Origin: SAR202 cluster bacterium
GTDB taxonomy: Bacteria; Chloroflexota; Dehalococcoidia; Lucifugimonadales; UBA2962
Direction: 5' to 3'
NCBI GenBank assembly: GCA_022447925.1
Contig: JAKUTS010000002.1
Location: forward strand, 1-64,000
Length of the DNA stretch: 64,000 bases
The notes beneath the pieces were generated by a model, which was given only the letters and a program-made list of their open reading frames with translations, did no database searches and had not been told where the DNA came from. Below are positions 1 to 64,000 of the stretch, piece after piece (position 1 is the stretch's first letter; each line of letters opens with the position of its first letter). A program made the translations under genes and the position numbers.

Positions 1-1
1 T

Positions 2-94
2 GGAATGAACGTACATATTACATCAACAATCATGAATTCAGACGAAGAAAAAATTGACCTTGCAAATAAAATTTTGAGCCTAATCAATAATTAA
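2..94 (+). CDS. cofD: C-terminal end of probable 2-phospho-L-lactate transferase (CofD), cut by window edge
   Basis: Only the last 30 codons are in the window, read in frame from base 2 to a TAA at 92-94. The tail has a short beta-like stretch, then an M-x-S/D segment and an amphipathic helix ending in LANKILSLINN, as I recall the C-terminus of CofD (transfer of the phospholactyl or phosphoenolpyruvyl group in coenzyme F420 synthesis). The strongest support is its neighbour 15 bases downstream, which is recognisably CofC, the enzyme that makes the activated donor CofD uses. The fragment alone is too short for a firm assignment. Confidence 0.55.
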   Translation, partial: GMNVHITSTIMNSDEEKIDLANKILSLINN

Positions 95-109
95 AAACTA
101 CTAACAACA

Positions 110-781
110 ATGCCACATTCCGATATCGACAAAACTCAAACAATAATACCGATGAAACCTCTTTCTGAAGCAAAGAGTAGATTGAAGGGAAATGTAGATT
201 CCATGTCTAGGGAGGCTGCGATTTTGATGATGCTAAACAAAGTTATAAATGCCGTAAAACAATACGGCAAAACAGAATGCCTGGTATTAGGCGGTGATAA
301 TTTCATCAAAAACCTAGCGAATTCGCATGATGTTCAGTGGTCGCCTGATCCATATCCAAACAATGGGTTAAACGAATGTTTATGGGAAACCATGGTGAAG
401 GCACATGACTCAGGTTCTAAAGCAACATTGTTCTTGCCAGGAGACCTACCACTTATAGACACCAACGATATTGACGAAATATTCCAAGCTAGTGACTCTT
501 TAAAGAAAACTGTAATAGCTAGAGCAGATAAAGACGGTGGCACAAATGCTATGCTCCAACCAGCCTATCAAGCGTTTCAGCCTATGTTAGGCGATCAAAG
601 TTTCTCAAAACACCAGCGCCTGTTTTTGAATAATTCGATACCGTTATCGGTCATTGATACTGCAGGCCTAAAGTTTGATTTAGACAACGATTCAGATTAC
701 GAGTGGGCAATCGAAAATGTAAACGGATTTAAAAGTCAAATCAAAGATTGGGAAACGTGGATAATCAAAACGTCCAATTAA
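110..781 (+). CDS. cofC: 2-phospho-L-lactate / phosphoenolpyruvate guanylyltransferase (CofC/FbiD)
   Basis: Cytoplasmic nucleotidyltransferase that activates phospholactate or PEP with GTP, feeding CofD in F420 synthesis. The 223-residue length fits the family. Visible motifs are the N-terminal nucleotide-binding strand IIPMKPLSEAKSRL (residues 12-25), GLN at 86-88, the metal-binding PGDLPL loop (110-115), GGTNAM (143-148) and SFSKH (164-168). It follows the presumed cofD fragment by 15 bases without a clear Shine-Dalgarno sequence, so the two are probably co-transcribed. Its TAA overlaps the stop of the convergent next gene (TTAA at 778-781). F420 synthesis implies F420-dependent oxidoreductases elsewhere in the genome. 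Confidence 0.85.
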   Translation: MPHSDIDKTQTIIPMKPLSEAKSRLKGNVDSMSREAAILMMLNKVINAVKQYGKTECLVLGGDNFIKNLANSHDVQWSPDPYPNNGLNECLWETMVKAHDSGSKATLFLPGDLPLIDTNDIDEIFQASDSLKKTVIARADKDGGTNAMLQPAYQAFQPMLGDQSFSKHQRLFLNNSIPLSVIDTAGLKFDLDNDSDYEWAIENVNGFKSQIKDWETWIIKTSN

Positions 782-1143
782 ACCAAACGAATTTCCTCAA
801 ACGTCACTTTTCCTTCTTCGACGAGCCGTTTAATATGTCGTTGCAAAGAGGTCATCTGGCTAGTTGCAACTTTAAATTCCATCAAAACTACTTTATCTTC
901 TTCAAACTGTATCCCATCAATTGGTGATCCAATAAATCTAAACTTTGCTGGATCATAAGGGAAATTTGATGACCAAGGCATAAATTGCTCTGTAATTTGA
1001 CCGTATTTTGTGCTTTGACTCTGTCTTTGTGATTTTAAGAAAGCTACATCACTTCGTAAACTAAAAATATGACGCAATGAAAATAAAAACATCAACCCTA
1101 ATATTAAAACTACTATGAAAAGTGAAACTGAAACTTTATCCAT
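778..1143 (-). CDS. membrane-anchored Holliday-junction-resolvase-related endonuclease family protein
   Basis: A 121-residue protein with one N-terminal transmembrane helix (about residues 6-24), a short linker, and a soluble domain holding FPYDPAKFRFIGSPIDGIQF (61-80), MEFK (88-91) and a helix with SLQRHIKRLVEEGKVTFEEI. This matches the Pfam family described as endonuclease related to archaeal Holliday junction resolvase. Asp76 and Glu89/Lys91 sit where the PD-(D/E)xK catalytic residues would be. I place the start at the ATG at 1143, behind GGGGAG, rather than the in-frame TTG 12 bases upstream. Its substrate is unknown, and the membrane anchor is unexpected for a recombination nuclease. It stands alone between convergent cofC and divergent htrA. 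Confidence 0.72.
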   Translation of the reverse strand: MDKVSVSLFIVVLILGLMFLFSLRHIFSLRSDVAFLKSQRQSQSTKYGQITEQFMPWSSNFPYDPAKFRFIGSPIDGIQFEEDKVVLMEFKVATSQMTSLQRHIKRLVEEGKVTFEEIRLV

Positions 1144-1317
1144 TGGACTCCCCAAGTTACATATTATCCATTTCGACTACCGAAAAGTTTATAATAGTAA
1201 GAACGAATATCTAACTTTAATAGGCGTTATATTTACTGAAATATATCCGCATGCGAACTGATAACTTAGCTATAAAATCTAATAAGTTTTGTTTTCAAGA
1301 TTTCAAAAATAAACTTT

Positions 1318-2490
1318 ATGATAAAGAGACGGTTTAAAAGCAGAATATCAAAACACCGTATTGAAAGGTACTTTCTAAATAACTACAGAGCGAGGATCAT
1401 TTTCCCAGGTAGTTGGATTATTGTATTGATTCTACTGGCTGGCATTGCAATAGGGGTGATAGCTTCAACTGGTGTGTTAGCCTCAACCCGGTTTAACAAT
1501 CAAGAAAACACACTATATGATGAAGAGTTAGTTGACAGCATTGTAAATCGATCTTCCAAGGCTGTAGTAGAAATAATCGTCAAAAGACCAAACACAGCTG
1601 CTGATAGTGGCACTGGTTTTATATTAGATAAGCAAGGTCATATTGCAACCAATGAGCACGTAATTAATGGCGCCTCTGCTATTCAAGTATCTCTAGCAGA
1701 CGGCACTCTGTTGTCTGCAGAACCACTGGGAGTTAGCAAATCTGATGACCTTGCTCTTTTAGTAGTAAACCCGAAACAAGTATCACATATTGAACCCCTC
1801 AAACTCGCGAATTCTGACTTAGTGAAAACTGGACAAATGGCACTCGCAATCGGTAATCCATTGGGCATGAGAAACTTTTTGTCCATAGGAGTGGTTGCAG
1901 GTATAGGAGATAGTCCTCCAATCCTGAGGGATACGAGAATATCTCCTGCATTGCAAAGACCGATACCAAATATGATATGGACAGACGCCACCTTACTCCC
2001 AGGTAATTCTGGAGGGCCTTTACTCAATTCAAACGGAGAAGTAATAGGCATTAATTCAGCAGTCCATATAACTTACCAAGGCGATCTAGGAATTGGATTT
2101 GCAATACCGAGCAATATACTTATCGAACTGCTACCAAACCTAAAATCTTCGAATATGATTTCTAGGCCATGGCTCGGAATTTCCGGAATTACTTTAAATC
2201 AAGAGTCAATCGAGCAGATGAATCTAGACATTACTGCGGGAGTTTATATTTGGGACATTTACCCAGACAGTCCTGCAGATATTAATTCACTAATAGCTGA
2301 TTCAAAAGATGGAACGATCAATGGCGATATCATAGTTGGCATAGATGGGCTCAAGGTCACATCAGTATCTCAAATGGTAGATTATTTAAATTCACTTAAA
2401 CCCATGGACATGGTAAATCTTACAGTACTTCGCGATGCTGAGTTAAAACAAATAGAGATTGTTCTGGGATCTTGGCCACCAAAGAATTAA
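1318..2490 (+). CDS. HtrA/DegP-family trypsin-like serine protease with one PDZ domain
   Basis: Envelope quality-control protease. A basic N-terminus is followed by a single transmembrane segment (about 31-55), so the protease domain should lie outside the membrane. The catalytic triad is visible: His114 in TNEHVI, Asp144 in SDDLALL, and Ser231 in LPGNSGGPLL. A C-terminal PDZ domain (about 285-385) carries the GVYIWDIYPDSPADI substrate-binding element. The 390-residue, single-PDZ layout is that of HtrA-like proteases of Gram-positive and Chloroflexota type. No Shine-Dalgarno sequence precedes the ATG. It is transcribed alone and ends at a bidirectional terminator. Confidence 0.9.
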   Translation: MIKRRFKSRISKHRIERYFLNNYRARIIFPGSWIIVLILLAGIAIGVIASTGVLASTRFNNQENTLYDEELVDSIVNRSSKAVVEIIVKRPNTAADSGTGFILDKQGHIATNEHVINGASAIQVSLADGTLLSAEPLGVSKSDDLALLVVNPKQVSHIEPLKLANSDLVKTGQMALAIGNPLGMRNFLSIGVVAGIGDSPPILRDTRISPALQRPIPNMIWTDATLLPGNSGGPLLNSNGEVIGINSAVHITYQGDLGIGFAIPSNILIELLPNLKSSNMISRPWLGISGITLNQESIEQMNLDITAGVYIWDIYPDSPADINSLIADSKDGTINGDIIVGIDGLKVTSVSQMVDYLNSLKPMDMVNLTVLRDAELKQIEIVLGSWPPKN

Positions 2491-2506
2491 AAATTACAGA
2501 TTAAAT

Positions 2507-2542
2507 AAAATAAACCAGCTGGTATTTCAGCTGGTTTATTTT
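2507..2542. terminator. bidirectional intrinsic terminator between htrA and aminotransferase
   Basis: Perfect 14-base inverted repeat (2507-2520 and 2529-2542) around an 8-base loop. The stem has an ACCAGCT core flanked by A and T runs, so each strand reads hairpin then U-tract. It lies between the convergent stops at 2490 and 2566. Confidence 0.85.
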
Positions 2543-2565
2543 ATTACGGTACCTACTAAATAGAA

Positions 2566-3927
2566 TTAGAATTCTTTTTCTAATTGCGTTATGACCTTCT
2601 TCGTTTGGTCCACAACGAAATCAATTTCCTCTTTAGTAATAGTCAGTGGAGGAGAGAAGGACATAATTTCATCTAGGCCTCGACCTAATAATGAGTGTTC
2701 CTCCATCAGAGTTCCTACCCTGCCTTCAAATTTACCTCCGAATTTCTCGAAGGTTTTCTTATCCTTAGCAAATTCAACGGCTGCAATTAAGCCCATACCA
2801 CCTCTGACATCAGCCACAATCCGGTGGTCGCTGAGTTCTTGTAATTTTTCATAAAGATACTTACCGTTATCAGCTGAATTCTGAACTAGGTTCTCTCTTT
2901 CCATGATTTCCAAGTTCTTCAACCCTGCTGCGCAGGATGGAGGGCTACCACCAAAGGTTAGAAGATGCTTGAAGGTCTGCGGACCTGTACCTTCCATTAC
3001 CTTTCCTACTTTACTTGATGCAATGGCTGCGCCTATCGGCAGATATCCACTAGTTAACGCTTTTGCAACAGTCATAATATCTGGCTTGATACCCCAATTC
3101 TCAACTGCGAACATTTTCCCAGTTCTACCAAAACCATTAATCACTTCATCGCAAATCATGACTATGCCATACTTATCACATATTTCCCTTATAGTAGGCC
3201 AATACTCTGGATGCGGTATGTGAATACCTGAAGCAGCTGATATAGGTTCACCGATAAAAGCAGCAACACTATCCGGTCCTTCGTCTATAATCGCCTTTTC
3301 TAGATCATATGCATATTGCATATCCCAATCCCCAGGCAATGTACGATATGTAAGACCCGGGTTAGATATCCGAATATTGCCAGGTACAAGAGGTCCATAA
3401 TCGTTTGGCCTATTTACGTGGTTAAATCCTAACGACATACATAAATGGGTTGCTCCATGATAGGAATTTTGACGTGATATAACTTTCCACCGTCCTCTTT
3501 CTCCTAAGTTATATTGATATTTTTTCGCCATCTTAATTGCTGTTTCAACAGCCTCTGACCCCCCTGACACGAAATAAACTCGACTATCAGGGTCTGGAGT
3601 TAAACTTGCCACTTTCGAAGCCAACTTAACAGTTGCAGGAGCAACGGTGCCTCCAGGAGAGTAACTTACATCTAACATCTGTTCATATACAGCGTCAGCA
3701 ATCTCTTTTCTTCCATGACCGATGTTCTTCAGCCACATGCCTGCAATCAAATCGACATGTCGTTCGCCAGTAGGACCTTCAACCCAAATACCTTTGGAAT
3801 GAGTCACCAACTTGATGCCCGTGTCATCTGACATATCACCCGTAGGTCTAGAATGAGGCCAGAAATGTGTCTCTCCTAAGCCTTTCAATTCTTCAATTTG
3901 TTCACCTGTCAAAGGTTTAGCTACCAT
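2566..3927 (-). CDS. class III (omega) pyridoxal-phosphate aminotransferase
   Basis: A fold-type I aminotransferase of 453 residues, in the size range of omega-amino-acid:pyruvate and taurine:pyruvate transaminases. Visible features are the phosphate-binding FVSGGSEAVETAIKMA segment (119-134), SYHGAT (155-160), Asp260 in CDEVINGFGRTG for the pyridine nitrogen, and the Schiff-base Lys289 in VAKALTSGYLPIGA. The substrate cannot be read from the sequence; amines, beta-alanine, GABA or taurine are all possible. The ATG has AGGAG seven bases upstream. The preceding minus-strand gene, 185 bases away, is an acyl-CoA synthetase, so joint use in catabolism of an amino or carboxylic acid is possible but unproven. 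Confidence 0.9.
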   Translation of the reverse strand: MVAKPLTGEQIEELKGLGETHFWPHSRPTGDMSDDTGIKLVTHSKGIWVEGPTGERHVDLIAGMWLKNIGHGRKEIADAVYEQMLDVSYSPGGTVAPATVKLASKVASLTPDPDSRVYFVSGGSEAVETAIKMAKKYQYNLGERGRWKVISRQNSYHGATHLCMSLGFNHVNRPNDYGPLVPGNIRISNPGLTYRTLPGDWDMQYAYDLEKAIIDEGPDSVAAFIGEPISAASGIHIPHPEYWPTIREICDKYGIVMICDEVINGFGRTGKMFAVENWGIKPDIMTVAKALTSGYLPIGAAIASSKVGKVMEGTGPQTFKHLLTFGGSPPSCAAGLKNLEIMERENLVQNSADNGKYLYEKLQELSDHRIVADVRGGMGLIAAVEFAKDKKTFEKFGGKFEGRVGTLMEEHSLLGRGLDEIMSFSPPLTITKEEIDFVVDQTKKVITQLEKEF

Positions 3928-4112
3928 GGATAACTCCTATCGTGTTCCTATAAATTTTAAGTAATTAGATTTAAATTTCACATTTCAATATGATTAACAA
4001 TTTACGGCATATTAACACTAATCAATAATCTGTTCTACTTTTGCTTATGGATATACTTAACATGAAAGTATATGACTAGAAAAATATAAAAATTTTACGG
4101 ATTTTAATTTAT

Positions 4113-5597
4113 TTAATCCTGAAACATTTCTGCAATGTTGCGTCGCTGAATCTTGCCGGTGGCAGATTTTGGCAATTTATCTAAAATAAATATCCGGCTG
4201 GGCACCTTAAATGTAGCCAGTTTATCTGCACAAAACTCGACAATAGAAGCCTCAGAAACCGGTTCTGATAATACGACCGCAGCATTAACACTTTCGCCGT
4301 ATTTCTCATCTGGAAGCGGAAAACTTATTGCCTCTGAAACCGCAAAATGGCTTGCGATTACTTGATCTACTTCAACAGGGGATATTTTTTCTCCTCCCCT
4401 GTTTATTAGCTCTTTAAGTCTACCTGTCAGAGTTAATACTTTATCTTCAGTCAAAAATCCTTGATCTCCAGTCCTAAACCAATCCCCCCAAAATGCTAAT
4501 TTGTTTGCAGACAAATTTTTAATATATCCACCCATAACATTTGGGCCTCTAACGCAAACTTCTCCCATCTCAGAATGGCTTAAGGCTATTCCTGTTTCAT
4601 CTCTCACGGAAATATCAACCCCAGTTGGGTTACCAACTGATCCAGGATTCCGTATTGCGGGCGGTAATAGATTAGAAGACATCTGATGTGCAGCCTCAGT
4701 CATACCATAAGCTTCCAATACAGGACTACCAAAGCGACTTTCCACCCCTAACAAAATTTCTGTAGACAGAGGTGATGAACACGATCTTATAAACCGAAAA
4801 CTCTGATAAGGCGCACTATCTGAATCCGCTCTATCAAGTAATATCTTGTGTATTGTTGGCACCGCTGAATACCAAGTGGCGTTCGAAGTCGACTGTATCT
4901 TCCAGAAGGTACTTGCAGAAAACCTGTCTGGCAAGACTAAACAGCCACCCGAGGCCAAAGTTGATAAAGCCACTCCAATCAACCCATGTACATGAAAAAG
5001 CGGCATGACTAATATTGATGTATCTGATTCGCTCAAATCATAAGTATCAATGATATTTTCTAACGAAGCCAATAAATTACCATGGGTTAAAGGTACGCCT
5101 TTCGGTTTGCTGGTCGTTCCAGATGTATGTAAAAACAAAGCCACTGCTTCATTAGAAACAGCCTCAGGGTCACGACTATCTGTTAATTCACCCTTAGAGT
5201 CGATTAGGTTTAATCCAGTTTTTGAAATCCCAACTCTGATCACCCGCAAGCTAATATCTTTGGCAGCTGAAACACTCAAGCTGTCCTGATCTTTAACAAT
5301 CAAATAATCACTATTAGCATCTTTTATATAAAACTTGAATTCATTTAATGTATATGCTGGATTTAGTGGAGCCGCAATCGCGCCGCACCTAGTTACGGAC
5401 AAAAAGGAAACCAAGAATTCAATGCTGTTATCGATAACGATATTTACCAACATTCCTGATTTAACTCCATGACTTGAAAGTTTTGATGCCATCTGATCAA
5501 CCAAGTCTATGAGTTGCTGATAACTATAGAACTGACCATCTATTAGCTTTAATGCAACAGAATCATGCGGTTTATTTTGAAGTATTGATGTAAGCAT
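4113..5597 (-). CDS. AMP-forming acyl-CoA synthetase, oxalyl-CoA synthetase/4-coumarate ligase-like
   Basis: An ANL-superfamily enzyme that adenylates a carboxylate and transfers it to CoA. All core motifs are present in 494 residues: the P-loop-like LHTSGTTSKPKGVPLTH, YGMTEAAHQMSSN, WFRTGDQG, the hinge GRLKELINRGGEKISPVEVD, and the C-terminal catalytic lysine in LPKSATGKIQRR. The EAAHQMSSN pattern, followed by a P-GSVG segment, resembles the AAE3/Pcs60 group whose characterised members activate oxalate. A decarboxylase-like TPP enzyme further along (28053-29711) would fit that idea, but the two are not linked. It begins 30 bases after the quinone reductase gene and is probably co-transcribed with it. 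No clear ribosome-binding site is visible. Confidence 0.88.
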   Translation of the reverse strand: MLTSILQNKPHDSVALKLIDGQFYSYQQLIDLVDQMASKLSSHGVKSGMLVNIVIDNSIEFLVSFLSVTRCGAIAAPLNPAYTLNEFKFYIKDANSDYLIVKDQDSLSVSAAKDISLRVIRVGISKTGLNLIDSKGELTDSRDPEAVSNEAVALFLHTSGTTSKPKGVPLTHGNLLASLENIIDTYDLSESDTSILVMPLFHVHGLIGVALSTLASGGCLVLPDRFSASTFWKIQSTSNATWYSAVPTIHKILLDRADSDSAPYQSFRFIRSCSSPLSTEILLGVESRFGSPVLEAYGMTEAAHQMSSNLLPPAIRNPGSVGNPTGVDISVRDETGIALSHSEMGEVCVRGPNVMGGYIKNLSANKLAFWGDWFRTGDQGFLTEDKVLTLTGRLKELINRGGEKISPVEVDQVIASHFAVSEAISFPLPDEKYGESVNAAVVLSEPVSEASIVEFCADKLATFKVPSRIFILDKLPKSATGKIQRRNIAEMFQD

Positions 5598-5627
5598 AGA
5601 AATACAATATTAAGCACATTAAAATGT

Positions 5628-6596
5628 TTATGGGATCAAAATTACTTTCCCTGTCGTTTTACGGCCTGCTAAATCATCGTGGGCACGAGCCGCCTCTTTA
5701 AGAGGCAAAGACAACCCTATTTTGATTTGAAGCTGGCTTCGTTCGATCCATTTAAAAATCTCCCCTGACCTCCAATCTAATTCTTCTCTGTCCAGCATAT
5801 AACTTGCCAAAGTGGGTCTAGTAAGAAAAATAGAACCTTTCTTGTTTAGCATTTGTGGATCTACTGGGGAAACAGCACCGCTCGATTGGCCATATAAAAC
5901 CATGTACCCTCTAGGCTTTAAACAATTGATGCTATCCTCAAATGTGGTCTCTCCAACAGAATCATATACGACTTCAAGCCCCTTCCCTTCGGTAATTTTG
6001 TTGACTTCTTCAACAAAATTTTCCTTTGAGTACAGAATTACATCATCCGCTCCAGCACCTAAAGCGAGCTGTTTTTTCTCTTCAGTGGAAACCGTAGTTA
6101 TGACTTTTGCTCCAATGTGTTTTGCCATTTGGATTAAGATCAACCCAACCCCTCCTGCTCCAGCATGTATTAAGCATGATTGCCCAGATTGCAACTTAAA
6201 TGTCGAATGCACTAAGTAGTGAGCAGTCATGCCTTGTAATAGGCAAGCAGCTGCAGTAACAAAATCTATATTTTCTGGAACAGATACAACATGTCTATCT
6301 GAAACAGTTACATACTCAGCATATCCGCCAGGGAACATTGAATATGCGACCCTATCTCCAATTTTAAACCGGGTAACATTTTTACCAATCTCTGACACAA
6401 TTCCGGAGCCTTCTGACCCTGGAATAAAGGGTAGCTTAACATCATAAGCGCCTGATCTCTGATATATGTCTATAAAATTGACCCCTATAGCTTCCTGCTT
6501 AATTAGTACTTCGTCAGCAGAAACTGAAGGAATGTCCAAACTTAAATATTCTAAAACGTCGCTTAAACCAAATTCTTTGACTTGAACTGCGTTCAT
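5628..6596 (-). CDS. NADPH:quinone reductase-type MDR oxidoreductase (zinc-free)
   Basis: A 322-residue medium-chain dehydrogenase/reductase of the quinone oxidoreductase branch. It shows NFIDIYQRSGAY in the N-terminal catalytic domain, PGSEGSG, and the Rossmann motif HAGAGGVGLILIQMAKHIGA near residue 145. There are no zinc-ligand cysteines. It reduces quinones or other electrophiles with NADPH in the cytoplasm. A GGAGAG Shine-Dalgarno sequence lies just upstream. It is the first gene of a minus-strand set with the acyl-CoA synthetase and aminotransferase, and diverges from the SAM-riboswitch operon. Confidence 0.9.
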   Translation of the reverse strand: MNAVQVKEFGLSDVLEYLSLDIPSVSADEVLIKQEAIGVNFIDIYQRSGAYDVKLPFIPGSEGSGIVSEIGKNVTRFKIGDRVAYSMFPGGYAEYVTVSDRHVVSVPENIDFVTAAACLLQGMTAHYLVHSTFKLQSGQSCLIHAGAGGVGLILIQMAKHIGAKVITTVSTEEKKQLALGAGADDVILYSKENFVEEVNKITEGKGLEVVYDSVGETTFEDSINCLKPRGYMVLYGQSSGAVSPVDPQMLNKKGSIFLTRPTLASYMLDREELDWRSGEIFKWIERSQLQIKIGLSLPLKEAARAHDDLAGRKTTGKVILIP

Positions 6597-6701
6597 AAAT
6601 CTCTCCGCACTTTTATTGAATTATGAAATAATACATCATTAACAAAGAGCTATCTCCTTCTTGTACCATCAACAATGTTAATAAAGTTCAATTAAACTGG
6701 T

Positions 6702-6730
6702 TTGACAAGAAACTTTAGCTTTTATAGCAT
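6702..6730 (+). promoter_or_regulatory. predicted sigma-70-like promoter for the SAM riboswitch operon
   Basis: TTGACA at 6702-6707 is a perfect -35 box. TAGCAT at 6725-6730 sits 17 bases downstream and matches four of six -10 positions. The predicted start would be near 6737, about 20 bases before the aptamer. Seen by eye only. Confidence 0.6.
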
Positions 6731-6758
6731 TATCAATTGTAAAAATTTAATAGCAGTG

Positions 6759-6886
6759 CTCTTATCAAGAGAGGCAGAGGGAACGGCCCTTCGATGCCCA
6801 GCAACCATTCGGAATTAATAACTTCGGAACGGTGCCAAATCCGACGAACTAAACTTTTTAATTAGTGCTTGTTCGAGAGATGAGAG
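6759..6886 (+). ncRNA. SAM-I (S-box) riboswitch aptamer
   Basis: The leader has the S-box signature in order: CTTATCAAGAGAGGCAGAGG (6761-6780), GATGCCCAGCAACC, GGTGCCAAATCC, and the closing GAGAGATGAGAG. The P1 helix pairs CTCTTATC (6759-6766) with GATGAGAG (6879-6886) over eight base pairs including one G-U. S-box aptamers bind S-adenosylmethionine and switch off downstream genes when SAM is high. The downstream operon (mtnP, ahcY, metK) matches that logic. Confidence 0.95.
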
Positions 6887-6947
6887 TTTCGTCAAACGAC
6901 GTTACAAACTTCTCTCACTAAATTAATTTCGAGGGGAGTTTTTTTTT
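6881..6947 (+). terminator. SAM riboswitch expression platform: terminator and competing antiterminator
   Basis: AACTTCTCTC (6907-6916) pairs with GAGGGGAGTT (6931-6940) as a 10-base stem with two G-U pairs, followed by a run of T to 6947: an intrinsic terminator. TGAGAG (6881-6886), the 3' strand of P1, can instead pair with CTCTCA (6912-6917), which would break the terminator. SAM binding should stabilise P1 and favour termination. Confidence 0.85.
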
Positions 6948-6981
6948 GCCAAAAGTGTAGTGCTGATGATGGAGAAATGTA

Positions 6982-7407
6982 GTGACGTCTGTAAACGCAT
7001 CTACAAAATTATCGACAACGAAATTTCTATGGACAAACGATAGATTAATAGTATCTTGTATTGACCACAGTGGTTCGATGAAAACCATAGACATAAGTGA
7101 TTACTTAAAGCTAATTAAGTTGATAGACTCTGGTCTGATTTCTGGAGTTGGCAACATTCAAATTACGTGTGCTTATGCAATGGTATTAGCAGCCAAAGAA
7201 CTTGATACCTTTGACAATAAATACTATTCAAAATTATTAAAAATATCGCTCAATATTGAAACAATAAATAAAACTAACTTGTCCTCCATTGTAAAACGAA
7301 TGCTCTCTGCAGGAGATGACGCGAATGGACCTGTAAATGGAAAGAATGTAGTTGTAAAAAAAATGATTTTAGAAGCAAATCTAATAGAAAAAGAGAAGTC
7401 TGTATAA
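6982..7407 (+). CDS. MtnA N-terminal-domain-like protein (truncated methylthioribose-1-phosphate isomerase homologue)
   Basis: First gene behind the SAM riboswitch, starting at a GTG seven bases after GGAG. The 141 residues follow the N-terminal helical domain of MtnA: LWTNDRLIV (16-24), a divergent copy of the glycine-rich loop (SGLISGVGNIQ, 50-60) where MtnA has RGAPAIG, CAYAMVLAAKEL (63-74) and SIVKRMLSAGDD (102-113). The roughly 200-residue C-terminal Rossmann-like domain, which carries the catalytic Cys and Asp of the real isomerase, is absent and is not encoded in another frame: mtnP starts six bases after the stop. It should therefore not be an isomerase alone. It could be a partner or regulator of MtnP or a relic. 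Confidence 0.6.
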   Translation: MTSVNASTKLSTTKFLWTNDRLIVSCIDHSGSMKTIDISDYLKLIKLIDSGLISGVGNIQITCAYAMVLAAKELDTFDNKYYSKLLKISLNIETINKTNLSSIVKRMLSAGDDANGPVNGKNVVVKKMILEANLIEKEKSV

Positions 7408-7413
7408 GTTGAA

Positions 7414-8268
7414 ATGAAAACTATAAATTTGGCTTTCATTGGCGGCACCGGATTCTACGATATTCAAAGCTTAAAGCTGATCGATCAAGTATCTGTAGAA
7501 ACTCCGTTCGGTCCACCTAGCGGTTCAATCTCTATAGTTGAGGCAGGAGACCAAACGGTTGCGTTTCTTCCAAGACATGGAATCGGTCATAATATAAACC
7601 CTTCTAATCTTCCGGCACGTGCAAATATTTACGCATTAAAAACCCTAGGTACTGAAAGATTAGTATCCATAAATGCTGTAGGCAGTCTATCCGAAAATAT
7701 AATTCCCAAAGACGCTGTAATTCCAAATCAATTGATTGACAGAACTTATATGCGAGTAAACACATTTTTCGATAAATCTATAGTCGCTTATGTGAGCTTC
7801 GCAAAGCCTTTCTGTGATGAGCTATCTACGTCTTTGGTTGAAGCAAGTAAACTCCATATGAAGGTCCATGATGGAGGTACGATGATTGTTATAGAAGGTC
7901 CAGCCTTCTCAACATCTGCAGAATCTCGCCTTTACCAAAAGTGGGGTGGTGACATCATAGGGATGACAGTACTTCCAGAAGCCAAGTTGGCTAGAGAAGC
8001 TGAGATCTGTTATGCCTCATTGGCCCTAGTTACCGACAATGATTCTTGGGAAGAAAACGATCATGTAAGTCAAGAAAAAGTGGCAGCACACTTGGAATCA
8101 AATGTAATCAATGGCCAAGCAATTATAAAAACTTTAATTCCTAAGTTAACAACACTAAGAAATTGTGAATGCCAGAATGCATTGGCCAACACTATAATTA
8201 CTAAGACAGATTCAATCGACCCTTCAGATTACAAACGGTTGAAATCAATAATATCTAAATATGTGTGA
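7414..8268 (+). CDS. mtnP: S-methyl-5'-thioadenosine phosphorylase
   Basis: Cleaves methylthioadenosine with phosphate to adenine and methylthioribose-1-phosphate, salvaging the by-product of polyamine and other SAM-using reactions. It is a 284-residue protein of the PNP/MTAP family. Visible motifs are the phosphate-binding GGTG (10-13), RHG (54-56), EGPAFSTSAES (161-171), GMT (183-185), PEAKLAREAEICYA (188-201) and TDND (207-210), whose two Asp residues contact the adenine base in MTAP. The residue after GMT is Val, where Asn is usual. It lies six bases after the MtnA-like gene under the SAM riboswitch. Confidence 0.9.
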   Translation: MKTINLAFIGGTGFYDIQSLKLIDQVSVETPFGPPSGSISIVEAGDQTVAFLPRHGIGHNINPSNLPARANIYALKTLGTERLVSINAVGSLSENIIPKDAVIPNQLIDRTYMRVNTFFDKSIVAYVSFAKPFCDELSTSLVEASKLHMKVHDGGTMIVIEGPAFSTSAESRLYQKWGGDIIGMTVLPEAKLAREAEICYASLALVTDNDSWEENDHVSQEKVAAHLESNVINGQAIIKTLIPKLTTLRNCECQNALANTIITKTDSIDPSDYKRLKSIISKYV

Positions 8269-8299
8269 AGATATATTTACAAATTAACAGGAGATCTTT

Positions 8300-8650
8300 A
8301 TGTCAAGAATGGAACCAGGCGAGCCTTATCATAGGATAGATTTAGAAGAAGCTCTCGAAATGTATCAACAAGAAGATACAGTAGTCATAGACGTAAGGCG
8401 ACCAGACGAATACTCTGCGGGCCACGTCGCTGACGCATTATCGATTCCAGTTGATGACCTGCTTAGTAGATTTGATGAAATACCTCAGTCAAAAAAACTT
8501 CTATTTATCTGTGAGGTAGGTGTACGAAGCGGCCTTGCATGCGAAATGGCTGCTGCTATGGGATTAAGCTCAGACAACCTTTTTAATATAGAAGCAGGAA
8601 CTGGATCTTGGATAGGTGCTGGCAACCCTAGTTCAAAAGGCAACAAGTAA
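8300..8650 (+). CDS. single-domain rhodanese-like sulfurtransferase
   Basis: A 116-residue cytoplasmic rhodanese domain with VIDVRRPDEYSAGHV (29-43) and an active-site loop starting at Cys71 in FICEVGVRSG, followed by the family's final helices. The cysteine is intact, so persulfide transfer is plausible. It sits in the SAM operon between mtnP and a PfkB kinase, behind a good CAGGAG ribosome-binding site. The placement suggests sulfur handling linked to methionine or homocysteine turnover, but the acceptor is unknown. Confidence 0.87.
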   Translation: MSRMEPGEPYHRIDLEEALEMYQQEDTVVIDVRRPDEYSAGHVADALSIPVDDLLSRFDEIPQSKKLLFICEVGVRSGLACEMAAAMGLSSDNLFNIEAGTGSWIGAGNPSSKGNK

Positions 8651-8662
8651 TCCAAGGATTTT

Positions 8663-9613
8663 ATGTTAAACAAAAATAACAAGATATTAGTAGTTGGATC
8701 TGTTGCATACGATTCGGTTGAAACTCATGCTGGTAAAAGAGTAGATGCGTTGGGTGGCTCCGCCTCATATTTCGCTTTATCAGCAAGCTATTTTGCAAGG
8801 CCAACAATTGTCGCCGTTATTGGAGATGATTTCGAACAATCTCACATAGAATTAATGGAATCTAGGAATATTGATTTGTCGGGACTACAAATAGAACATG
8901 GGGATACATTCAGGTGGGCAGGCAAATATGACCCAAATAACCTGAATTACCGTGAAACTATCGATACTCAGTTAAATGTTTTTGCAGAATTTAAGCCAAT
9001 ACTTGATGAAAAGCACAAGTCTACCGACGTATTTTTTCTGGCCAATATACAGCCTGACCTACAAATGGATGTTTTAAATCAAGCCGGTGAAAAACCAAAA
9101 ATTGTCGCGATGGACTCAATGAACCTATGGATTGAAAATAATAAAGAGGATCTATTACAACTAATTCATAAAGTTGACATAGTATTCTTGGATGAAACGG
9201 AATTGAGGCAACTCACCGGTATAAAGGATCTTATTGAAGCTTCCAAGTCAATTATTGGCATGGGCCCAAGGGTTGTTATCATCAAAAAAGGTGAGCATGG
9301 CCTTTTAATGAATAGCATCGACACAGATAATTCTTTTTCTTTATTTGCTTGTCCAGCACTACCAGTCGACCCAGTAATAGATCCAACCGGTGCCGGAGAC
9401 AGCTTCGCAGGAGGATTTATGGGATACCTTACATCAGTAGGAAAAGGTATAACTGAAATATCGGTGCAAGACTTACGGAAAGCTGCAGTTTATGGAACCA
9501 TAATGGGATCATTTACGGTACAAGGGTTCAGTATCGAACAGTTGAAGCTTGTATCTATCGAACAAATTGAAAAGCGATACAATGAATTTATAAACCTAAC
9601 CACAGTATCTTAA
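8663..9613 (+). CDS. PfkB/ribokinase-family kinase, adenosine-kinase candidate by context
   Basis: A 316-residue PfkB-superfamily kinase with the N-terminal GGSASYFALSASYFA segment (31-45) and the C-terminal signature DPTGAGDSFAGGF (240-252) that holds the anion hole and catalytic Asp246. The substrate is not readable. The gene lies directly before ahcY, whose product releases adenosine, so phosphorylation of adenosine to AMP, pulling the SAH hydrolase reaction forward, is the most economical role. A sugar kinase acting on methylthioribose-derived products is the alternative. AAGGA lies upstream of the ATG. Confidence 0.82.
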   Translation: MLNKNNKILVVGSVAYDSVETHAGKRVDALGGSASYFALSASYFARPTIVAVIGDDFEQSHIELMESRNIDLSGLQIEHGDTFRWAGKYDPNNLNYRETIDTQLNVFAEFKPILDEKHKSTDVFFLANIQPDLQMDVLNQAGEKPKIVAMDSMNLWIENNKEDLLQLIHKVDIVFLDETELRQLTGIKDLIEASKSIIGMGPRVVIIKKGEHGLLMNSIDTDNSFSLFACPALPVDPVIDPTGAGDSFAGGFMGYLTSVGKGITEISVQDLRKAAVYGTIMGSFTVQGFSIEQLKLVSIEQIEKRYNEFINLTTVS

Positions 9614-9657
9614 ACATTATTTATCATTTATAAAAAACCATCAGTACAAAATATTAG

Positions 9658-10938
<1,281 letters not shown>

Positions 10939-10981
10939 GCCCTGTTTAAAAAAAACTTGATTAAATTAATACGGAGGAATT

Positions 10982-12196
10982 ATGGCTTACAGCCTAACTA
11001 GCTCATCTAAATATCTTTTCACCTCAGAATCAGTAACAGAAGGTCATCCAGACAAACTTTGCGATCAGATCTCTGATGCAATTCTTGATGACATATTAAA
11101 ACATGATCCATCAGCAAGAGTTGCTTGTGAAACTGCAACTACTACAGGTTTGGTTTTTGTTTTCGGCGAAATCTCAACCAATCATTATGTAGACATACCT
11201 ACTATTGTGCGGCAAACCGTTGCAGATGCAGGGTATAACAACCCGGATTTTGGTTTTGACTATCGCTCATGTGGAATAAATGTATCTCTTAAAGAACAGT
11301 CAATGGATATATCCGAAGGGGTTACGGAATCACTTGAAGTCCGAGGTAAAAACAATCAAGGTCCAGATGTGGACAGCTTGGGCGCCGGTGATCAAGGAAT
11401 GATGGTGGGGTTTGCTTGTAATGAAACTCCAGAACTTATGCCCCTAGGCATTTCCCTCGCTCATAAGTTATGTAAAAAAATGTCGGATTTGAGAAATGAC
11501 GGAACACTCCCCTACTTAAGACCAGACGGGAAATCTCAAGTGACTGTGGAATACGAATACGGAGTGCCAAAACGGATTGATACCGTAATCCTGAGCACTC
11601 AACATAGTCCTGATGTCGATCAATCAACAATCGAACATGATCTCATTAAGCAAGTTGCATTAGAGATTATTCCTGACGGTCTTATAGATGATAATACAAA
11701 ATACCTCGTGAATCCTTCTGGTAGGTTTGTGATAGGAGGACCAGTTGGCGATGCAGGTCTAACCGGTCGTAAAATCCTAGTTGATACATATGGCGGACAC
11801 GCACGCCATGGAGGCGGAGCTTTCTCAGGCAAAGATCCTACGAAAGTTGATCGGTCTGCTCATTATGCAGCAAGATACGTGGCAAAAAATTTAGTGGCTG
11901 CTGGAGCTGCAGATCGCTTGGAGCTTCAAGTGTCCTATGCTATTGGTGTTGCTAAGCCTGTTTCAATTGCCATTGAGACTTTTGGAACCAATCACATTGA
12001 TGATGCAAAAATTGTTGAAGTGGTAAATAAACATTTTGACTTAAGGCCTGGCGCCATAATAGAAGATTTGAAGTTACGAAGACCAATATACAAACAGACA
12101 GCAGCATTTGGTCATTTTGGAAGGGATGATATAGATTTGCCATGGGAAGTTACAGACAAGGCAAAAATAATCAAAAAAGAGCTATTTGGTAACTAA
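10982..12196 (+). CDS. metK: S-adenosylmethionine synthetase
   Basis: Makes SAM from methionine and ATP with release of triphosphate. The 404-residue protein shows the family landmarks: [19 protein letters not shown] near the start, [12 protein letters not shown], and [20 protein letters not shown] in the third domain. It has a strong GGAGG ribosome-binding site before the ATG. As a distal gene of the S-box operon its transcription should fall when SAM accumulates, giving direct feedback. Confidence 0.96.
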
Positions 12197-12214
12197 ATAG
12201 CGTGGGCCAGTAGC

Positions 12215-13636
12215 ATGAAAATTAAATTTGGCACCGAAGGATGGAGAGCCCTAATAGATCAGGACTTTAACTTAGGTAATGTCCAAATATGTGCTCAAGC
12301 GACTGCTGATCTAATAAAATCGGGTACCACAACAGATGTTGCAACAATAATTGTTGGGTATGATACCCGATTGAAATCTGATTTATTTGCAAAAGCTGTT
12401 GCAGAAGTTTTTGCAGGCAATAACATAAACGTGTTATTAACTGACGGCCCAGTGCCCACACCAGTCGTTAGTCATGCTGTATGGTCTAATCCAGTGGATG
12501 CTGGAGTAGTAATTACCGCTAGTCACAACCCACCGGAATATAACGGATATAAATTGAAAATGCCTGATGGAAGTAGTGCCTCAAGTGAAACTGTAGATAC
12601 GTTAGAAACACACATAAGACGGATAGAAAACAATCCGAGCATAAAGAAGTCCTCCCTTTCTGATGCGATCAGCTCAGGTTTGGTTAAGAAAATAGATTTA
12701 GAATCAAGCTATGTTGAACATTTAAGTAAGTTATTTGACTTAGATAGTATCCGGTCATCAGGAATAAAAATTGTTCATGATCCAATGTACGGATCAGGAA
12801 TTTCCTATTTTTCCAAACTTTTGTCTGGACAATCATCAAAAGTAAAGCAAATACACGCGACTGCAGATAACAGTTTTCCTGGTATTGAACAACCAGAGCC
12901 TGTAGAGAATAACCTGACTTTATTAAGTGAGACAATTAAATATAACCAATATGACATTGGTATAGCTAATGACGGTGATGCAGATAGAGTTGGAATTCTT
13001 GATGAAAATGGTAGATTCGTTACAGCCTTAGAGACGTTTGCTTTAATCTGCTTATACGAACTAGAAATTCTAACCAAAAGAGGACCTATAATCCGCTCGT
13101 TAACTCAGACAAATATGGTTGATCGACTCGGCCAGATCTATGGAGTTCCCGTATTCGAAACAAAAGTTGGTTTTAAACATATTGCGCCGCTAATTGACAA
13201 ACACAATGCCTTAGTAGCTGGCGAAGAAAGCGGCGGATTTACGATTGATGGTCATATACCGGATAGAGACGGCATATTATGTGGGATACTAATATTAGAC
13301 ATGATGGTTAAAACAGGTAAAAGTGTTAGCGAGCTAATAGAGTGGTTATTTAGCATAGTTGGACCCCATTATTACAAAAGACTTGATATAAAGTTTAATG
13401 ACTCAGATAAAGAAAAAATTTTACAAAAACTTGATGAAGCAGGTAGTCAATTAATGCCTGGTGAATTACGTGATTTAAATAAGTCGGATGGATTCAAATT
13501 CAACTTTAAAAATGGTTCATGGATGCTGATAAGATTTTCTGGCACTGAACCACTATTGAGGACGTATGCTGAAGGTAACTCATTAGAAGAGGTAGATAAT
13601 CTTCTATTAACAGCGAAAGAGTTAATTACAATCTGA
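12215..13636 (+). CDS. phosphoglucomutase/phosphomannomutase family protein
   Basis: An alpha-D-phosphohexomutase of 473 residues with all four domains: N-terminal GTEGWRALID (6-15), the phosphoserine loop TASHNPPEYNGY with Ser103, the metal-binding NDGDADRVG, the sugar-binding GEESGGF, and the C-terminal phosphate-binding RFSGTEPLLRTY. It interconverts hexose (or hexosamine or pentose) 1- and 6-phosphates; the sugar is not readable. It begins 18 bases after metK. In this operon a role on a ribose-1-phosphate-type product of mtnP is conceivable, though the family more often acts in cell-envelope sugar supply. Confidence 0.9.
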   Translation: MKIKFGTEGWRALIDQDFNLGNVQICAQATADLIKSGTTTDVATIIVGYDTRLKSDLFAKAVAEVFAGNNINVLLTDGPVPTPVVSHAVWSNPVDAGVVITASHNPPEYNGYKLKMPDGSSASSETVDTLETHIRRIENNPSIKKSSLSDAISSGLVKKIDLESSYVEHLSKLFDLDSIRSSGIKIVHDPMYGSGISYFSKLLSGQSSKVKQIHATADNSFPGIEQPEPVENNLTLLSETIKYNQYDIGIANDGDADRVGILDENGRFVTALETFALICLYELEILTKRGPIIRSLTQTNMVDRLGQIYGVPVFETKVGFKHIAPLIDKHNALVAGEESGGFTIDGHIPDRDGILCGILILDMMVKTGKSVSELIEWLFSIVGPHYYKRLDIKFNDSDKEKILQKLDEAGSQLMPGELRDLNKSDGFKFNFKNGSWMLIRFSGTEPLLRTYAEGNSLEEVDNLLLTAKELITI

Positions 13637-13723
13637 GTTTTTGATTTATCTGCATATTGGTTCGAATGCTGTTAGGATTGTTCTAACTTATAAAAACATG
13701 GTTGAACAAAACACAAAATATCA

Positions 13724-16519
13724 ATGGCAAAGAGTCCCTTAATATTATTAATCGACGGCCATGCTCTGATTTTCGTGGCTTACAACGCATTAAAGGTGCC
13801 TATGACCCTCGCATCTACCGGCGAGCCTATAGGAGCAGTTTATGGTTTTATGAACAGTTTCTTGCGCATAATTTCCGACTTTCAACCAACTCACTGTGCA
13901 ATTGCTTTTGATAGACGAGAACCCACTTTTAGACATGAATTGTTTGATCAATATAAAGCTAATCGACCTCCAACTCCTGAAGATCTACCTGCACAAGTTG
14001 ATCTAGTAAAAGAAATGATGAGAGCGTTTGAAGTTCCTATCTTTGACGCAAAAGGATTTGAGGCAGACGATGTACTTGGAACACTAAGTCATCAATCCGA
14101 TAACTCAGACATGGATTCAGTAATTGTTACCGTCGATACTGACACTCTTCAATTAGTATCTAATAAAACAAGAGTTTATATATCAACCGCATTTAACAGA
14201 AAAATATATGACATAGAAGAAGTCTGCAAAAGATATGATGGACTAACTCCTGAAATAGTTCCAGATATAAAAGGTTTACAAGGCGACACCTCAGACAACA
14301 TACCCGGTGTGCCTGGAGTAGGTATTAAGACGGCCTTAAAACTGCTTAAACAATATGCAACTATTGACGGGGTTTATGAAAATATAGATAACGTAGTTCC
14401 TGAGCGAATTCGAAATCTGTTAATAGAAAATAAGGAAAGCGCAATCCAAAGTAAGGATCTTGCAACTATAAGGCGCACCGTACCAATCCAACTAGATCTT
14501 AATCTAGCTAAATTTCCGCAATATGATAACGATCAATTAATCGATTTTCTTAGGTCTCTGGAATTTAATTCCATGATTCGAAGATTGCCTAAAAAAGAAT
14601 CAGGGGAACCAATTGAAGTAAAGAATGAAAAAGTTCAGGTTGAATATGAAATCGTAGACAATTTACCTGCGTTAGAATCATTAGTTGCGACTTTAAATTC
14701 AACCGATTCCTTTTCGTTTGATACGGAGACCACATCAATTGACCCTATGAGGGCACAACTTGTAGGCATATCTTTTTCAAATGAGATAGGTAAGGCGTGG
14801 TATATTCCTGTTGGCCACATAGAAAAACTTGCACTTAATTTGGATGGACAACCTACTTCTCCAAACCAAATACCGTTAGATATTGTTCTGGAAAAGATAC
14901 GACCTGTGTTTCAAAATGAAACACCCAAAATAGCACATAATGCTAGTTATGACGCAACAGTGCTACTTAAATATGATATTCGAATAAGAAATCTATTCTT
15001 CGACACGATGCTTGCAGCTCATTTAGCCGGAAAACGTTCGGTCGGCCTTAAAAATTTAGTTTTTGATATGTTCGGGCATCAAATGACTCCTATTGAAGAA
15101 TTAATAGGCACTGGGAAGAAACAAATTACTATTGATGAGGCTCCAATCTTGGAGGTGGCTCAATATGCTGCTGCAGATGCTGACTTTACATACAGACTGC
15201 ACCATAAGCTATTGCAGACACTTAAAGAAGAATCTCTATTAAAATCTTTTAATGATATTGAGATGCCTCTCGTAGATGTGATTGTAAAAATGCAGTCAGA
15301 TGGAGTTTCAATTGACTTAGACTTACTCAAGGAAATGTCTGCAGATCTTAATAACCGAATTACTGTGATTCAAAAAGGTTTATTTGATTTAATTGGATAT
15401 GAATTCAACGTTAGCTCATCCAAGCAATTGGCTGATGTTTTATTTTCCGAACTCAAATTGAAGCCTGTCAAAAAAACTGCTACCGGCTTCTCTACAGATG
15501 CTGCTTCATTAGATGCAATTAAAACCAATCTAGACTTAGGGCGCGATGAAAATGCAGACCCCAGATCATATGACACCATAGCTAAAATCCTAGAATATCG
15601 CGAGCTGACAAAATTGAAATCTACCTATGTTGATGTTTTACCTCAACTTGTAAACCGTAACACTGGCAGAGTTCATACAAGCTATAGACAAACGGGGTCA
15701 TCAACGGGTCGAGTATCAAGCAACGACCCAAATGTACAAAATATTCCTGTTAGGACAGAATTGGGCAGAAAAGTCAGAAATGCGTTTATTCCATTAGATC
15801 AAAACTCAACAACATTAATAGCTGCCGATTATTCTCAAATCGAATTAAGAGTTCTTGCTCATTTATCCCAAGATGGTAACTTGATAGCTGCGTTTAACAA
15901 TGATGAAGACATACACGCATCTACATCTGCTCTCGTATATGGAGTTCCTATATCTACAGTAACACCGGAAATGAGAAGAGTAGCCAAAGTACTAAACTTC
16001 GGTGTTCTGTATGGCTTAACTCCTTTTGGGATATCACAGCAAACAGACTTATCACCGGATAAAGGTAAGGAATTCATATCGATATTCTTTAATAATTATC
16101 CTGGGATCAAAGAGTATATAGATAAGACCATTATTTTCTGTCAACAAAACGGTTATGTAGAGTCAATGAAGGGTAGACGCAGGTATCTTCCAGAAATCAA
16201 CTCAAGCAATAGAATTGCTCGTCAAGCTGCTGAAAGAGCTGCTATAAATATGCCAATTCAAGGTTCAGCTGCTGATGCCATAAAAATATCAATGATAAAT
16301 ATTCAAGAACAGATGAACCTGCAAAAATTAACTTCTACGATGATTTTGCAGGTTCATGACGAATTGGTATTCGAATCTAAAGTCGATGAATTAAATTCTT
16401 TGAAGATAATAATTGAAGAAAACATGATAAATGCAATTGAATTGGATGTTCCCCTAAAAATTGAAATGAAAACTGGGCATAATTGGGGAAATATGTCTAA
16501 ACTTCTTGAGTCAATTTGA
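13724..16519 (+). CDS. polA: DNA polymerase I with intact 5' nuclease and proofreading domains
   Basis: A 931-residue family A polymerase for gap repair and Okazaki-fragment processing. The 5' nuclease domain occupies about 1-290, with IDGHALIFVAYNAL and EADDVLGTL. The 3'-5' exonuclease domain (about 310-500) keeps FDTET with Asp333 and Glu335, AHNASYDATVL and the YAAADADFTYRL motif, so proofreading should be active. The polymerase domain has motif A DYSQIELRVLA (Asp702), the O-helix RRVAKVLNFGVLYGL and motif C HDELVFE (Asp879). It is on the same strand as the SAM operon, 87 bases after the mutase. Confidence 0.97.
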   Translation: MAKSPLILLIDGHALIFVAYNALKVPMTLASTGEPIGAVYGFMNSFLRIISDFQPTHCAIAFDRREPTFRHELFDQYKANRPPTPEDLPAQVDLVKEMMRAFEVPIFDAKGFEADDVLGTLSHQSDNSDMDSVIVTVDTDTLQLVSNKTRVYISTAFNRKIYDIEEVCKRYDGLTPEIVPDIKGLQGDTSDNIPGVPGVGIKTALKLLKQYATIDGVYENIDNVVPERIRNLLIENKESAIQSKDLATIRRTVPIQLDLNLAKFPQYDNDQLIDFLRSLEFNSMIRRLPKKESGEPIEVKNEKVQVEYEIVDNLPALESLVATLNSTDSFSFDTETTSIDPMRAQLVGISFSNEIGKAWYIPVGHIEKLALNLDGQPTSPNQIPLDIVLEKIRPVFQNETPKIAHNASYDATVLLKYDIRIRNLFFDTMLAAHLAGKRSVGLKNLVFDMFGHQMTPIEELIGTGKKQITIDEAPILEVAQYAAADADFTYRLHHKLLQTLKEESLLKSFNDIEMPLVDVIVKMQSDGVSIDLDLLKEMSADLNNRITVIQKGLFDLIGYEFNVSSSKQLADVLFSELKLKPVKKTATGFSTDAASLDAIKTNLDLGRDENADPRSYDTIAKILEYRELTKLKSTYVDVLPQLVNRNTGRVHTSYRQTGSSTGRVSSNDPNVQNIPVRTELGRKVRNAFIPLDQNSTTLIAADYSQIELRVLAHLSQDGNLIAAFNNDEDIHASTSALVYGVPISTVTPEMRRVAKVLNFGVLYGLTPFGISQQTDLSPDKGKEFISIFFNNYPGIKEYIDKTIIFCQQNGYVESMKGRRRYLPEINSSNRIARQAAERAAINMPIQGSAADAIKISMINIQEQMNLQKLTSTMILQVHDELVFESKVDELNSLKIIIEENMINAIELDVPLKIEMKTGHNWGNMSKLLESI

Positions 16520-16594
16520 TAGACGTGCATTGACACCGATTCGATGCACCAATAAGATTTAAAGGTCCCCATTCACCTGTCAGGGAGAGGCATT

Positions 16595-17410
16595 ATGTTA
16601 GAGGAGCAGGAGACCGTAACCATAATAGAGGGTATTAGTAAGTACATTAATAACCCTAGAACTAAGACCGATGGTCCACACACGGCGACTGAACTTGGTA
16701 GGTTTGCACAGTACTATGGTGCAGATCGAGTTTTAAAAGAAATTGATCCGTCCGAAGTTGGTAGTTATTCTGAACGAGTTAGTGAGGGCGGAGCTGTGCC
16801 ACAAGCTGCAGAAAGGCTTCAGGTGATTCGAGCATTTCTTTCATACATGAAGAAAAGCGGGCATCTTGAAGTGAATTTAGCCCAACATGTTCGTATAAAG
16901 AAAAACCGTGTTAGAAATAATAAACCTACGGACATGGCACAAGAAGTTATTGAATTAACTCCATCTGGACATAAACAACTAAATACCGAACTCGATAATT
17001 TAAAACAAGAAAGAGTAGGACTAGCTGAAGAAATTCATAAAGCGGCTCAAGACAAGGACGTTCGAGAGAATGCTCCGTTAGAGGCAGCTAGGGAGCAACA
17101 AGGGCACGTTGAGTCCAGGATTAGAGACATTGAGGTACAACTCAGAAATGCAGTAGTAATTGATCCGAAAAAGCGTAGAAAAGATGCTAGAGTAAGGATT
17201 GGGGCAAAAGTGACTCTAAAAGATCTTTCATCTGGTAAAGAACAAGGTTATACGGTTGTTAGCGTCTCAGAAGCAAACCCTCTCGAGAACAAAATTTCTA
17301 ATGTGTCTCCAGTAGGTAAGGCAGTAATGAAAAGAGTCGCTGGACAACAAATTGAAGTTGATACTCCACTAGGCAAACAATCCTTCTTGATCGTAAGAGT
17401 CTCAGCCTAG
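16595..17410 (+). CDS. greA: GreA-type transcript cleavage factor with ~115-residue N-terminal extension
   Basis: Residues 117-271 form a complete GreA: a coiled-coil with the tip residues Asp155 and Glu158 in DKDVRENAPLEAA, matching the D and E of the usual GDLSENAEY tip, then the FKBP-like domain with RVRIGAKVTLKD and NPLENKISNVSPVGKAV. GreA rescues backtracked RNA polymerase. The usual length is about 158 residues. Here residues 1-110 add a helical domain with ATELGRFAQYYGADRVLKEI and AAERLQVIRAFLSYMKKSG, which resembles the core-binding (SAM-like) domain of tyrosine recombinases. AGGGAGAGG precedes the ATG, so the long form is the likely translation start. Confidence 0.88.
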   Translation: MLEEQETVTIIEGISKYINNPRTKTDGPHTATELGRFAQYYGADRVLKEIDPSEVGSYSERVSEGGAVPQAAERLQVIRAFLSYMKKSGHLEVNLAQHVRIKKNRVRNNKPTDMAQEVIELTPSGHKQLNTELDNLKQERVGLAEEIHKAAQDKDVRENAPLEAAREQQGHVESRIRDIEVQLRNAVVIDPKKRRKDARVRIGAKVTLKDLSSGKEQGYTVVSVSEANPLENKISNVSPVGKAVMKRVAGQQIEVDTPLGKQSFLIVRVSA

Positions 17411-17453
17411 TCTTTCAAAACTATTTATATATTAATTATTCGCTGGTTAGTAA

Positions 17454-20351
17454 TTGAAAAATAAATCTGCCTCCGCTGATATACAAGAAATATCAACTGA
17501 CCTGAAACGTGTCGTAGAAGGGGAAGTGAAATTCGATTCATTTTCCAGACACCTATATAGTACCGACGCTTCAATTTATCAGATATTGCCAATCGGCGTC
17601 GTGCTGCCAAAATCAAAAGAAGACGTAATTGCTACTATAGAGCTAGCACATAAGTATAAGGTTTCTATTTTGCCTAGAGGCGGCGGCACAAGTTTAGCTG
17701 GATCTACAGTCGGCAACTCTATAGTGTTAGATTTTTCAAAATACATGCGTAACGTAGTGGAATTAAACACAGAAAAGAAATCCGTTCGGGTACAGCCAGG
17801 CATTATCATAGATGAGCTCAATCATTACTTGGCTTCCCATAATTTACTATTTGCTCCAGATCCAAGTAGTTCAAACCGAGGTAATATTGGTGGAGCATTA
17901 GGTAACAATTCCTGCGGAGCACACTCAATTAGATGGGGTAAAACTTCAGACAATGTAGATCAAATAGAATCGATCATGTCTGATGGCTCGATAGTAAATT
18001 TGGGTAGCGTTAATATAAATCAACATATCGAGACTAATAACCTATCAAATCAGATAACATCCATATCTACTCAGTTACATCAAATTGGTCTCAAGTACAG
18101 GTCTGAAATCGACCGTCGTTACCCAAAAATAATGAGACGTGTTTCAGGTTATAACTTAGATCAAATTATCGACACAAATGAACTAAATCTCGCTAAATTT
18201 GTGGTCGGATCCGAAGGAACGCTATTAACAATTACTGAAGCAGAATTGAATTTAGTAGATAAGCCAAAACATAAAGGTTTAGCAGTTATTCACTTTAGTG
18301 CTTTGATCGAATCGATGGAAGCTACAGTTTCTATATTGGAACTGGACCCATCTGCAGTAGAGCATGTGGGAGAAATAATCCTAGATGAAGCGAGAAAACA
18401 CAATGAATATAAAAAACTCATGGACTTTGTCGATGGCCGCCCTAATTCATTGTTAATTGTCGAATTTACGGGAGATACTGAAAGTGAATTACAGGGGCAT
18501 TTAGACAAAATTAAGGCCAAAATGTCACAATCGAAATTAGGATACCACACAACAATTATTTTCGATGAAGCTGAGCAGGCTAAAGTTTGGGCGGTTAGGA
18601 GAGCTGGTCTAGGACTTATGATGAACGTAGTAGGTGATGCCAAACCTTTGCCATTTGTTGAAGATACAGCTGTAGAACCACATTTGCTACCTGAATTTGT
18701 AAAACGCTTCGATGAAATACTGAACGAATTCGGAACAGAAGCTGGATATTATGGCCATGCAAGTGTTGGTTGCTTGCACATCAGGCCATTAATAAATCTA
18801 AAGAATCCAGTTGGAGTTCAACAACTACACGATATAGCTGATGAAATAAGTTCACTAGTTTTAGAGTATGGAGGATCAATTAGTGGCGAACATGGAGATG
18901 GACTAGTACGTAGTCCATTTCTCGAGAAAATGTTTGGAAAAGAAATAATGAATGCCTTTGCACAAGTTAAAGGCATATTCGATCCGCATGCCATTATGAA
19001 CCCAGGAAAAATAACCGGTCCATCACCAATCACAGATAACCTGAGAACAGTTCCAATAGAGCCTACAAATATTAAGGAAACAGCAATCTCTTTTCATAGA
19101 GAAGGAGGCATAAATTCAGCGATAGAGATGTGTAATGGTCAAGGAGCCTGTCGAAAAGTAACTTCTGGGACAATGTGCCCCTCTTTCATGGCAACCAGAG
19201 ATGAAGAACATTCAACACGTGGAAGAGCCAATGCATTAAAAACAATCATCACAGGTAATCTACCGCTAGATGCGATAAGCAGTGGCAGGATGAAGGAAAT
19301 CATGGATCTATGTCTAAGCTGCAAGGCATGTAAAGCAGAGTGTCCGTCAAATGTTGATATGGCTAAATTAAAGTATGATTTCCTATCTAGATATCGTGAA
19401 GCAAATGGCGTCACATTTAGAGATATGATGCTTGGAAATTTGGACAGGTTAGGAGTTATTGGAACTGCCACCCATCCTATTTCCAACTGGCTAATGTCAT
19501 CATCACCACTCAAAATGTTATTAGATAATATTGGCATAGATAGCAGAAGATCATTACCAAAATATGCAGCTAAAACTTTTAAAGCGTCTATCGACTCAAA
19601 AAAATATAGGCGATTACAAAAAAAACCTTCTCAAAAAGGCATTGTAGCCATATTTAACGACACTTTTACTAATTACCATAATCCTGAAATTGGGCATTCA
19701 GCCATCAAAATATTGGAGCGTCTCGGCTATGAAGTAATCGTGCCGAACTGGTCCTGCTGTGGAAGAATTAATTTATCAGTTGGAGACGATCAAAGAGCTA
19801 AAATGAAAGCCCAACGAAATATAGAAGTAGCAATCTCAGCGCTAAAGATTGCAGACTATATCGTTGGGCTAGAACCATCTTGCATTCTCTCTTTTAAAGA
19901 TGAATATCTAGATTTATTCCCAGGTAATAAAGACGTCATATCAGTTGCAGACAAAACCATTTTAATTGACGAATTATTAATGCAAAACATCGAAACACTA
20001 AAAGAGTTCAACCTTCAGAAACTACCGAAAACTATATTGTTACAAACCCATTGTCATCAAAAAGCAATACTAGGGAAAGATTCTTCATTATTAATATTAA
20101 ATAGTATTCCAAACTGTAATGTTATTGAATTAAACTCAGGATGCTGCGGTATGGCAGGCTCATTTGGGTTCGAAAAAGAGCATTATGAGTTATCAATGAG
20201 TCTAGGAAAAATGAATTTATTTGACAAAATAAATCAACATAAACAAGATGTAGAAATAGTTAGTATGGGTACATCTTGTCGCCAGCAAATTGTTGATGGA
20301 ACCGGGCGAATGCCTTTACACATAACTGAACTGTTGTTAAAAACAATATAA
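17454..20351 (+). CDS. fused FAD-linked oxidase and iron-sulfur/CCG subunit (glycolate/D-lactate dehydrogenase type)
   Basis: A 965-residue single-chain version of a GlcD plus GlcF (or Dld-II) enzyme oxidising a 2-hydroxy acid. An FAD-binding type 4 domain comes first (PRGGGTSLAG at 74-83, then NIGGALGNNSCGAHS), then the FAD-oxidase C-terminal domain with GHASVGCLHIRP and GSISGEHGDG. Next are two cysteine clusters for 4Fe-4S centres (CNGQGACRK with TMCPS, and CLSCKACKAECP), and a C-terminal CCG region with SCCGRIN, THCHQKA and SGCCGMAGSFG. Electrons presumably go to quinone. The substrate could be glycolate, D-lactate or D-2-hydroxyglutarate. The start is a TTG with no clear ribosome-binding site. 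Confidence 0.9.
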   Translation: MKNKSASADIQEISTDLKRVVEGEVKFDSFSRHLYSTDASIYQILPIGVVLPKSKEDVIATIELAHKYKVSILPRGGGTSLAGSTVGNSIVLDFSKYMRNVVELNTEKKSVRVQPGIIIDELNHYLASHNLLFAPDPSSSNRGNIGGALGNNSCGAHSIRWGKTSDNVDQIESIMSDGSIVNLGSVNINQHIETNNLSNQITSISTQLHQIGLKYRSEIDRRYPKIMRRVSGYNLDQIIDTNELNLAKFVVGSEGTLLTITEAELNLVDKPKHKGLAVIHFSALIESMEATVSILELDPSAVEHVGEIILDEARKHNEYKKLMDFVDGRPNSLLIVEFTGDTESELQGHLDKIKAKMSQSKLGYHTTIIFDEAEQAKVWAVRRAGLGLMMNVVGDAKPLPFVEDTAVEPHLLPEFVKRFDEILNEFGTEAGYYGHASVGCLHIRPLINLKNPVGVQQLHDIADEISSLVLEYGGSISGEHGDGLVRSPFLEKMFGKEIMNAFAQVKGIFDPHAIMNPGKITGPSPITDNLRTVPIEPTNIKETAISFHREGGINSAIEMCNGQGACRKVTSGTMCPSFMATRDEEHSTRGRANALKTIITGNLPLDAISSGRMKEIMDLCLSCKACKAECPSNVDMAKLKYDFLSRYREANGVTFRDMMLGNLDRLGVIGTATHPISNWLMSSSPLKMLLDNIGIDSRRSLPKYAAKTFKASIDSKKYRRLQKKPSQKGIVAIFNDTFTNYHNPEIGHSAIKILERLGYEVIVPNWSCCGRINLSVGDDQRAKMKAQRNIEVAISALKIADYIVGLEPSCILSFKDEYLDLFPGNKDVISVADKTILIDELLMQNIETLKEFNLQKLPKTILLQTHCHQKAILGKDSSLLILNSIPNCNVIELNSGCCGMAGSFGFEKEHYELSMSLGKMNLFDKINQHKQDVEIVSMGTSCRQQIVDGTGRMPLHITELLLKTI

Positions 20352-20366
20352 CAGGCAAAAGATTAA

Positions 20367-21473
20367 ATGATTATCGGAATACCAAAAGAAATAAAAGCGG
20401 ATGAGAAAAGAGTATCAATCACTCCAGATAAAATAAAAGGGTTAATTGATGCAGGTCATAAAATTATTTTTGAGCGTGGCGCAGGACAAAATGCCGGATT
20501 CCCCGATTCTGCTTACTCAAATATAGAAATTGTAAGTGATGCAGGTAAAGTCTGGGGCTCAGCTGACATGATAATAAAAGTTAAAGAACCCCAAAAAGAA
20601 GAATTTAAACATTTTAGACAAAACCAAATTATTTTCACATATCTTCACCTTGCTGCAGTACCTGACCTAACTTCAGAGCTAGTTAAAACCAAGGCTAGCG
20701 GGATTGCATATGAGACAATCCAAAAAAAAGATGGTTCTCTGCCGCTATTAGAGCCTATGAGCGAAATCGCGGGCAGGCTAGCGCCGCAGATCGCAGCTAG
20801 AATATTACAATCTGATTTTAACGGACCAGGTAAGTTGCTAGGTGGGGTTCCAGGAGCAGAACCGTGTAGATTTGTAGTTGTCGGTGGAGGTACCGTTGGC
20901 CTAAACGCGGCATTTATCGCTACCGCGCTAGGCGCTCGCGTTACAATCTTCGATATAAATTTAGATAGACTACGTTCGATCGAGTACAAATATAGAGGAT
21001 CTATCAAAACCATGTTATCAACTGAACAAAAACTAGCTGAATACATACAAAGAAGTGATGTGGTAATTGGCGCAGTATTGATTCCAGGTGCTTCTGCACC
21101 AAAGGTTATAACGGAGAAAATGGTTGCCGAAATGCGTCCTTCATCGTTAATTCTGGATGTAGCAATTGATCAAGGAGGTTCTGTCGAAAAAATAAAGCAA
21201 ACAACTCAGTCAAATCCAACTTACATTAAAAACGATATTATCCATTGTGCTATTCCAAATATCCCAGGGTCTGTAGCAAATACTGCAAGTACCGCACTAT
21301 CAAATGCAACTTATGAACATATTTTATATCTAGCTAATAATGGTATAGAAGAACTTGTCACCAAAAACAAACCTTTTGCTAAAGGAATAAATACTTTAAA
21401 CGGACACGTTACACACGAGGCTTTAGCAAACTCACTTAACATGCAATACGTGAATGTGGAAGAGGCGCTTTAA
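20367..21473 (+). CDS. ald: alanine dehydrogenase
   Basis: NAD-dependent interconversion of L-alanine with pyruvate and ammonia. The 368 residues match the family length. Visible are GIPKEIKADEKRV with substrate Arg15, VKEP with Lys73, YLHLA with His94, the Rossmann VVVGGGTVGLNAA motif, and DVAIDQGG with the catalytic Asp. The family's usual CVANMPGAVP block is present as CAIPNIPGSVA. It follows the hydroxy-acid dehydrogenase by 15 bases, so both may be one transcript feeding pyruvate and reductant metabolism. Confidence 0.92.
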   Translation: MIIGIPKEIKADEKRVSITPDKIKGLIDAGHKIIFERGAGQNAGFPDSAYSNIEIVSDAGKVWGSADMIIKVKEPQKEEFKHFRQNQIIFTYLHLAAVPDLTSELVKTKASGIAYETIQKKDGSLPLLEPMSEIAGRLAPQIAARILQSDFNGPGKLLGGVPGAEPCRFVVVGGGTVGLNAAFIATALGARVTIFDINLDRLRSIEYKYRGSIKTMLSTEQKLAEYIQRSDVVIGAVLIPGASAPKVITEKMVAEMRPSSLILDVAIDQGGSVEKIKQTTQSNPTYIKNDIIHCAIPNIPGSVANTASTALSNATYEHILYLANNGIEELVTKNKPFAKGINTLNGHVTHEALANSLNMQYVNVEEAL

Positions 21474-21492
21474 AGAGGCATTATCGCTTCCA

Positions 21493-21810
21493 CTATTCAT
21501 TTCCTTGAAATGATAACTCATCAGAATAGCGATCAATATTTATTGCCCGTTTTCCAGCACGAGTGTATCTAACTTTAATACTTTCCCCATCTTCTAAAAT
21601 GGAAAATGTAACTTTATCGACTTCTACTCTTTCTATACCTAAATCGATATAACATCTATCATCTTTTATGAGTTTTCCTAATAAAATTCCCTGGTAATTC
21701 CCATAAGGAGGCAGAAGGTCGATCTGATCTTTGTACCAACTAACAATTTTTTGACGCCAGACTAGGATGAATTCAAATTTAGAACCACTGATATTTAATT
21801 TTGGTATCAT
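21493..21810 (-). CDS. small conserved-looking hypothetical protein
   Basis: 105 residues, not recognised. It has no signal peptide or membrane segment. The composition is mixed basic and acidic, with an aromatic stretch WRQKIVSWYKDQIDLLPPYG followed by what looks like alternating beta strands, ending acidic. I place the start at ATG 21810, about seven bases after AGGA, instead of the TTG one codon earlier. It lies 19 bases from the convergent ald stop and downstream of the lipoprotein genes on the same strand, with a short gap. It is probably a real gene by spacing and ribosome-binding site. No function is offered. Confidence 0.5.
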   Translation of the reverse strand: MIPKLNISGSKFEFILVWRQKIVSWYKDQIDLLPPYGNYQGILLGKLIKDDRCYIDLGIERVEVDKVTFSILEDGESIKVRYTRAGKRAINIDRYSDELSFQGNE

Positions 21811-21847
21811 CAAATATTCCTGATTTATTCTCCTGCAAAATAACTTT

Positions 21848-22771
21848 TTAAAATAATTTAGCTAATTCTGACTCCAACTCACTTAATGTGGCAAAGCCCT
21901 GAAACCTAGCTGTTATTACTCCGTTCTCGTCAATTATAAACGTCCATTCATTACTTGGTAAACGCCATTCTTTGACCACATTAGAGATTAATGCAAGTGA
22001 TAAATTACCTTGCACTTTTTCTGGATCCTGATACAAATCCACATGGATAAAATCTGCTTTACTATAAAACTTGTCTGCTAACAAACTGAGAGTTTCAACT
22101 TGAGGACCGCATACAGCATTAATACAAAATGCTGGGCTAGCAAATACTACAACTAAGGGCTTTTTCCTGTTAATTGCTTCCGCAAGACTGTATTTGTATA
22201 GATCTTGATCGTAATTAGATCCAGTCGTAAGTTGAGTTGAATTATCAACTGAATGATAAGTTTTTGAATCACTTTTAACTCCCTTATGGCCAATATTAGG
22301 TGCCGTAGTTTCAGGATTTATCTCAAAACTGATCTCGGCATTTTCAGTGAACGAATTTTCGTCGATAATACTAGCTACTAACAGGTGTTTGCCTTGATTG
22401 GCAAATTCAAATTGCAATGTATATAAACCACGAGATCCGTACGGCCATTCTTGATAGGATGCTTCGATACCTGACTCAAGTTCAACCAATCCTGAGTCAG
22501 GATCAAAATAGTACATGGCGACTTCCAATGAAGGAAGATTTACAACACCAGTTTTACCTACTGCCAAAAACCCTATTCTATGACTACCCAAAGATAAATC
22601 ATCAGTAGCTAATATTAGACCGTATCCATCATCATTTAATGGACCCCGAATAGGTTGATGCAGACCAGGTTGCAGATCCTCAGAATACTTATCGTCATTT
22701 TCTATCGAGCATGAATAAATAGTCAAAGTTAGAATAAAAATTATTAAAACGAATACTTGTCTTTTAGCCAT
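21848..22771 (-). CDS. thioredoxin-like lipoprotein with CxxxxC motif
   Basis: From the ATG at 22771 the protein begins with a lipoprotein signal (MAKRQVFVLIIF, then LTIYSC as lipobox), so it should be anchored outside the cytoplasmic membrane. A beta-rich middle region of about 100 residues follows. The C-terminal half is a thioredoxin-like fold with VVVFASPAFCINAVCGPQVE: two cysteines separated by four residues rather than the CxxC of thioredoxin. The cytoplasmic-side TTG seven codons upstream is less likely because it would lengthen the signal. The gene follows a second thioredoxin-family lipoprotein by 14 to 35 bases. The role is probably redox or thiol chemistry at the cell surface. Confidence 0.75.
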   Translation of the reverse strand: MAKRQVFVLIIFILTLTIYSCSIENDDKYSEDLQPGLHQPIRGPLNDDGYGLILATDDLSLGSHRIGFLAVGKTGVVNLPSLEVAMYYFDPDSGLVELESGIEASYQEWPYGSRGLYTLQFEFANQGKHLLVASIIDENSFTENAEISFEINPETTAPNIGHKGVKSDSKTYHSVDNSTQLTTGSNYDQDLYKYSLAEAINRKKPLVVVFASPAFCINAVCGPQVETLSLLADKFYSKADFIHVDLYQDPEKVQGNLSLALISNVVKEWRLPSNEWTFIIDENGVITARFQGFATLSELESELAKLF

Positions 22772-22805
22772 TTTTAATTGAAACCAATCCAATTTGTTTT
22801 TTTAA

Positions 22806-24077
22806 CTAATTCTGAAAACTTCCAAATGTAAAAGCAAAAAGTTCAAACTTCTCTGAATTTGAGCTTAGTTTTAGTTCAAAACCTCCATAATCGGGAGATT
22901 TTATTAGCCTATATAATCGGCTATCTACAACCTCGATATAACTATTTCCTTTAGAATCCCACATTATGTCCTCTCCAGCGAATTCTTTTTTCAATGGCAT
23001 ATCGTCTAGGTACACCCTTACAGTATATGTCTCAGGCTCCCCAAAACCAGTTAAAACAACATTGGCACTAGTTCCATAAAACAACAGTGCAACATAATCT
23101 TCATAGTTTTCTGTTTTCCGAGAATGTTTTAGGCTTTCCCGTTTATTTAACCAAAGTCCGTTAAGGTACATATAGTTATTTCTATGGATAGGCGGGTCAG
23201 TGTAGTCCATATCCATATCTCTTTGGGCATAAAACTGTTCATGGGCTACATACGGTGGCCTCCGAAGAAAGGCTGCATTATAGTTACGAATTGTGCCTGC
23301 ATACAATTCACGTGTTTGAGATTCTAATCCTTCTTTATCTTCAGGCAACTCAACATAAGAACGCTGGGCTAAGACTCTATTAGATTCATTGATCACATTC
23401 CCCCCTTCCCGAAGTAAATCCCTAATAATTAATTCAGTCTCTTCATATTCTCCCTCTCCAAAATGGGTATAACGCACAAACCCCTCTCGATCAATCAAAT
23501 ATTTTGCGGGCCAATATTGATTTTCGTATGCACGCCATGTTGCTCGATCATTATCTAAAACTATCGGATACTCTAAACCGAATTCCCGTGTGGCAATTTC
23601 AACATTATTTAATATCGTCTCAAATTCAAACTCAGGAGTGTGAACTCCAACAATTACTAGCCCGTCATCAGCATATTTTTCATGCCAATCCTTCAAATAA
23701 GGGAACGTCCTAATACAATTTATACAAGTGTAAGTCCAAAAATCGATTAAAATAACCTTCCCCTCTAGATCCTCTAAAGAAAGCTCATCTACATTTATAA
23801 AACCTGAGATACCAACCAAGTCTGGTCTATAAGTAGCGGACGCAGGTCGCTTATTTTCAACAATAGGTGTTTCTTCTGAACTATTTCCTTGTTGGCCTGC
23901 CTCTTGAGCCTCAGTGGCAATAATTTCCTCTATTGCTTCCTCAATAAGTTCTACATTTTGCTGAGTTAAATCTTCCGTTACATTTCCATTTGCAATCGGC
24001 GCCTCAGCAGAACAAGCAAAACAAATCAAAACAACTGAGATAATAAGAATTAGATTATGAGTTAATAATTTATTCAT
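22806..24077 (-). CDS. thioredoxin-family lipoprotein, DipZ/TlpA-like, with C-terminal beta domain
   Basis: The lipoprotein signal has its lipobox cysteine at residue 22 (LICFAC). An acidic Glu-rich linker (about 35-75) is followed by a redoxin domain with IDFWTYTCINCIRTFPYL, active cysteines Cys118 and Cys121 (CINC), and VIVGVHTPEFEFE. A further 180-residue region resembles the C-terminal carbohydrate-binding-like part found after thioredoxin in the DipZ family. It probably acts as an extracytoplasmic disulfide reductant or in cytochrome or metal-centre maturation. No strong ribosome-binding site is seen. It forms a minus-strand cluster with a sulfurtransferase and another thioredoxin-like lipoprotein. 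Confidence 0.82.
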   Translation of the reverse strand: MNKLLTHNLILIISVVLICFACSAEAPIANGNVTEDLTQQNVELIEEAIEEIIATEAQEAGQQGNSSEETPIVENKRPASATYRPDLVGISGFINVDELSLEDLEGKVILIDFWTYTCINCIRTFPYLKDWHEKYADDGLVIVGVHTPEFEFETILNNVEIATREFGLEYPIVLDNDRATWRAYENQYWPAKYLIDREGFVRYTHFGEGEYEETELIIRDLLREGGNVINESNRVLAQRSYVELPEDKEGLESQTRELYAGTIRNYNAAFLRRPPYVAHEQFYAQRDMDMDYTDPPIHRNNYMYLNGLWLNKRESLKHSRKTENYEDYVALLFYGTSANVVLTGFGEPETYTVRVYLDDMPLKKEFAGEDIMWDSKGNSYIEVVDSRLYRLIKSPDYGGFELKLSSNSEKFELFAFTFGSFQN

Positions 24078-24110
24078 AATGTTAGAAGTGAGAGTGTTTA
24101 TATTATTATT

Positions 24111-24944
24111 TTACTCGATCGGAGTGTCCTGGCGGTTTCCCCATTCCCTAAAAGAACCATCGTAGACACGTAATTTTTTATATCCCAACAGTTCAAGTAC
24201 GAAAAAGACGTGTGCTGCCCGTATTCCACCTTGGCAATAAGTTGTTATTTCCTTATCTGTAGTAATGCCCAATGGAGCTAACAATGCAGCAATCTCGGAG
24301 GCGGATTTAAAGATCATACTGTTTTCTTTATCCACAAAATTTAACCACTCAAGGTGCTTTGCTCCAGGAATATGTCCTGCTCTTTTGTTGCCTCTATCAT
24401 TTTCCCCTTTGTACTCTGCGTCAGACCTGACATCAAAAACAATCTTTTCAGGATTATTGCGATCTATGTCCATAATCTGTTGTGCGGTAGCTAAAATACC
24501 CTTATCAATTACGGGGTCAAATTTAGTTTTATGTATGTGAGGCTTTACGCCAGTAACTTGTTTTCCTTCACTCAACCATTTGTTCCATCCCCCATTTAAA
24601 ACTTTAACTGAGTGATGGCCATAGTACTTAAGAACCCACCATAGACGGGATGCCCAAAGACTCCCAAAATCATCATAGGCAACTACCAAAGTATTGTTGC
24701 TAATACCTAATTCAGTCATTTCTCTAGAAAATTGTTCTGGATTACTTATAAATGTGCGGTTCGTATCCGGATCTTTAAAGTAATGATCTCTTGGAATTCC
24801 AACTGCTCCGGGAATATGAGCTCTTTTATAGGCTTCCCAATACCCACAATCAACGATTCTTATGTCTTTATTCGATAAATTATTTTGAAGCCATTCAGTG
24901 TCAGTTAAAAGATCTGGAATAACATAATCTTGTTCTTTTGACAT
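24111..24944 (-). CDS. sseA: two-domain rhodanese: thiosulfate/3-mercaptopyruvate sulfurtransferase
   Basis: 277 residues in two rhodanese modules. The N-terminal inactive module contains IRIVDCGYWEAYKRAHIPGA, and the C-terminal catalytic module ends with TYCQGGIRAAHVFFVLELLG, where the loop cysteine would carry the persulfide. CQGGIRA is closer to the CRxGxR/T loops of thiosulfate sulfurtransferases than to the CGSGVTA loop of mercaptopyruvate enzymes, so the donor is uncertain. A strong AGGAGG ribosome-binding site precedes the ATG. It is divergent from the SDR gene at 25002. Confidence 0.88.
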   Translation of the reverse strand: MSKEQDYVIPDLLTDTEWLQNNLSNKDIRIVDCGYWEAYKRAHIPGAVGIPRDHYFKDPDTNRTFISNPEQFSREMTELGISNNTLVVAYDDFGSLWASRLWWVLKYYGHHSVKVLNGGWNKWLSEGKQVTGVKPHIHKTKFDPVIDKGILATAQQIMDIDRNNPEKIVFDVRSDAEYKGENDRGNKRAGHIPGAKHLEWLNFVDKENSMIFKSASEIAALLAPLGITTDKEITTYCQGGIRAAHVFFVLELLGYKKLRVYDGSFREWGNRQDTPIE

Positions 24945-24985
24945 TCCGATATCCTCCTAAGGGCCTCTTTTAATGGTAACACTTG

Positions 24986-25002
24986 TATAATTTATCAAGT
25001 AA
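24986..25002 (+). promoter_or_regulatory. -10 box placing the SDR start codon at the transcript end (leaderless candidate)
   Basis: A perfect TATAAT at 24986-24991 lies ten bases before the ATG at 25002, with no Shine-Dalgarno sequence between. Transcription would begin at or just before the start codon. The -35 region is weak. Confidence 0.45.
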
Positions 25003-25814
25003 TGACTGATCTTAAACCTTTAAAAGATAAAACAGCAATTGTTACCGGAGCCGGCCGTGGTATAGGTATGGCAATAGCTGAAGGATTTGCAAAAGCCGGC
25101 GCTAATGTTTCAATAGCAGCAAGGAGTAAAGAGGATCTCTCATCTGTAGAAACTCAAATAAAAAAGTTTAATTCCAATGTCGTCGCTTTCCAAACAGACG
25201 TATCCCAATCTGAAGATGTTGATGCTCTAGTCAACAACACCTTGAAATCTTTTGGGCAAATCGACATTATGGTTAATAACGCAGGAGTTTATAAAGAACT
25301 GGCTTTAGTACCATTTCCTGATCAAATTCTTACTCCTCCATCAGTTACGCGTTCGTCTAACGAAAGAATGACCGACGATGAATTTAGACAAATAATAGAT
25401 ACCAATATCGGTGGCGTGTTTTATGGTTGTAGAGCAGTAGCTCCAAGCATGATTGATCAAAAATATGGCAAAATAATTAACATAAGCTCAATTGCTGCAT
25501 CAAAGGCGTCCACACTACAAGGAGTGTATGCCGCAAGTAAAACGGCTGTTAATATGCTAACGAGTTCCTTGGCTTTAGAATGGGCTGATTATGGAATAAG
25601 AGTTAACTCGATCGCTCCAGGAATGTACAAAACATCAATGACTTCCAGAGCTTGGGATGATCCAAAACGCAAACAGATGATGCTTGGGCGCATCCCATTA
25701 TCTGAACCAGGAGACATGAACGGATTAGTGGCTCTAGGAATATTTTTAGCCAGCAAAGAATCAGACTATATAACGGGACAGACAATATATATTGACGGCG
25801 GTCTGTCAGCTTAA
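25002..25814 (+). CDS. short-chain dehydrogenase/reductase (SDR)
   Basis: A classical SDR of 270 residues with cofactor loop TGAGRGIG (15-22), NNAG, the catalytic Ser in INISSIAASKAS, the YAASK dyad, and the C-terminal GQTIYIDGG. It is longer than usual between NNAG and the NIGGVFYG helix (an insert with PPSVTRSSNERMTDDEF), which is also seen in the SDR at 48601-49434; the two are likely paralogues. The substrate is unknown. It is followed after 21 bases by the peroxiredoxin gene. Confidence 0.9.
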   Translation: MTDLKPLKDKTAIVTGAGRGIGMAIAEGFAKAGANVSIAARSKEDLSSVETQIKKFNSNVVAFQTDVSQSEDVDALVNNTLKSFGQIDIMVNNAGVYKELALVPFPDQILTPPSVTRSSNERMTDDEFRQIIDTNIGGVFYGCRAVAPSMIDQKYGKIINISSIAASKASTLQGVYAASKTAVNMLTSSLALEWADYGIRVNSIAPGMYKTSMTSRAWDDPKRKQMMLGRIPLSEPGDMNGLVALGIFLASKESDYITGQTIYIDGGLSA

Positions 25815-25835
25815 AAATTTACATAGGAGTAAAAA

Positions 25836-26297
25836 ATGACTTTAAAAGAAGGCGATATCGCACCTGCTTTCTCTCTACCCGCATCAAACGGCGAGAATGT
25901 ATCTTTAAATGATTACAAAGGCAAAAAGGTTGTCATCTATTTCTATCCTAAGGATGATACCCCGGGCTGCACAATAGAAGCATGTAACTTCAGAGACGAC
26001 TACTCTGAGATCACTGAAGCTGGAGCAGTCATACTTGGTGTAAGTAAAGATGACATAAAATCACACAATAAATTTATCAATAAATTTGATTTACCATTTC
26101 TGCTTTTGTCAGATGAAAGTACTGAAATGATATCTGCTTACGGAGCATGGGTTAAGAAAAAAATGTATGGCAAAGAATATTACGGGGTTTTCCGAAAAAC
26201 ATATTTAATTGATGAAGAAGGCAAAATCCAGCGTATATGGCCAAAAGTTGATGTAAAAACTCATTCCAAAGAAATAATTGAATTAATAAAAAACTAG
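25836..26297 (+). CDS. bcp: peroxiredoxin, Bcp/PrxQ type
   Basis: Thiol peroxidase of 153 residues. DDTPGCTIEACNFRD places the peroxidatic Cys45 and resolving Cys50 five residues apart, as in atypical two-cysteine PrxQ enzymes. It reduces hydrogen peroxide and alkyl hydroperoxides using thioredoxin. TAGGAG is well placed before the ATG. It ends at a CTAG that also contains the stop codon of the convergent gamma-glutamyltransferase. Confidence 0.95.
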   Translation: MTLKEGDIAPAFSLPASNGENVSLNDYKGKKVVIYFYPKDDTPGCTIEACNFRDDYSEITEAGAVILGVSKDDIKSHNKFINKFDLPFLLLSDESTEMISAYGAWVKKKMYGKEYYGVFRKTYLIDEEGKIQRIWPKVDVKTHSKEIIELIKN

Positions 26298-28045
26298 ATC
26301 CCTTCAGCGTGTGCAGAGTGAAAAGTATCGGCTCCTCCATATAACTGGCCTGAGCCAGATTTTACAATGGCAATCGGACTACCAAAGTTTGCAAATCCTG
26401 TGACCGGATATTCTGGTCCCATGACTCTGAGCTTATGTCCTCGTTTCTCTAGTTCTCTCCTAACATTTTCATCTAAGTTGGGTGGAACGCTAGTAAATGG
26501 GCTAGAGCAGTCAACTCTTGGACTATCAATAGCAGTTTGTGGACCCATCCCGAAATCTATTACGTTTGAAATGAGCTGGGTAACCGCATTAGTTATTCTG
26601 CGACCACCGGTTACTCCAACTGACATTAACACGCCTGTAGAATTTAGAACTAAAGCCGGTGCAGCATTGTTAAGAGGCCACCGACCGGGCATTATGGAAT
26701 TTATGCGTTCTGGAATTGGGTCAAACCAGCTCATCCCATTATTCATAACAATTCCAGTGCCTTTTGGCACTATGCCTGATCCGAATCCTGAGCCGACAGT
26801 GTTAGTGAAGGAAACTCCGTTTGAATCTTTATCAATAACGCAAATATGAGTTGTACCATCATCCAAAATTGGAGTGCTAGCAGCAAATTTAGTTAAGGGT
26901 TCTCTGCCCTCTTCAACCCAAGGATTACCTGGTTTCCAATTCTTGGGAACCAATTCTTTGATTTCTTTAAACCGTCTTTGTGAATATTCTTCTGATAGAA
27001 GTCCTTTCCAAGGAATATCTATCGTTTCCGGATCACCTAGGTATTCATAACGATCTGCATAAGCTAAGCGTGCCGCTGAGATATATGTATGTAACGCGTA
27101 TTCTGAATTGTGCCCTGCAGATCTAAAATTAAATTGGTCCATTAACTTTAGTGTCATAGCAGAAGTAATTCCGGCAGTTGCATGAGGCGGAACTCTGACA
27201 ATAGTGTCACGATACGGTACTTCCAAACCCTTATCCCAAATAAACGGTTTGTAAGTTGCAAAATCCTCTCGTGAAATTACGCCACCATTTTTTTTAATGT
27301 CCTTAACTATTGACTCGGCAATATCACCTTCATAGAAACCTTTAGATCCTTCTTTGGCTATATATTCCATGGTTTGCGCTAAATCAGGCTGTTTTAAGAG
27401 CGCAGGGTATGTCTTGTCGCCTATTGGCATTGTCCCATTGGGCATGAAAATCCTACCCAATTCTTCATATTTAAATAACATGTCCGCAAGCAAACCAAAC
27501 GCATACAAATTATGCCAATGTGGAGAAAACCCTTCTTTAGCTAGTTTGATTGCTGGTGCTAACACATCTGCGAGCGGCATACGTCCAAATAATTTGTGAG
27601 ATTCGCACATCGCTGAAACCACACCGGGAACATTTATAGATAAATATCCCTCTAAGTTAGCATTACCCTCCACTTCAGCCCACCCAAAACCTATTGAACC
27701 TGTTGATTCCTTACCAGTTAATTTAAACATATCCGGTGCACAATGCATTGACGCAGGCATGTGACCTCCGATAACCCCTCCACTATCTCCCATCTGGTAG
27801 ACGATATAACCTCCACCGCCAATCGTTGCTGAATTTGCCTCTACAACTCCTGTTGCAAAACAACATGCGATTGCCGCATCCATAGCATTGCCTCCTGAAC
27901 GGAGGACTTCAAGCCCAGCTTCAGTAGCTAAAGGATGTTTGGTTACCACCATTGCTTCAGATGATCTTGCTTCTGACTTTGACAGAGTCGAGACTGAACG
28001 ACTTGCGCCATGCTCCGAAGATTGATTCAAAATTATATTTCGCAC
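26294..28045 (-). CDS. gamma-glutamyltransferase family N-terminal-nucleophile hydrolase
   Basis: 583 residues, the size of a GGT precursor that cleaves itself into two chains. The N-terminal half has VTKHPLATEAGLEVLRSGGNAMDAAIA. The predicted nucleophile is the first Thr of TTHICVIDKDSNGVSFTNTV, and GSGFGSG, NNGMSWFDP and GVTGGRRI follow. There is no signal peptide, so this form would act in the cytoplasm on glutathione-like gamma-glutamyl compounds or on other amides; many homologues of this type are acylases of unknown specificity. It starts with GTG next to GAGG, seven bases after the TPP enzyme stop, which implies co-transcription. Confidence 0.88.
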   Translation of the reverse strand: MRNIILNQSSEHGASRSVSTLSKSEARSSEAMVVTKHPLATEAGLEVLRSGGNAMDAAIACCFATGVVEANSATIGGGGYIVYQMGDSGGVIGGHMPASMHCAPDMFKLTGKESTGSIGFGWAEVEGNANLEGYLSINVPGVVSAMCESHKLFGRMPLADVLAPAIKLAKEGFSPHWHNLYAFGLLADMLFKYEELGRIFMPNGTMPIGDKTYPALLKQPDLAQTMEYIAKEGSKGFYEGDIAESIVKDIKKNGGVISREDFATYKPFIWDKGLEVPYRDTIVRVPPHATAGITSAMTLKLMDQFNFRSAGHNSEYALHTYISAARLAYADRYEYLGDPETIDIPWKGLLSEEYSQRRFKEIKELVPKNWKPGNPWVEEGREPLTKFAASTPILDDGTTHICVIDKDSNGVSFTNTVGSGFGSGIVPKGTGIVMNNGMSWFDPIPERINSIMPGRWPLNNAAPALVLNSTGVLMSVGVTGGRRITNAVTQLISNVIDFGMGPQTAIDSPRVDCSSPFTSVPPNLDENVRRELEKRGHKLRVMGPEYPVTGFANFGSPIAIVKSGSGQLYGGADTFHSAHAEGI

Positions 28046-28052
28046 CTCGAAC

Positions 28053-29711
28053 TTAAAATATTGATCTTCTCGGTTCTAAATTAACGTGTATATCTATTAA
28101 TACTGTCTTACCTTTAGCATTGAGCTGTTGAGCCTCTTTTAGCGCTTTACTAATATCCGATGGCTCAGTAACCGTTATCCCTACTGCGCCCATACCTTCC
28201 GCTATCTTGGCATAACTACCGCTAACTTTCGTGGTTCCGAATGTTTTCAGCGCATTTGGATACGCACCCGTGTCTCTAGTTTTTCCGGGATAGGTAGCCA
28301 TTCCTCCGTTATTGAGTACTATAGTAGTAATCGGTACTCCTGCCCTAACAGAAGTTTCGATATCTAAACCTGACATACCAAAAGCTCCATCTCCCATAAA
28401 ATTCAAACAGAATTTATTGGGGCTAGCCATTTTTGCTCCAATCATAAGTGGAATACCGTATCCTAAATGAGTGCTTTTACCCCACCCAATATAGCTATTC
28501 GGCAATGTAGGGTTGTAAAACGGCATTATTGTGTCTCTTGGTGCACCTGCATCATGAGTAACTATGCTGTTATTTTTATCTAATGTGTTTTCCAGTTCAT
28601 GTATTACCCGATAATAATTAATAGGCTTCTCATCAGATGTTAATATTTCATTCCACTGCGACAACCACTTTTCATTAAGCTCTTTAATTTGATCGGCGGT
28701 ATCAGTCTGACCTTTCCTGCCATCATTACCTATTTGTGATTTAACCTCATCTATTAATGCTTGCAAAGTCAATTTTGCATCTCCAGGCAAACCAACAGTT
28801 ACGGAATATTCTTTATTGATATCTTCAACTGTCTCAACACTTTGAATAATGACTTTACCATCAGGTATAGGCTGGCCATATAATGTCTTAGTTAAACTAG
28901 ATCCTATGGCAAGCAATACATCTGAATCTTGTATCCATGTTCTTGCCTGCAGTGAAGTGGCTGCACTTCCGGAACCTAAAGCCAGAGGATGTTTTTGATC
29001 AAAACCTGACTTACCAGGCATAGTGCAGTAAACAGGTATTTCAGTCAATTCTGCCAATTCCCTTAGCTCCTCAGAGGCTTGGGACATAAGTACACCTTTA
29101 CCAGACCAAATAACTGGTTTTGCAGCACCAAGTAAAATTTTTACAGCTTCCTTTATATCACTATGCTGGGGTACAAATTTATGTCTCTTTGGAGAAACAT
29201 ATAAATCAACAGTGCCTTCTGGTACATCCATCTCTCCAACATCATCAGGTATTTCAACAATGGCAGGCCCAGATCTACCGTTTCGGAGTGCATGAAAGGC
29301 ACGTCTCATGACATCAACAACCAAATCTGGCTGATAAATCACCTCTGCAGATACTGACACGCTTCCATATTCACGAGCAGGCGAGAAGTTCGGCTTTACC
29401 GAATAAGCTGACATAGAAGGTCCGCCAGAAAGATAAAGGATTGGTATATTGTCCGAATAGGCCTGAGCAATTCCACCCAATGCATTCTCAGCCCCAGCAT
29501 GTCCTTGAGTAATAGCCACACCGAATTGTTCTCTTGTATTCATTCGGCTATATCCATCAGCTGACATGACTACTCCCCGTTCATGCCGGAACATTATTGG
29601 CCGTATTCCAACCTCAGACACAGCTTCAATAAGAGCATTAGAAGGAAAGCAACTTACCCACTCAACGCCTTCCTTTTTCAAAATAGCTGCCACTACATCA
29701 TTGACTTTCAT
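28053..29711 (-). CDS. thiamine-pyrophosphate-dependent enzyme, acetolactate synthase-like
   Basis: 552 residues in the three-domain ALS/benzoylformate/oxalyl-CoA decarboxylase fold. The N-terminal Pyr domain has the catalytic Glu44 in FRHERGVVMSADGYSRM. A central domain (about 190-320) follows, and the PP domain has MGDGAFGMSGLDIETSV and LNNGG, the Mg-TPP motif. The reaction is not readable: true acetolactate synthase is possible, but an isolated copy beside a GGT-like hydrolase suggests a catabolic 2-oxo-acid or acyl-CoA lyase. Two small membrane peptides are encoded upstream on the same strand. Confidence 0.85.
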   Translation of the reverse strand: MKVNDVVAAILKKEGVEWVSCFPSNALIEAVSEVGIRPIMFRHERGVVMSADGYSRMNTREQFGVAITQGHAGAENALGGIAQAYSDNIPILYLSGGPSMSAYSVKPNFSPAREYGSVSVSAEVIYQPDLVVDVMRRAFHALRNGRSGPAIVEIPDDVGEMDVPEGTVDLYVSPKRHKFVPQHSDIKEAVKILLGAAKPVIWSGKGVLMSQASEELRELAELTEIPVYCTMPGKSGFDQKHPLALGSGSAATSLQARTWIQDSDVLLAIGSSLTKTLYGQPIPDGKVIIQSVETVEDINKEYSVTVGLPGDAKLTLQALIDEVKSQIGNDGRKGQTDTADQIKELNEKWLSQWNEILTSDEKPINYYRVIHELENTLDKNNSIVTHDAGAPRDTIMPFYNPTLPNSYIGWGKSTHLGYGIPLMIGAKMASPNKFCLNFMGDGAFGMSGLDIETSVRAGVPITTIVLNNGGMATYPGKTRDTGAYPNALKTFGTTKVSGSYAKIAEGMGAVGITVTEPSDISKALKEAQQLNAKGKTVLIDIHVNLEPRRSIF

Positions 29712-29762
29712 TCCGGTAAAACTCCTTTTTAAGTGTATTTAAAGCTTTCATATATTTGCGTT

Positions 29763-29840
29763 TCAAAAAACCCTTTGTAGAAATATCGCAATAAATGCCA
29801 CGAGTAATATAGCTCCAATAAACCACTGTGCTTTAGGCAT
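29763..29840 (-). CDS. putative 25-residue single-pass membrane microprotein
   Basis: ATG at 29840 to TGA at 29763 encodes 25 residues: MPKAQ, then a hydrophobic stretch (WFIGAILLVAFIAIF), then LQRVF. One short transmembrane helix with a basic tail is predicted. It overlaps the end of the next microprotein gene by eight bases in another frame, which suggests coupled translation. The ribosome-binding site is weak, so reality rests on the overlap and the hydrophobic pattern. Confidence 0.35.
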   Translation of the reverse strand: MPKAQWFIGAILLVAFIAIFLQRVF

Positions 29841-29934
29841 TAACATCACTCGACATCAACACCATAACATAAGCAAGTAATACAAGGATTACCAATACTA
29901 CAATTGTGATAAATATTGACTTCCTATTAAACAT
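29833..29934 (-). CDS. putative 33-residue single-pass membrane microprotein
   Basis: ATG at 29934 to TAA at 29833 encodes MFNRKS, then about 20 hydrophobic residues (IFITIVVLVILVLLAYVMVL) and the polar end MSSDVNA. The positive-inside rule gives a cytoplasmic N-terminus. The start has only an A-rich GAAAAATA upstream. With the overlapping 25-residue frame it forms a two-gene microprotein pair upstream of the TPP enzyme. The similarity to small subunits of membrane complexes is one of form only. Confidence 0.4.
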   Translation of the reverse strand: MFNRKSIFITIVVLVILVLLAYVMVLMSSDVNA

Positions 29935-30032
29935 TATTTTTCAATTTGAATCTTACAGGGTATTTTACGATTATAAATAGACATTCTAAATTTTTCAAAA
30001 ACTGAGAACCTGAGAATTTGGGAAATAAAAAA

Positions 30033-30111
30033 CCTCTGATAACAACATATTGTGCTAAGCAATACATATAAAGAAGAGTGATGACTAATCACTGACTTCA
30101 ACTACCAGAGG
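30033..30111 (-). ncRNA. candidate three-way-junction RNA ending in a U-tract
   Basis: Closing helix CCTCTG/CAGAGG (30033-30038 with 30106-30111) encloses two hairpins. One pairs TATTG (30048-30052) with CAATA (30060-30064) over a 7-base loop. The other pairs GAAGAGTGAT (30073-30082) with ATCACT and CTTC (30088-30093, 30096-30099) over a 5-base loop with a 2-base bulge. Read on the minus strand the closing helix is followed by six T, so it could end transcription. It begins 12 bases after the GIY-YIG stop. No known RNA family was recognised. Confidence 0.45.
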
Positions 30112-30123
30112 CTATATTCAATC

Positions 30124-30387
30124 TTATCTAATAAGAGCCTGTTTTTCATCCTTTGACATCTTCTTTATAGCTGCTTCTCTTTGTAAGGCCTCACTTCGAC
30201 TTGCTGATTTCTCTTTGTACACTAATTTGCAGGGCAAATGTGACCGAGTGTATTTAGCTCCACCTTTGATCTCTCCATTGTGTTGTTTGAGACGTTTTTC
30301 TAAGTTATTTGTGATACCGCAATAGAGGCTATCGTCTTTACATTCAAGTAAATAAACCCACCAATTATTTTGGGGTATTGTATCCAT
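30124..30387 (-). CDS. GIY-YIG domain protein, UPF0213/YhbQ-like
   Basis: An 87-residue stand-alone GIY-YIG nuclease-fold domain. VYLLEC (11-16) and LYCGIT (21-26) are the two halves of the signature, Arg32 follows in LEKRLKQHN, and Glu71 in LQREAAIKK is the expected metal-binding residue. Proteins of this size are widespread and their cellular DNA substrate is poorly known. It lies 15 bases after yajQ in the same direction and ends next to the structured RNA candidate. Confidence 0.9.
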   Translation of the reverse strand: MDTIPQNNWWVYLLECKDDSLYCGITNNLEKRLKQHNGEIKGGAKYTRSHLPCKLVYKEKSASRSEALQREAAIKKMSKDEKQALIR

Positions 30388-30402
30388 TTTGTAATTACGG
30401 TT

Positions 30403-30888
30403 TTAATCGCGAAAGTTCACATACTGGAGAGGCTGTTGATTATCCATGGAGTCAATAAAAGTGATTATTTCCTGTAGGTCGTCCCGCTTTTTCCCGCTCA
30501 CTTTAAGTTCGTTACCTTTCGTTGATATTTGCACCCTGAATTTAGTGGACTTTACAGCTTTAGTGATTTTCCTGGCAAGTTCATCATCAATACCTTGTTT
30601 TATATCAACAACCTGCCTCAGGCTTTGACCCGACGCTTCTTGCGGATTGCCGAATACAAAGGCTCCTATTTCAACCTTTCTCGAAGTTAGATATTTTCGT
30701 AGTAAAGCGTTGACCTGCTCTAACTTCATGTGGTCATCTGCAATAATCGTAAGAGCATTATCTTTACGATCTACGTCGCATTTAGAGCCAGCTAGATCGT
30801 ACCTCTGGCGGATTTCTCTCTTAGCACCGCTGATAGCATTATCGACTTCCATTAAATCAGTCCTTGAAACAACATCAAATGACGGCAT
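30403..30888 (-). CDS. yajQ: YajQ family protein (UPF0234), nucleotide-binding
   Basis: 161 residues, the standard length, starting MPSFDVVSRTDLMEVDNAI and containing QRYDLAGSKCDVDRKDNALTI and the C-terminal KKRDDLQEIITFID. Two ferredoxin-like folds are expected. Some family members bind cyclic di-GMP and act with a transcription factor; a general role in RNA or nucleotide binding is also proposed. A GAGGTGA ribosome-binding site precedes the ATG. It follows the lysine-rich microprotein by 17 bases. Confidence 0.95.
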   Translation of the reverse strand: MPSFDVVSRTDLMEVDNAISGAKREIRQRYDLAGSKCDVDRKDNALTIIADDHMKLEQVNALLRKYLTSRKVEIGAFVFGNPQEASGQSLRQVVDIKQGIDDELARKITKAVKSTKFRVQISTKGNELKVSGKKRDDLQEIITFIDSMDNQQPLQYVNFRD

Positions 30889-30905
30889 CTAATTCACCTC
30901 AGTTT

Positions 30906-31007
30906 TTATCTTTGTTTTAAATCTAAGTCTTTCCCACCGAAAGGCTTTTTTTCCTTCTTCTTTTTTGGTTTTTTTTGTTCTTTTTTTGCGTTTTGACCTT
31001 TAGCCAT
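30906..31007 (-). CDS. 33-residue lysine-rich small protein
   Basis: ATG at 31007 lies six bases after a strong AAAGGAG, with TAA at 30906. The product starts MAKGQNAKKEQKKP, continues with a lysine block (about 15 lysines in 33 residues) and ends PFGGKDLDLKQR. Small MAKGQ-type lysine-rich proteins of this sort occur in many bacteria next to housekeeping genes, and a nucleic-acid or ribosome association is an inference from charge alone. The ribosome-binding site, the spacing to yajQ and the clean reading frame support a real gene. Confidence 0.7.
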   Translation of the reverse strand: MAKGQNAKKEQKKPKKKKEKKPFGGKDLDLKQR

Positions 31008-31033
31008 TTAAATCTCCTTTGATGTTAGTTGAA

Positions 31034-31107
31034 GTGTCCAAAAACCTGTTTTCATAAGTATATTAGCCTGTTTTGAACTTAGAAACTGATTCACTTTATC
31101 TGTTGTA
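31034..31107. repeat. dispersed repeat copy A
   Basis: About 74 bases similar to 35234-35307. The right 37 bases (31071-31107) are identical to 35271-35307 except for a swapped AT/TA pair. The other copy overlaps the 3' end of the ketopantoate-reductase-like gene, and this copy still reads NLQQIK-stop on the minus strand, so it may be a duplicated gene end with its downstream flank. Confidence 0.7.
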
Positions 31108-31161
31108 GATTATATTAAGGATTCAATCGGCATTAAGTTAGTTAAATCTGCACAATATTTT

Positions 31162-31197
31162 AAATAAGTATCCAAATAAGTATCCAAATAAGTATCC
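31162..31197. repeat. three perfect 12-base tandem repeats (AAATAAGTATCC)
   Basis: Units at 31162-31173, 31174-31185 and 31186-31197. The same GTATCC-containing word recurs near 35168-35240 beside the second dispersed repeat copy. Confidence 0.85.
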
Positions 31198-31321
31198 AAA
31201 ACTACAGGTACCTCCTGATGTATGTTACAGCTATACCGTTATCTCATTATTTACTGGCGATTTTTTTAGAAACGTTTTAGGATTTACGTATTAATTAAAA
31301 AAGTCTTCCTGGAGGCCAAAT

Positions 31322-32380
31322 ATGTTAAAGACACCTACTGCCATAATGGTTGGTCCTAATAAAATGGAAATAGATCTAATGGATATTCCAGAACCTGGAG
31401 ATAACCAGGTAATAGTAAAGCAAATAGCCACAGGCGTTTGCCTTTCACAGGTTCATCAACTGGGTACGTTGCCTCAAGAAGTGTGCCCTCAACTGCTTGG
31501 ACACGAAGGTATCGGTCAAGTAAGCCATGTGGGTAAAAACGTTACCCATCTAAAAGAAGGTGACTGGGCTATTACTACATGGGTACCGAGAGCAGGCTAT
31601 CCAGGACGTGATTTCTTTGATGGAATAGTGTCCGGGGCTAAATACAAAGGTGAATTAGCAAAGGGTGCGCTAAGCACATTCTCAGAAGATTGCCTTGCGC
31701 CTGATCAACTTGTAGTAAAAATTGATCCCAAATATGGAAAACCAGAAAACAGCATAGTTGGCTGTGCTATTTTGACAGGAGCAGGAGCAGTATTCCACAC
31801 GGCTAAAGTAAGAGCAGAACAATCGGTAGTTGTGATCGGAGCAGGCGGGATTGGATTATCGGCAATCAAAATGGCCTCACTAATGCAGGCATACCCCGTA
31901 ATTGCGGTAGATATTAATGATGAGAAACTTGAATTTGCAAAAAAATGGGGAGCAACCCACACCATTAACTCAGCAAAAGAAGATCTAAATGCAAAAGTAT
32001 GGGAAATCACAAAAACAGGAGCTGATTTTGCATTTGATGCTGTAGGCCTTGTCGCCACTCATGAAGCAATATTACCTATGGTTAGAAGCGGCGGTCCTGG
32101 TGGAGAAAATGTGGGCGGAATGGCAGTTTTAATTGGATGGCCCCAGCCAGAATTTAAATTAAACGCTGAGCACTTTGTATATCATCAAAGACAATACAGA
32201 GGAAGTCATGGCGCGTCCATCCCTGATATCGATTTCCCCATGTATCTAAGACTCTCTGAAGAGGGACTTTTCCCTATCGATAAATTAGTAACAACAAGTT
32301 ATCCATTAGAAGACGCGCAAAAAGCTATAGATGATCTAGAGCATGGGAAAATAGCCGGAAGAGCGTTGTTAACATTCTAG
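31322..32380 (+). CDS. alcohol-dehydrogenase-like MDR protein, single-zinc type
   Basis: 352 residues with the catalytic-zinc ligands Cys40 (GVCLSQVHQ) and His61-Glu62 (LLGHEGIG), and the NAD-binding motif VIGAGGIGLSAIKMA. The four-cysteine structural zinc lobe of typical ADHs is missing: the region after GDWAITTWVPRAG has none. It oxidises an alcohol or reduces an aldehyde; the substrate is unknown. A strong GGAGG ribosome-binding site precedes the ATG. It is a single gene on the plus strand. Confidence 0.87.
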   Translation: MLKTPTAIMVGPNKMEIDLMDIPEPGDNQVIVKQIATGVCLSQVHQLGTLPQEVCPQLLGHEGIGQVSHVGKNVTHLKEGDWAITTWVPRAGYPGRDFFDGIVSGAKYKGELAKGALSTFSEDCLAPDQLVVKIDPKYGKPENSIVGCAILTGAGAVFHTAKVRAEQSVVVIGAGGIGLSAIKMASLMQAYPVIAVDINDEKLEFAKKWGATHTINSAKEDLNAKVWEITKTGADFAFDAVGLVATHEAILPMVRSGGPGGENVGGMAVLIGWPQPEFKLNAEHFVYHQRQYRGSHGASIPDIDFPMYLRLSEEGLFPIDKLVTTSYPLEDAQKAIDDLEHGKIAGRALLTF

Positions 32381-32490
32381 GATGAAACCATGGTAACTAA
32401 GTTCTAATTACTGGTATGAGCTGCCTGATAGAGGAGCTAGTAAAGGAAAAGCTGGTATTAGGTTGGCATGAACTTTATCCTAAATTCATA

Positions 32491-32781
32491 TTAAACATGG
32501 AACAATTCGGGTATTTTGAGCCATGATCCATGTTCGATTAGGAGGTCAAGCTCAACATTGCCGTTATCGATGGCAAGTTGGCTTATATGTTGGCCAAGAG
32601 TCGGCTGATCACCAATAGGAGACTCTTCTAAATTAGTTATTTCATTAATATTGGAAACACAATTTATTGTCAGTATTGATGCCAATACAAAGATGAATAA
32701 TATCATCGCTCTAAGTTTACTGACGCTATTAGAAACACTTATTTTATTAGAGAGCTTGAGATTGCAAGAAATGTTAAGCAT
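32491..32781 (-). CDS. possible small lipoprotein, unknown
   Basis: 96 residues, or about 71 if it starts at the Met of MILFIFVLASILTINC. That segment is a good lipoprotein signal with a lipobox-like TINC. The remaining 55 residues are acidic and soluble with no domain I recognise. It lies between a convergent dehydrogenase gene and a region before the terminator at 32885. No clear ribosome-binding site is seen for either start. It may be a real secreted peptide or a chance frame. Confidence 0.35.
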   Translation of the reverse strand: MLNISCNLKLSNKISVSNSVSKLRAMILFIFVLASILTINCVSNINEITNLEESPIGDQPTLGQHISQLAIDNGNVELDLLIEHGSWLKIPELFHV

Positions 32782-32884
32782 AAAAACACATTGAATTTAC
32801 TTCAGTATATAAATCAATTTTATCGCGATAATGAGACATCTAATGTATATCTCGTATAAATCCTTAATAAATTCAATAATAAAA

Positions 32885-32920
32885 AATAGGGCCCTCGGGT
32901 TTAACTCCGAGGGCCCTATT
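32885..32920 (-). terminator. strong intrinsic terminator after the solute-binding protein gene
   Basis: A perfect 14-base stem (32885-32898 with 32907-32920), GC-rich in the GGGCCCTCGG core, with an 8-base loop. On the minus strand it is followed by six T. It lies 80 bases past the stop of the gene at 33001. Confidence 0.9.
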
Positions 32921-33000
32921 AATTGGAGGAGATGAGGCAGGAGGCTCTAATTACCTAAGGCAACTAGTGAGAACAGTGCCCAACCTCTACTTGACTAAGA

Positions 33001-34785
33001 CTAGCGCTCTAACCAAGTATTGACATAGAACGGAATAGCCCTAACCTCAAATCCTTTCAAGTCGCTCGTGAATGGAACGATTGGGAAGAACTGTCCTAAG
33101 GACAATGAGGTAACCTTTGTCCAGCGGTGAATCTGAAGTTGCTCAACGATCTCGAATCGCTTTGAAGCATCGGCCTCGCGAACGAACTCAAGCTGAAGGT
33201 TGATTAGATCCTCGTCACGAATGATGAAGTCTAATGTACCTGAAATCAGATGGTCGTTAATCGGATTACCACTACTCCAGTGAGCGTACCAGTCTGTAGC
33301 TAAGCTGTATGAGTCTGTGTTACCAAACATAGATGTAACAGTCGCCCAGTCAATAGCAGGCATTTCTACGTTGTAGCCAATATCTGCCATAACTGCTTTA
33401 AGTACAGGTCCTAATGGAGTGATTGTACCGTAGTCAGTCGGGTTAAGAATGACTGTAGTCTCACCTTGATAGTCTGACTCATTAAGCAATTGTGTTGCTA
33501 AGTCCATGTTGTTGACGTCATAACCGATAGTCGCTGTAGAACCATCAGCTAGCTCAACTTCAAAACGATGTCCAATGTCTGTTTCGAGCGGTGAACCGCA
33601 AAAGTACAGTGCTGGACATACAATCCACAGGTCGCTCGGACCTAGAGCAAACATGAAGTCCTCTACGTCGATACCTGTCATAAGAGCTTGTCGGCCCTTC
33701 AGGTAGCTGAACGGTGGAATCTGTGGGTTTAGGTAAACATTAGATCGGTTACCTGGCTTATATACAGCAACGTCAGTATCTGGGTTGTCCATTAAGCGTT
33801 GGTAAAAGTCGAATGCTGCACCATCAACAACGTCCCACTCACCAGTCTCTAGACCAGCAATCTTGGTTTCCTCATCAGGAATCTCAAGGAACGTTATGGT
33901 GTCATGATATGCAGTGTTACCTCCTGCATATGCTCCAGTTTCAGCAGGTTCTGACCTGGAAGAATATCCGTCATATCGCTCTAGGACAACTCTGTCACCC
34001 TGTAGCCATTCAACGAATTTATATGCACCGGTACCTATATTCTGTGGAACAGGTTCGGTGAAAGGTGTATTTGCAACTTCTTCAGGCCACATTGGCATTA
34101 AGCCGGCCGGTAGACCCATTATGAAGATAACAGAACCTAGTGGCTCATCAAATGTCCACGTAAAGGTAAGATCATCTACCACACTGAAAGCTTCGTCACC
34201 AGTGAATCGGCGTACGACACCAGCTGCAGGTGATCCTCCATCTCTCCACCTCTTAATAGAAGCGATTGCATCGCCTGAATCTAAATCGGAACCGTCATGG
34301 AACTTGATGCCATCACGAAGTGTGAAAGTAAATACGGTTCCATCTGCGTTCGTTGAGAACGAATCTGCTAACCGTGACTGGGGGTTAAGATTACCATCCC
34401 AACCATACATACCTTCATATATCTGTGTCGCAACAGCGTTCACGACATAAAAGAGTGAGAAAACTGGGTCAATTGTACTAATTGATCCCTGGGAAACGAC
34501 CTTTAGATCGCCACCTGATTGTGGTCCGCTAGTTCCTACGTCAGGTGTTGGTGTAGCAACGAGAATCTTCTCGGTTTCCACCTCTACCTCGACTAACTTT
34601 TCGACCTCTACAACCACTTCCTTCTCAATAACTTTCTCCACCTCTACCTCAACTTCTCTAACCACTTCCTTCTCCACTTCGACAATCTTTTCCTCAACGA
34701 TCACTTCGGGTTCAGCTGAACACGCAGCGGCGAAGAGGGCAATTAATGCCGTCAAAAGGACTACTGGTATTAAAAACCGTCTCAT
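33001..34785 (-). CDS. family 5 extracellular solute-binding lipoprotein (peptide/nickel ABC type)
   Basis: The start is set at ATG 34785, eight bases after GGAG, which gives a textbook lipoprotein signal (MRRFLIPVVLLTALIALFAAAC); the frame continues upstream but without a ribosome-binding site. After the lipidated Cys comes a 50-residue linker of alternating Val and Glu with Lys (VEVEKEVVREVEVEVEK pattern), then the SBP_bac_5 fold from about residue 90 (GGDLKVVSQG, FTFTLRDGIKFHDG, GTGAYKFVEW). The ligand is not readable. No permease or ATPase gene is adjacent. The codon composition looks more GC-rich than its neighbours, as expected for a highly expressed gene. A four-site motif array lies upstream. 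Confidence 0.9.
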   Translation of the reverse strand: MRRFLIPVVLLTALIALFAAACSAEPEVIVEEKIVEVEKEVVREVEVEVEKVIEKEVVVEVEKLVEVEVETEKILVATPTPDVGTSGPQSGGDLKVVSQGSISTIDPVFSLFYVVNAVATQIYEGMYGWDGNLNPQSRLADSFSTNADGTVFTFTLRDGIKFHDGSDLDSGDAIASIKRWRDGGSPAAGVVRRFTGDEAFSVVDDLTFTWTFDEPLGSVIFIMGLPAGLMPMWPEEVANTPFTEPVPQNIGTGAYKFVEWLQGDRVVLERYDGYSSRSEPAETGAYAGGNTAYHDTITFLEIPDEETKIAGLETGEWDVVDGAAFDFYQRLMDNPDTDVAVYKPGNRSNVYLNPQIPPFSYLKGRQALMTGIDVEDFMFALGPSDLWIVCPALYFCGSPLETDIGHRFEVELADGSTATIGYDVNNMDLATQLLNESDYQGETTVILNPTDYGTITPLGPVLKAVMADIGYNVEMPAIDWATVTSMFGNTDSYSLATDWYAHWSSGNPINDHLISGTLDFIIRDEDLINLQLEFVREADASKRFEIVEQLQIHRWTKVTSLSLGQFFPIVPFTSDLKGFEVRAIPFYVNTWLER

Positions 34786-35290
34786 AATTTTTTCTCCATT
34801 TTCTAAAAATTCCACTCTTGCCACCGCAATTACTTCCTATACTTATCTGGGTAAGTAATGCAGTAATTGCAAGCAATTGCGGAGGCAAAATTCCACTTTT
34901 GACGCATTCTAATGAATCTGTTTTTTTTTTGCAAGTTATCGTATATTTAACGGAACAGAATAGCTTAATTCGTATATTTAACGAAATATAGTAGAGACAA
35001 ACGCAATAATAAATCAAATATAATGACGGAATTCGTAACTGTATCGTATATTTAACGGAACAGAATAACTGAATTCGTAAATTTAACGGAATATATGGAG
35101 AAACACGTAATAATAAATCATATGGATTTGGCGTAAATGACTATAACTTTAGATAAACAATTATCGAGTATCCAAAATGTATCCAACTAATAAGTTCAAT
35201 TCTCTGTTTTTCAGATTAGAAGTATCCAAATAAGTATCCAAAACTCTGTTTTTCTAAATAGATAGGCTTATTTTGAACTTAGAAACTGTA
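34786..35290. other. upstream region of the solute-binding protein gene with motif array and repeats
   Basis: 505 bases with no convincing gene. From right to left on the minus strand it contains GTATCC words and dispersed repeat copy B, then two 80-base direct repeats with a 105-base period carrying four copies of a CGTATATTTAACGGAA-like motif, a 10-T run near 34921, and the leader of the binding-protein gene. Confidence 0.7.
34938..35123. repeat. two direct repeat units with four copies of a CGTATATTTAACG motif
   Basis: Unit 1 begins at 34938 and unit 2 at 35043 (period 105). The motif starts at 34940, 34971, 35045 and 35076, so each unit has a pair 31 bases apart, about three helical turns. 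Variants differ at one or two positions. The position upstream of the minus-strand solute-binding protein gene makes operator sites plausible. Confidence 0.75.
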
Positions 35291-35307
35291 TCACTTTATC
35301 TGTTGTA
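35234..35307. repeat. dispersed repeat copy B
   Basis: Similar to 31034-31107. The best-conserved 37 bases (35271-35307) overlap the last 17 bases of the ketopantoate-reductase-like gene and its downstream flank. It is preceded by GTATCCAAATAAGTATCC words also found near copy A. Confidence 0.7.
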
Positions 35308-36325
35308 AGTTTTCTACTGATGGTTCTATTTCTTTACGTGCGACTCTATGAGCAAGCTGCCTTATAGCATCGTTCACTGGTGTAGGTATGCCTAATTCTG
35401 AACCCTTTTTAGAAACATAGCCGTTGAGATAATCAACTTCTATTTTTCTACCCTTCAATAAATCTTGAGCAAGCGAGGGTCTACCAATACCTATTTCTTT
35501 TGCACCAGACATTAAAATACCTTCCACTTCTCCCATAATTGATTCATCTGAAACAGCATCCACAAACATCTGTGGAGGCACCCCAGAGATAGGCTGTACG
35601 TCTACTCCATTGGCTAAAGCGACCTGAACAACTTCAGCGGCTATTCTAATTGATATATGTCTACTGGATTCTACTTCTCTAAGTTCTGCAGATTTCAACC
35701 CAGTAACACCAGCTATCGCGTTAGCCATCGAGTTCACACAAAGCTTTGACCAACGCTCTCCCCATAAATTAGAGGTGCTTTTTACTCCGCCACCGGACAC
35801 GTTGTTTAATAGATCGACTGCTTCATTAATACGTGGTGTAATCAAACCATTTAACTCGCCTAAAGTGAATGGGGACCTTTCTCTTGGACTCGTATAATTA
35901 ACATGTCCAGGCTCGTAAATACCCGCGCCGTAAGTCACTACTGCGCCGATCACTCTAGTCCATCCCAATATCGCCGCTATGCGGTCATCGTTTATGGAGT
36001 TTTGGGCACAGATAACATAGCTGCCCTGATTAAGATATGGCTTAATAAAATGAGTGCTCCATTCAGTGTCATAAGATTTAACAGACAAAATAACTATGTC
36101 GTAAGAATCACCTCGGGTAGAAACATCGGAAATATGCAAAATACCAGGGTGAGAAACAAATTCGTCTTCCATTGTCGTTACTCTAAGACCATTTGACCTA
36201 ATCTGCTGAACATTTTCTGGCCACATGTCTATTAGAGTACAATCGACGCCATTTTTTGCAAAAAACCCACCTATTGTTGAGCCGATCGCCCCAGCACCTA
36301 AAATTGCTATTTTCTTCTGTGTCAT
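35291..36325 (-). CDS. ketopantoate reductase (ApbA/PanE) family protein
   Basis: NADPH-dependent 2-oxo-acid reductase fold. The N-terminal Rossmann motif ILGAGAIGSTIGGFFAKNG is followed by the helical C-terminal domain with the expected catalytic lysine in ERWSKLCVNSMANAIAG. The start is at ATG 36325 (344 residues), five bases after GGAGG; an in-frame ATG four codons upstream overlaps that ribosome-binding site. True pantoate synthesis is possible, but large genomes of this kind often have several paralogues acting on other 2-oxo acids. It is transcribed after the dimethylformamidase-like gene with a gap of 36 bases. Confidence 0.87.
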   Translation of the reverse strand: MTQKKIAILGAGAIGSTIGGFFAKNGVDCTLIDMWPENVQQIRSNGLRVTTMEDEFVSHPGILHISDVSTRGDSYDIVILSVKSYDTEWSTHFIKPYLNQGSYVICAQNSINDDRIAAILGWTRVIGAVVTYGAGIYEPGHVNYTSPRERSPFTLGELNGLITPRINEAVDLLNNVSGGGVKSTSNLWGERWSKLCVNSMANAIAGVTGLKSAELREVESSRHISIRIAAEVVQVALANGVDVQPISGVPPQMFVDAVSDESIMGEVEGILMSGAKEIGIGRPSLAQDLLKGRKIEVDYLNGYVSKKGSELGIPTPVNDAIRQLAHRVARKEIEPSVENLQQIK

Positions 36326-36361
36326 ACTTACCTCCATAAAGGCATTAAATATATATCAAGA

Positions 36362-38605
36362 TTAGCCGGGAATCGGTGGTAACGGCTCATCTGAAGCGAA
36401 TCGAGTAACAACGTTATCAGTAATCACTGAAATATCATTGTTATATTCGTCATATGATAATACACCACACCAATTAATCGATCCGGTGGAAAAAACCGCA
36501 CCACCCTTTGGTGTTTCAAAAAACACTACATCCGATCTAACGAATTCGTTAACTTCGCCATGCTGCGAGGAATCGGTGGTGAACATCTCTTCGATAACAT
36601 GATGATACGCTTTCGTGTGCCGGCCAGCGGACGTGGCCAATAATAATGCGTGAGGAGGTGTTCCAAGGTCAAAATCTAATCGGTCTACTTCATCCCCAGC
36701 TGCTCCGTAATTTAACATTAATGAAGGATGATCTCCTATTAATTCGTCATCACGATTTACACCTTTAAAAATGAAATCTACCCGAGAGTCATTAGAGTCT
36801 TCCTGGAGCTCATAAGCTGTCCCAATATCAAAACCTTGGGCAGCAAAACCAACCCCAGCTATTTTTTGAGGTGGCCATCCTCTTTTTCTCCATATACCAC
36901 CAAGTTCACCTGTAGTTGAATGGTAATATTCGCCTGGTTCAGCCTTCCATATTTCTGTACCACCCCAACGTCGTATTTCAACCACATGAGGTCGCTCAGG
37001 ATCAAAGGATGTAACCCAATAAAGGCCATTTCCCCCCAAGTACATCATCCTTCCACCATTAGCTAAATATGAACTCATTGCCTTCAGCATTTTTAGTGTC
37101 CAATATTCAGGATGAGTACCTAGAATTATCACATTGTATTGCTCTAGAAGTTTCTTCCCATCAAACTCCAGATCTTCTGATGTAAATACATCAAATTCGT
37201 GTCCTTTCTCTTCTAACCAGTCGGCAATTATTAAATCAGCAGTCAAACAATGAGGACCTCCGCGGCTAGGAGTTATAAAATCCGGCCGAATATTCAAAAT
37301 GGGTATTTTTCTAGATTGATATGCGACTCCGCTTCCATCGACTTTAAAGTCGTACATTGAATGCAAGCTGTTTTCCTTTAAGTAGTCGAGCTCATCTCTA
37401 TTAATGTCTTGGTTCCAATTGGGCACTAAATCTGTGGGCATAACTTCATTTGCATCTAGCACATGTTCATTGCCGTAGGCTAAATAAGTGTTTGTTTCCA
37501 AAAGAAAACCTATTTTGGACTGAGGTTTACCTAAGAGAGGTCGAACGAAAACCGGAATATGATCATTTTTTTCACCTGAGATAGTCTTTAAAGCATATAT
37601 ACCACTTCTAAAATCTGTAGGTACATTCCATGTTATGCTCTCATCCCAACCAGCATCATCTATGTCATCTTCATGAAAATGTATGGCTCCATATTCACCA
37701 GGACTCTTTTCAGCAACATAATTTTCACCAGTCCAGTTATGGCCAATTGCCGCTCTTAGAGGCAAATTGACAACCTTGCCATTTAACCCATTTGGACCTA
37801 TATCAGTAGCTATTTGTGTAGACATTCCAATCGAAAAATCCCAGCTAGCTACAATATTCTCTTCACTAATTTGACCAGCATCCACGGATAGATTATCAAT
37901 ATCATCTATTGAAAGAATATCTTTATAAATGGTTGGCTGTTCAATTTTGCCATTAAAGCCTTTTCTATGTTTACCATTTGAATCGATAGAAGCCCCGATA
38001 TAAAGAGGATCTTCTGTGAAGTGAATCCGGCTAAAATCAATGATTTTGTCTGATAATGTTCTTTCAGATCCCTGAGTCCAACCCATAGGTTTTTGATAAA
38101 TTTTGAGTGTCTGTGAGGGTTGATCAAAAGATGCTGCTACAAAATACCAGTTTGATTTTCTAAGTTTTCTACCCGAGGTAACACAATCAGAACTATTTCC
38201 GTCTCCAGCCCATAAAGCTAATTCGCCTCGTTTATTTATAAAAAACCCATAACCCTTGGTTCCTTCTTTGGATAATTTCGTGACAATAGCTTGTGATTTA
38301 CCACTATCAGGCATTGTGGGATATATCCAGGATGTAATCGTAAAACTATTTTCGATATTAAAGGAAGCCGCATCATCAACAATTACGTGTGAACCGCCAT
38401 ACAAAACTTGCTCATATCCAGGGTATTCTCCATCTATGTCAGTTGGTACAGATTCAGTTTTAAATCCGGGACCTTTAGGGTTGGGGTCACCATGTATTAC
38501 CCGAACCAACTCGGCTTTATACGTTGGTTGTTTACTGGATACATAAAATTTTATTGTTTCTCCAGGCTTCACACTAAATTTGTCTGCATATCCTGTTAAC
38601 TGCAT
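36362..38605 (-). CDS. N,N-dimethylformamidase large-subunit-like protein with LamG domain
   Basis: About 747 residues from ATG 38605, five bases after GAGGG. The N-terminus LTGYADKFSVKPGETIKFYV and a following HGDPNPKGPG match the large subunit of DMFase, an iron amidohydrolase. A concanavalin/LamG domain (about 75-255, with SFTITSWIYP) comes next, then the catalytic region with THPEYWTLKM and GGNGLYWVTSFDP. Characterised enzymes also have a small subunit; none is encoded next to this gene. Related proteins are common in marine heterotrophs and their substrates are mostly unknown, so the amide specificity is inference. It shares a transcript direction with the ketopantoate-reductase-like gene and diverges from a zinc dehydrogenase. 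Confidence 0.82.
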   Translation of the reverse strand: MQLTGYADKFSVKPGETIKFYVSSKQPTYKAELVRVIHGDPNPKGPGFKTESVPTDIDGEYPGYEQVLYGGSHVIVDDAASFNIENSFTITSWIYPTMPDSGKSQAIVTKLSKEGTKGYGFFINKRGELALWAGDGNSSDCVTSGRKLRKSNWYFVAASFDQPSQTLKIYQKPMGWTQGSERTLSDKIIDFSRIHFTEDPLYIGASIDSNGKHRKGFNGKIEQPTIYKDILSIDDIDNLSVDAGQISEENIVASWDFSIGMSTQIATDIGPNGLNGKVVNLPLRAAIGHNWTGENYVAEKSPGEYGAIHFHEDDIDDAGWDESITWNVPTDFRSGIYALKTISGEKNDHIPVFVRPLLGKPQSKIGFLLETNTYLAYGNEHVLDANEVMPTDLVPNWNQDINRDELDYLKENSLHSMYDFKVDGSGVAYQSRKIPILNIRPDFITPSRGGPHCLTADLIIADWLEEKGHEFDVFTSEDLEFDGKKLLEQYNVIILGTHPEYWTLKMLKAMSSYLANGGRMMYLGGNGLYWVTSFDPERPHVVEIRRWGGTEIWKAEPGEYYHSTTGELGGIWRKRGWPPQKIAGVGFAAQGFDIGTAYELQEDSNDSRVDFIFKGVNRDDELIGDHPSLMLNYGAAGDEVDRLDFDLGTPPHALLLATSAGRHTKAYHHVIEEMFTTDSSQHGEVNEFVRSDVVFFETPKGGAVFSTGSINWCGVLSYDEYNNDISVITDNVVTRFASDEPLPPIPG

Positions 38606-38825
38606 TAAGTCCCTCACTTTATATTTATTATCTATGTATCTTTTAACGTGTTTGCTACAAGACGAATAGTGATTGATGAATTATAGATTTCAATTGCCAT
38701 AGCCTCAAGGAAAATGACATCTTCTACTCCAATTAAAGCCGACTTTATTGACTCTATTTCGAAGCACTGTTAAATTTGCTTGGTCCCTAAGATTCGATTT
38801 CAATAAATTTAGTTTGGAGGCTAAA

Positions 38826-39935
38826 ATGGCAGAAAAAGGCAGAGCAGCAGTACTAGTAGCGGATCGTAAATTTGAGATACGAGAATTTCCGACTCCAGAA
38901 GTAGACCCTGAAGGAATATTAGTTAGTGTAACGGGCGGAGGAGTTTGTGGATCTGACCTACACATATGGCGCGGTGAAATAAACATGCATAATTTCATAC
39001 TGGGTCATGAATTAGTAGGCCGTGTTCATTCTTTAGGGAAAAATGTTTCCACTGACTTTCTTCAAAAACCACTCAAAGAAGGCGATAGAGTTATATTTTC
39101 ATACTGGACACCTTGCCACCGTTGTTATCAGTGTATTCGAGGTGAATACACCGATTGCCTCTATAATTTCCAGGGTTTTAAATCTGTTGAAGAATATCCG
39201 TATTGCCATGGCGGTTTTGCAGATTATTATTATCTTCAACCAGGCACGTTTGTATTCAAAGTAGAATCAGATTTATCTGATGAAGTTCTTACGTCAGTTA
39301 ACTGCGCGGCAGGTACTGTTATGGAGGGAATTGAAAGATCGAACATTCAAGGTGGCGACGCTGTTGTGTTCCAAGGAGCAGGTGGACTAGGAATGTATGG
39401 AATGACGTATGCCAGGGAGAGGGGTGCAGGAGTAATAATCGCAATTGATGGCCAACAGCCTAGGTTAGATTTAGCACTGCAATGTGGTGCAGACTACGCT
39501 ATAAATATTAATGAATTCCCGAATCCGGAAGACAGGGTTGCAAAAGTAAAAGAATTAGTTGGTGGTGGCAGAACAGGTGCAGATACAGTTGTAGAGGTTG
39601 TAGGTTACCCGGGCGTGGTTCCAGAAGGACTCGATATGCTAAGGCCTGGTGGTAAATACATAGAAATAGGATGTATATGGCCCAATGCTATGGCTACAAT
39701 AGATATGGAAAAAGTGCTTCATGGCATAAGGCATATTGTTCCAGTGTCCTTCTACAGGCCTCAATTACTGCCGACAGCAATAGAAATGTTAGAACGCACT
39801 AAAGATAAATATCCTTTAACTAAGCTAATGTCACATACTTTTAGTTTAGAAGATATAAATAAGGCATTCGAAGCATCAGAGTGGTCAGGTGAAGACCGCA
39901 AAACTGCTGTTACAAGAGCAGTCATAAAACCATAG
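38826..39935 (+). CDS. zinc-dependent alcohol dehydrogenase family protein
   Basis: A 369-residue MDR enzyme with both zinc sites: catalytic Cys in GGGVCGSDLHIWRGE and GHE, and a structural lobe CHRCYQCIRGEYTDC. The Rossmann motif is FQGAGGLGMYGMTYARE. I start it at ATG 38826, five bases after GGAGG; the frame is open 26 codons further upstream without a ribosome-binding site. The substrate is unknown: polyols, threonine-like or aromatic alcohols fit. It is divergent from the dimethylformamidase-like gene and ends at a hairpin. Confidence 0.9.
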   Translation: MAEKGRAAVLVADRKFEIREFPTPEVDPEGILVSVTGGGVCGSDLHIWRGEINMHNFILGHELVGRVHSLGKNVSTDFLQKPLKEGDRVIFSYWTPCHRCYQCIRGEYTDCLYNFQGFKSVEEYPYCHGGFADYYYLQPGTFVFKVESDLSDEVLTSVNCAAGTVMEGIERSNIQGGDAVVFQGAGGLGMYGMTYARERGAGVIIAIDGQQPRLDLALQCGADYAININEFPNPEDRVAKVKELVGGGRTGADTVVEVVGYPGVVPEGLDMLRPGGKYIEIGCIWPNAMATIDMEKVLHGIRHIVPVSFYRPQLLPTAIEMLERTKDKYPLTKLMSHTFSLEDINKAFEASEWSGEDRKTAVTRAVIKP

Positions 39936-39951
39936 AAATATTTTGTTAATG

Positions 39952-39995
39952 CAGGTTATGCTGTCGCCTCTATAAACACGGTAATGCATAACCTG
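39952..39995. terminator. hairpin between convergent dehydrogenase and hydrolase genes
   Basis: Perfect 10-base inverted repeat CAGGTTATGC (39952-39961) with GCATAACCTG (39986-39995) and a 24-base loop, located between stops at 39935 and 40012. There is no U-tract of note, so factor-dependent or RNA-processing roles are possible. Confidence 0.5.
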
Positions 39996-40011
39996 TATTG
40001 ATGCATCAATG

Positions 40012-41064
40012 TTAAAAAGCGAATGCGGTTTTGGGATTATTAACGAGCAAGTTGTTAATATCTGAATCGCTAAATCCAGAACTTTTAAACCGATGTATTA
40101 TATTGTCTAATATGTGGGAAAAGCCTTTACCGCCATACCTATGATACTGCCATTTCTGGCATACATCTTGAGCAATTAAGATTTTATCCCCAAAGCCCAT
40201 TTCTATAATTTGACCTATGTTTTGTATTCTCTCTTGATCATTTCCAAACTTTGCAGAAGGCATGATTAACTCTAAGGACGTATCCTCCCATCCAAACACA
40301 TCCAATTCAATATAGCAGCCGGCTTTTAACAAATTCAGTACATCGTACTGATCGGAGTAATGATCACAATGACCAAATATTACCTTGTTACAGTCAGCTC
40401 CAGCTGTTTGAATTACATCGAGTATTTTATCTTTTGCCTCACGGGGACCCACCGGATGAAGAGTCATAGCGGCTCCAGTATTTTTCTGGGCAATTGCAGC
40501 AGCTTCAAGAGATTTTAATTCGTTTGGATGAAGAGGCCATGAACAGCCAATTTCGCCTATAACTCCCGGCTTGATTCCTGTATCTTTTACACCATTCTCG
40601 ATCTCATTTTTTATTTCTTCAGCAATCGATTCAACACTTTTATCATTCATATCTTCGGGGTGAGATTGCCAAACGTAATAACCTGATCCCATAACAATAT
40701 TTATCCCAGTTGCCCTTGATATTCGGGCCAGACCTAATGGGTCTCTACCAATCAAACCTCCGCTTGTTGTGTCTACAAAACTCTGTCCACCAGCCAGCTT
40801 AAACTCATACGCTTCTTCTATAGCTGCATCTTCATCAAGTAATGTCATGTTTTCTAAACTGTATTGAAATCTCTCAGGCAAATTGCCTAAGTTATCCATT
40901 TTAATGAGTGTATTTCTATAAGTACGATCACTGGCTGCTTCTGCTTGTTGCACATAACAAGTTATATCCAGTAGTAAATGCTCATGAGCCATGGTTATAC
41001 CCAAGTTTTCAGGGTTAACTGGTCCTAGTACAGTCTGTATTAAGCCAACTGGTGTTTTAGTCAT
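40012..41064 (-). CDS. phosphotriesterase-family amidohydrolase
   Basis: A TIM-barrel metal hydrolase of 350 residues. Metal ligands are visible: His27 and His29 in MAHEHLLLD, a Glu in GVIGEIGCSW at the place of the carbamylated Lys of true phosphotriesterase, His in LHPVG, His in GHCDHY, and Asp in IAQDVC. The Glu variant is typical of the homology-protein and lactonase branch, so lactones or phosphodiesters are more likely substrates than organophosphates. There is no signal peptide. It follows the lipoprotein gene at 41135 on the same strand after a hairpin. Confidence 0.87.
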   Translation of the reverse strand: MTKTPVGLIQTVLGPVNPENLGITMAHEHLLLDITCYVQQAEAASDRTYRNTLIKMDNLGNLPERFQYSLENMTLLDEDAAIEEAYEFKLAGGQSFVDTTSGGLIGRDPLGLARISRATGINIVMGSGYYVWQSHPEDMNDKSVESIAEEIKNEIENGVKDTGIKPGVIGEIGCSWPLHPNELKSLEAAAIAQKNTGAAMTLHPVGPREAKDKILDVIQTAGADCNKVIFGHCDHYSDQYDVLNLLKAGCYIELDVFGWEDTSLELIMPSAKFGNDQERIQNIGQIIEMGFGDKILIAQDVCQKWQYHRYGGKGFSHILDNIIHRFKSSGFSDSDINNLLVNNPKTAFAF

Positions 41065-41080
41065 AATCTTAAAAATTTAT

Positions 41081-41113
41081 GGGGTTGTCCATTTAAATTT
41101 AATGAACAACCCC
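41081..41113 (-). terminator. intrinsic terminator after the small binding-protein-like lipoprotein gene
   Basis: GGGGTTGT (41081-41088) pairs with ACAACCCC (41106-41113), with partial further pairing in the AT-rich loop. On the minus strand it is followed by ATAAATTTTT. It lies 22 bases past the stop at 41135. Confidence 0.7.
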
Positions 41114-41134
41114 AATATTTAGCTTTTTGTAGTT

Positions 41135-41860
41135 TTAGTCAGTACAGGCAATTGTCGGTTCAACAATAGCTGGACATACCAGATCGCCGCCTTGATCCTG
41201 CGCGCGGTATGGTGTTCCTCGCATCTCTCTTACAACGCTTTGAACAGGATGCCTTATGCCGTCAAAAGGCTCGAATTCTCCGCCTAACCACGTTCTCCAG
41301 TCACTAGCGTCGTAGTCATATTCCCAGTAGTAAAAAACTGCAGTCTTATAGTCCCTATTGGGGTTATATTTTTCTACAAACTCCATAAGGCTATCCAATC
41401 TTTTGAGAGGAATATTCATTTTACGAAAAGCCTTTGCAAAACCCGGAGCTGTCTCTGCTAAATTATCGGCAGTGGTCTTATTAAATTCATTACCGTCAGC
41501 ATCTGTATACAAAGTTCCATAATCAGTAATTCCTGTACCAGATATGGATCCTGCGGTAATCGCTATATGAACCTTGCCGGGCAAATCGTTACCCTCAGCA
41601 TCTTTCCCCACCGCCATTCCAGCCTTAGCGTCAGCAGCGCTCATCTTTTTTATCTCTACACCATGAGAATATCCATACTGCGCCAAATATGCTGCTATTT
41701 GTGTGGTATATTTCTGAAGATCGGTTCCATCAGAAATTTCAGCAAAAACTATTGTAGCGCCTAGAGAATCGTCATCTCCGCCGCAAGCAACAGCCGCAAA
41801 CAATAGTATCGCCATTAAAGGCAAAATAAATTTCATAACACCTGGAAAACTTCGTTTCAT
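41135..41860 (-). CDS. lipoprotein resembling a shortened glycine-betaine-type solute-binding protein
   Basis: 241 residues starting with a lipoprotein signal (MKFILPLMAILLFAAVAC as core). An N-terminal lobe piece (ATIVFAEISDGTDLQ and YLAQYGYSHGVE) looks like the first strand and helix of quaternary-amine binding proteins. The segment LAETAPGFAKAFRKMNIPL to NPNRDYKTAVFYYWEYD, followed by W-x-x-W, looks like their C-terminal end. The middle of the usual 280 to 300 residue fold is missing, so the binding pocket may be altered or absent. GGAGGG lies 11 bases before the ATG. No ABC permease or ATPase gene is nearby. Similarity was judged by eye only. Confidence 0.5.
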   Translation of the reverse strand: MKRSFPGVMKFILPLMAILLFAAVACGGDDDSLGATIVFAEISDGTDLQKYTTQIAAYLAQYGYSHGVEIKKMSAADAKAGMAVGKDAEGNDLPGKVHIAITAGSISGTGITDYGTLYTDADGNEFNKTTADNLAETAPGFAKAFRKMNIPLKRLDSLMEFVEKYNPNRDYKTAVFYYWEYDYDASDWRTWLGGEFEPFDGIRHPVQSVVREMRGTPYRAQDQGGDLVCPAIVEPTIACTD

Positions 41861-41938
41861 ATAAATTTAGTCCCTCCTGTCCGGAATAGCTTGTATCATA
41901 TCACTCCACATCCTTAAATCTGCAAATAAACTGAGCAT

Positions 41939-43276
41939 TTAGCCTAAAGAGAACTTTGAATTAACTGAATTTTGTGAATATACATCAGTTTTTATAAATG
42001 ACCTCGCAATATCGATAACTCTCTTAAAATTAGTATCCATATAATGAGTCAGATTTTCTTCTGCATCTTTATGTCTATTTTTTTTAATCAAATTATAACT
42101 TTCTTCAGCCAATCCATACGCAGTTGAAAAAAATTCACACTGCAAAATATCGAATTTCTCCCGTAACTGAACTATAGTTTCATTGTCATCAGTTTTTAAA
42201 GATTGATTTAAATAATAAAAAATCCACCATGCACTATCTTGAGATGATTTCTTGTCACCAAAAGAGAGCGATTTGTTAAACATTCCTTCTATGAATGTTG
42301 GGAAAAAAATTCCAGTACATGGAGAATACATACTTGTCCAATAAATTGGCAGGCGTGTCTCATTAGAACAGAGCTCAGCTATTAAACTGGCTGCAGTATT
42401 CGATCCTTTTGACACAGAGTCCGAATGCATGCATATACCGTAACCTGACTCAATTGCTTCAATTTTGTTTTTAGATTCAAATTCTTGGCCAGAGTGATCT
42501 GACAAAATAGAAATCATCTTAGCTATATTGATTTTTCCCGAGTGATAATCGAGTAATGAGCATGACCTTAACTCTCTCTGATCAGCGCTATAGCTAAACT
42601 TGGTATCTTCTTTAAAAAAGTCTCTGAAATCTAATCGGTCATTTCCATTATCGCAGGCTGATTTATTAGCTAAACGTAATGCATTTTCAGAAATTAGATC
42701 CCAATTATTGCTAATCGAATATGTATTACTAATTCCCTGTGACTTTTGAACTTTTCGAGCAGCCCACTCATGCCCCGCAGTCTCCAAAACATATGCTTCA
42801 TTAGGGTCAGCAATAATAAACCCGTTATCGTATGTCCTATAACCATCGGGGTGGTCAAACTTGCCCTGACCAAAATTTTCAATCACCGATGTCATGGCAT
42901 CTAAGGCTTGACGCGCGTTACTTCCTCTTTCCAAGCCTATCCTAACTAAATCCATGCCCGTCAGAGTCGGTTTTTCTGGTCTTAATCTAGACTGCAAAGC
43001 CTCATTGCCGATTACCACTTGATGCTCATTAAAGCCATGTTCATACCCCCAACACCAATAAGGTCTTGACCCCACATGCTTATAACTTACTTCGGTTTCA
43101 GGAACCGATAGAAATTCCAATTTATTTATGGTGTTTGGGCCGTGAGTCTTTCGGTCATGTTTTACTAACGGCTGAGTTTCTGTCGGAGGTCTATCAGAAT
43201 TTTTTGCAAAAATTGTGTTCCCGGATGTGGTATCACCTGGTGTAGCAATTAATGTATCACAGCCGTCTAAACTCAT
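41939..43276 (-). CDS. C69-family peptidase, secernin-like
   Basis: 445 residues related to secernins and dipeptidase A, N-terminal-nucleophile amidases. The family start is visible as CDTLIATPGDTTSGNTIFAKNSDRPPTE, where Cys6 (or the Cys exposed after processing) is the expected nucleophile, with SYKHVGSRPYWCWGYEHGFNEHQVVIGNEA next (key part WGYEHG). It may hydrolyse dipeptides or other small amides in the cytoplasm. Its ATG overlaps the stop of the MetE-like gene by four bases (ATGA type), so translation is coupled. It is the last gene of the citrate synthase operon. Confidence 0.85.
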   Translation of the reverse strand: MSLDGCDTLIATPGDTTSGNTIFAKNSDRPPTETQPLVKHDRKTHGPNTINKLEFLSVPETEVSYKHVGSRPYWCWGYEHGFNEHQVVIGNEALQSRLRPEKPTLTGMDLVRIGLERGSNARQALDAMTSVIENFGQGKFDHPDGYRTYDNGFIIADPNEAYVLETAGHEWAARKVQKSQGISNTYSISNNWDLISENALRLANKSACDNGNDRLDFRDFFKEDTKFSYSADQRELRSCSLLDYHSGKINIAKMISILSDHSGQEFESKNKIEAIESGYGICMHSDSVSKGSNTAASLIAELCSNETRLPIYWTSMYSPCTGIFFPTFIEGMFNKSLSFGDKKSSQDSAWWIFYYLNQSLKTDDNETIVQLREKFDILQCEFFSTAYGLAEESYNLIKKNRHKDAEENLTHYMDTNFKRVIDIARSFIKTDVYSQNSVNSKFSLG

Positions 43277-44301
43277 TTACTGATCTCACTCCGAATTTTC
43301 GATGCAGCACTTACTAGTGCATTCAACTTCGGTACAGACATGTACCTAGGAGACCAACCAAATCCACAATCGGGATTCACGTAAAGCTTATCGGCTGGAA
43401 CATATTTTAAAACTTCTCTAATTCTCTCCACAACATCATCTGAAGATTCAGGATGAAAGGACTTCACATCTACCACACCTGCCCCAATTTCCCTTCCATC
43501 TCTCCATTCAGCAAACTTTTCTACCTCATACATTTCTCTAGCTGCAAATTCAACAACAAATTGATCAGCTTTGGCGTCAAGTATTTCAGGAAAATAATCT
43601 GAATAATGTCTCTTAAATCTAGCTCTGCCATATCTGTTGCCAAAGCAGATATGATAGGCCAATTTAGCATCGACACCTGCGGTTGCCAGATTAAACAGTC
43701 TGGCCATATCCTTACCGCCTAGATTCCCCCGAGCTGGCTCATCGATTTGAATATAATCTGCTCCAGCTTTAACCAAATCTTTTAATTCTGCATTTATAAC
43801 TTCAGCAAATTGTTCAGCTACTGCTACCGGACCATCATAAGCATCACCTGGTCCAATTCTGGACCCAAATGTTAGTGGGCCTGCACATGTGACTTTGGTA
43901 AGCAGATTAGTATTTTCTTTCAAATAGGTAAATTCACTTACTATTCCTAAACCGCCTGGGGCAGTTATTTCTCCAACCGCCTTATATCGCTGTTGTTGAT
44001 CATAACCCCATGGCCCACCGATTCTGCCGATCGGTAAAGGAACGATATTTTCTATCTTGGCATAATAACTATCAACATACCCATCAAGCCTTCTAGATTC
44101 TCCATCGGTAATAATATCTAATCCAGCTCTTGTCTGATCTAATATAGCTACATCTACTGCGTCTGTAAGCAATTCACTCAAATCAGTCTCTCCCCACTTA
44201 CCCTCAGCATGCAGGTCCTTACAATTATGCCACCAAGATGGTTTAGGATGAGAGCCTACAACTGTAGCAGGGATGAGTAGTTTATTTTCCATATTTAACA
44301 T
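43273..44301 (-). CDS. MetE C-terminal-domain-like (UROD/MetE superfamily) methyltransferase
   Basis: 342 residues corresponding to the catalytic C-terminal barrel of cobalamin-independent methionine synthase. Features are VVGSHPKPSWW near the start, LDIITDGESRR, a DEPARG element for the thiol pocket, and likely zinc ligands in YHICFGN (His and Cys) and CGFGW (Cys). The folate-binding N-terminal half of full MetE is absent, as in archaeal MetE and many methylthiol transferases that use other methyl donors. In this operon, behind an aconitase and before a peptidase, the substrate is uncertain; homocysteine is one option. Confidence 0.8.
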   Translation of the reverse strand: MLNMENKLLIPATVVGSHPKPSWWHNCKDLHAEGKWGETDLSELLTDAVDVAILDQTRAGLDIITDGESRRLDGYVDSYYAKIENIVPLPIGRIGGPWGYDQQQRYKAVGEITAPGGLGIVSEFTYLKENTNLLTKVTCAGPLTFGSRIGPGDAYDGPVAVAEQFAEVINAELKDLVKAGADYIQIDEPARGNLGGKDMARLFNLATAGVDAKLAYHICFGNRYGRARFKRHYSDYFPEILDAKADQFVVEFAAREMYEVEKFAEWRDGREIGAGVVDVKSFHPESSDDVVERIREVLKYVPADKLYVNPDCGFGWSPRYMSVPKLNALVSAASKIRSEISK

Positions 44302-44309
44302 TCCTTAAG

Positions 44310-46238
44310 TTAAGCGCCGACATGATTTATTAACCCTCCGGCTAGTAAGATTTCTCTTTGCCGATCAGTCACGTCTAATTTACAACTAATTTGCTGTCCA
44401 TTAGTTATATCTATTACGTTTATGTGTGTGTCATTATTTTTCAGTAAATGTGTAATATTGGCAATCTCAAGTTTATTACCAATTGTGAACTCACCGTAAT
44501 CAAGTTCATCAGTAAATGTAATGGGTAGTACTCCATAATTTATGAGGTTGTCTTTATGTATCCTAGCAAACGATTTTGCTATCACTGCTTGAACACCAAG
44601 GTAGGAAGGGCACAAAGCCGCATGTTCTCTAGAACTTCCCTGTCCATAATTATGTCCGGCAACTATAAACCCTTTACCTGCCTTTTTTGCACGACTCAAG
44701 AATTCTGAGTCAATATACGAAAATACATGTTCAGATATCGCAGGTATATTCGATCGCAAAGCTAATGTAACTGTGCCAGCAGGCAAAATATGGTCGGTGG
44801 AAATATTATCCTTTAATCTAATTAATACCTCTCCTGACAAATTACTTTCTATGGGATCTTTCTTTGGAATCGGCTTTATATTTGGTCCTCTTCTTATCTG
44901 AACCGACGAAGGATCACCAGCTGGGGGTATAATTGCCAAATCATCAGTTATATATTTTTCTGGAGTTGCGATATATCTGCTGCCGTCTCCTAAAAATTCT
45001 CTTGGATCAACAATTTCACCTTTTAATGCTGTTACAGCACAAACAATAGGGGAAGTTAAATATACACCGTTATGCAAACCTCCAGACCTTCCAGGAAAGT
45101 TTCTATTAAAAGAGCGAACAGACACTGCGCCATGTCGGGGAACCTGACCTATACCAGCACAAGGACCACAAGCTGACTCAAGCAACCGAACTCCAGCTGC
45201 GACAATATCTGCTAACGCTCCGTTTGCAGATATCATTTGCAGAACCTGTCGGGATCCTGGGCTCAAAGACATAGCAACATTTGGGTGAACTATTCGGCCT
45301 TTCAGTACATTCGCGACTTCCATTAAATCTGAATAGGACGAATTGGTACAACTACCTATAGCTACTTGGTCGACTTTAGTTCCTGCAACTTCGGAAACAG
45401 GCACAACTAGGTCAGGGCTGTCTGGGCAAGATATCAACGGTTCAAGCGAAGATAGATCTATAGTCAATTTCTCATCATAATGGGCATCTTTATCAGCAGA
45501 TAAAGGAGTGTATTTATTGCCGCGACCCTGTTTTTCGAGGTACGTCTTAGTAATCTCGTCACTCGGGAAAATAGTTGTAGTTGCACCTAGCTCAGCACCC
45601 ATGTTCGATATTGTTGACCGCTCTGGTACTGTCAGTGTTTTAACTCCAGATCCGTAGTATTCAAATATCTTACCAATACCTCCTCTAACGGTTAGCCTTC
45701 TAAGCATTTCCAATATCACGTCTTTAGCGGTTACTCCGAATTTAAGCGATCCAGTTAGCTCTACTCCAACAATTCGTGGCATCCTAAAAAAATAGGGTCC
45801 TCCAGCCATTGCCACAGCTACATCCAGGCCTCCGGATCCGATAGCCAAAGCCCCTAAACCACCACAGGTAGGTGTGTGACTATCTGTTCCTAATAGACTT
45901 GTCCCGGGTGCCGCAAATCTTTCTAGATGTACTTGGTGGCAAATACCATTACCTGGCCTCGAAAAATATATACCATATTTAGCGGCAACATCTTGTAAAT
46001 ATGAATGATCGTCAGCATTGCGAAAGTCTGCTTGTAACATATTATGGTCAATATAACTAACTGATAGGTCTGTTTTAACTCGATCCACCCCAGTTGCTTC
46101 AAATTGCAAATAAGATAGAGTACCCGTAGCATCCTGGGACAATGTTTGATCCACCTTTATTGAGATCTCAGAATTCTCTTCGAGATTCCCAGAAACTAAG
46201 TGGTCACTAATCAGTTTTGTAGCTAAATTTAATTTCAT
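44310..46238 (-). CDS. aconitate hydratase, Aquifex type
   Basis: 642 residues, shorter than AcnA or AcnB and with the order of the Aquifex-type aconitase. The 4Fe-4S cysteines are in IGSCTNSSYSD and ESACGPCAGIGQ, the substrate-binding LGTDSHTPTCGGLGALAIGSGG segment is in the first domain, and the swivelling C-terminal domain has GSSREHAALCP. It isomerises citrate and isocitrate, or 2-methylcitrate intermediates if paired with the PrpF-like protein. It lies two bases after the prpF-like gene and nine bases before the MetE-like gene. Confidence 0.9.
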   Translation of the reverse strand: MKLNLATKLISDHLVSGNLEENSEISIKVDQTLSQDATGTLSYLQFEATGVDRVKTDLSVSYIDHNMLQADFRNADDHSYLQDVAAKYGIYFSRPGNGICHQVHLERFAAPGTSLLGTDSHTPTCGGLGALAIGSGGLDVAVAMAGGPYFFRMPRIVGVELTGSLKFGVTAKDVILEMLRRLTVRGGIGKIFEYYGSGVKTLTVPERSTISNMGAELGATTTIFPSDEITKTYLEKQGRGNKYTPLSADKDAHYDEKLTIDLSSLEPLISCPDSPDLVVPVSEVAGTKVDQVAIGSCTNSSYSDLMEVANVLKGRIVHPNVAMSLSPGSRQVLQMISANGALADIVAAGVRLLESACGPCAGIGQVPRHGAVSVRSFNRNFPGRSGGLHNGVYLTSPIVCAVTALKGEIVDPREFLGDGSRYIATPEKYITDDLAIIPPAGDPSSVQIRRGPNIKPIPKKDPIESNLSGEVLIRLKDNISTDHILPAGTVTLALRSNIPAISEHVFSYIDSEFLSRAKKAGKGFIVAGHNYGQGSSREHAALCPSYLGVQAVIAKSFARIHKDNLINYGVLPITFTDELDYGEFTIGNKLEIANITHLLKNNDTHINVIDITNGQQISCKLDVTDRQREILLAGGLINHVGA

Positions 46239-46240
46239 TT

Positions 46241-47425
46241 TTAATTCATCTGAAGTTTTGAGGCTGGGACAATAACATTGCCTTCCATTATAGTTCGCGA
46301 AGTTCGAAAAATTGTTGCCGTATTAACTAACCATTCACCTCTTGCTTCCGCCACCTCTGCGCCCACTTTCATTACTCCTCCTGGGTGTCCGATAGTTAAT
46401 TCCTCTAATTTAACATTACGAACAATATTCGAAACCAAAGTTCCTTTTACATGTGCCGCCACTGCCGTTGCCATCGATACTGATACTGGAAATGTACGAT
46501 GGACTTGCCCCATTGAGATTGCTATCGCTCTCAAGTTTATATCTTTAGAATTTACTTTTTGTTTGTTCCTCGCGATATAGTCGCTTGTTGAACTAATTAA
46601 AACGATTTTCGGTAAAGCCGGCGACTCAGCATGAGCCTTTTCCACATTGGTGGCTAGCCCAAGTATCACAGCTACTTCACAACGTATGGCTTCAAGAATA
46701 TTTTTTGTTTCTAAATCCGTATCTAAATCCTCCAACTTACTACTCATCCTATGATTTAAATCTTCAGTTAAAACAAAAATTGTCGGGATTCCAACATCAA
46801 CTACTGAAACCGAATAATTTCCATGTGAGATTGTTGTAATATCATCGATCAACTTTTTAGTTGGCATTATGCCTTTGCCTAGTGAGCCCCCTGGATCATT
46901 AAACTTTAGAGCTATTTTTGACGCTGTGCCAGGAACCCCATCAATTGCAAAATTACCGACTGGTAATGGTCCTTCATCCGATACCGGAACGCTGCACAAA
47001 AAAGTTTTCCCTGTATTCGTAGCCAATACACTTACTTCTGTAACTGGTTTAGTTAACTCGACTAATCCTTGATTGATAGCGAATGGACCGACTGCAGAAG
47101 AAATATTTCCACATGTTCCACTCCAATCAACAAAAGAGGTCTCTATATCCACTTGCGCAAAATTGAATTCGACATCAATGCCAGGCTTGCTGGATGGAGA
47201 TATGATTGCAGCTTTACTTAGAGAGGAAAAGCCTCCACCTAAGCCATCTACCTGTCTTCCGCTATTATCTGGGCTCCCTAAAACAGTTAGCAATATAGAG
47301 TCTATTTGAGTTTTAGAAAAATGTTCTAAATCAGTCGCCTGGAATAGCACCGCTCTACTGGTACCACCTCTTACAAATACTGCTGGTATCTTCAAAAGTT
47401 CATCCATGGTTAATATGTGTTCCAA
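46241..47425 (-). CDS. PrpF/4-oxalomesaconate tautomerase family isomerase
   Basis: A 394-residue member of the PrpF branch of the diaminopimelate-epimerase fold. The signature start is VFVRGGTSRAVLF, with the cysteine-containing DWSGTCGNISSAVGPFAI segment near residue 85 and GHPGGVMKVGAEV near the C-terminus. Known relatives move double bonds in aconitate-like acids: PrpF works with AcnD in methylcitrate breakdown, and others isomerise oxalomesaconate. Its position between a citrate synthase homologue and an aconitase supports a tricarboxylic-acid substrate. The gene starts immediately after the stop of the synthase. Confidence 0.88.
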   Translation of the reverse strand: MEHILTMDELLKIPAVFVRGGTSRAVLFQATDLEHFSKTQIDSILLTVLGSPDNSGRQVDGLGGGFSSLSKAAIISPSSKPGIDVEFNFAQVDIETSFVDWSGTCGNISSAVGPFAINQGLVELTKPVTEVSVLATNTGKTFLCSVPVSDEGPLPVGNFAIDGVPGTASKIALKFNDPGGSLGKGIMPTKKLIDDITTISHGNYSVSVVDVGIPTIFVLTEDLNHRMSSKLEDLDTDLETKNILEAIRCEVAVILGLATNVEKAHAESPALPKIVLISSTSDYIARNKQKVNSKDINLRAIAISMGQVHRTFPVSVSMATAVAAHVKGTLVSNIVRNVKLEELTIGHPGGVMKVGAEVAEARGEWLVNTATIFRTSRTIMEGNVIVPASKLQMN

Positions 47426-48550
47426 TCACGGTTTGTGGATTTTTAATCCACTTTTGCCAGTATACTTGGCCCTTGGTCGAATCAATCTGTTTTTGCCATA
47501 CTGCTCCAGAATATGAGCAGACCAACCAGCAATGCGAGCACTAGTGACCACATTAGTCATAAGAATCACAGGGAAGCCGATATGAGATAAAAGCGGTGCA
47601 GCATAATAATCTACATTCGGAATAATACTTTTTAAACTCGCCATTTGTTTTTCAGCTTCTAAAGCAATATCAAACCAGTGACTGTCATTTCTCGAATTAG
47701 CTAAGTCTAATGTCATACGTTTTAAGACATGTGCTCTAGGATCTCCTGCTCTATAGACTCTATGCCCAAATCCAGGCAATTTACGTTTTTGTGCTAATGC
47801 GTCTTTTACATAATTCTCCGCGTTTTCGGCCGAGCCAATCTCTTTAAGCATATTCATTGACCCATCTATGGCTCCTCCATGTAAAGGACCTTTTATAGCG
47901 CTTATCCCAGCAACTACAGATGAGTAAATATCAGATTCAGTCCCCATAACAACTCGGCAAGCAAATGTAGAGGCGTTTATTTCATGTTCAGCATAAATAA
48001 CTAGTACAGCATCGAATGCATTCAGGGTTTTCTCATCAGCGACTTCACCAGTTACCATATAGTAATAATTAGACGAGTGACTTAATGATAAATCAGGTTG
48101 TAAAGGAGTCTCGCCAACATTTATCCTTGCTTGCGCGGCAACGATAGTTGGAATCTTAGCAATTAAAGACTTAAGTTTTATTAAGACCGAGTTTTGATCG
48201 TTTAAACCTGATTCGGAATCAATACATCCCAACATAGATACTGCAGTTCTTAAAACCGACATTGGCTCAGAACTTTTAGGGACGGAGGACAAAAATGCCA
48301 AAACCGATTTTGGCACCTGTCTCAGAGATTTAAGTTCTGCATCAAAATCCGTTAATTGATTAGAACTTGGTAGTTCACCAAAAAGTAGAAGATATGACAT
48401 TTGTTCAAAAGTAAGATTACCCACAATATCGTTAATATCGTATCCTCTGACAACTAACTCAGGAACAGTGCCATCAATATGAGAAATTGTGGATTCAAAT
48501 GCAACGACTCCTTCTAATCCCTCACGAACTTCATTATCTTTTTGAGCCAT
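47426..48550 (-). CDS. citrate synthase / 2-methylcitrate synthase family protein
   Basis: 374 residues, the length of the short bacterial citrate/methylcitrate synthases. Catalytic positions are visible: EHEINASTF (His), GPLHGGAIDGSMN (His) and LPGFGHRVYRAGDPRA (His and Arg), with an Asp in the VDYYAAPLLSHIGFP region. Sequence alone does not separate acetyl-CoA from propionyl-CoA use. It is the first gene of a minus-strand operon with PrpF-like, aconitase, MetE-like and C69 peptidase genes, which leans toward methylcitrate or a related tricarboxylate route. A methylisocitrate lyase gene is not in the window. Confidence 0.9.
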   Translation of the reverse strand: MAQKDNEVREGLEGVVAFESTISHIDGTVPELVVRGYDINDIVGNLTFEQMSYLLLFGELPSSNQLTDFDAELKSLRQVPKSVLAFLSSVPKSSEPMSVLRTAVSMLGCIDSESGLNDQNSVLIKLKSLIAKIPTIVAAQARINVGETPLQPDLSLSHSSNYYYMVTGEVADEKTLNAFDAVLVIYAEHEINASTFACRVVMGTESDIYSSVVAGISAIKGPLHGGAIDGSMNMLKEIGSAENAENYVKDALAQKRKLPGFGHRVYRAGDPRAHVLKRMTLDLANSRNDSHWFDIALEAEKQMASLKSIIPNVDYYAAPLLSHIGFPVILMTNVVTSARIAGWSAHILEQYGKNRLIRPRAKYTGKSGLKIHKP

Positions 48551-48600
48551 TTGTTTTCCTTAGCAAAGCAATAAACCATACTAATTGTACTTGTAATTTT

Positions 48601-49434
48601 TTAGTTGGAGTACGCTATTGCAGATTCTCCGCCATCTAGTGCTATAACTTGTCCAGTCATCCAATCGGAAGCTGAGCTTGCCAAATAAACAGCTAGCAAT
48701 CCCAAATCTCTAGCATCAGTTAATCGTTTTAATGGAAGCGTATCAACTCTTGACTGGGTCATCTCTTCAGTTTTAAATATCCTATTGGTCATTTCTGTTT
48801 TAAACCAACCTGGACTAATGGCATTAACATTCAAGCCGTATTGTGACCACTCCAATGCCAGAACTTTCGTTAGCATTTGTAGGGCAGCTTTACTAGGCGC
48901 ATAAGCTGATTCATAAGCAAAAGCCAAGTTAGAGCTCGTTGAAGTAATATTAATAATCTTCCCGTTTCCTCTATCTATCATTTGTGGCGCAACTGCTCGA
49001 CACATGTAAAGGCTACCATTTAAATTCGTGCTCATGACATTTTGAAGCACTTCATCGGTCATTCCACAATTCTGAGGCCAATGAAAAATGTCTTTATAAT
49101 CTTGTTTTTGATCCGGTAAAGGAGCTAAAGGGCCTACAGCTACTTGCCCTGCATTGTTAACAAGAATATCAATACAGCCCAATTTATCTGTGGCCTCCTT
49201 GACAGCTTCTTCTACTTGTTCAGAGTCTGAAATATCACATGCAATCCCAATTGAATTTCCTTCCAAGGAATCAATTTCCTCACAAACTTCGTCGAGTTGG
49301 GATTTCGTTCTAGATAGGATAGCAACATCGGCACCTGCTTCTGCAAATACTTTAGCAATTGCTCTGCCAATACCGCGACCTGCTCCAGTGATAACTGCTT
49401 TTTTGCCTTTTATAGAAAAATCCTTCAAAGACAT
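48601..49434 (-). CDS. short-chain dehydrogenase/reductase (SDR)
   Basis: A classical SDR of 277 residues: TGAGRGIGRAIAKVFAEAGA cofactor loop, NNAG, ITSTSSNLAFA with the catalytic Ser, YAPSK, and GQVIALDGG near the end. It shares with the SDR at 25002 an insert after NNAG before the MSTNLNGSLYMCRAVAP helix, so they appear paralogous. A CTCC/GGAG-like ribosome-binding site lies before the ATG (AGGTGAAAT). It could be co-transcribed with the citrate synthase operon 50 bases away, where oxidation of a hydroxy acid would fit, but this is not shown. Confidence 0.9.
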   Translation of the reverse strand: MSLKDFSIKGKKAVITGAGRGIGRAIAKVFAEAGADVAILSRTKSQLDEVCEEIDSLEGNSIGIACDISDSEQVEEAVKEATDKLGCIDILVNNAGQVAVGPLAPLPDQKQDYKDIFHWPQNCGMTDEVLQNVMSTNLNGSLYMCRAVAPQMIDRGNGKIINITSTSSNLAFAYESAYAPSKAALQMLTKVLALEWSQYGLNVNAISPGWFKTEMTNRIFKTEEMTQSRVDTLPLKRLTDARDLGLLAVYLASSASDWMTGQVIALDGGESAIAYSN

Positions 49435-49507
49435 ATTTCACCTCATATTAAAGATTATTTGAGATTAAAAACAGTATGGGACCGCGAAGACTTTTGCACA
49501 AGTTTTC

Positions 49508-49584
49508 TGGCGACCCCGACCGGATTTGAACCGGCGATCTCTGCCTTGACAGGGCAGTATGTTAAACCGCTACACCACGGGGCC
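49508..49584 (-). tRNA. tRNA-Asp (GTC), CCA encoded
   Basis: A minus-strand cloverleaf of 77 bases. The acceptor stem GGCCCCG pairs with CGGGGTC, the anticodon stem CTGCC/GGCAG holds a 7-base loop CTGTCAA with anticodon GTC, the T-arm contains GGTTCAAAT, the discriminator is G, and CCA is encoded at 49510-49508. It lies between the SDR and the Smr gene. Confidence 0.95.
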
Positions 49585-49662
49585 ACGAAAGGTTTTAATA
49601 ATAACAGATTTTACAAAACAATTTAATGTCATATGTTGAATTTTATAGGCATCGTATTCTGC

Positions 49663-49675
49663 TAGAATCGATCTA
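49663..49675 (+). promoter_or_regulatory. extended -10 promoter directly at the Smr start codon (leaderless candidate)
   Basis: TGCTAGAAT (TGn plus TAGAAT at 49663-49668) ends six bases before the ATG at 49675, with no Shine-Dalgarno sequence. The transcript should start at or next to the start codon. Confidence 0.55.
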
Positions 49676-49947
49676 TGTCAAACAATCAACCCGTTGATCC
49701 TGAAATTCGCCTTAGACATCTCACTGTAGAAGAAGCATTATATCGTTTAGATAAGTACCTAGACTCCGCTTTTATGCAAGCGATCAAAGAAGTACGAATA
49801 ATCCATGGAAAAGGATCTGGGAAATTATCTAAAGCAGTATGGGGATTATTGGAAAATCATCCGCTAGTTTTTAGCTTTCGTTTCGCCAATCGTGGGTATG
49901 GAGAACACGGCGTTACCGTCGCAGAGCTTGAAAAACGCCATCCTTAA
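49675..49947 (+). CDS. stand-alone Smr domain protein
   Basis: A 90-residue Smr (MutS2 C-terminal-like) domain with LRHLTVEEALYRLDKYLD, the IIHGKGSGKLSKAVW active loop (His and GKGSG), and a final GYGEHGVTVAEL. MutS2 Smr domains nick DNA or act on stalled ribosomes; small stand-alone versions are common and less studied. In the first motif the usual LDLRG is replaced by RLRHL, so one conserved Asp is lost. A promoter with an extended -10 box appears to drive it as a leaderless mRNA. Confidence 0.9.
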   Translation: MSNNQPVDPEIRLRHLTVEEALYRLDKYLDSAFMQAIKEVRIIHGKGSGKLSKAVWGLLENHPLVFSFRFANRGYGEHGVTVAELEKRHP

Positions 49948-49968
49948 GTATTATATGTTTTGAGGCGA

Positions 49969-52245
49969 TTATTGAACAATTTCGTATTCACTCACTAAAC
50001 ATTCCCAATCCTGATTCTCTTCCATATATATACCAAAATCTTCGGGTGAAATTGTGGATATGTCATATGAAATATAAGCATGCCCGTCATGGAGAATCAC
50101 AGAAGGTCTACCACCTTGGGCAAATGAACCCATTTCAAGTTCTGTCACATTTATATCAGCTATTGAATTCCATTCCTCATCAAACACTGCTAGATGAATA
50201 TCATGCTCCGGTCCAATTTTTTTAACTACATTTTCCATAGCTATATATGAGACAAAGAAAAGCTTTAGCTCTGGATCATATACAGTTCCCATAGGCCAGT
50301 TACCCCACTGCACCAAAACCTTCGAGCCTAAATAATTCCAATCTTCATCATATTGCATGACTATCAACTCTCCAAAGAATGCCCTTGAAGTAACTAAATT
50401 ATAAATCCCATCCACAAAAACCATCGAGGTGGCATTTAGATGAGGCGTGTCAGATAAAACACGACTTTCCACAAACTCTAATTCTTCAGTAAAAAACCGG
50501 TGGCTTGTTGCTTCTCCCTTATAAGGGTCTATCTCTCTTTGGTTAACAGGAGATTCTGCGTCAGCAACATATAAACCAGCCACGTCTAGAATTCCATTAA
50601 CATGTGCAAGCATAAAGTCATTATTAGGCTCCTTATTTGGATCCCGTAAAATTTTGGTTTCGCCAAGGAGAGTCCATGTGATTGGGTCATACTTCTTAAG
50701 AGCCCATATATCTTTTCCACCTTCAGTAAGAAAATAATACGTGTTATCAATCATTAGTGAAGCAGTATCGTTACCACGCTCTTCAAAAAGGCCAACTTCC
50801 CCAGTGAATTCCAAGTCAGTTGTGTACCATTTGTAACCATACCCATGAGTTCCATATTTCGTAGATAATCCTCCGAATGTGACCAGAAACTTATCAGCTA
50901 CGGGAACATAATTTATCCGACAAAAAGCACCTATAATGTCTAAGTTTTCATCTGGAGTCACTTCCACTTGTCTTATTAGCTTAAGTATCTCAGGTTTAGA
51001 AGTCATGTTCGAGTCAGGCATAGGAGTTGGATTGACTTCCAATGATTTGCTGGTCCCAACCTTTGGAAGATCTGAAGTAGGCTTAATTGAATATATATTT
51101 TTGCCGCCATTATTATTTAAAAACAACCGTAATGAGCCATCAGTCAAAATTATTGAACCGGGGTCTTGTATATCTCTAAGAATCAATTCTCGCCCATTAG
51201 AATCTTGAACAATAACTTGATAATACTCATCTGACCAATTAATACCATCTTGAGAAATCGCCATTACCAGAAAATCATTTTCAGTATCTGGATTCCGTCC
51301 ATAAACTAAATTCTCGGGCATTTTGGCAAACAGATAGTAAGTCTCATTAATCTTTACCATTGTAGAGTCATGACCGGCGCTAATAGCTATCTCTTTTCTC
51401 TTCCATTTCAAGCCATCAGCTGAAGTTGCTCTAATGATATTGCGCTGGCCTGTGTAATAAATCACGTATTCACCATCAATAATATGAACATCTGCACTAG
51501 AGGCAAAATCATTAATATTTTTTGGATCCTCATAAAATTTATCTAATTTAGTCCAGGAAAGTCCGTCATCTGACACAGCAAAAGCTATTCTGTGCATCTT
51601 TTGCTCTACGCCTTTTTTATTTAATCCTATAAATCGGCCTGTATACGCCATATAGTATTTCCAGTTAATTGCTTGAAACACTTCTGGCTCTCCAGCCTCA
51701 TAATCAACACTAGACTCTGATCCATGTATTATGCGAATACCTGGCTCAACCTCCCATTTAATAGCATCGTTTGAGATAAGACTAATGATGTTTACTCCGT
51801 CTATATCTTTTGACTTACCATCAGCTCTGGCTTGGATATATAAGCGGTATCGTCCATCTTCTAGCTGAATCAAACTAGGCCCAACGATGCTAGCTTGACC
51901 TAGTTTTTCAGCAGAAGCAACATCTGGGACATCTATTTGAAACTTAACTTTGCCTACGATACTTGGTTTAGATATCTGCTTTTCAGGAACAGGGGTGAAT
52001 GTTGGTTTAATCACAGGAGTTGGCTTGGCCTGGGAGGTAGATGCCTGATCTGGGTTAGCTGTAGGCGTAGTACTTACTGTCACTGTGGATTTAGGCTTTG
52101 GGGTTACATTATCTATAATCTCAACACCCTCTGATTCAAAAGAATTTTCCCCAGATTCCATAGGCGGTTCTGAGGCACACGAAACAATAAAAATTATTAA
52201 TACAAGCGAAAATAACGCTATGAAATATGAATGTTTAAGTGACAT
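49969..52245 (-). CDS. large lipoprotein with beta-propeller (glycosidase-like) modules
   Basis: 758 residues. The lipoprotein signal ends at the Cys of FIVSCASEP. A 90-residue Pro/Thr/Lys-rich linker follows (TPTANPDQASTSQAKPTPV), then two long beta-rich regions. The first (about 115-390) has repeated blade-like segments such as GPSLIQLEDGRYRLYIQA, SDDGLSWTK and DVHIIDGEYVIYYTG, recalling the five-bladed propellers of GH32/43/62-like proteins. A second (about 430-750) has similar WYTTDLEFTGEV and HDGHAYISYD segments. Catalytic acids cannot be assigned, so it may bind rather than cleave. It is divergent from the acyltransferase gene, 44 bases away. Confidence 0.75.
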   Translation of the reverse strand: MSLKHSYFIALFSLVLIIFIVSCASEPPMESGENSFESEGVEIIDNVTPKPKSTVTVSTTPTANPDQASTSQAKPTPVIKPTFTPVPEKQISKPSIVGKVKFQIDVPDVASAEKLGQASIVGPSLIQLEDGRYRLYIQARADGKSKDIDGVNIISLISNDAIKWEVEPGIRIIHGSESSVDYEAGEPEVFQAINWKYYMAYTGRFIGLNKKGVEQKMHRIAFAVSDDGLSWTKLDKFYEDPKNINDFASSADVHIIDGEYVIYYTGQRNIIRATSADGLKWKRKEIAISAGHDSTMVKINETYYLFAKMPENLVYGRNPDTENDFLVMAISQDGINWSDEYYQVIVQDSNGRELILRDIQDPGSIILTDGSLRLFLNNNGGKNIYSIKPTSDLPKVGTSKSLEVNPTPMPDSNMTSKPEILKLIRQVEVTPDENLDIIGAFCRINYVPVADKFLVTFGGLSTKYGTHGYGYKWYTTDLEFTGEVGLFEERGNDTASLMIDNTYYFLTEGGKDIWALKKYDPITWTLLGETKILRDPNKEPNNDFMLAHVNGILDVAGLYVADAESPVNQREIDPYKGEATSHRFFTEELEFVESRVLSDTPHLNATSMVFVDGIYNLVTSRAFFGELIVMQYDEDWNYLGSKVLVQWGNWPMGTVYDPELKLFFVSYIAMENVVKKIGPEHDIHLAVFDEEWNSIADINVTELEMGSFAQGGRPSVILHDGHAYISYDISTISPEDFGIYMEENQDWECLVSEYEIVQ

Positions 52246-52289
52246 GTTTTAGATTATAAGGCAGTTTCAAACAAGATAATATTACAAAT

Positions 52290-53480
52290 ATGATTTGCAA
52301 TGAATGCAATAATGAAACTACGCAGGAATCTAAGTTCTGTCAAAATTGCGGAATAGAAATTGATTTAAATAATACAACTAATGTTTTTTCAAACAGAAGA
52401 TACGATGTAGATTCGATACGAGTAATTGCCTTGATGTTATTGATTCTGTACCACACCGCAGTTTCATTTCAGCCATGGGCAACCGATATACTTTTCATCG
52501 AAAACAAACAATATTTAGAACCTTTTTGGCATTTCGCAATGAATTTGATAAATATATGGCGAATCCCTATATTGTTCCTTGTTTCAGGTATGGGCCTTAG
52601 ATTCGCAATGGAACGTCGTGAGTGGGCAGCATTACTCTCCGATCGCGCACTACGAATTGTATTGCCATTGGTTTTTGGAACACTTTGTGTTGTTCCGATT
52701 TATATTTACATATTTAATCAATATTACGGTAAGGACCATTTCTATGGTTCACATCCCGGCCACTTGTGGTTCTTAGCAAATATCTTTTTTTATGTTTTGA
52801 TATTTATTTATGTATTTAATTTTTTAAAAAAACATCCAGAAAACAAATTCTACATATGTTTAAAAAAAGTAATATCAAAGCCTTTTGGAATCATTCCATT
52901 ATTTGCGTCACTGATAGTCCTAGAGTCAGTTGTAGTTAATCCAGAGATATTCCCTGCATTTGCATTCTCGCTTCACGGCCTTTTGCTAGGTCTAGTGTGT
53001 TTCTTTAACGGTTTTGTACTGGTTTCTCTTAAGCGAAAGTTCTGGAACGCAGTACAAGAGGTAAAGTGGGTAACTTTACTTTTAGCGGTATGTCTGTATG
53101 GATTTAGGGTTTATAACTACGATTCTGAATTGATAGCATCTAGGGTAGTTGTTAACTTGTTAACTGGTTTTGAATCAGCAAATTGGATGCTAGCAGCCTT
53201 AGGCCTTGGAGCCACATTCCTAAACAAGCCATCCAAGTTATTAAGTTATATGAGCTCGGCTGTATATCCGGTTTATATCGTTCATATGCCAATACAATTT
53301 TTCTTTTGCAGCATCATCTTCCCTTTATCTATTACGGCCTCTTTCAAACTTATTATTGTATTGACTTGTACATACGCTGGAAGTTTCCTTGTATACGAAA
53401 TTGTTAAGAGAATTAAATGGATTAGATTGTTATTTGGTATGAAAAATGAATTGATCAAAAATATGAAGTCTGGGAGTTAA
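52290..53480 (+). CDS. acyltransferase 3 family membrane protein with N-terminal zinc ribbon
   Basis: 396 residues. The N-terminus has a zinc-ribbon pattern Cys3-x2-Cys6 and Cys17-x2-Cys20 (FCQNCGIEIDL). From about residue 37 a family 3 acyltransferase begins with YDVDSIRVIALMLLILYHTAV, where the His after LY is the expected catalytic one, followed by about ten hydrophobic helices and a basic C-terminus. Such enzymes O-acylate envelope glycans or lipids (OpgC, OatA-like). No Shine-Dalgarno sequence is visible; GATAAT lies nine bases before the ATG, so a leaderless mRNA is possible. The cytoplasmic zinc ribbon is unusual in this family. Confidence 0.85.
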   Translation: MICNECNNETTQESKFCQNCGIEIDLNNTTNVFSNRRYDVDSIRVIALMLLILYHTAVSFQPWATDILFIENKQYLEPFWHFAMNLINIWRIPILFLVSGMGLRFAMERREWAALLSDRALRIVLPLVFGTLCVVPIYIYIFNQYYGKDHFYGSHPGHLWFLANIFFYVLIFIYVFNFLKKHPENKFYICLKKVISKPFGIIPLFASLIVLESVVVNPEIFPAFAFSLHGLLLGLVCFFNGFVLVSLKRKFWNAVQEVKWVTLLLAVCLYGFRVYNYDSELIASRVVVNLLTGFESANWMLAALGLGATFLNKPSKLLSYMSSAVYPVYIVHMPIQFFFCSIIFPLSITASFKLIIVLTCTYAGSFLVYEIVKRIKWIRLLFGMKNELIKNMKSGS

Positions 53481-53608
53481 TGCCCTTTTAGAACCATTAG
53501 TAATCGCTTGCGAAGAAGAAAATAGATACGAGTTTATGGTTATGATTAACCCATTATTTGTCATTGGAGGAACCGGTTCGCCTGTAAATCCTATTGCTTT
53601 GTTTTAAA

Positions 53609-53625
53609 TGTTAAACTGTAGCCAA
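53609..53625 (+). promoter_or_regulatory. extended -10 promoter at the Kelch lipoprotein start codon
   Basis: TGT plus TAAACT (53612-53617) forms an extended -10 box seven bases before the ATG at 53625. No Shine-Dalgarno sequence is present, so the message is probably leaderless. Confidence 0.45.
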
Positions 53626-55274
53626 TGTCGCGATTTGCTCAATTAACTATAATTTTTACGATAGTAACTGGAATTTTGTTTGTGTTTGCATGCGGAGATA
53701 GTAGCCCAGCAAAAGAGTCAGTTAGTTCAGAATCTTCTAACAAATCATCTTCAGTAAGTGACAATGAAGGTGCCTTACTAGCTTCTATGATCGAGAAAAG
53801 ACAAGATTTTGAATCAGTCGTTCTCTCAGATGGAAAAACCCTCTCAATCGGTGGCCGAGGGGTTGGTGAAAGATCAGGAGTTAGCGCCACAGACACTACA
53901 GAAGTATATGATCCTGATGCAGATAAATGGACATTATCTGGGCGTATGAGTGATATAAGGTCTGTGACAAGCGCAGTTGAATTAGACGATGGCACTGTAC
54001 TACTCGCCGGTGGCGCTGCAAGTCAAAGAACTAGTACTTCTCTTACTGAGATTTGGGATCCAGCTACAGGTGAATGGACTATCGTTGCTGACATGAACCA
54101 AGCTAGAGAAAAGTTTGGCTTAATTAAACTGGCAACTGGCAAAGTAATCGCTATCGGTGGATCCGATAGTGAAGGACAGCATAGCGCTACAGCTGAAATC
54201 TATGATCCTCCTACAGATACCTGGACATTAATAGATCCTATGGGTGAACCTCGGATTTGGCATACAACAACATTGTTAAATGATGGACGTATTTTGGTAA
54301 CGGGTGGCGGTAATCCTGATGGTCCATTCAAAAAGAGCGCTGAAATCTTTGATCCAGCTACTGAAAAATGGCAATATGCAGGTGAAATGAGTGTCTCCAG
54401 ATCTCAGCATACCGCAACATTAATGGCCGATGGACGTGTCTTGGTTGTGGGCGGCAGAGGTAAAAGAGCAACGTCTGAAATATATGACCCTGTAACAAAT
54501 ACTTGGGGCTCAGTTACAGATACAACGGTTCCAAGAGCTGAGCATATTGCAATAGCAAACGCAGACGGATCTGTATTAGTTGCAGGAGGTACAGGTAACC
54601 TGCAAACAATGGAATTGTACGATCCAATCTCAAATAGCTGGACAGAAGTAGGCCAAATGGCATTAAGCAGATATCGAATGCATGCTTATAAAAGAGATGA
54701 TAACTCCATAATGATAGTCGGCGGACAGGGACTCGAAACTGTTCTGGCTGAAACTGAAGTGATTAATGTAACTCTTTCTAATCGGACTCAAGCTGAGTTA
54801 GATGCTAACGCAGAGTCAGCAAGAGCTGGAGTTACGGAAGTTGCTCTTAATGCAACCCCAACTCCATTACCTACTGCTACCCCACTACCTGAACGCCAAT
54901 CTGTAGGCTCAGAAGGTATGGAATTTGACTTCCCTGAAGCTATTGAATCAGATCCATCTGACACTACAATTACGCCCCTAGGTAATCCCGTTAGATTAGC
55001 TATTGGCCAAACTGTAATTAGCCCTAACCCTGACTCCGGAATGGCAGGCAGGTTCGAGGCTGTCGTATCTGATGACAGAGAAAGCGGCGGTACTGCTGTC
55101 GTCACAATTTTCATTAGAATGGGATTCTTCGATCAAGGCGGTGTGGATTTGACTTTAGAGGCAGATGGACAACCAGCTGCTAAGAAATTAGGAAGACTAT
55201 GGATCGGAGTCGTAGATTTAGAGTATGACTCAGATAATAATCCAATCGCTACAGTCGTAGTCTTTAAACCTTAA
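53625..55274 (+). CDS. Kelch-repeat lipoprotein
   Basis: 549 residues. The lipoprotein signal ends at the Cys of LFVFACGD. Residues about 55-375 carry six or so Kelch-type blades, each with an EVYDPxTxxW and DGTVLLAGG pattern (for example EIYDPPTDTWTLIDPM, GRVLVVGGRG), predicted to form a surface beta-propeller. A Pro/Thr linker (NATPTPLPTATPLPERQ) leads to a C-terminal beta-rich domain of about 120 residues that looks like an immunoglobulin-like or DUF4352-type fold (TPLGNPVRLAIGQTV). It is likely a binding protein on the outer face of the membrane. The ligand is unknown. Confidence 0.83.
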   Translation: MSRFAQLTIIFTIVTGILFVFACGDSSPAKESVSSESSNKSSSVSDNEGALLASMIEKRQDFESVVLSDGKTLSIGGRGVGERSGVSATDTTEVYDPDADKWTLSGRMSDIRSVTSAVELDDGTVLLAGGAASQRTSTSLTEIWDPATGEWTIVADMNQAREKFGLIKLATGKVIAIGGSDSEGQHSATAEIYDPPTDTWTLIDPMGEPRIWHTTTLLNDGRILVTGGGNPDGPFKKSAEIFDPATEKWQYAGEMSVSRSQHTATLMADGRVLVVGGRGKRATSEIYDPVTNTWGSVTDTTVPRAEHIAIANADGSVLVAGGTGNLQTMELYDPISNSWTEVGQMALSRYRMHAYKRDDNSIMIVGGQGLETVLAETEVINVTLSNRTQAELDANAESARAGVTEVALNATPTPLPTATPLPERQSVGSEGMEFDFPEAIESDPSDTTITPLGNPVRLAIGQTVISPNPDSGMAGRFEAVVSDDRESGGTAVVTIFIRMGFFDQGGVDLTLEADGQPAAKKLGRLWIGVVDLEYDSDNNPIATVVVFKP

Positions 55275-55322
55275 TTTCTAAGTGTCTAATCAAGTAAAGA
55301 AAGCAGATTAAGGACCCTATAA

Positions 55323-56297
55323 ATGGATAGCATTCGCGTTGGATTTATAGGGTTCGGGGCCTGGACTCAGAAAGCATACGTTCCGGCCTTGAAAGGAAAC
55401 AATAAAGTTGAACTTATTGCTGTGGCTGCTCGTAGCGAAGAAAGCCATTCTATAGCCAGAACTATGCTTGGTGATTCAATCAAAAGCTACACTGATTATA
55501 AAAAGCTTTTGGGAGATCCGAATATTGATGCTGTTATGATCGGTACTCCTCCAAATTTAAGCTCCTCTGCTACATTGTCCGCAATTAAAGCAGGCAAACA
55601 TACCTTTATAGAGCCACCGCTTGATGACTCAAGCTCGACTAGAAATTTATTTAAACTTGTCTACAAAAGCGGAAAGGTTTTTCACGTTGATACAGAAATT
55701 AGATACTTGCCTATAATTAAGTCGATAAGGAATATAACTCTAAACGCAGACTTTGGATCTATAAATAAAGTCACAATAAACCTGGAGAATAATTGGGCTA
55801 ATGAATGGAAGCTAGATAAATCAGGATTACACGATATGGTTGCTGGACTAAGTCCTTGGTATATTGATCCTATAGACTTTATGTTTAGAAGAACCCCAGA
55901 CAATATTCATGTCGTTGGTGCAGACAATCAGGTGGGTCAAGTTAAACTAGAATATTCTGGCAATTGTGAAGGACTGTGGAATTTTAATTTACATGGCAAT
56001 AATGAGTTGTCATTAAACTTATCCATCCATGGCACAAATGGATTAATACTAGCTGACTTAATTAGTGGTAATTATAGCTGGACTATTGGCTCTGACTCTG
56101 GTTCTGCAAACTCTCAGTGCCAGGAACCTATATTAGGGTTTGTAGGCATGCGAGAAAGTGTAAATGTTTTTCTTGAAACAATTCTTGGAAATACAATGAC
56201 TCTATCTGGTCCAGAAGTATACACTCGAATTCACAAACTGGTTCAAGGACTTAAGGCAAGTCAATCTCTGTCTGGTCCAGTCAAGATAAAACAATAG
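55323..56297 (+). CDS. Gfo/Idh/MocA-family oxidoreductase-like protein with altered active site
   Basis: 324 residues with the N-terminal Rossmann domain (VGFIGFGAWTQKAYVPAL, then the DPNIDAVMIGTPP strand) and the alpha/beta C-terminal domain. The family motif EKP, whose Lys is catalytic, reads EPP here (FIEPPLDD), and the second-domain His/Asp block is present only in loose form (GLHDMVAGLSPWYIDPIDFM). It may therefore bind NAD(P) without the usual dehydrogenase chemistry. AAGGA lies before the ATG, 48 bases after the Kelch gene stop. Confidence 0.8.
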   Translation: MDSIRVGFIGFGAWTQKAYVPALKGNNKVELIAVAARSEESHSIARTMLGDSIKSYTDYKKLLGDPNIDAVMIGTPPNLSSSATLSAIKAGKHTFIEPPLDDSSSTRNLFKLVYKSGKVFHVDTEIRYLPIIKSIRNITLNADFGSINKVTINLENNWANEWKLDKSGLHDMVAGLSPWYIDPIDFMFRRTPDNIHVVGADNQVGQVKLEYSGNCEGLWNFNLHGNNELSLNLSIHGTNGLILADLISGNYSWTIGSDSGSANSQCQEPILGFVGMRESVNVFLETILGNTMTLSGPEVYTRIHKLVQGLKASQSLSGPVKIKQ

Positions 56298-56312
56298 AAA
56301 TCAAAAAAGCGG

Positions 56313-56385
56313 AGCCAACGGGCGGACTCGAACCGCCGGCCTGCTGTTTACGAAACAGCTGCTCTGCCGCCTGAGCTACGTTGGC
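56313..56385 (-). tRNA. tRNA-Thr (CGT), CCA not encoded
   Basis: A minus-strand 73-base cloverleaf. The acceptor stem GCCAACG pairs with CGTTGGC, the anticodon stem GCTGT/ACAGC carries loop TTCGTAA with anticodon CGT, the T-arm is GGCGG-TTCGAGT-CCGCC, and the discriminator is U. The next three bases are CCG rather than CCA, followed by CTTTTTT that could end transcription. Confidence 0.95.
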
Positions 56386-56450
56386 TTGGTCACCAAATCA
56401 CATATTAATAAGTCAACCTTAATTAAAAAATGATAGTCCAGAAATTCGAG

Positions 56451-58682
56451 CTAGAGATTTGCCTGCAATTTCTCTGGTTTCATCGGTAAACTCCTAAGTC
56501 TCACACCAACGGCATCATTTATAGCATTGGCTATTGCAGCCAAAGGGGATGAAATGCTAGCTTCTCCTACTCCTTTTACTCCATACGGATGATTAGGGTT
56601 TGGAACTTCAACTAACACCGTATCAATTTCAGGTAAATCTAAACTGATTGGCATTCTGTAATCGAGCAAAGAGTTATTTCTCATAATCCCTTTATCGTCA
56701 AAAAAGTATTCTTCATTAAGAGCCCATCCAATCCCTTGCGCAATCCCGCCCTGAATTTGCCCTTCAACGTAACTTGGGTGAATCGCATATCCAACATCTT
56801 GGAATGCAGTAAGTTTAATTAAATCAACTTTCCCGGTTTCTGAATCAATTTGAACATCTGCGATTAATGCTGAATATGAGCCAGTACTACCTCCAGGGTT
56901 TACGTTTGCTTTACCGATTATAGGTTCTCCTGTTTCATTTATTTGAGAAGCTATCTCTTTAAACGTCATTTTGAGTTCCGAATCTGATGTATGACGCACA
57001 TGACCTGAAGAATATTCTATTTCAGACACATCTTTATCCCATATAACAGCTGCTCTTTTTATTATTTGATTCTTTATATCAATTGCCGCCTCATGAGCAG
57101 CCCAACCAGATTTATAAGCTACACCACTACCTCCAGTGACGGAAGTGAATCCTATAGAATCAGTATCACCAACCTGAGGTATTACATCTTGGGCAGTTAA
57201 ACCAAGAACTTCAGCCATAATCTGTGCGATTGCAGTTCTACTGCCACCAATATCTATAGATCCCTCTACCAAAGATATAGTTCCATCAGGCAGTACGCTA
57301 GCAACCAAACTAGCAGGGCCAGAATTATTTCTGCAAAAACCTAGACTTACTCCTCTACCCATATTAAGTCCATCCTTTTTTGACTGGTAATGAGGATGGG
57401 ATTTCACTTGTTTCAAAGTCTCAATAACCCCAATGCTTCCATTCATCACACCATCCGCTCTTCTATCTCCTTCTTTTGCAGCATTTATTAACCTCAGCTC
57501 TATCGGATCTATACCCATAGAAGATGCTGCTTGATCCATTAAGGACTCTGTTGCAAATGCAGCAATAGGGGCTCCTGGAGCCCTATATGGAGCTACTTTT
57601 GGCTTATTTACAGCAATGTCCAAACAATCTATTTTCACGTTCTCTACTTTGTATGGGGCAAAAATAGCAGCTGCGGCAGCTGTTATGGGAGATGGAGGGA
57701 AAGCCCCAGACTCAAACGCTACATAAGCATAGGCTGCAGTGATGTGATGTTTAGAATCAAAGCCCAGTTTCATCCTAATCAAACTTCCCGAAGTTGGGCC
57801 AGTAGACTCAAAAACCTCTGATCTTGTCATAGTCAATTTCACAGGCCTACCACTTTTCTTGGATAAAACAGCTGCTAAAGGTTCAAGATAAGCTGGTAAC
57901 TTGCCCCCAAAACCACCTCCGATTTCCATCGGAATAACATTGATATCAGATATTGGAATTCCAAGGATCCTACCTAACTGATCACGAATACCAAAGTGGC
58001 CTTGGCTTGAACACCAAACTGTTAATTTGCCATCTTCGGACCATGATGCAGTTCCATTTTGAGGTTCAATATATCCTTGATGTACAGTGCTAGTTTTAAA
58101 CTCCTCTTCAAAAATATCTACTGCCTGATCAAATCCTTGATCGATATCACCTAACTCGTAGAGCTCATGCCCTAATACATTAGGCTGCGTATAATCACTT
58201 GAGCCGAGGGAATACGGCTTAACGTTTTCATGTAATACAGGAGCTGATTTCAATATCGCATTTTCAACATCAAACACCCCAGGCAATATTTCATAATCAA
58301 CTATGATTAATTTTAACGCGTCTTGGGCTGCAGAGCTGTTAATTGCTGCTATTGCGGCAACTGGATGCCCCTTATACAGAACCTTCCCTCTTGCCATCAC
58401 GTTTTCAGAATAATTCTGAGCCGGGAACAGGGTCTCTACATTAGGTCCGGGCACTAAATCTTCAGCAGTCATTACGGCTAAAACATCTGGATTAGAAGTA
58501 ACTGCACTTGTATCGATGGATTTAATTACAGCATGCGGATGAGGGCTTCTAAGAACAGCTCCATAAAGCATTCCGGGTAAATTTATGTCAGCACCAAATT
58601 TTGCTCTGCCCGTTACTTTATCAACACCATCATGCCTAATGGGGCGTTTCCCAACGACCTTATATTTTGAACTTTTATCCAT
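56451..58682 (-). CDS. xanthine dehydrogenase family molybdopterin-binding subunit
   Basis: The 743-residue large subunit of a molybdenum hydroxylase. It begins with KVVGKRPIRHDGVDKVTGRAKFGADI, has the molybdopterin-binding IGGGFGGKLPAYLEP and APYRAPGAPIAAFATES segments, and ends with the catalytic Glu in YGVKGVGEASISSP. Partners with FAD and 2Fe-2S centres are needed for activity but are not encoded in the window. Its substrate could be CO-like, purine, aldehyde or aromatic; the AYRxxGR or CO-dehydrogenase-specific loop is not seen. It is followed 35 bases downstream by no gene on its strand other than tRNA-Thr, and preceded by an aldo/keto reductase. Confidence 0.9.
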   Translation of the reverse strand: MDKSSKYKVVGKRPIRHDGVDKVTGRAKFGADINLPGMLYGAVLRSPHPHAVIKSIDTSAVTSNPDVLAVMTAEDLVPGPNVETLFPAQNYSENVMARGKVLYKGHPVAAIAAINSSAAQDALKLIIVDYEILPGVFDVENAILKSAPVLHENVKPYSLGSSDYTQPNVLGHELYELGDIDQGFDQAVDIFEEEFKTSTVHQGYIEPQNGTASWSEDGKLTVWCSSQGHFGIRDQLGRILGIPISDINVIPMEIGGGFGGKLPAYLEPLAAVLSKKSGRPVKLTMTRSEVFESTGPTSGSLIRMKLGFDSKHHITAAYAYVAFESGAFPPSPITAAAAAIFAPYKVENVKIDCLDIAVNKPKVAPYRAPGAPIAAFATESLMDQAASSMGIDPIELRLINAAKEGDRRADGVMNGSIGVIETLKQVKSHPHYQSKKDGLNMGRGVSLGFCRNNSGPASLVASVLPDGTISLVEGSIDIGGSRTAIAQIMAEVLGLTAQDVIPQVGDTDSIGFTSVTGGSGVAYKSGWAAHEAAIDIKNQIIKRAAVIWDKDVSEIEYSSGHVRHTSDSELKMTFKEIASQINETGEPIIGKANVNPGGSTGSYSALIADVQIDSETGKVDLIKLTAFQDVGYAIHPSYVEGQIQGGIAQGIGWALNEEYFFDDKGIMRNNSLLDYRMPISLDLPEIDTVLVEVPNPNHPYGVKGVGEASISSPLAAIANAINDAVGVRLRSLPMKPEKLQANL

Positions 58683-58717
58683 GTAATGATTCCCTTAAAA
58701 ATTTATTCTCTACAGAT

Positions 58718-59638
58718 TTAATCTATACTACGCCAGTTGCGGCCGACAATTTCATACCGTTTGTGCAATTCTTCCACATATTCTGAAGAAATAGGTAATT
58801 GATTATTAACCATGTCGATGTTTGATTTCACATGTTTAGGATTTCGGCTTCCGACTATGGCTGTATGTACCTGGGGATGATGCAAAACAAATCCAAGAGC
58901 GGCTAAAATATGATTATCTGGTTCGGTCTTTATCGGACCTATACTTTGCATTTTTTCTGCTCTAACCCTAAGACTTTTAGCAACTGAATCTTCATAATGG
59001 TCAGATTTCTTGAATGTGCGACCCCACATCCCATTTCCGATTGGTCTTTTAGCTATTACTCCCATTCCGGATTTCGAGGCTTCATCTAATATGTCAACTA
59101 GACCTCTCTGATCCATTATGTTAAAAGCGGTTTGTATAGTATCGAAAAGACCACTTTTAATTGCCCACATTGCTTCTTCATTTTCCTGACTATATCCAAT
59201 ATATCGAGTTTTACCATCACGCTTTGCATCAAGAAACACCTGTACGATGTCATCAGGCGGCTGGCCAAAAATATCATATGCATGTATTTGCAGCAAATCA
59301 ACGTAATCAGTCTTAAGCCGTTTCAAGCTCCTATCAATACTTTGCTTTATCGTATTAACACTCCATCTCATACCATCAGTTCCATATGATGGGTGTCCAG
59401 CTTTAGTCGCAAGCACGAATTCGTCGCGCCTGTGCGATAATGATTCTCCAATAATATCTTCACTCATGCCATAACATTCAGCGGTATCAAAAAAGTTTAT
59501 ACCACCATCTAGAGCTGTATTTAACAGATCGTAAGCTTGATCTTTATCGTTTTCAGTCAGTTGTAGCCCAATCTCTACTAAACCTACTCCTAACCTACTA
59601 ACCTTAAGATCAGTTTTACCTAGTTGTACTATTTCCAT
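58718..59638 (-). CDS. aldo/keto reductase
   Basis: 306 residues in the AKR TIM-barrel family. LGVGLVEIGLQLTE is at the start, the catalytic Asp and Tyr lie in NFFDTAECYGMSEDIIGE, the Lys in VLATKAG, and the His in YVDLLQIHAYD. The NADPH-binding region near the C-terminus reads HTAIVGSRNPKHVKSN. It reduces a carbonyl to an alcohol with NADPH; the substrate is unknown. It precedes the molybdenum hydroxylase gene by 35 bases, so joint transcription is likely. Confidence 0.92.
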   Translation of the reverse strand: MEIVQLGKTDLKVSRLGVGLVEIGLQLTENDKDQAYDLLNTALDGGINFFDTAECYGMSEDIIGESLSHRRDEFVLATKAGHPSYGTDGMRWSVNTIKQSIDRSLKRLKTDYVDLLQIHAYDIFGQPPDDIVQVFLDAKRDGKTRYIGYSQENEEAMWAIKSGLFDTIQTAFNIMDQRGLVDILDEASKSGMGVIAKRPIGNGMWGRTFKKSDHYEDSVAKSLRVRAEKMQSIGPIKTEPDNHILAALGFVLHHPQVHTAIVGSRNPKHVKSNIDMVNNQLPISSEYVEELHKRYEIVGRNWRSID

Positions 59639-59670
59639 TGATTCTCACTCCTGATCAAAATCTAAGTCAC

Positions 59671-59832
59671 TCATACTGGGATGAATTCTTCATCAATGCA
59701 GCTTGGCTCAGATTCTAAATGTTTCATTACTTCACTAAAAGATTTTTTCTCTGGGCTATTTCCATTCGATACACGATCATCTTTACTTTCGAATACAGCT
59801 ATCCCTTCCTCAGTTTCATTATCTGGCTTCAT
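59671..59832 (-). pseudogene. downstream half of a possible split small gene (53 codons)
   Basis: ATG at 59832 to TGA at 59671 encodes an acidic, polar 53-residue frame beginning MKPDNETEEGIAVFESK and ending CIDEEFIPV, with normal-looking codons. Its start overlaps the stop of the frame above as TGATG. One extra T in the T5 tract before it would join both frames into one protein of about 90 residues. It is either a coupled two-gene pair, a programmed frameshift, a sequencing indel or a pseudogene. Confidence 0.4.
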
Positions 59833-59942
59833 CAAAAACCGGCAATCATTCCATCGGGAATTCCAATATCCATTGCCTTTAACACACGTTCTTCATGTCC
59901 CAGCTTAACTTTTAATCTAAATATTGGCCGTACATAATGCAA
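59832..59942 (-). pseudogene. upstream half of a possible split small gene (36 codons)
   Basis: An open frame from TTG at 59942 to TGA at 59832 reading HYVRPIFRLKVKLGHEERVL and then KAMDIGIPDGMIAGF. AGGAG directly abuts the TTG with no spacer, while an ATG eight bases after AGGAG is in another frame and stops after seven codons. The start is therefore unexplained. The frame reads like protein and joins the next frame through a T5 tract. No family was recognised. Confidence 0.35.
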
Positions 59943-60077
59943 CTCCTAAAGTTAGTTTGTGAAAATGTTCAAATCTCCTATATATTAAAACAAACCTCAA
60001 ATATGCTTGCTTAGTCTTTGTTATAGAGTAATACTGAATGTACTGCAATATAAAGGCAGCTTAATACAGGTGAATTA

Positions 60078-61175
60078 GTGGAATTTCAAGAAATTTTTAC
60101 CGACTTAATTGCATGGGAGTCATTAATCGCAGTTGCAATATTTGCTGCGTTTTTGATTGGTGCTTTTATTCTCCAGCTAATCATTAAAACCACAGCAAAT
60201 CATATTGGAAAGAAATCACCGAACCATATAGTTCCGGAAATGCTAAAAGCTGCTCGTGGCCCTGCTCTTCTTTTTGCAATAATACTTGGTTTATATCTTT
60301 CAATCTTATCTTTACCTATTGAAGGCATTGAATGGCGGCAGGGAATCACTAAAGCATGGACTATTGGAGTTGTAATATCACTTGTGCAAGCTGCTGTCAG
60401 TGGAACTAGATTCTTTATAAATTGGTATTTAAAAGTTGTAGCGCCTAAAACTACCACTCCATTAGACGACAAGTTGCTGCCTCAAATCAGGCGTATTGTT
60501 CTAATAATTCTATATGCAGTAGGCCTGTTGATTATATTGGATACTTTAGGAGTCTCGATCAGTCCACTGCTCGGAGGTTTAGGTATTACCGGCCTAGCGG
60601 TTGCTTTAGCTCTGCAACCGACTTTAGGTAACTTTTTTGCCGGCACATATGTCACAGCTGATGGAGCTATAAATATTGGCGATTTTATAGAATTGAATGG
60701 AGGACCCGCAGGCAATGTGATCGAAGTTGGTTGGAGAAGCACTAAAATACGAACTATATATAACAACCTTGTAGTTATACCTAACTCAGTACTAGCGGAT
60801 ACTATAGTAACAAATTACCAATCTCCTAATGATGCAATGAGTGTAATAGTTGGATGCGGTGTAAGTTACGACAGCGATTTATCACAAGTAGAATCTATAG
60901 CTTTGGAAACAGCAAGCTCCGTTGTCTCTTCCAGCTCATATGCAGCTGATTTCGATCCAATTGTAAACTTTAAAAGTTTTGGGGATTCCAATATTGATTT
61001 CTATATATTTGCTCGCGCCAAAGATCGTGGTGCATCATTTAAGCTAACTAGTGAACTTATTAAAGCGATTCATGCCGAATTTACCAAACAAAGTATTGAA
61101 ATAAATTACCCTGTAAGAAAGTTGATTTATGAGTCCTTGGATCATTTACCGGAAATACCAACGGCAAAGCCTTGA
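60078..61175 (+). CDS. MscS-family small-conductance mechanosensitive channel
   Basis: 365 residues. Three or four hydrophobic segments occupy the first 190 residues, ending with the pore helix GGLGITGLAVALALQPTLGNFFAG, the Gly/Ala-rich TM3 of MscS. The cytoplasmic beta domain follows (NIGDFIELNGGPAGNVIEVGWRSTKI and VVIPNSVLADTIVTNY). It opens under membrane tension to release solutes after osmotic downshock. The start is a GTG at 60078 shortly after AGGTGA. It is a single gene facing the decarboxylase operon tail to tail, 11 bases apart. Confidence 0.93.
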   Translation: MEFQEIFTDLIAWESLIAVAIFAAFLIGAFILQLIIKTTANHIGKKSPNHIVPEMLKAARGPALLFAIILGLYLSILSLPIEGIEWRQGITKAWTIGVVISLVQAAVSGTRFFINWYLKVVAPKTTTPLDDKLLPQIRRIVLIILYAVGLLIILDTLGVSISPLLGGLGITGLAVALALQPTLGNFFAGTYVTADGAINIGDFIELNGGPAGNVIEVGWRSTKIRTIYNNLVVIPNSVLADTIVTNYQSPNDAMSVIVGCGVSYDSDLSQVESIALETASSVVSSSSYAADFDPIVNFKSFGDSNIDFYIFARAKDRGASFKLTSELIKAIHAEFTKQSIEINYPVRKLIYESLDHLPEIPTAKP

Positions 61176-61186
61176 CCCAATAGCCT

Positions 61187-61642
61187 TTAAGCTAATCCCA
61201 ATATCTTGTCACCGCCCTGAATCTGCTGGCCAGTTGCCACATATATTTCATCAACAATACCTGCCCATTCCGCGCGAAGAGTTTGCTGCATCTTCATAGC
61301 TTCTAAAACACATACCTCGTCTCCAGGCACAACTTGATCTCCCTCTTTCACAGCAATGGATATAATCATCCCTGGCATCGGAGCCGTAAAGTCTTTAATT
61401 GGTCCAGGCGCACTAACCTTTTTGGGAGGTTCAGGTGCTTTTACACTATCTGACTTTAATTCATCTTGTTTAGAGTTTTTGACTTCAGTTGTCGATTCAA
61501 TGGCTATTGGCGGGTCTTCATCTCCGAGTGTAACAGAAACATTATGTCCGTCCACGACCATTTCAATCGGATCAGCATTTATGTCTTTAACTTCAACAGA
61601 ATAAGACTTGCCATCTATTGTTATTTTTATTTTACGTGCCAT
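61187..61642 (-). CDS. biotin carboxyl carrier protein of a membrane decarboxylase
   Basis: 151 residues: an N-terminal beta region, an Ala/Pro/Lys-rich flexible linker (about 60-85), and a C-terminal biotinyl domain with VLEAMKMQQTLRAEWAG, whose Lys carries biotin. The order and size fit the carrier of a Na-translocating oxaloacetate, methylmalonyl-CoA or glutaconyl-CoA decarboxylase. It lies eight bases after the oadB-like gene. The carboxyltransferase (alpha) subunit that would load the biotin is not in the window. Confidence 0.92.
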   Translation of the reverse strand: MARKIKITIDGKSYSVEVKDINADPIEMVVDGHNVSVTLGDEDPPIAIESTTEVKNSKQDELKSDSVKAPEPPKKVSAPGPIKDFTAPMPGMIISIAVKEGDQVVPGDEVCVLEAMKMQQTLRAEWAGIVDEIYVATGQQIQGGDKILGLA

Positions 61643-61650
61643 AAATACAT

Positions 61651-62811
61651 CTACCCAATTAAACTAAGAAATACTCCAGCAACAACCGCTGAGCCAATTA
61701 CACCCGCAACATTTGGTCCTAAAGCATGGTGTAATAAAAAGTTATTTGGATTCTCCTGTTGTCCCATATGATGAGAAATTCTAGCAGCCATTGGTACCGC
61801 AGACACACCAGCAGAACCTATTAAAGGATTAATCTTATCTTTCAGAAACAAATTCATGAATTTTGCAAATAATATTCCACCTGTGGTCCCAGCTGCAAAT
61901 GCAACTAACCCCAGTACTAGTATGAGAACTGTTTCCAGTTTAAATACCAAATCGGCCTGCAACTGTGTTCCTACTGTAAGCATTAACAAAATTGTCGCAA
62001 TATTTAATAATTCATTTGATGCCGCACTAGTTAATCTTGGTACAACTCCACTTTCCTTAAAAAGGTTACCAACAATCAACATTGATATTAAAGGAGCAGC
62101 TCGAGGTACAACTAACAAAATTATTATTAGAGCAATAATTGGGAATATCATTTTTTCAGTTTTTGATACCTCTCTTACAGGCTTCATCACAATAGATCGT
62201 TCTTTTTTTGTTGTTAAAAGTTTCATTATTGGAGGTTGTATGAATGGAACTGCAGCCATATATGTATATGCAATTACTGCTGTTATGCCTAATATATCTG
62301 GAGCAAGGTTCGCTGACAAAAAGATAGTTGTTGGACCGTCAGCTCCTCCGATAATTCCAATTGATGCTGCTTCTCCGAGTGAAAATGTGTCCGCTGCAAC
62401 AAAGTTCAATCCCAATGCTCCCCAGAAAGCTACAAATATCCCAATTTGCGCGGCTGCTCCCAGCAATAATGTTTTCGGATTTGAAATCAGTGGTCCAAAG
62501 TCGGTTAGTGCTCCAATTCCAAGAAAGATTACTGGCGGAAGAATGTTCCAAAACGAAAGTCCATAATGAAATATGACTCCAAATATACCAGCGCCTTGTG
62601 TACCACCTGCATCCGACGGTGAAATCGCAACGCCAGTTAAGGGTAGATTAACGATTAATATTCCTAGACCAATTGGTAGCAGTTCATAGGGTTCCCACTG
62701 TTTGGTTATGGCTAGGAATACAAGCACTAGGCCGACCGCGAGCATAATCGCATCGCGCCAATCGATATTTAAAAGGCCTGTTGACTCTAAAAAACTTATT
62801 AATTCACTCAA
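61651..62811 (-). CDS. sodium-pumping decarboxylase beta subunit (OadB/GcdB/MmdB)
   Basis: A 386-residue integral membrane protein with about nine helices. The family block GGADGPTTIFLSANLAPDIL carries the Asp needed for sodium transport, and YTYMAAVPFIQPPIMKLLTT follows. It removes the carboxyl group from carboxybiotin on the carrier and couples it to Na+ export. The acyl substrate depends on the missing alpha subunit. Its start overlaps the end of the gamma-subunit-like gene by four bases, so translation is coupled. Confidence 0.95.
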   Translation of the reverse strand: MSELISFLESTGLLNIDWRDAIMLAVGLVLVFLAITKQWEPYELLPIGLGILIVNLPLTGVAISPSDAGGTQGAGIFGVIFHYGLSFWNILPPVIFLGIGALTDFGPLISNPKTLLLGAAAQIGIFVAFWGALGLNFVAADTFSLGEAASIGIIGGADGPTTIFLSANLAPDILGITAVIAYTYMAAVPFIQPPIMKLLTTKKERSIVMKPVREVSKTEKMIFPIIALIIILLVVPRAAPLISMLIVGNLFKESGVVPRLTSAASNELLNIATILLMLTVGTQLQADLVFKLETVLILVLGLVAFAAGTTGGILFAKFMNLFLKDKINPLIGSAGVSAVPMAARISHHMGQQENPNNFLLHHALGPNVAGVIGSAVVAGVFLSLIG

Positions 62812-63113
62812 TTTGAGTGGCCTTGTTGGTAATCTTGTGAAGATTTTAAAATGCTTGCAGCTATTACTGCTGCCATCGCACGGTTCTTGTCAACTTCGTC
62901 TGGACCTTTTGCCTCGCTTTTTTTGATCGTACGGTTTGCAAGTTTTATTGACACCCATCCCATCAAAAACGATGAAACCATTAAAATAATCAAAAGACAT
63001 AAAGTGGTACCTGCACCTATAGCAGTAGTAATTAGAGATTGATTAATAAGTGTCTCTGAAATAGTGCATTTACTCCTGAATCTAAAATTGCTAATATTCC
63101 GACGCCCAGCCAC
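62808..63113 (-). CDS. OadG-like gamma subunit of the sodium-pumping decarboxylase, start uncertain
   Basis: A short protein with one membrane helix (TTLCLLIILMVSSFLMGWVSI region), a charged linker, and the C-terminal NRAMAAVIAASILK segment typical of OadG, which anchors and assembles the complex. The longest frame starts at GTG 63113 with no ribosome-binding site. A good AGGAG lies 10 bases before an in-frame ATT near 63063, and the only ATG near it is out of frame (an 8-codon frame). The true start may be ATT or a later codon. It is translationally coupled to oadB. Confidence 0.7.
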   Translation of the reverse strand: MAGRRNISNFRFRSKCTISETLINQSLITTAIGAGTTLCLLIILMVSSFLMGWVSIKLANRTIKKSEAKGPDEVDKNRAMAAVIAASILKSSQDYQQGHSN

Positions 63114-63193
63114 GATAAATCAAAGTGAAGTTTCATCATTAATGAAGTAAAGTCGATTTTACACCAGTAATATAAACAGTATCCAGTTATTAC

Positions 63194-63241
63194 CTGCCAT
63201 ATTATGTCAGATTTATAGTGGTATAAATCTGGCACAGGCAG
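63194..63241. promoter_or_regulatory. nested hairpin in the divergent promoter region of the decarboxylase and pxpA genes
   Basis: A perfect 10-base palindrome arm CAGATTTATA (63208-63217) pairs with TATAAATCTG (63222-63231) over a GTGG loop. An outer CTGCC (63194-63198) pairs with GGCAG (63237-63241). It lies between divergent genes, so an operator or a leader-RNA hairpin of the pxpA transcript is more likely than a terminator. Confidence 0.5.
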
Positions 63242-63291
63242 TTAATCAGCAATATAATTTGTTAACTAAGTAGGAGATAGCACTACAAGTT

Positions 63292-64000
63292 ATGGTTAAA
63301 ACTAAAGTTGATTTCAACAGTGATATCGGCGAAAGCTTTGGGCAATACAAGCTAGGACTAGATGGGGAAATTATTCAACATGTAAGTTCAGTTAATATTG
63401 CCTGCGGTTTTCATGCAGGCGATCCAATGTGGATGAGCAAAACCGTACGGCTTGCTGAAAAAAATGGCGTTGGGATTGGTGCTCATCCTTCTTATCCTGA
63501 TCTACAGGGTTTTGGTAGAAGAAATATGAACATAGAACCGGAAGAAGTGAAAAATGACGTGATATATCAAATTGGAGCATTAACTGGTTTCACTTCAAAT
63601 AAAAAACTTCAACATGTAAAACCACATGGTGCAATGTACAACAATGCAGTAAAAGATGAGAAACTTGCCGCTGCTATCTGCAGCGCAATCATTGAAGTAG
63701 ACTCAAAGTTAATCTTATTAGCATTGTCTGGATCACGTTGGATATCTATAGCCAAAGAAATGGGCCTAAAAGTAGCCCAGGAAGTTTTTGCAGATCGAGC
63801 AATCAATAATGATGGAACTTTAGTGTCTCGATCAATTGATGGATCAGTTCTACATGATCCAGACCTAATAGCAGAAAGATCCTTAAAAATGATAAAACAA
63901 GGATATATTACTTCCATAGACGGTGAAGATGTTGAAGTAGATGCTGACAGCATATGTATGCATGGAGACAACCCTGCAGCCGTGAAAATTGCGGCGGAAG
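63292..64000 (+). CDS. pxpA: LamB/YcsF family 5-oxoprolinase subunit A, cut by window edge
   Basis: The frame is open from ATG 63292 to the end of the window (about 236 codons). The protein starts VDFNSDIGESFGQYKLG, then NIACGFHAGDPMWM, GIGAHPSYPDLQGFGRR, KPHGAMYNNAV and CMHGDNPAAVK, the full set of YcsF landmarks, which include the His and Asp residues of the polysaccharide-deacetylase-like barrel. PxpA acts with PxpB and PxpC in ATP-dependent opening of 5-oxoproline to glutamate. AGGAG lies 15 bases upstream, a long spacing. A gamma-glutamyltransferase-like gene in the window would be a source of 5-oxoproline. Confidence 0.92.
   Translation, partial: MVKTKVDFNSDIGESFGQYKLGLDGEIIQHVSSVNIACGFHAGDPMWMSKTVRLAEKNGVGIGAHPSYPDLQGFGRRNMNIEPEEVKNDVIYQIGALTGFTSNKKLQHVKPHGAMYNNAVKDEKLAAAICSAIIEVDSKLILLALSGSRWISIAKEMGLKVAQEVFADRAINNDGTLVSRSIDGSVLHDPDLIAERSLKMIKQGYITSIDGEDVEVDADSICMHGDNPAAVKIAAE

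Follow-up and report, generated by a model that had tools for sequence, protein, structure and literature searches.

The locus lies in a window of 64,000 nucleotides, the whole stretch of DNA that was analysed, from the genome of a SAR202 cluster bacterium of the Chloroflexota. Here, an S-box riboswitch heads an operon whose first gene, referred to as half-MtnA, encodes the N-terminal domain of MtnA (S-methyl-5-thioribose-1-phosphate isomerase) and no more. The features are as follows:

6759..6886, + strand: SAM (S-box) riboswitch aptamer at the operon head (Rfam RF00162, 74.2 bits, E = 2.4e-17)
6971..6984, + strand: GGAG (Shine-Dalgarno-like) and GTG start of half-MtnA, read from the sequence and kept in sister genomes
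6982..7407, + strand: half-MtnA, MtnA N-terminal domain only, 141 aa, GTG start, TAA stop
7405..7418, + strand: junction between the half-MtnA stop and the mtnP start, TAANTTGAAATGAA, in frame
7414..8268, + strand: mtnP, S-methyl-5'-thioadenosine phosphorylase, 284 aa (TIGR01694, 285 bits, cut-off 274.85; PF01048, E = 1.2e-37)
8300..8650, + strand: rhodanese-like protein (PF00581, E = 2.6e-13), syntenic in relatives
8663..9613, + strand: PfkB-family kinase (PF00294, E = 6.7e-23), syntenic in relatives
9667..10938, + strand: S-adenosylhomocysteine hydrolase, SAHH (PF05221/PF00670), syntenic
10982..12196, + strand: MetK, S-adenosylmethionine synthetase (PF00438/PF02772/PF02773), syntenic

The family was sampled with five genomes of SAR202 Chloroflexota, all of one genus: the source genome and four sister genomes (the Chloroflexi/SAR202/Dehalococcoidia MAGs NAT137, OSU_TB35, UBA1152, and SAR202-II-3). 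The riboswitch score of 74.2 bits compares with a gathering score of 44.4, and the aptamer was found at the matching place in the four sister genomes with 71–79 bits. As the original prediction had it, half-MtnA possesses its own GTG start, at 6982, and its own ribosome-binding site, a GGAG at 6971–6974 that is 7 nt 5' of the start codon; in the sister genomes, GGAG is followed by GTG or TTG with the spacing unchanged. The GTG is 95 bases 3' of the aptamer. At the other end of the gene, the TAA is 6 nt 5' of the mtnP ATG at 7414, with no leftover C-domain DNA in between. The junction reads TAANTTGAAATGAA in four of the five family genomes, the fifth showing an ATGA overlap. It is a tight junction, with the two genes probably coupled in translation.

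Taken singly, the half-MtnA sequence showed weak MtnA similarity against NCBIfam (PRK05720, E = 0.0011; TIGR00512, E = 0.034), its TIGR00512 score of 13.1 bits being below the 279-bit cut-off, while a Pfam search with it returned no match and phmmer against the PDB returned nothing useful. When aligned with its four sister sequences and compared profile to profile with full MtnA, it matched over 122 columns with 97.6% probability (E = 2.8e-12), which confirms the MtnA similarity previously proposed by eye. The AF2 model of half-MtnA (pLDDT 84.8, pTM 0.81) gave the same picture: in Foldseek, the first 26 matches all belonged to the MtnA/R15P-isomerase/eIF2B superfamily, some of them homologues named eIF2B, and the best was B. 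subtilis MtnA (2yvk, TMq 0.73), this test of the fold being only partly independent, as the AF2 alignment of 14 rows included MtnA N-domains. Together with a reading frame that ends at the domain linker, these matches bear out the description of half-MtnA as an MtnA N-domain-only protein. We are highly confident that it is the N-domain of MtnA, truncated in situ and devoid of MtnA catalysis.

The half-MtnA ORF (133–145 aa) was found in all five family genomes, conserved beside MtnP, and always in the order SAM riboswitch, half-MtnA, mtnP, rhodanese, PfkB kinase, SAHH, and metK. Relatives of the same order that belong to other families have a full-length mtnA (~340–380 aa) directly 5' of mtnP, at the matching operon position and often preceded by the same riboswitch class (RF00162 just 5' of mtnA in seven order relatives). 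Full-length MtnA was detected in 8/8 order relatives tested with TIGR00512. In genome G005, the operon is also flanked by ligase, aminotransferase, and protease genes, as in the half-MtnA family. Because full-length mtnA occupies exactly that operon position in the order relatives, half-MtnA is almost certainly the family's own mtnA, whose C-domain DNA was deleted in place at the domain boundary before the five species diverged. The halves are monophyletic (support 100/100), and the five family members count as one evolutionary event. A recent frameshift or an assembly error was also considered and rejected, given the nearly equal length in five independent genomes and the lack of residual C-domain DNA.

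Across the order, an MtnA N-domain was detected in 140 of the 250 genomes, and frames shorter than 150 aa occurred only in the five family members; a wider set of 400 genomes from across the phylum gave no other frame shorter than 200 aa among the matches listed. The short frames of G133 (176 aa), G570 (215 aa), and G457 (243 aa) were rejected as N-domain-only proteins, since C-domain coding DNA follows them and they represent frame breaks or contig ends. Three more frames, in G053, G123, and G184, measure 232–267 aa and lie near contig ends. A literature search found nothing on an MtnA N-domain-only protein. The arrangement of an MtnA domain alone with MtnP, which had been put forward as new, has no second case among the matches listed for these 250 order and 400 phylum genomes, and half-MtnA, as far as the searches reach, adds a new architecture to those of the MtnA family.

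The dN/dS of half-MtnA was 0.18–0.39 in all ten species pairs, and that of the neighbouring genes ~0.03–0.13 (computed from dN and dS values). Its pN/pS was 0.34–0.54, and in each of the ten pairs none of 1000 codon bootstraps had pN ≥ pS. The half-MtnA protein is therefore under selection, less strict than that acting on its neighbours, and 39 of its 141 residues are invariant over the five species despite high synonymous divergence. A selected role at the protein level is thus likely. A different reading is that the frame serves mainly to channel ribosomes to mtnP from the riboswitch leader, the protein mattering little beyond harmless folding. Since the stop and start codons form a tight and conserved junction, in frame and 6 nt apart in the source genome, translational coupling has to be taken seriously as a rival explanation, or else as an extra reason for keeping the ORF. 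No strong Shine-Dalgarno sequence was seen directly 5' of mtnP, and the protein evolves fast. However, a frame kept for its ribosomes would need neither the helix core nor the invariant AGDxAxGP stretch, and the pN/pS values and invariant residues likewise argue against it, so that as a full explanation we regard it as rather unlikely.

The original prediction also offered a pathway relic held in place by the operon, and allowed for the case of a frameshifted copy among relatives with a full-length gene. Relatives do have full-length mtnA at this place, but the frame is intact in all five halves and purifying selection was found in every species pair. The relaxed constraint (dN/dS ~0.2–0.4 vs. 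~0.03–0.13 in the neighbours) and the disappearance of the active-site loops are what a truncated mtnA slowly decaying without function in an essential operon would show. Against this, length and frame are nearly constant, with no stop, in five species at a synonymous divergence of ~0.6 or more, and a neutral 400-bp frame in AT-rich genomes of 1.4–1.9 Mb should be gone by now; we consider a functionless relic improbable.

Half-MtnA ends at the linker helix (EAxxIxxE) that in relatives leads into the C-domain. It lacks both catalytic residues, C156 (Cys) and D236 (Asp), which do not vary among nine relatives with full MtnA. A search of the source genome for the MtnA C-domain (PF01008 and TIGR00512) found none, and the five family genomes (77–90% completeness) gave no match to either model. 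The catalytic parts, already noted as missing from the frame, are thus missing elsewhere in the genome as well. Because the catalytic residues are missing, isomerase activity of half-MtnA is very unlikely, judging from the sequence.

The losses extend into the domain that remains. As a reference set, we took the 25 columns invariant across nine full-length MtnA N-domains. Kept in all five halves are A57, A59, A63, A64, L79, I86, R102, E123, and A124, which form the helix core, and also D18; lost in all five are ten of the 25 columns, L22, P23, R47, A49, P50, G53, A89, R90, P91, and A99, which sit mostly in substrate-cleft loops. The presumed phosphate-binding arginines of the RGAP and RPT motifs (R47 and R90) are replaced by S/P and N/D in each of the five halves. 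By phmmer match coordinates, and assuming no intervening gap, R47/R90 map to Arg22/Arg65 of the P. horikoshii R15P isomerase, and in that enzyme Arg22 and Arg65 bind the 1-phosphate (PMC5789824). By this comparison of columns, the scaffold is retained and the substrate cleft gone. Binding of methylthioribose-1-phosphate, suggested in the original prediction, is unlikely because the presumed phosphate arginines and the loops are lost in 5/5 halves. The related idea of a sensor, in which half-MtnA would still bind methylthioribose-1-phosphate or a related sugar phosphate alongside its producer, agrees with its position next to mtnP and with the part that superfamily N-domains contribute to the sugar-phosphate site (PMC5789824), but besides the two arginines A49, P50, G53, and P91 are lost and the rest of the site belongs to the missing domain, which makes a sensor very improbable. 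A split enzyme, with the C-terminal domain encoded elsewhere and the halves assembling into an active isomerase, would be expected to break at the domain boundary as this gene does, but is nearly refuted by the five genomes without a PF01008 or TIGR00512 match and by the loss of the active-site arginines.

Half-MtnA is now probably a small structural or regulatory protein. The account we favour, of a truncated mtnA repurposed as a non-enzymatic protein and perhaps a partner of MtnP, is plausible and, as a whole, tentative. The ancestral operon had the arrangement usual for the order (riboswitch-mtnA-mtnP-rhodanese-PfkB-SAHH-metK), and deletion of the DNA encoding the C-terminal catalytic domain left the N-terminal helical domain, which ends at the domain linker. 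The remnant then shed its substrate-binding loops, but its hydrophobic core of helices persisted and it has been preserved as a protein since. Made together with MtnP under the control of the SAM riboswitch, this small non-enzymatic protein would most plausibly bind MtnP or another operon enzyme, stabilising or tuning it; that the partner is MtnP in particular is possible, and we propose it with some reserve. MTA would still be cleaved to adenine, and methylthioribose-1-phosphate would no longer be isomerised by MtnA. A bolder version, which we think doubtful, is that loss of the catalytic domain turned MtnA into a dedicated regulatory subunit of MtnP, the preceding enzyme of the pathway, as a bacterial counterpart to the non-catalytic eIF2B regulatory subunits, which belong to the same superfamily, MTA salvage then ending at methylthioribose-1-phosphate.

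Some features of MtnP bear on a partnership. While 18 of the 20 MtnA-less genomes of the order are also without MtnP, the half-MtnA family keeps it, these counts being phylogenetically non-independent and several of the genomes incomplete. The family MtnP also departs at 16 of the 129 columns that are otherwise nearly invariant in order relatives, for example at positions 57, 60, 122, 175, 209, and 260, which in relatives are R, R, G, R, Y, and A. Such departures possibly reflect a different substrate or altered subunit contacts alongside the loss of MtnA catalysis. The retention of MtnP and its 16 altered columns fit a changed MtnP working with half-MtnA, without proving it. Prediction of half-MtnA and MtnP as one fused chain gave a pLDDT of 63 and a pTM of 0.48, and was poor in the MtnP part. 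Genome G014, of another family, has the whole operon with an intact mtnP and neither mtnA nor a remnant in front (L053:6059-6970), so the domain is not a general requirement of MtnP. In G014, too, MTA salvage seems to end at MTR-1-P. A further point against a partnership is that half-MtnA evolves at two to three times the rate of MtnP.

Among known systems, the closest is MtnA itself (TIGR00512; PDB 2yvk/2yrf and 1t9k), with which half-MtnA shares a homologous N-domain with its conserved helix core and the operon position before mtnP and behind an S-box riboswitch. It differs in lacking the C-terminal Rossmann-like catalytic domain, the catalytic Cys and Asp, and the presumed phosphate arginines and loops. 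The helical N-domain fold is also common to R15P isomerase and the eIF2B alpha/beta/delta regulatory subunits (PF01008 superfamily), and in eIF2B the non-catalytic homologues act via protein contacts, their N-domains binding eIF2alpha (PMC5789824); R15P isomerase and the eIF2B subunits retain the C-terminal domain, however, whereas half-MtnA is the N-domain alone. Another unusual MtnA domain architecture is the Tetrahymena fusion MtnAK (PMC6302742), but there an active enzyme gained a domain and here the catalytic domain was lost.

Half-MtnA is a clear example of enzyme reduction, in which a domain without catalysis stays under selection in the ancestral position within its operon, here in ocean bacteria that have not been cultivated. 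The passage from catalyst to non-enzymatic protein thereby becomes testable in the MtnA/eIF2B superfamily. It also illustrates a hazard of name transfer, as a protein like half-MtnA could be annotated as MtnA. We predict that recycling of MTA via the usual isomerase is impossible in these SAR202 bacteria, and that they may release methylthioribose-1-phosphate or handle it otherwise.

All five family genomes encode a class II aldolase of the fuculose-/ribulose-1-phosphate type (in the source genome at C12:91418-91954, outside the window), which could belong to a DHAP shunt whose isomerase has been lost. The same aldolase is found in all tested genomes, whether MtnA is present or not, and is therefore uninformative on the DHAP shunt. 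In genome G002 (L018), there is an N run within mtnP, and the QOR gene, which lies beside the operon in other genomes, is missing; at L018:8476-9052, a second partial rhodanese copy (residues 75–114) directly follows the first.
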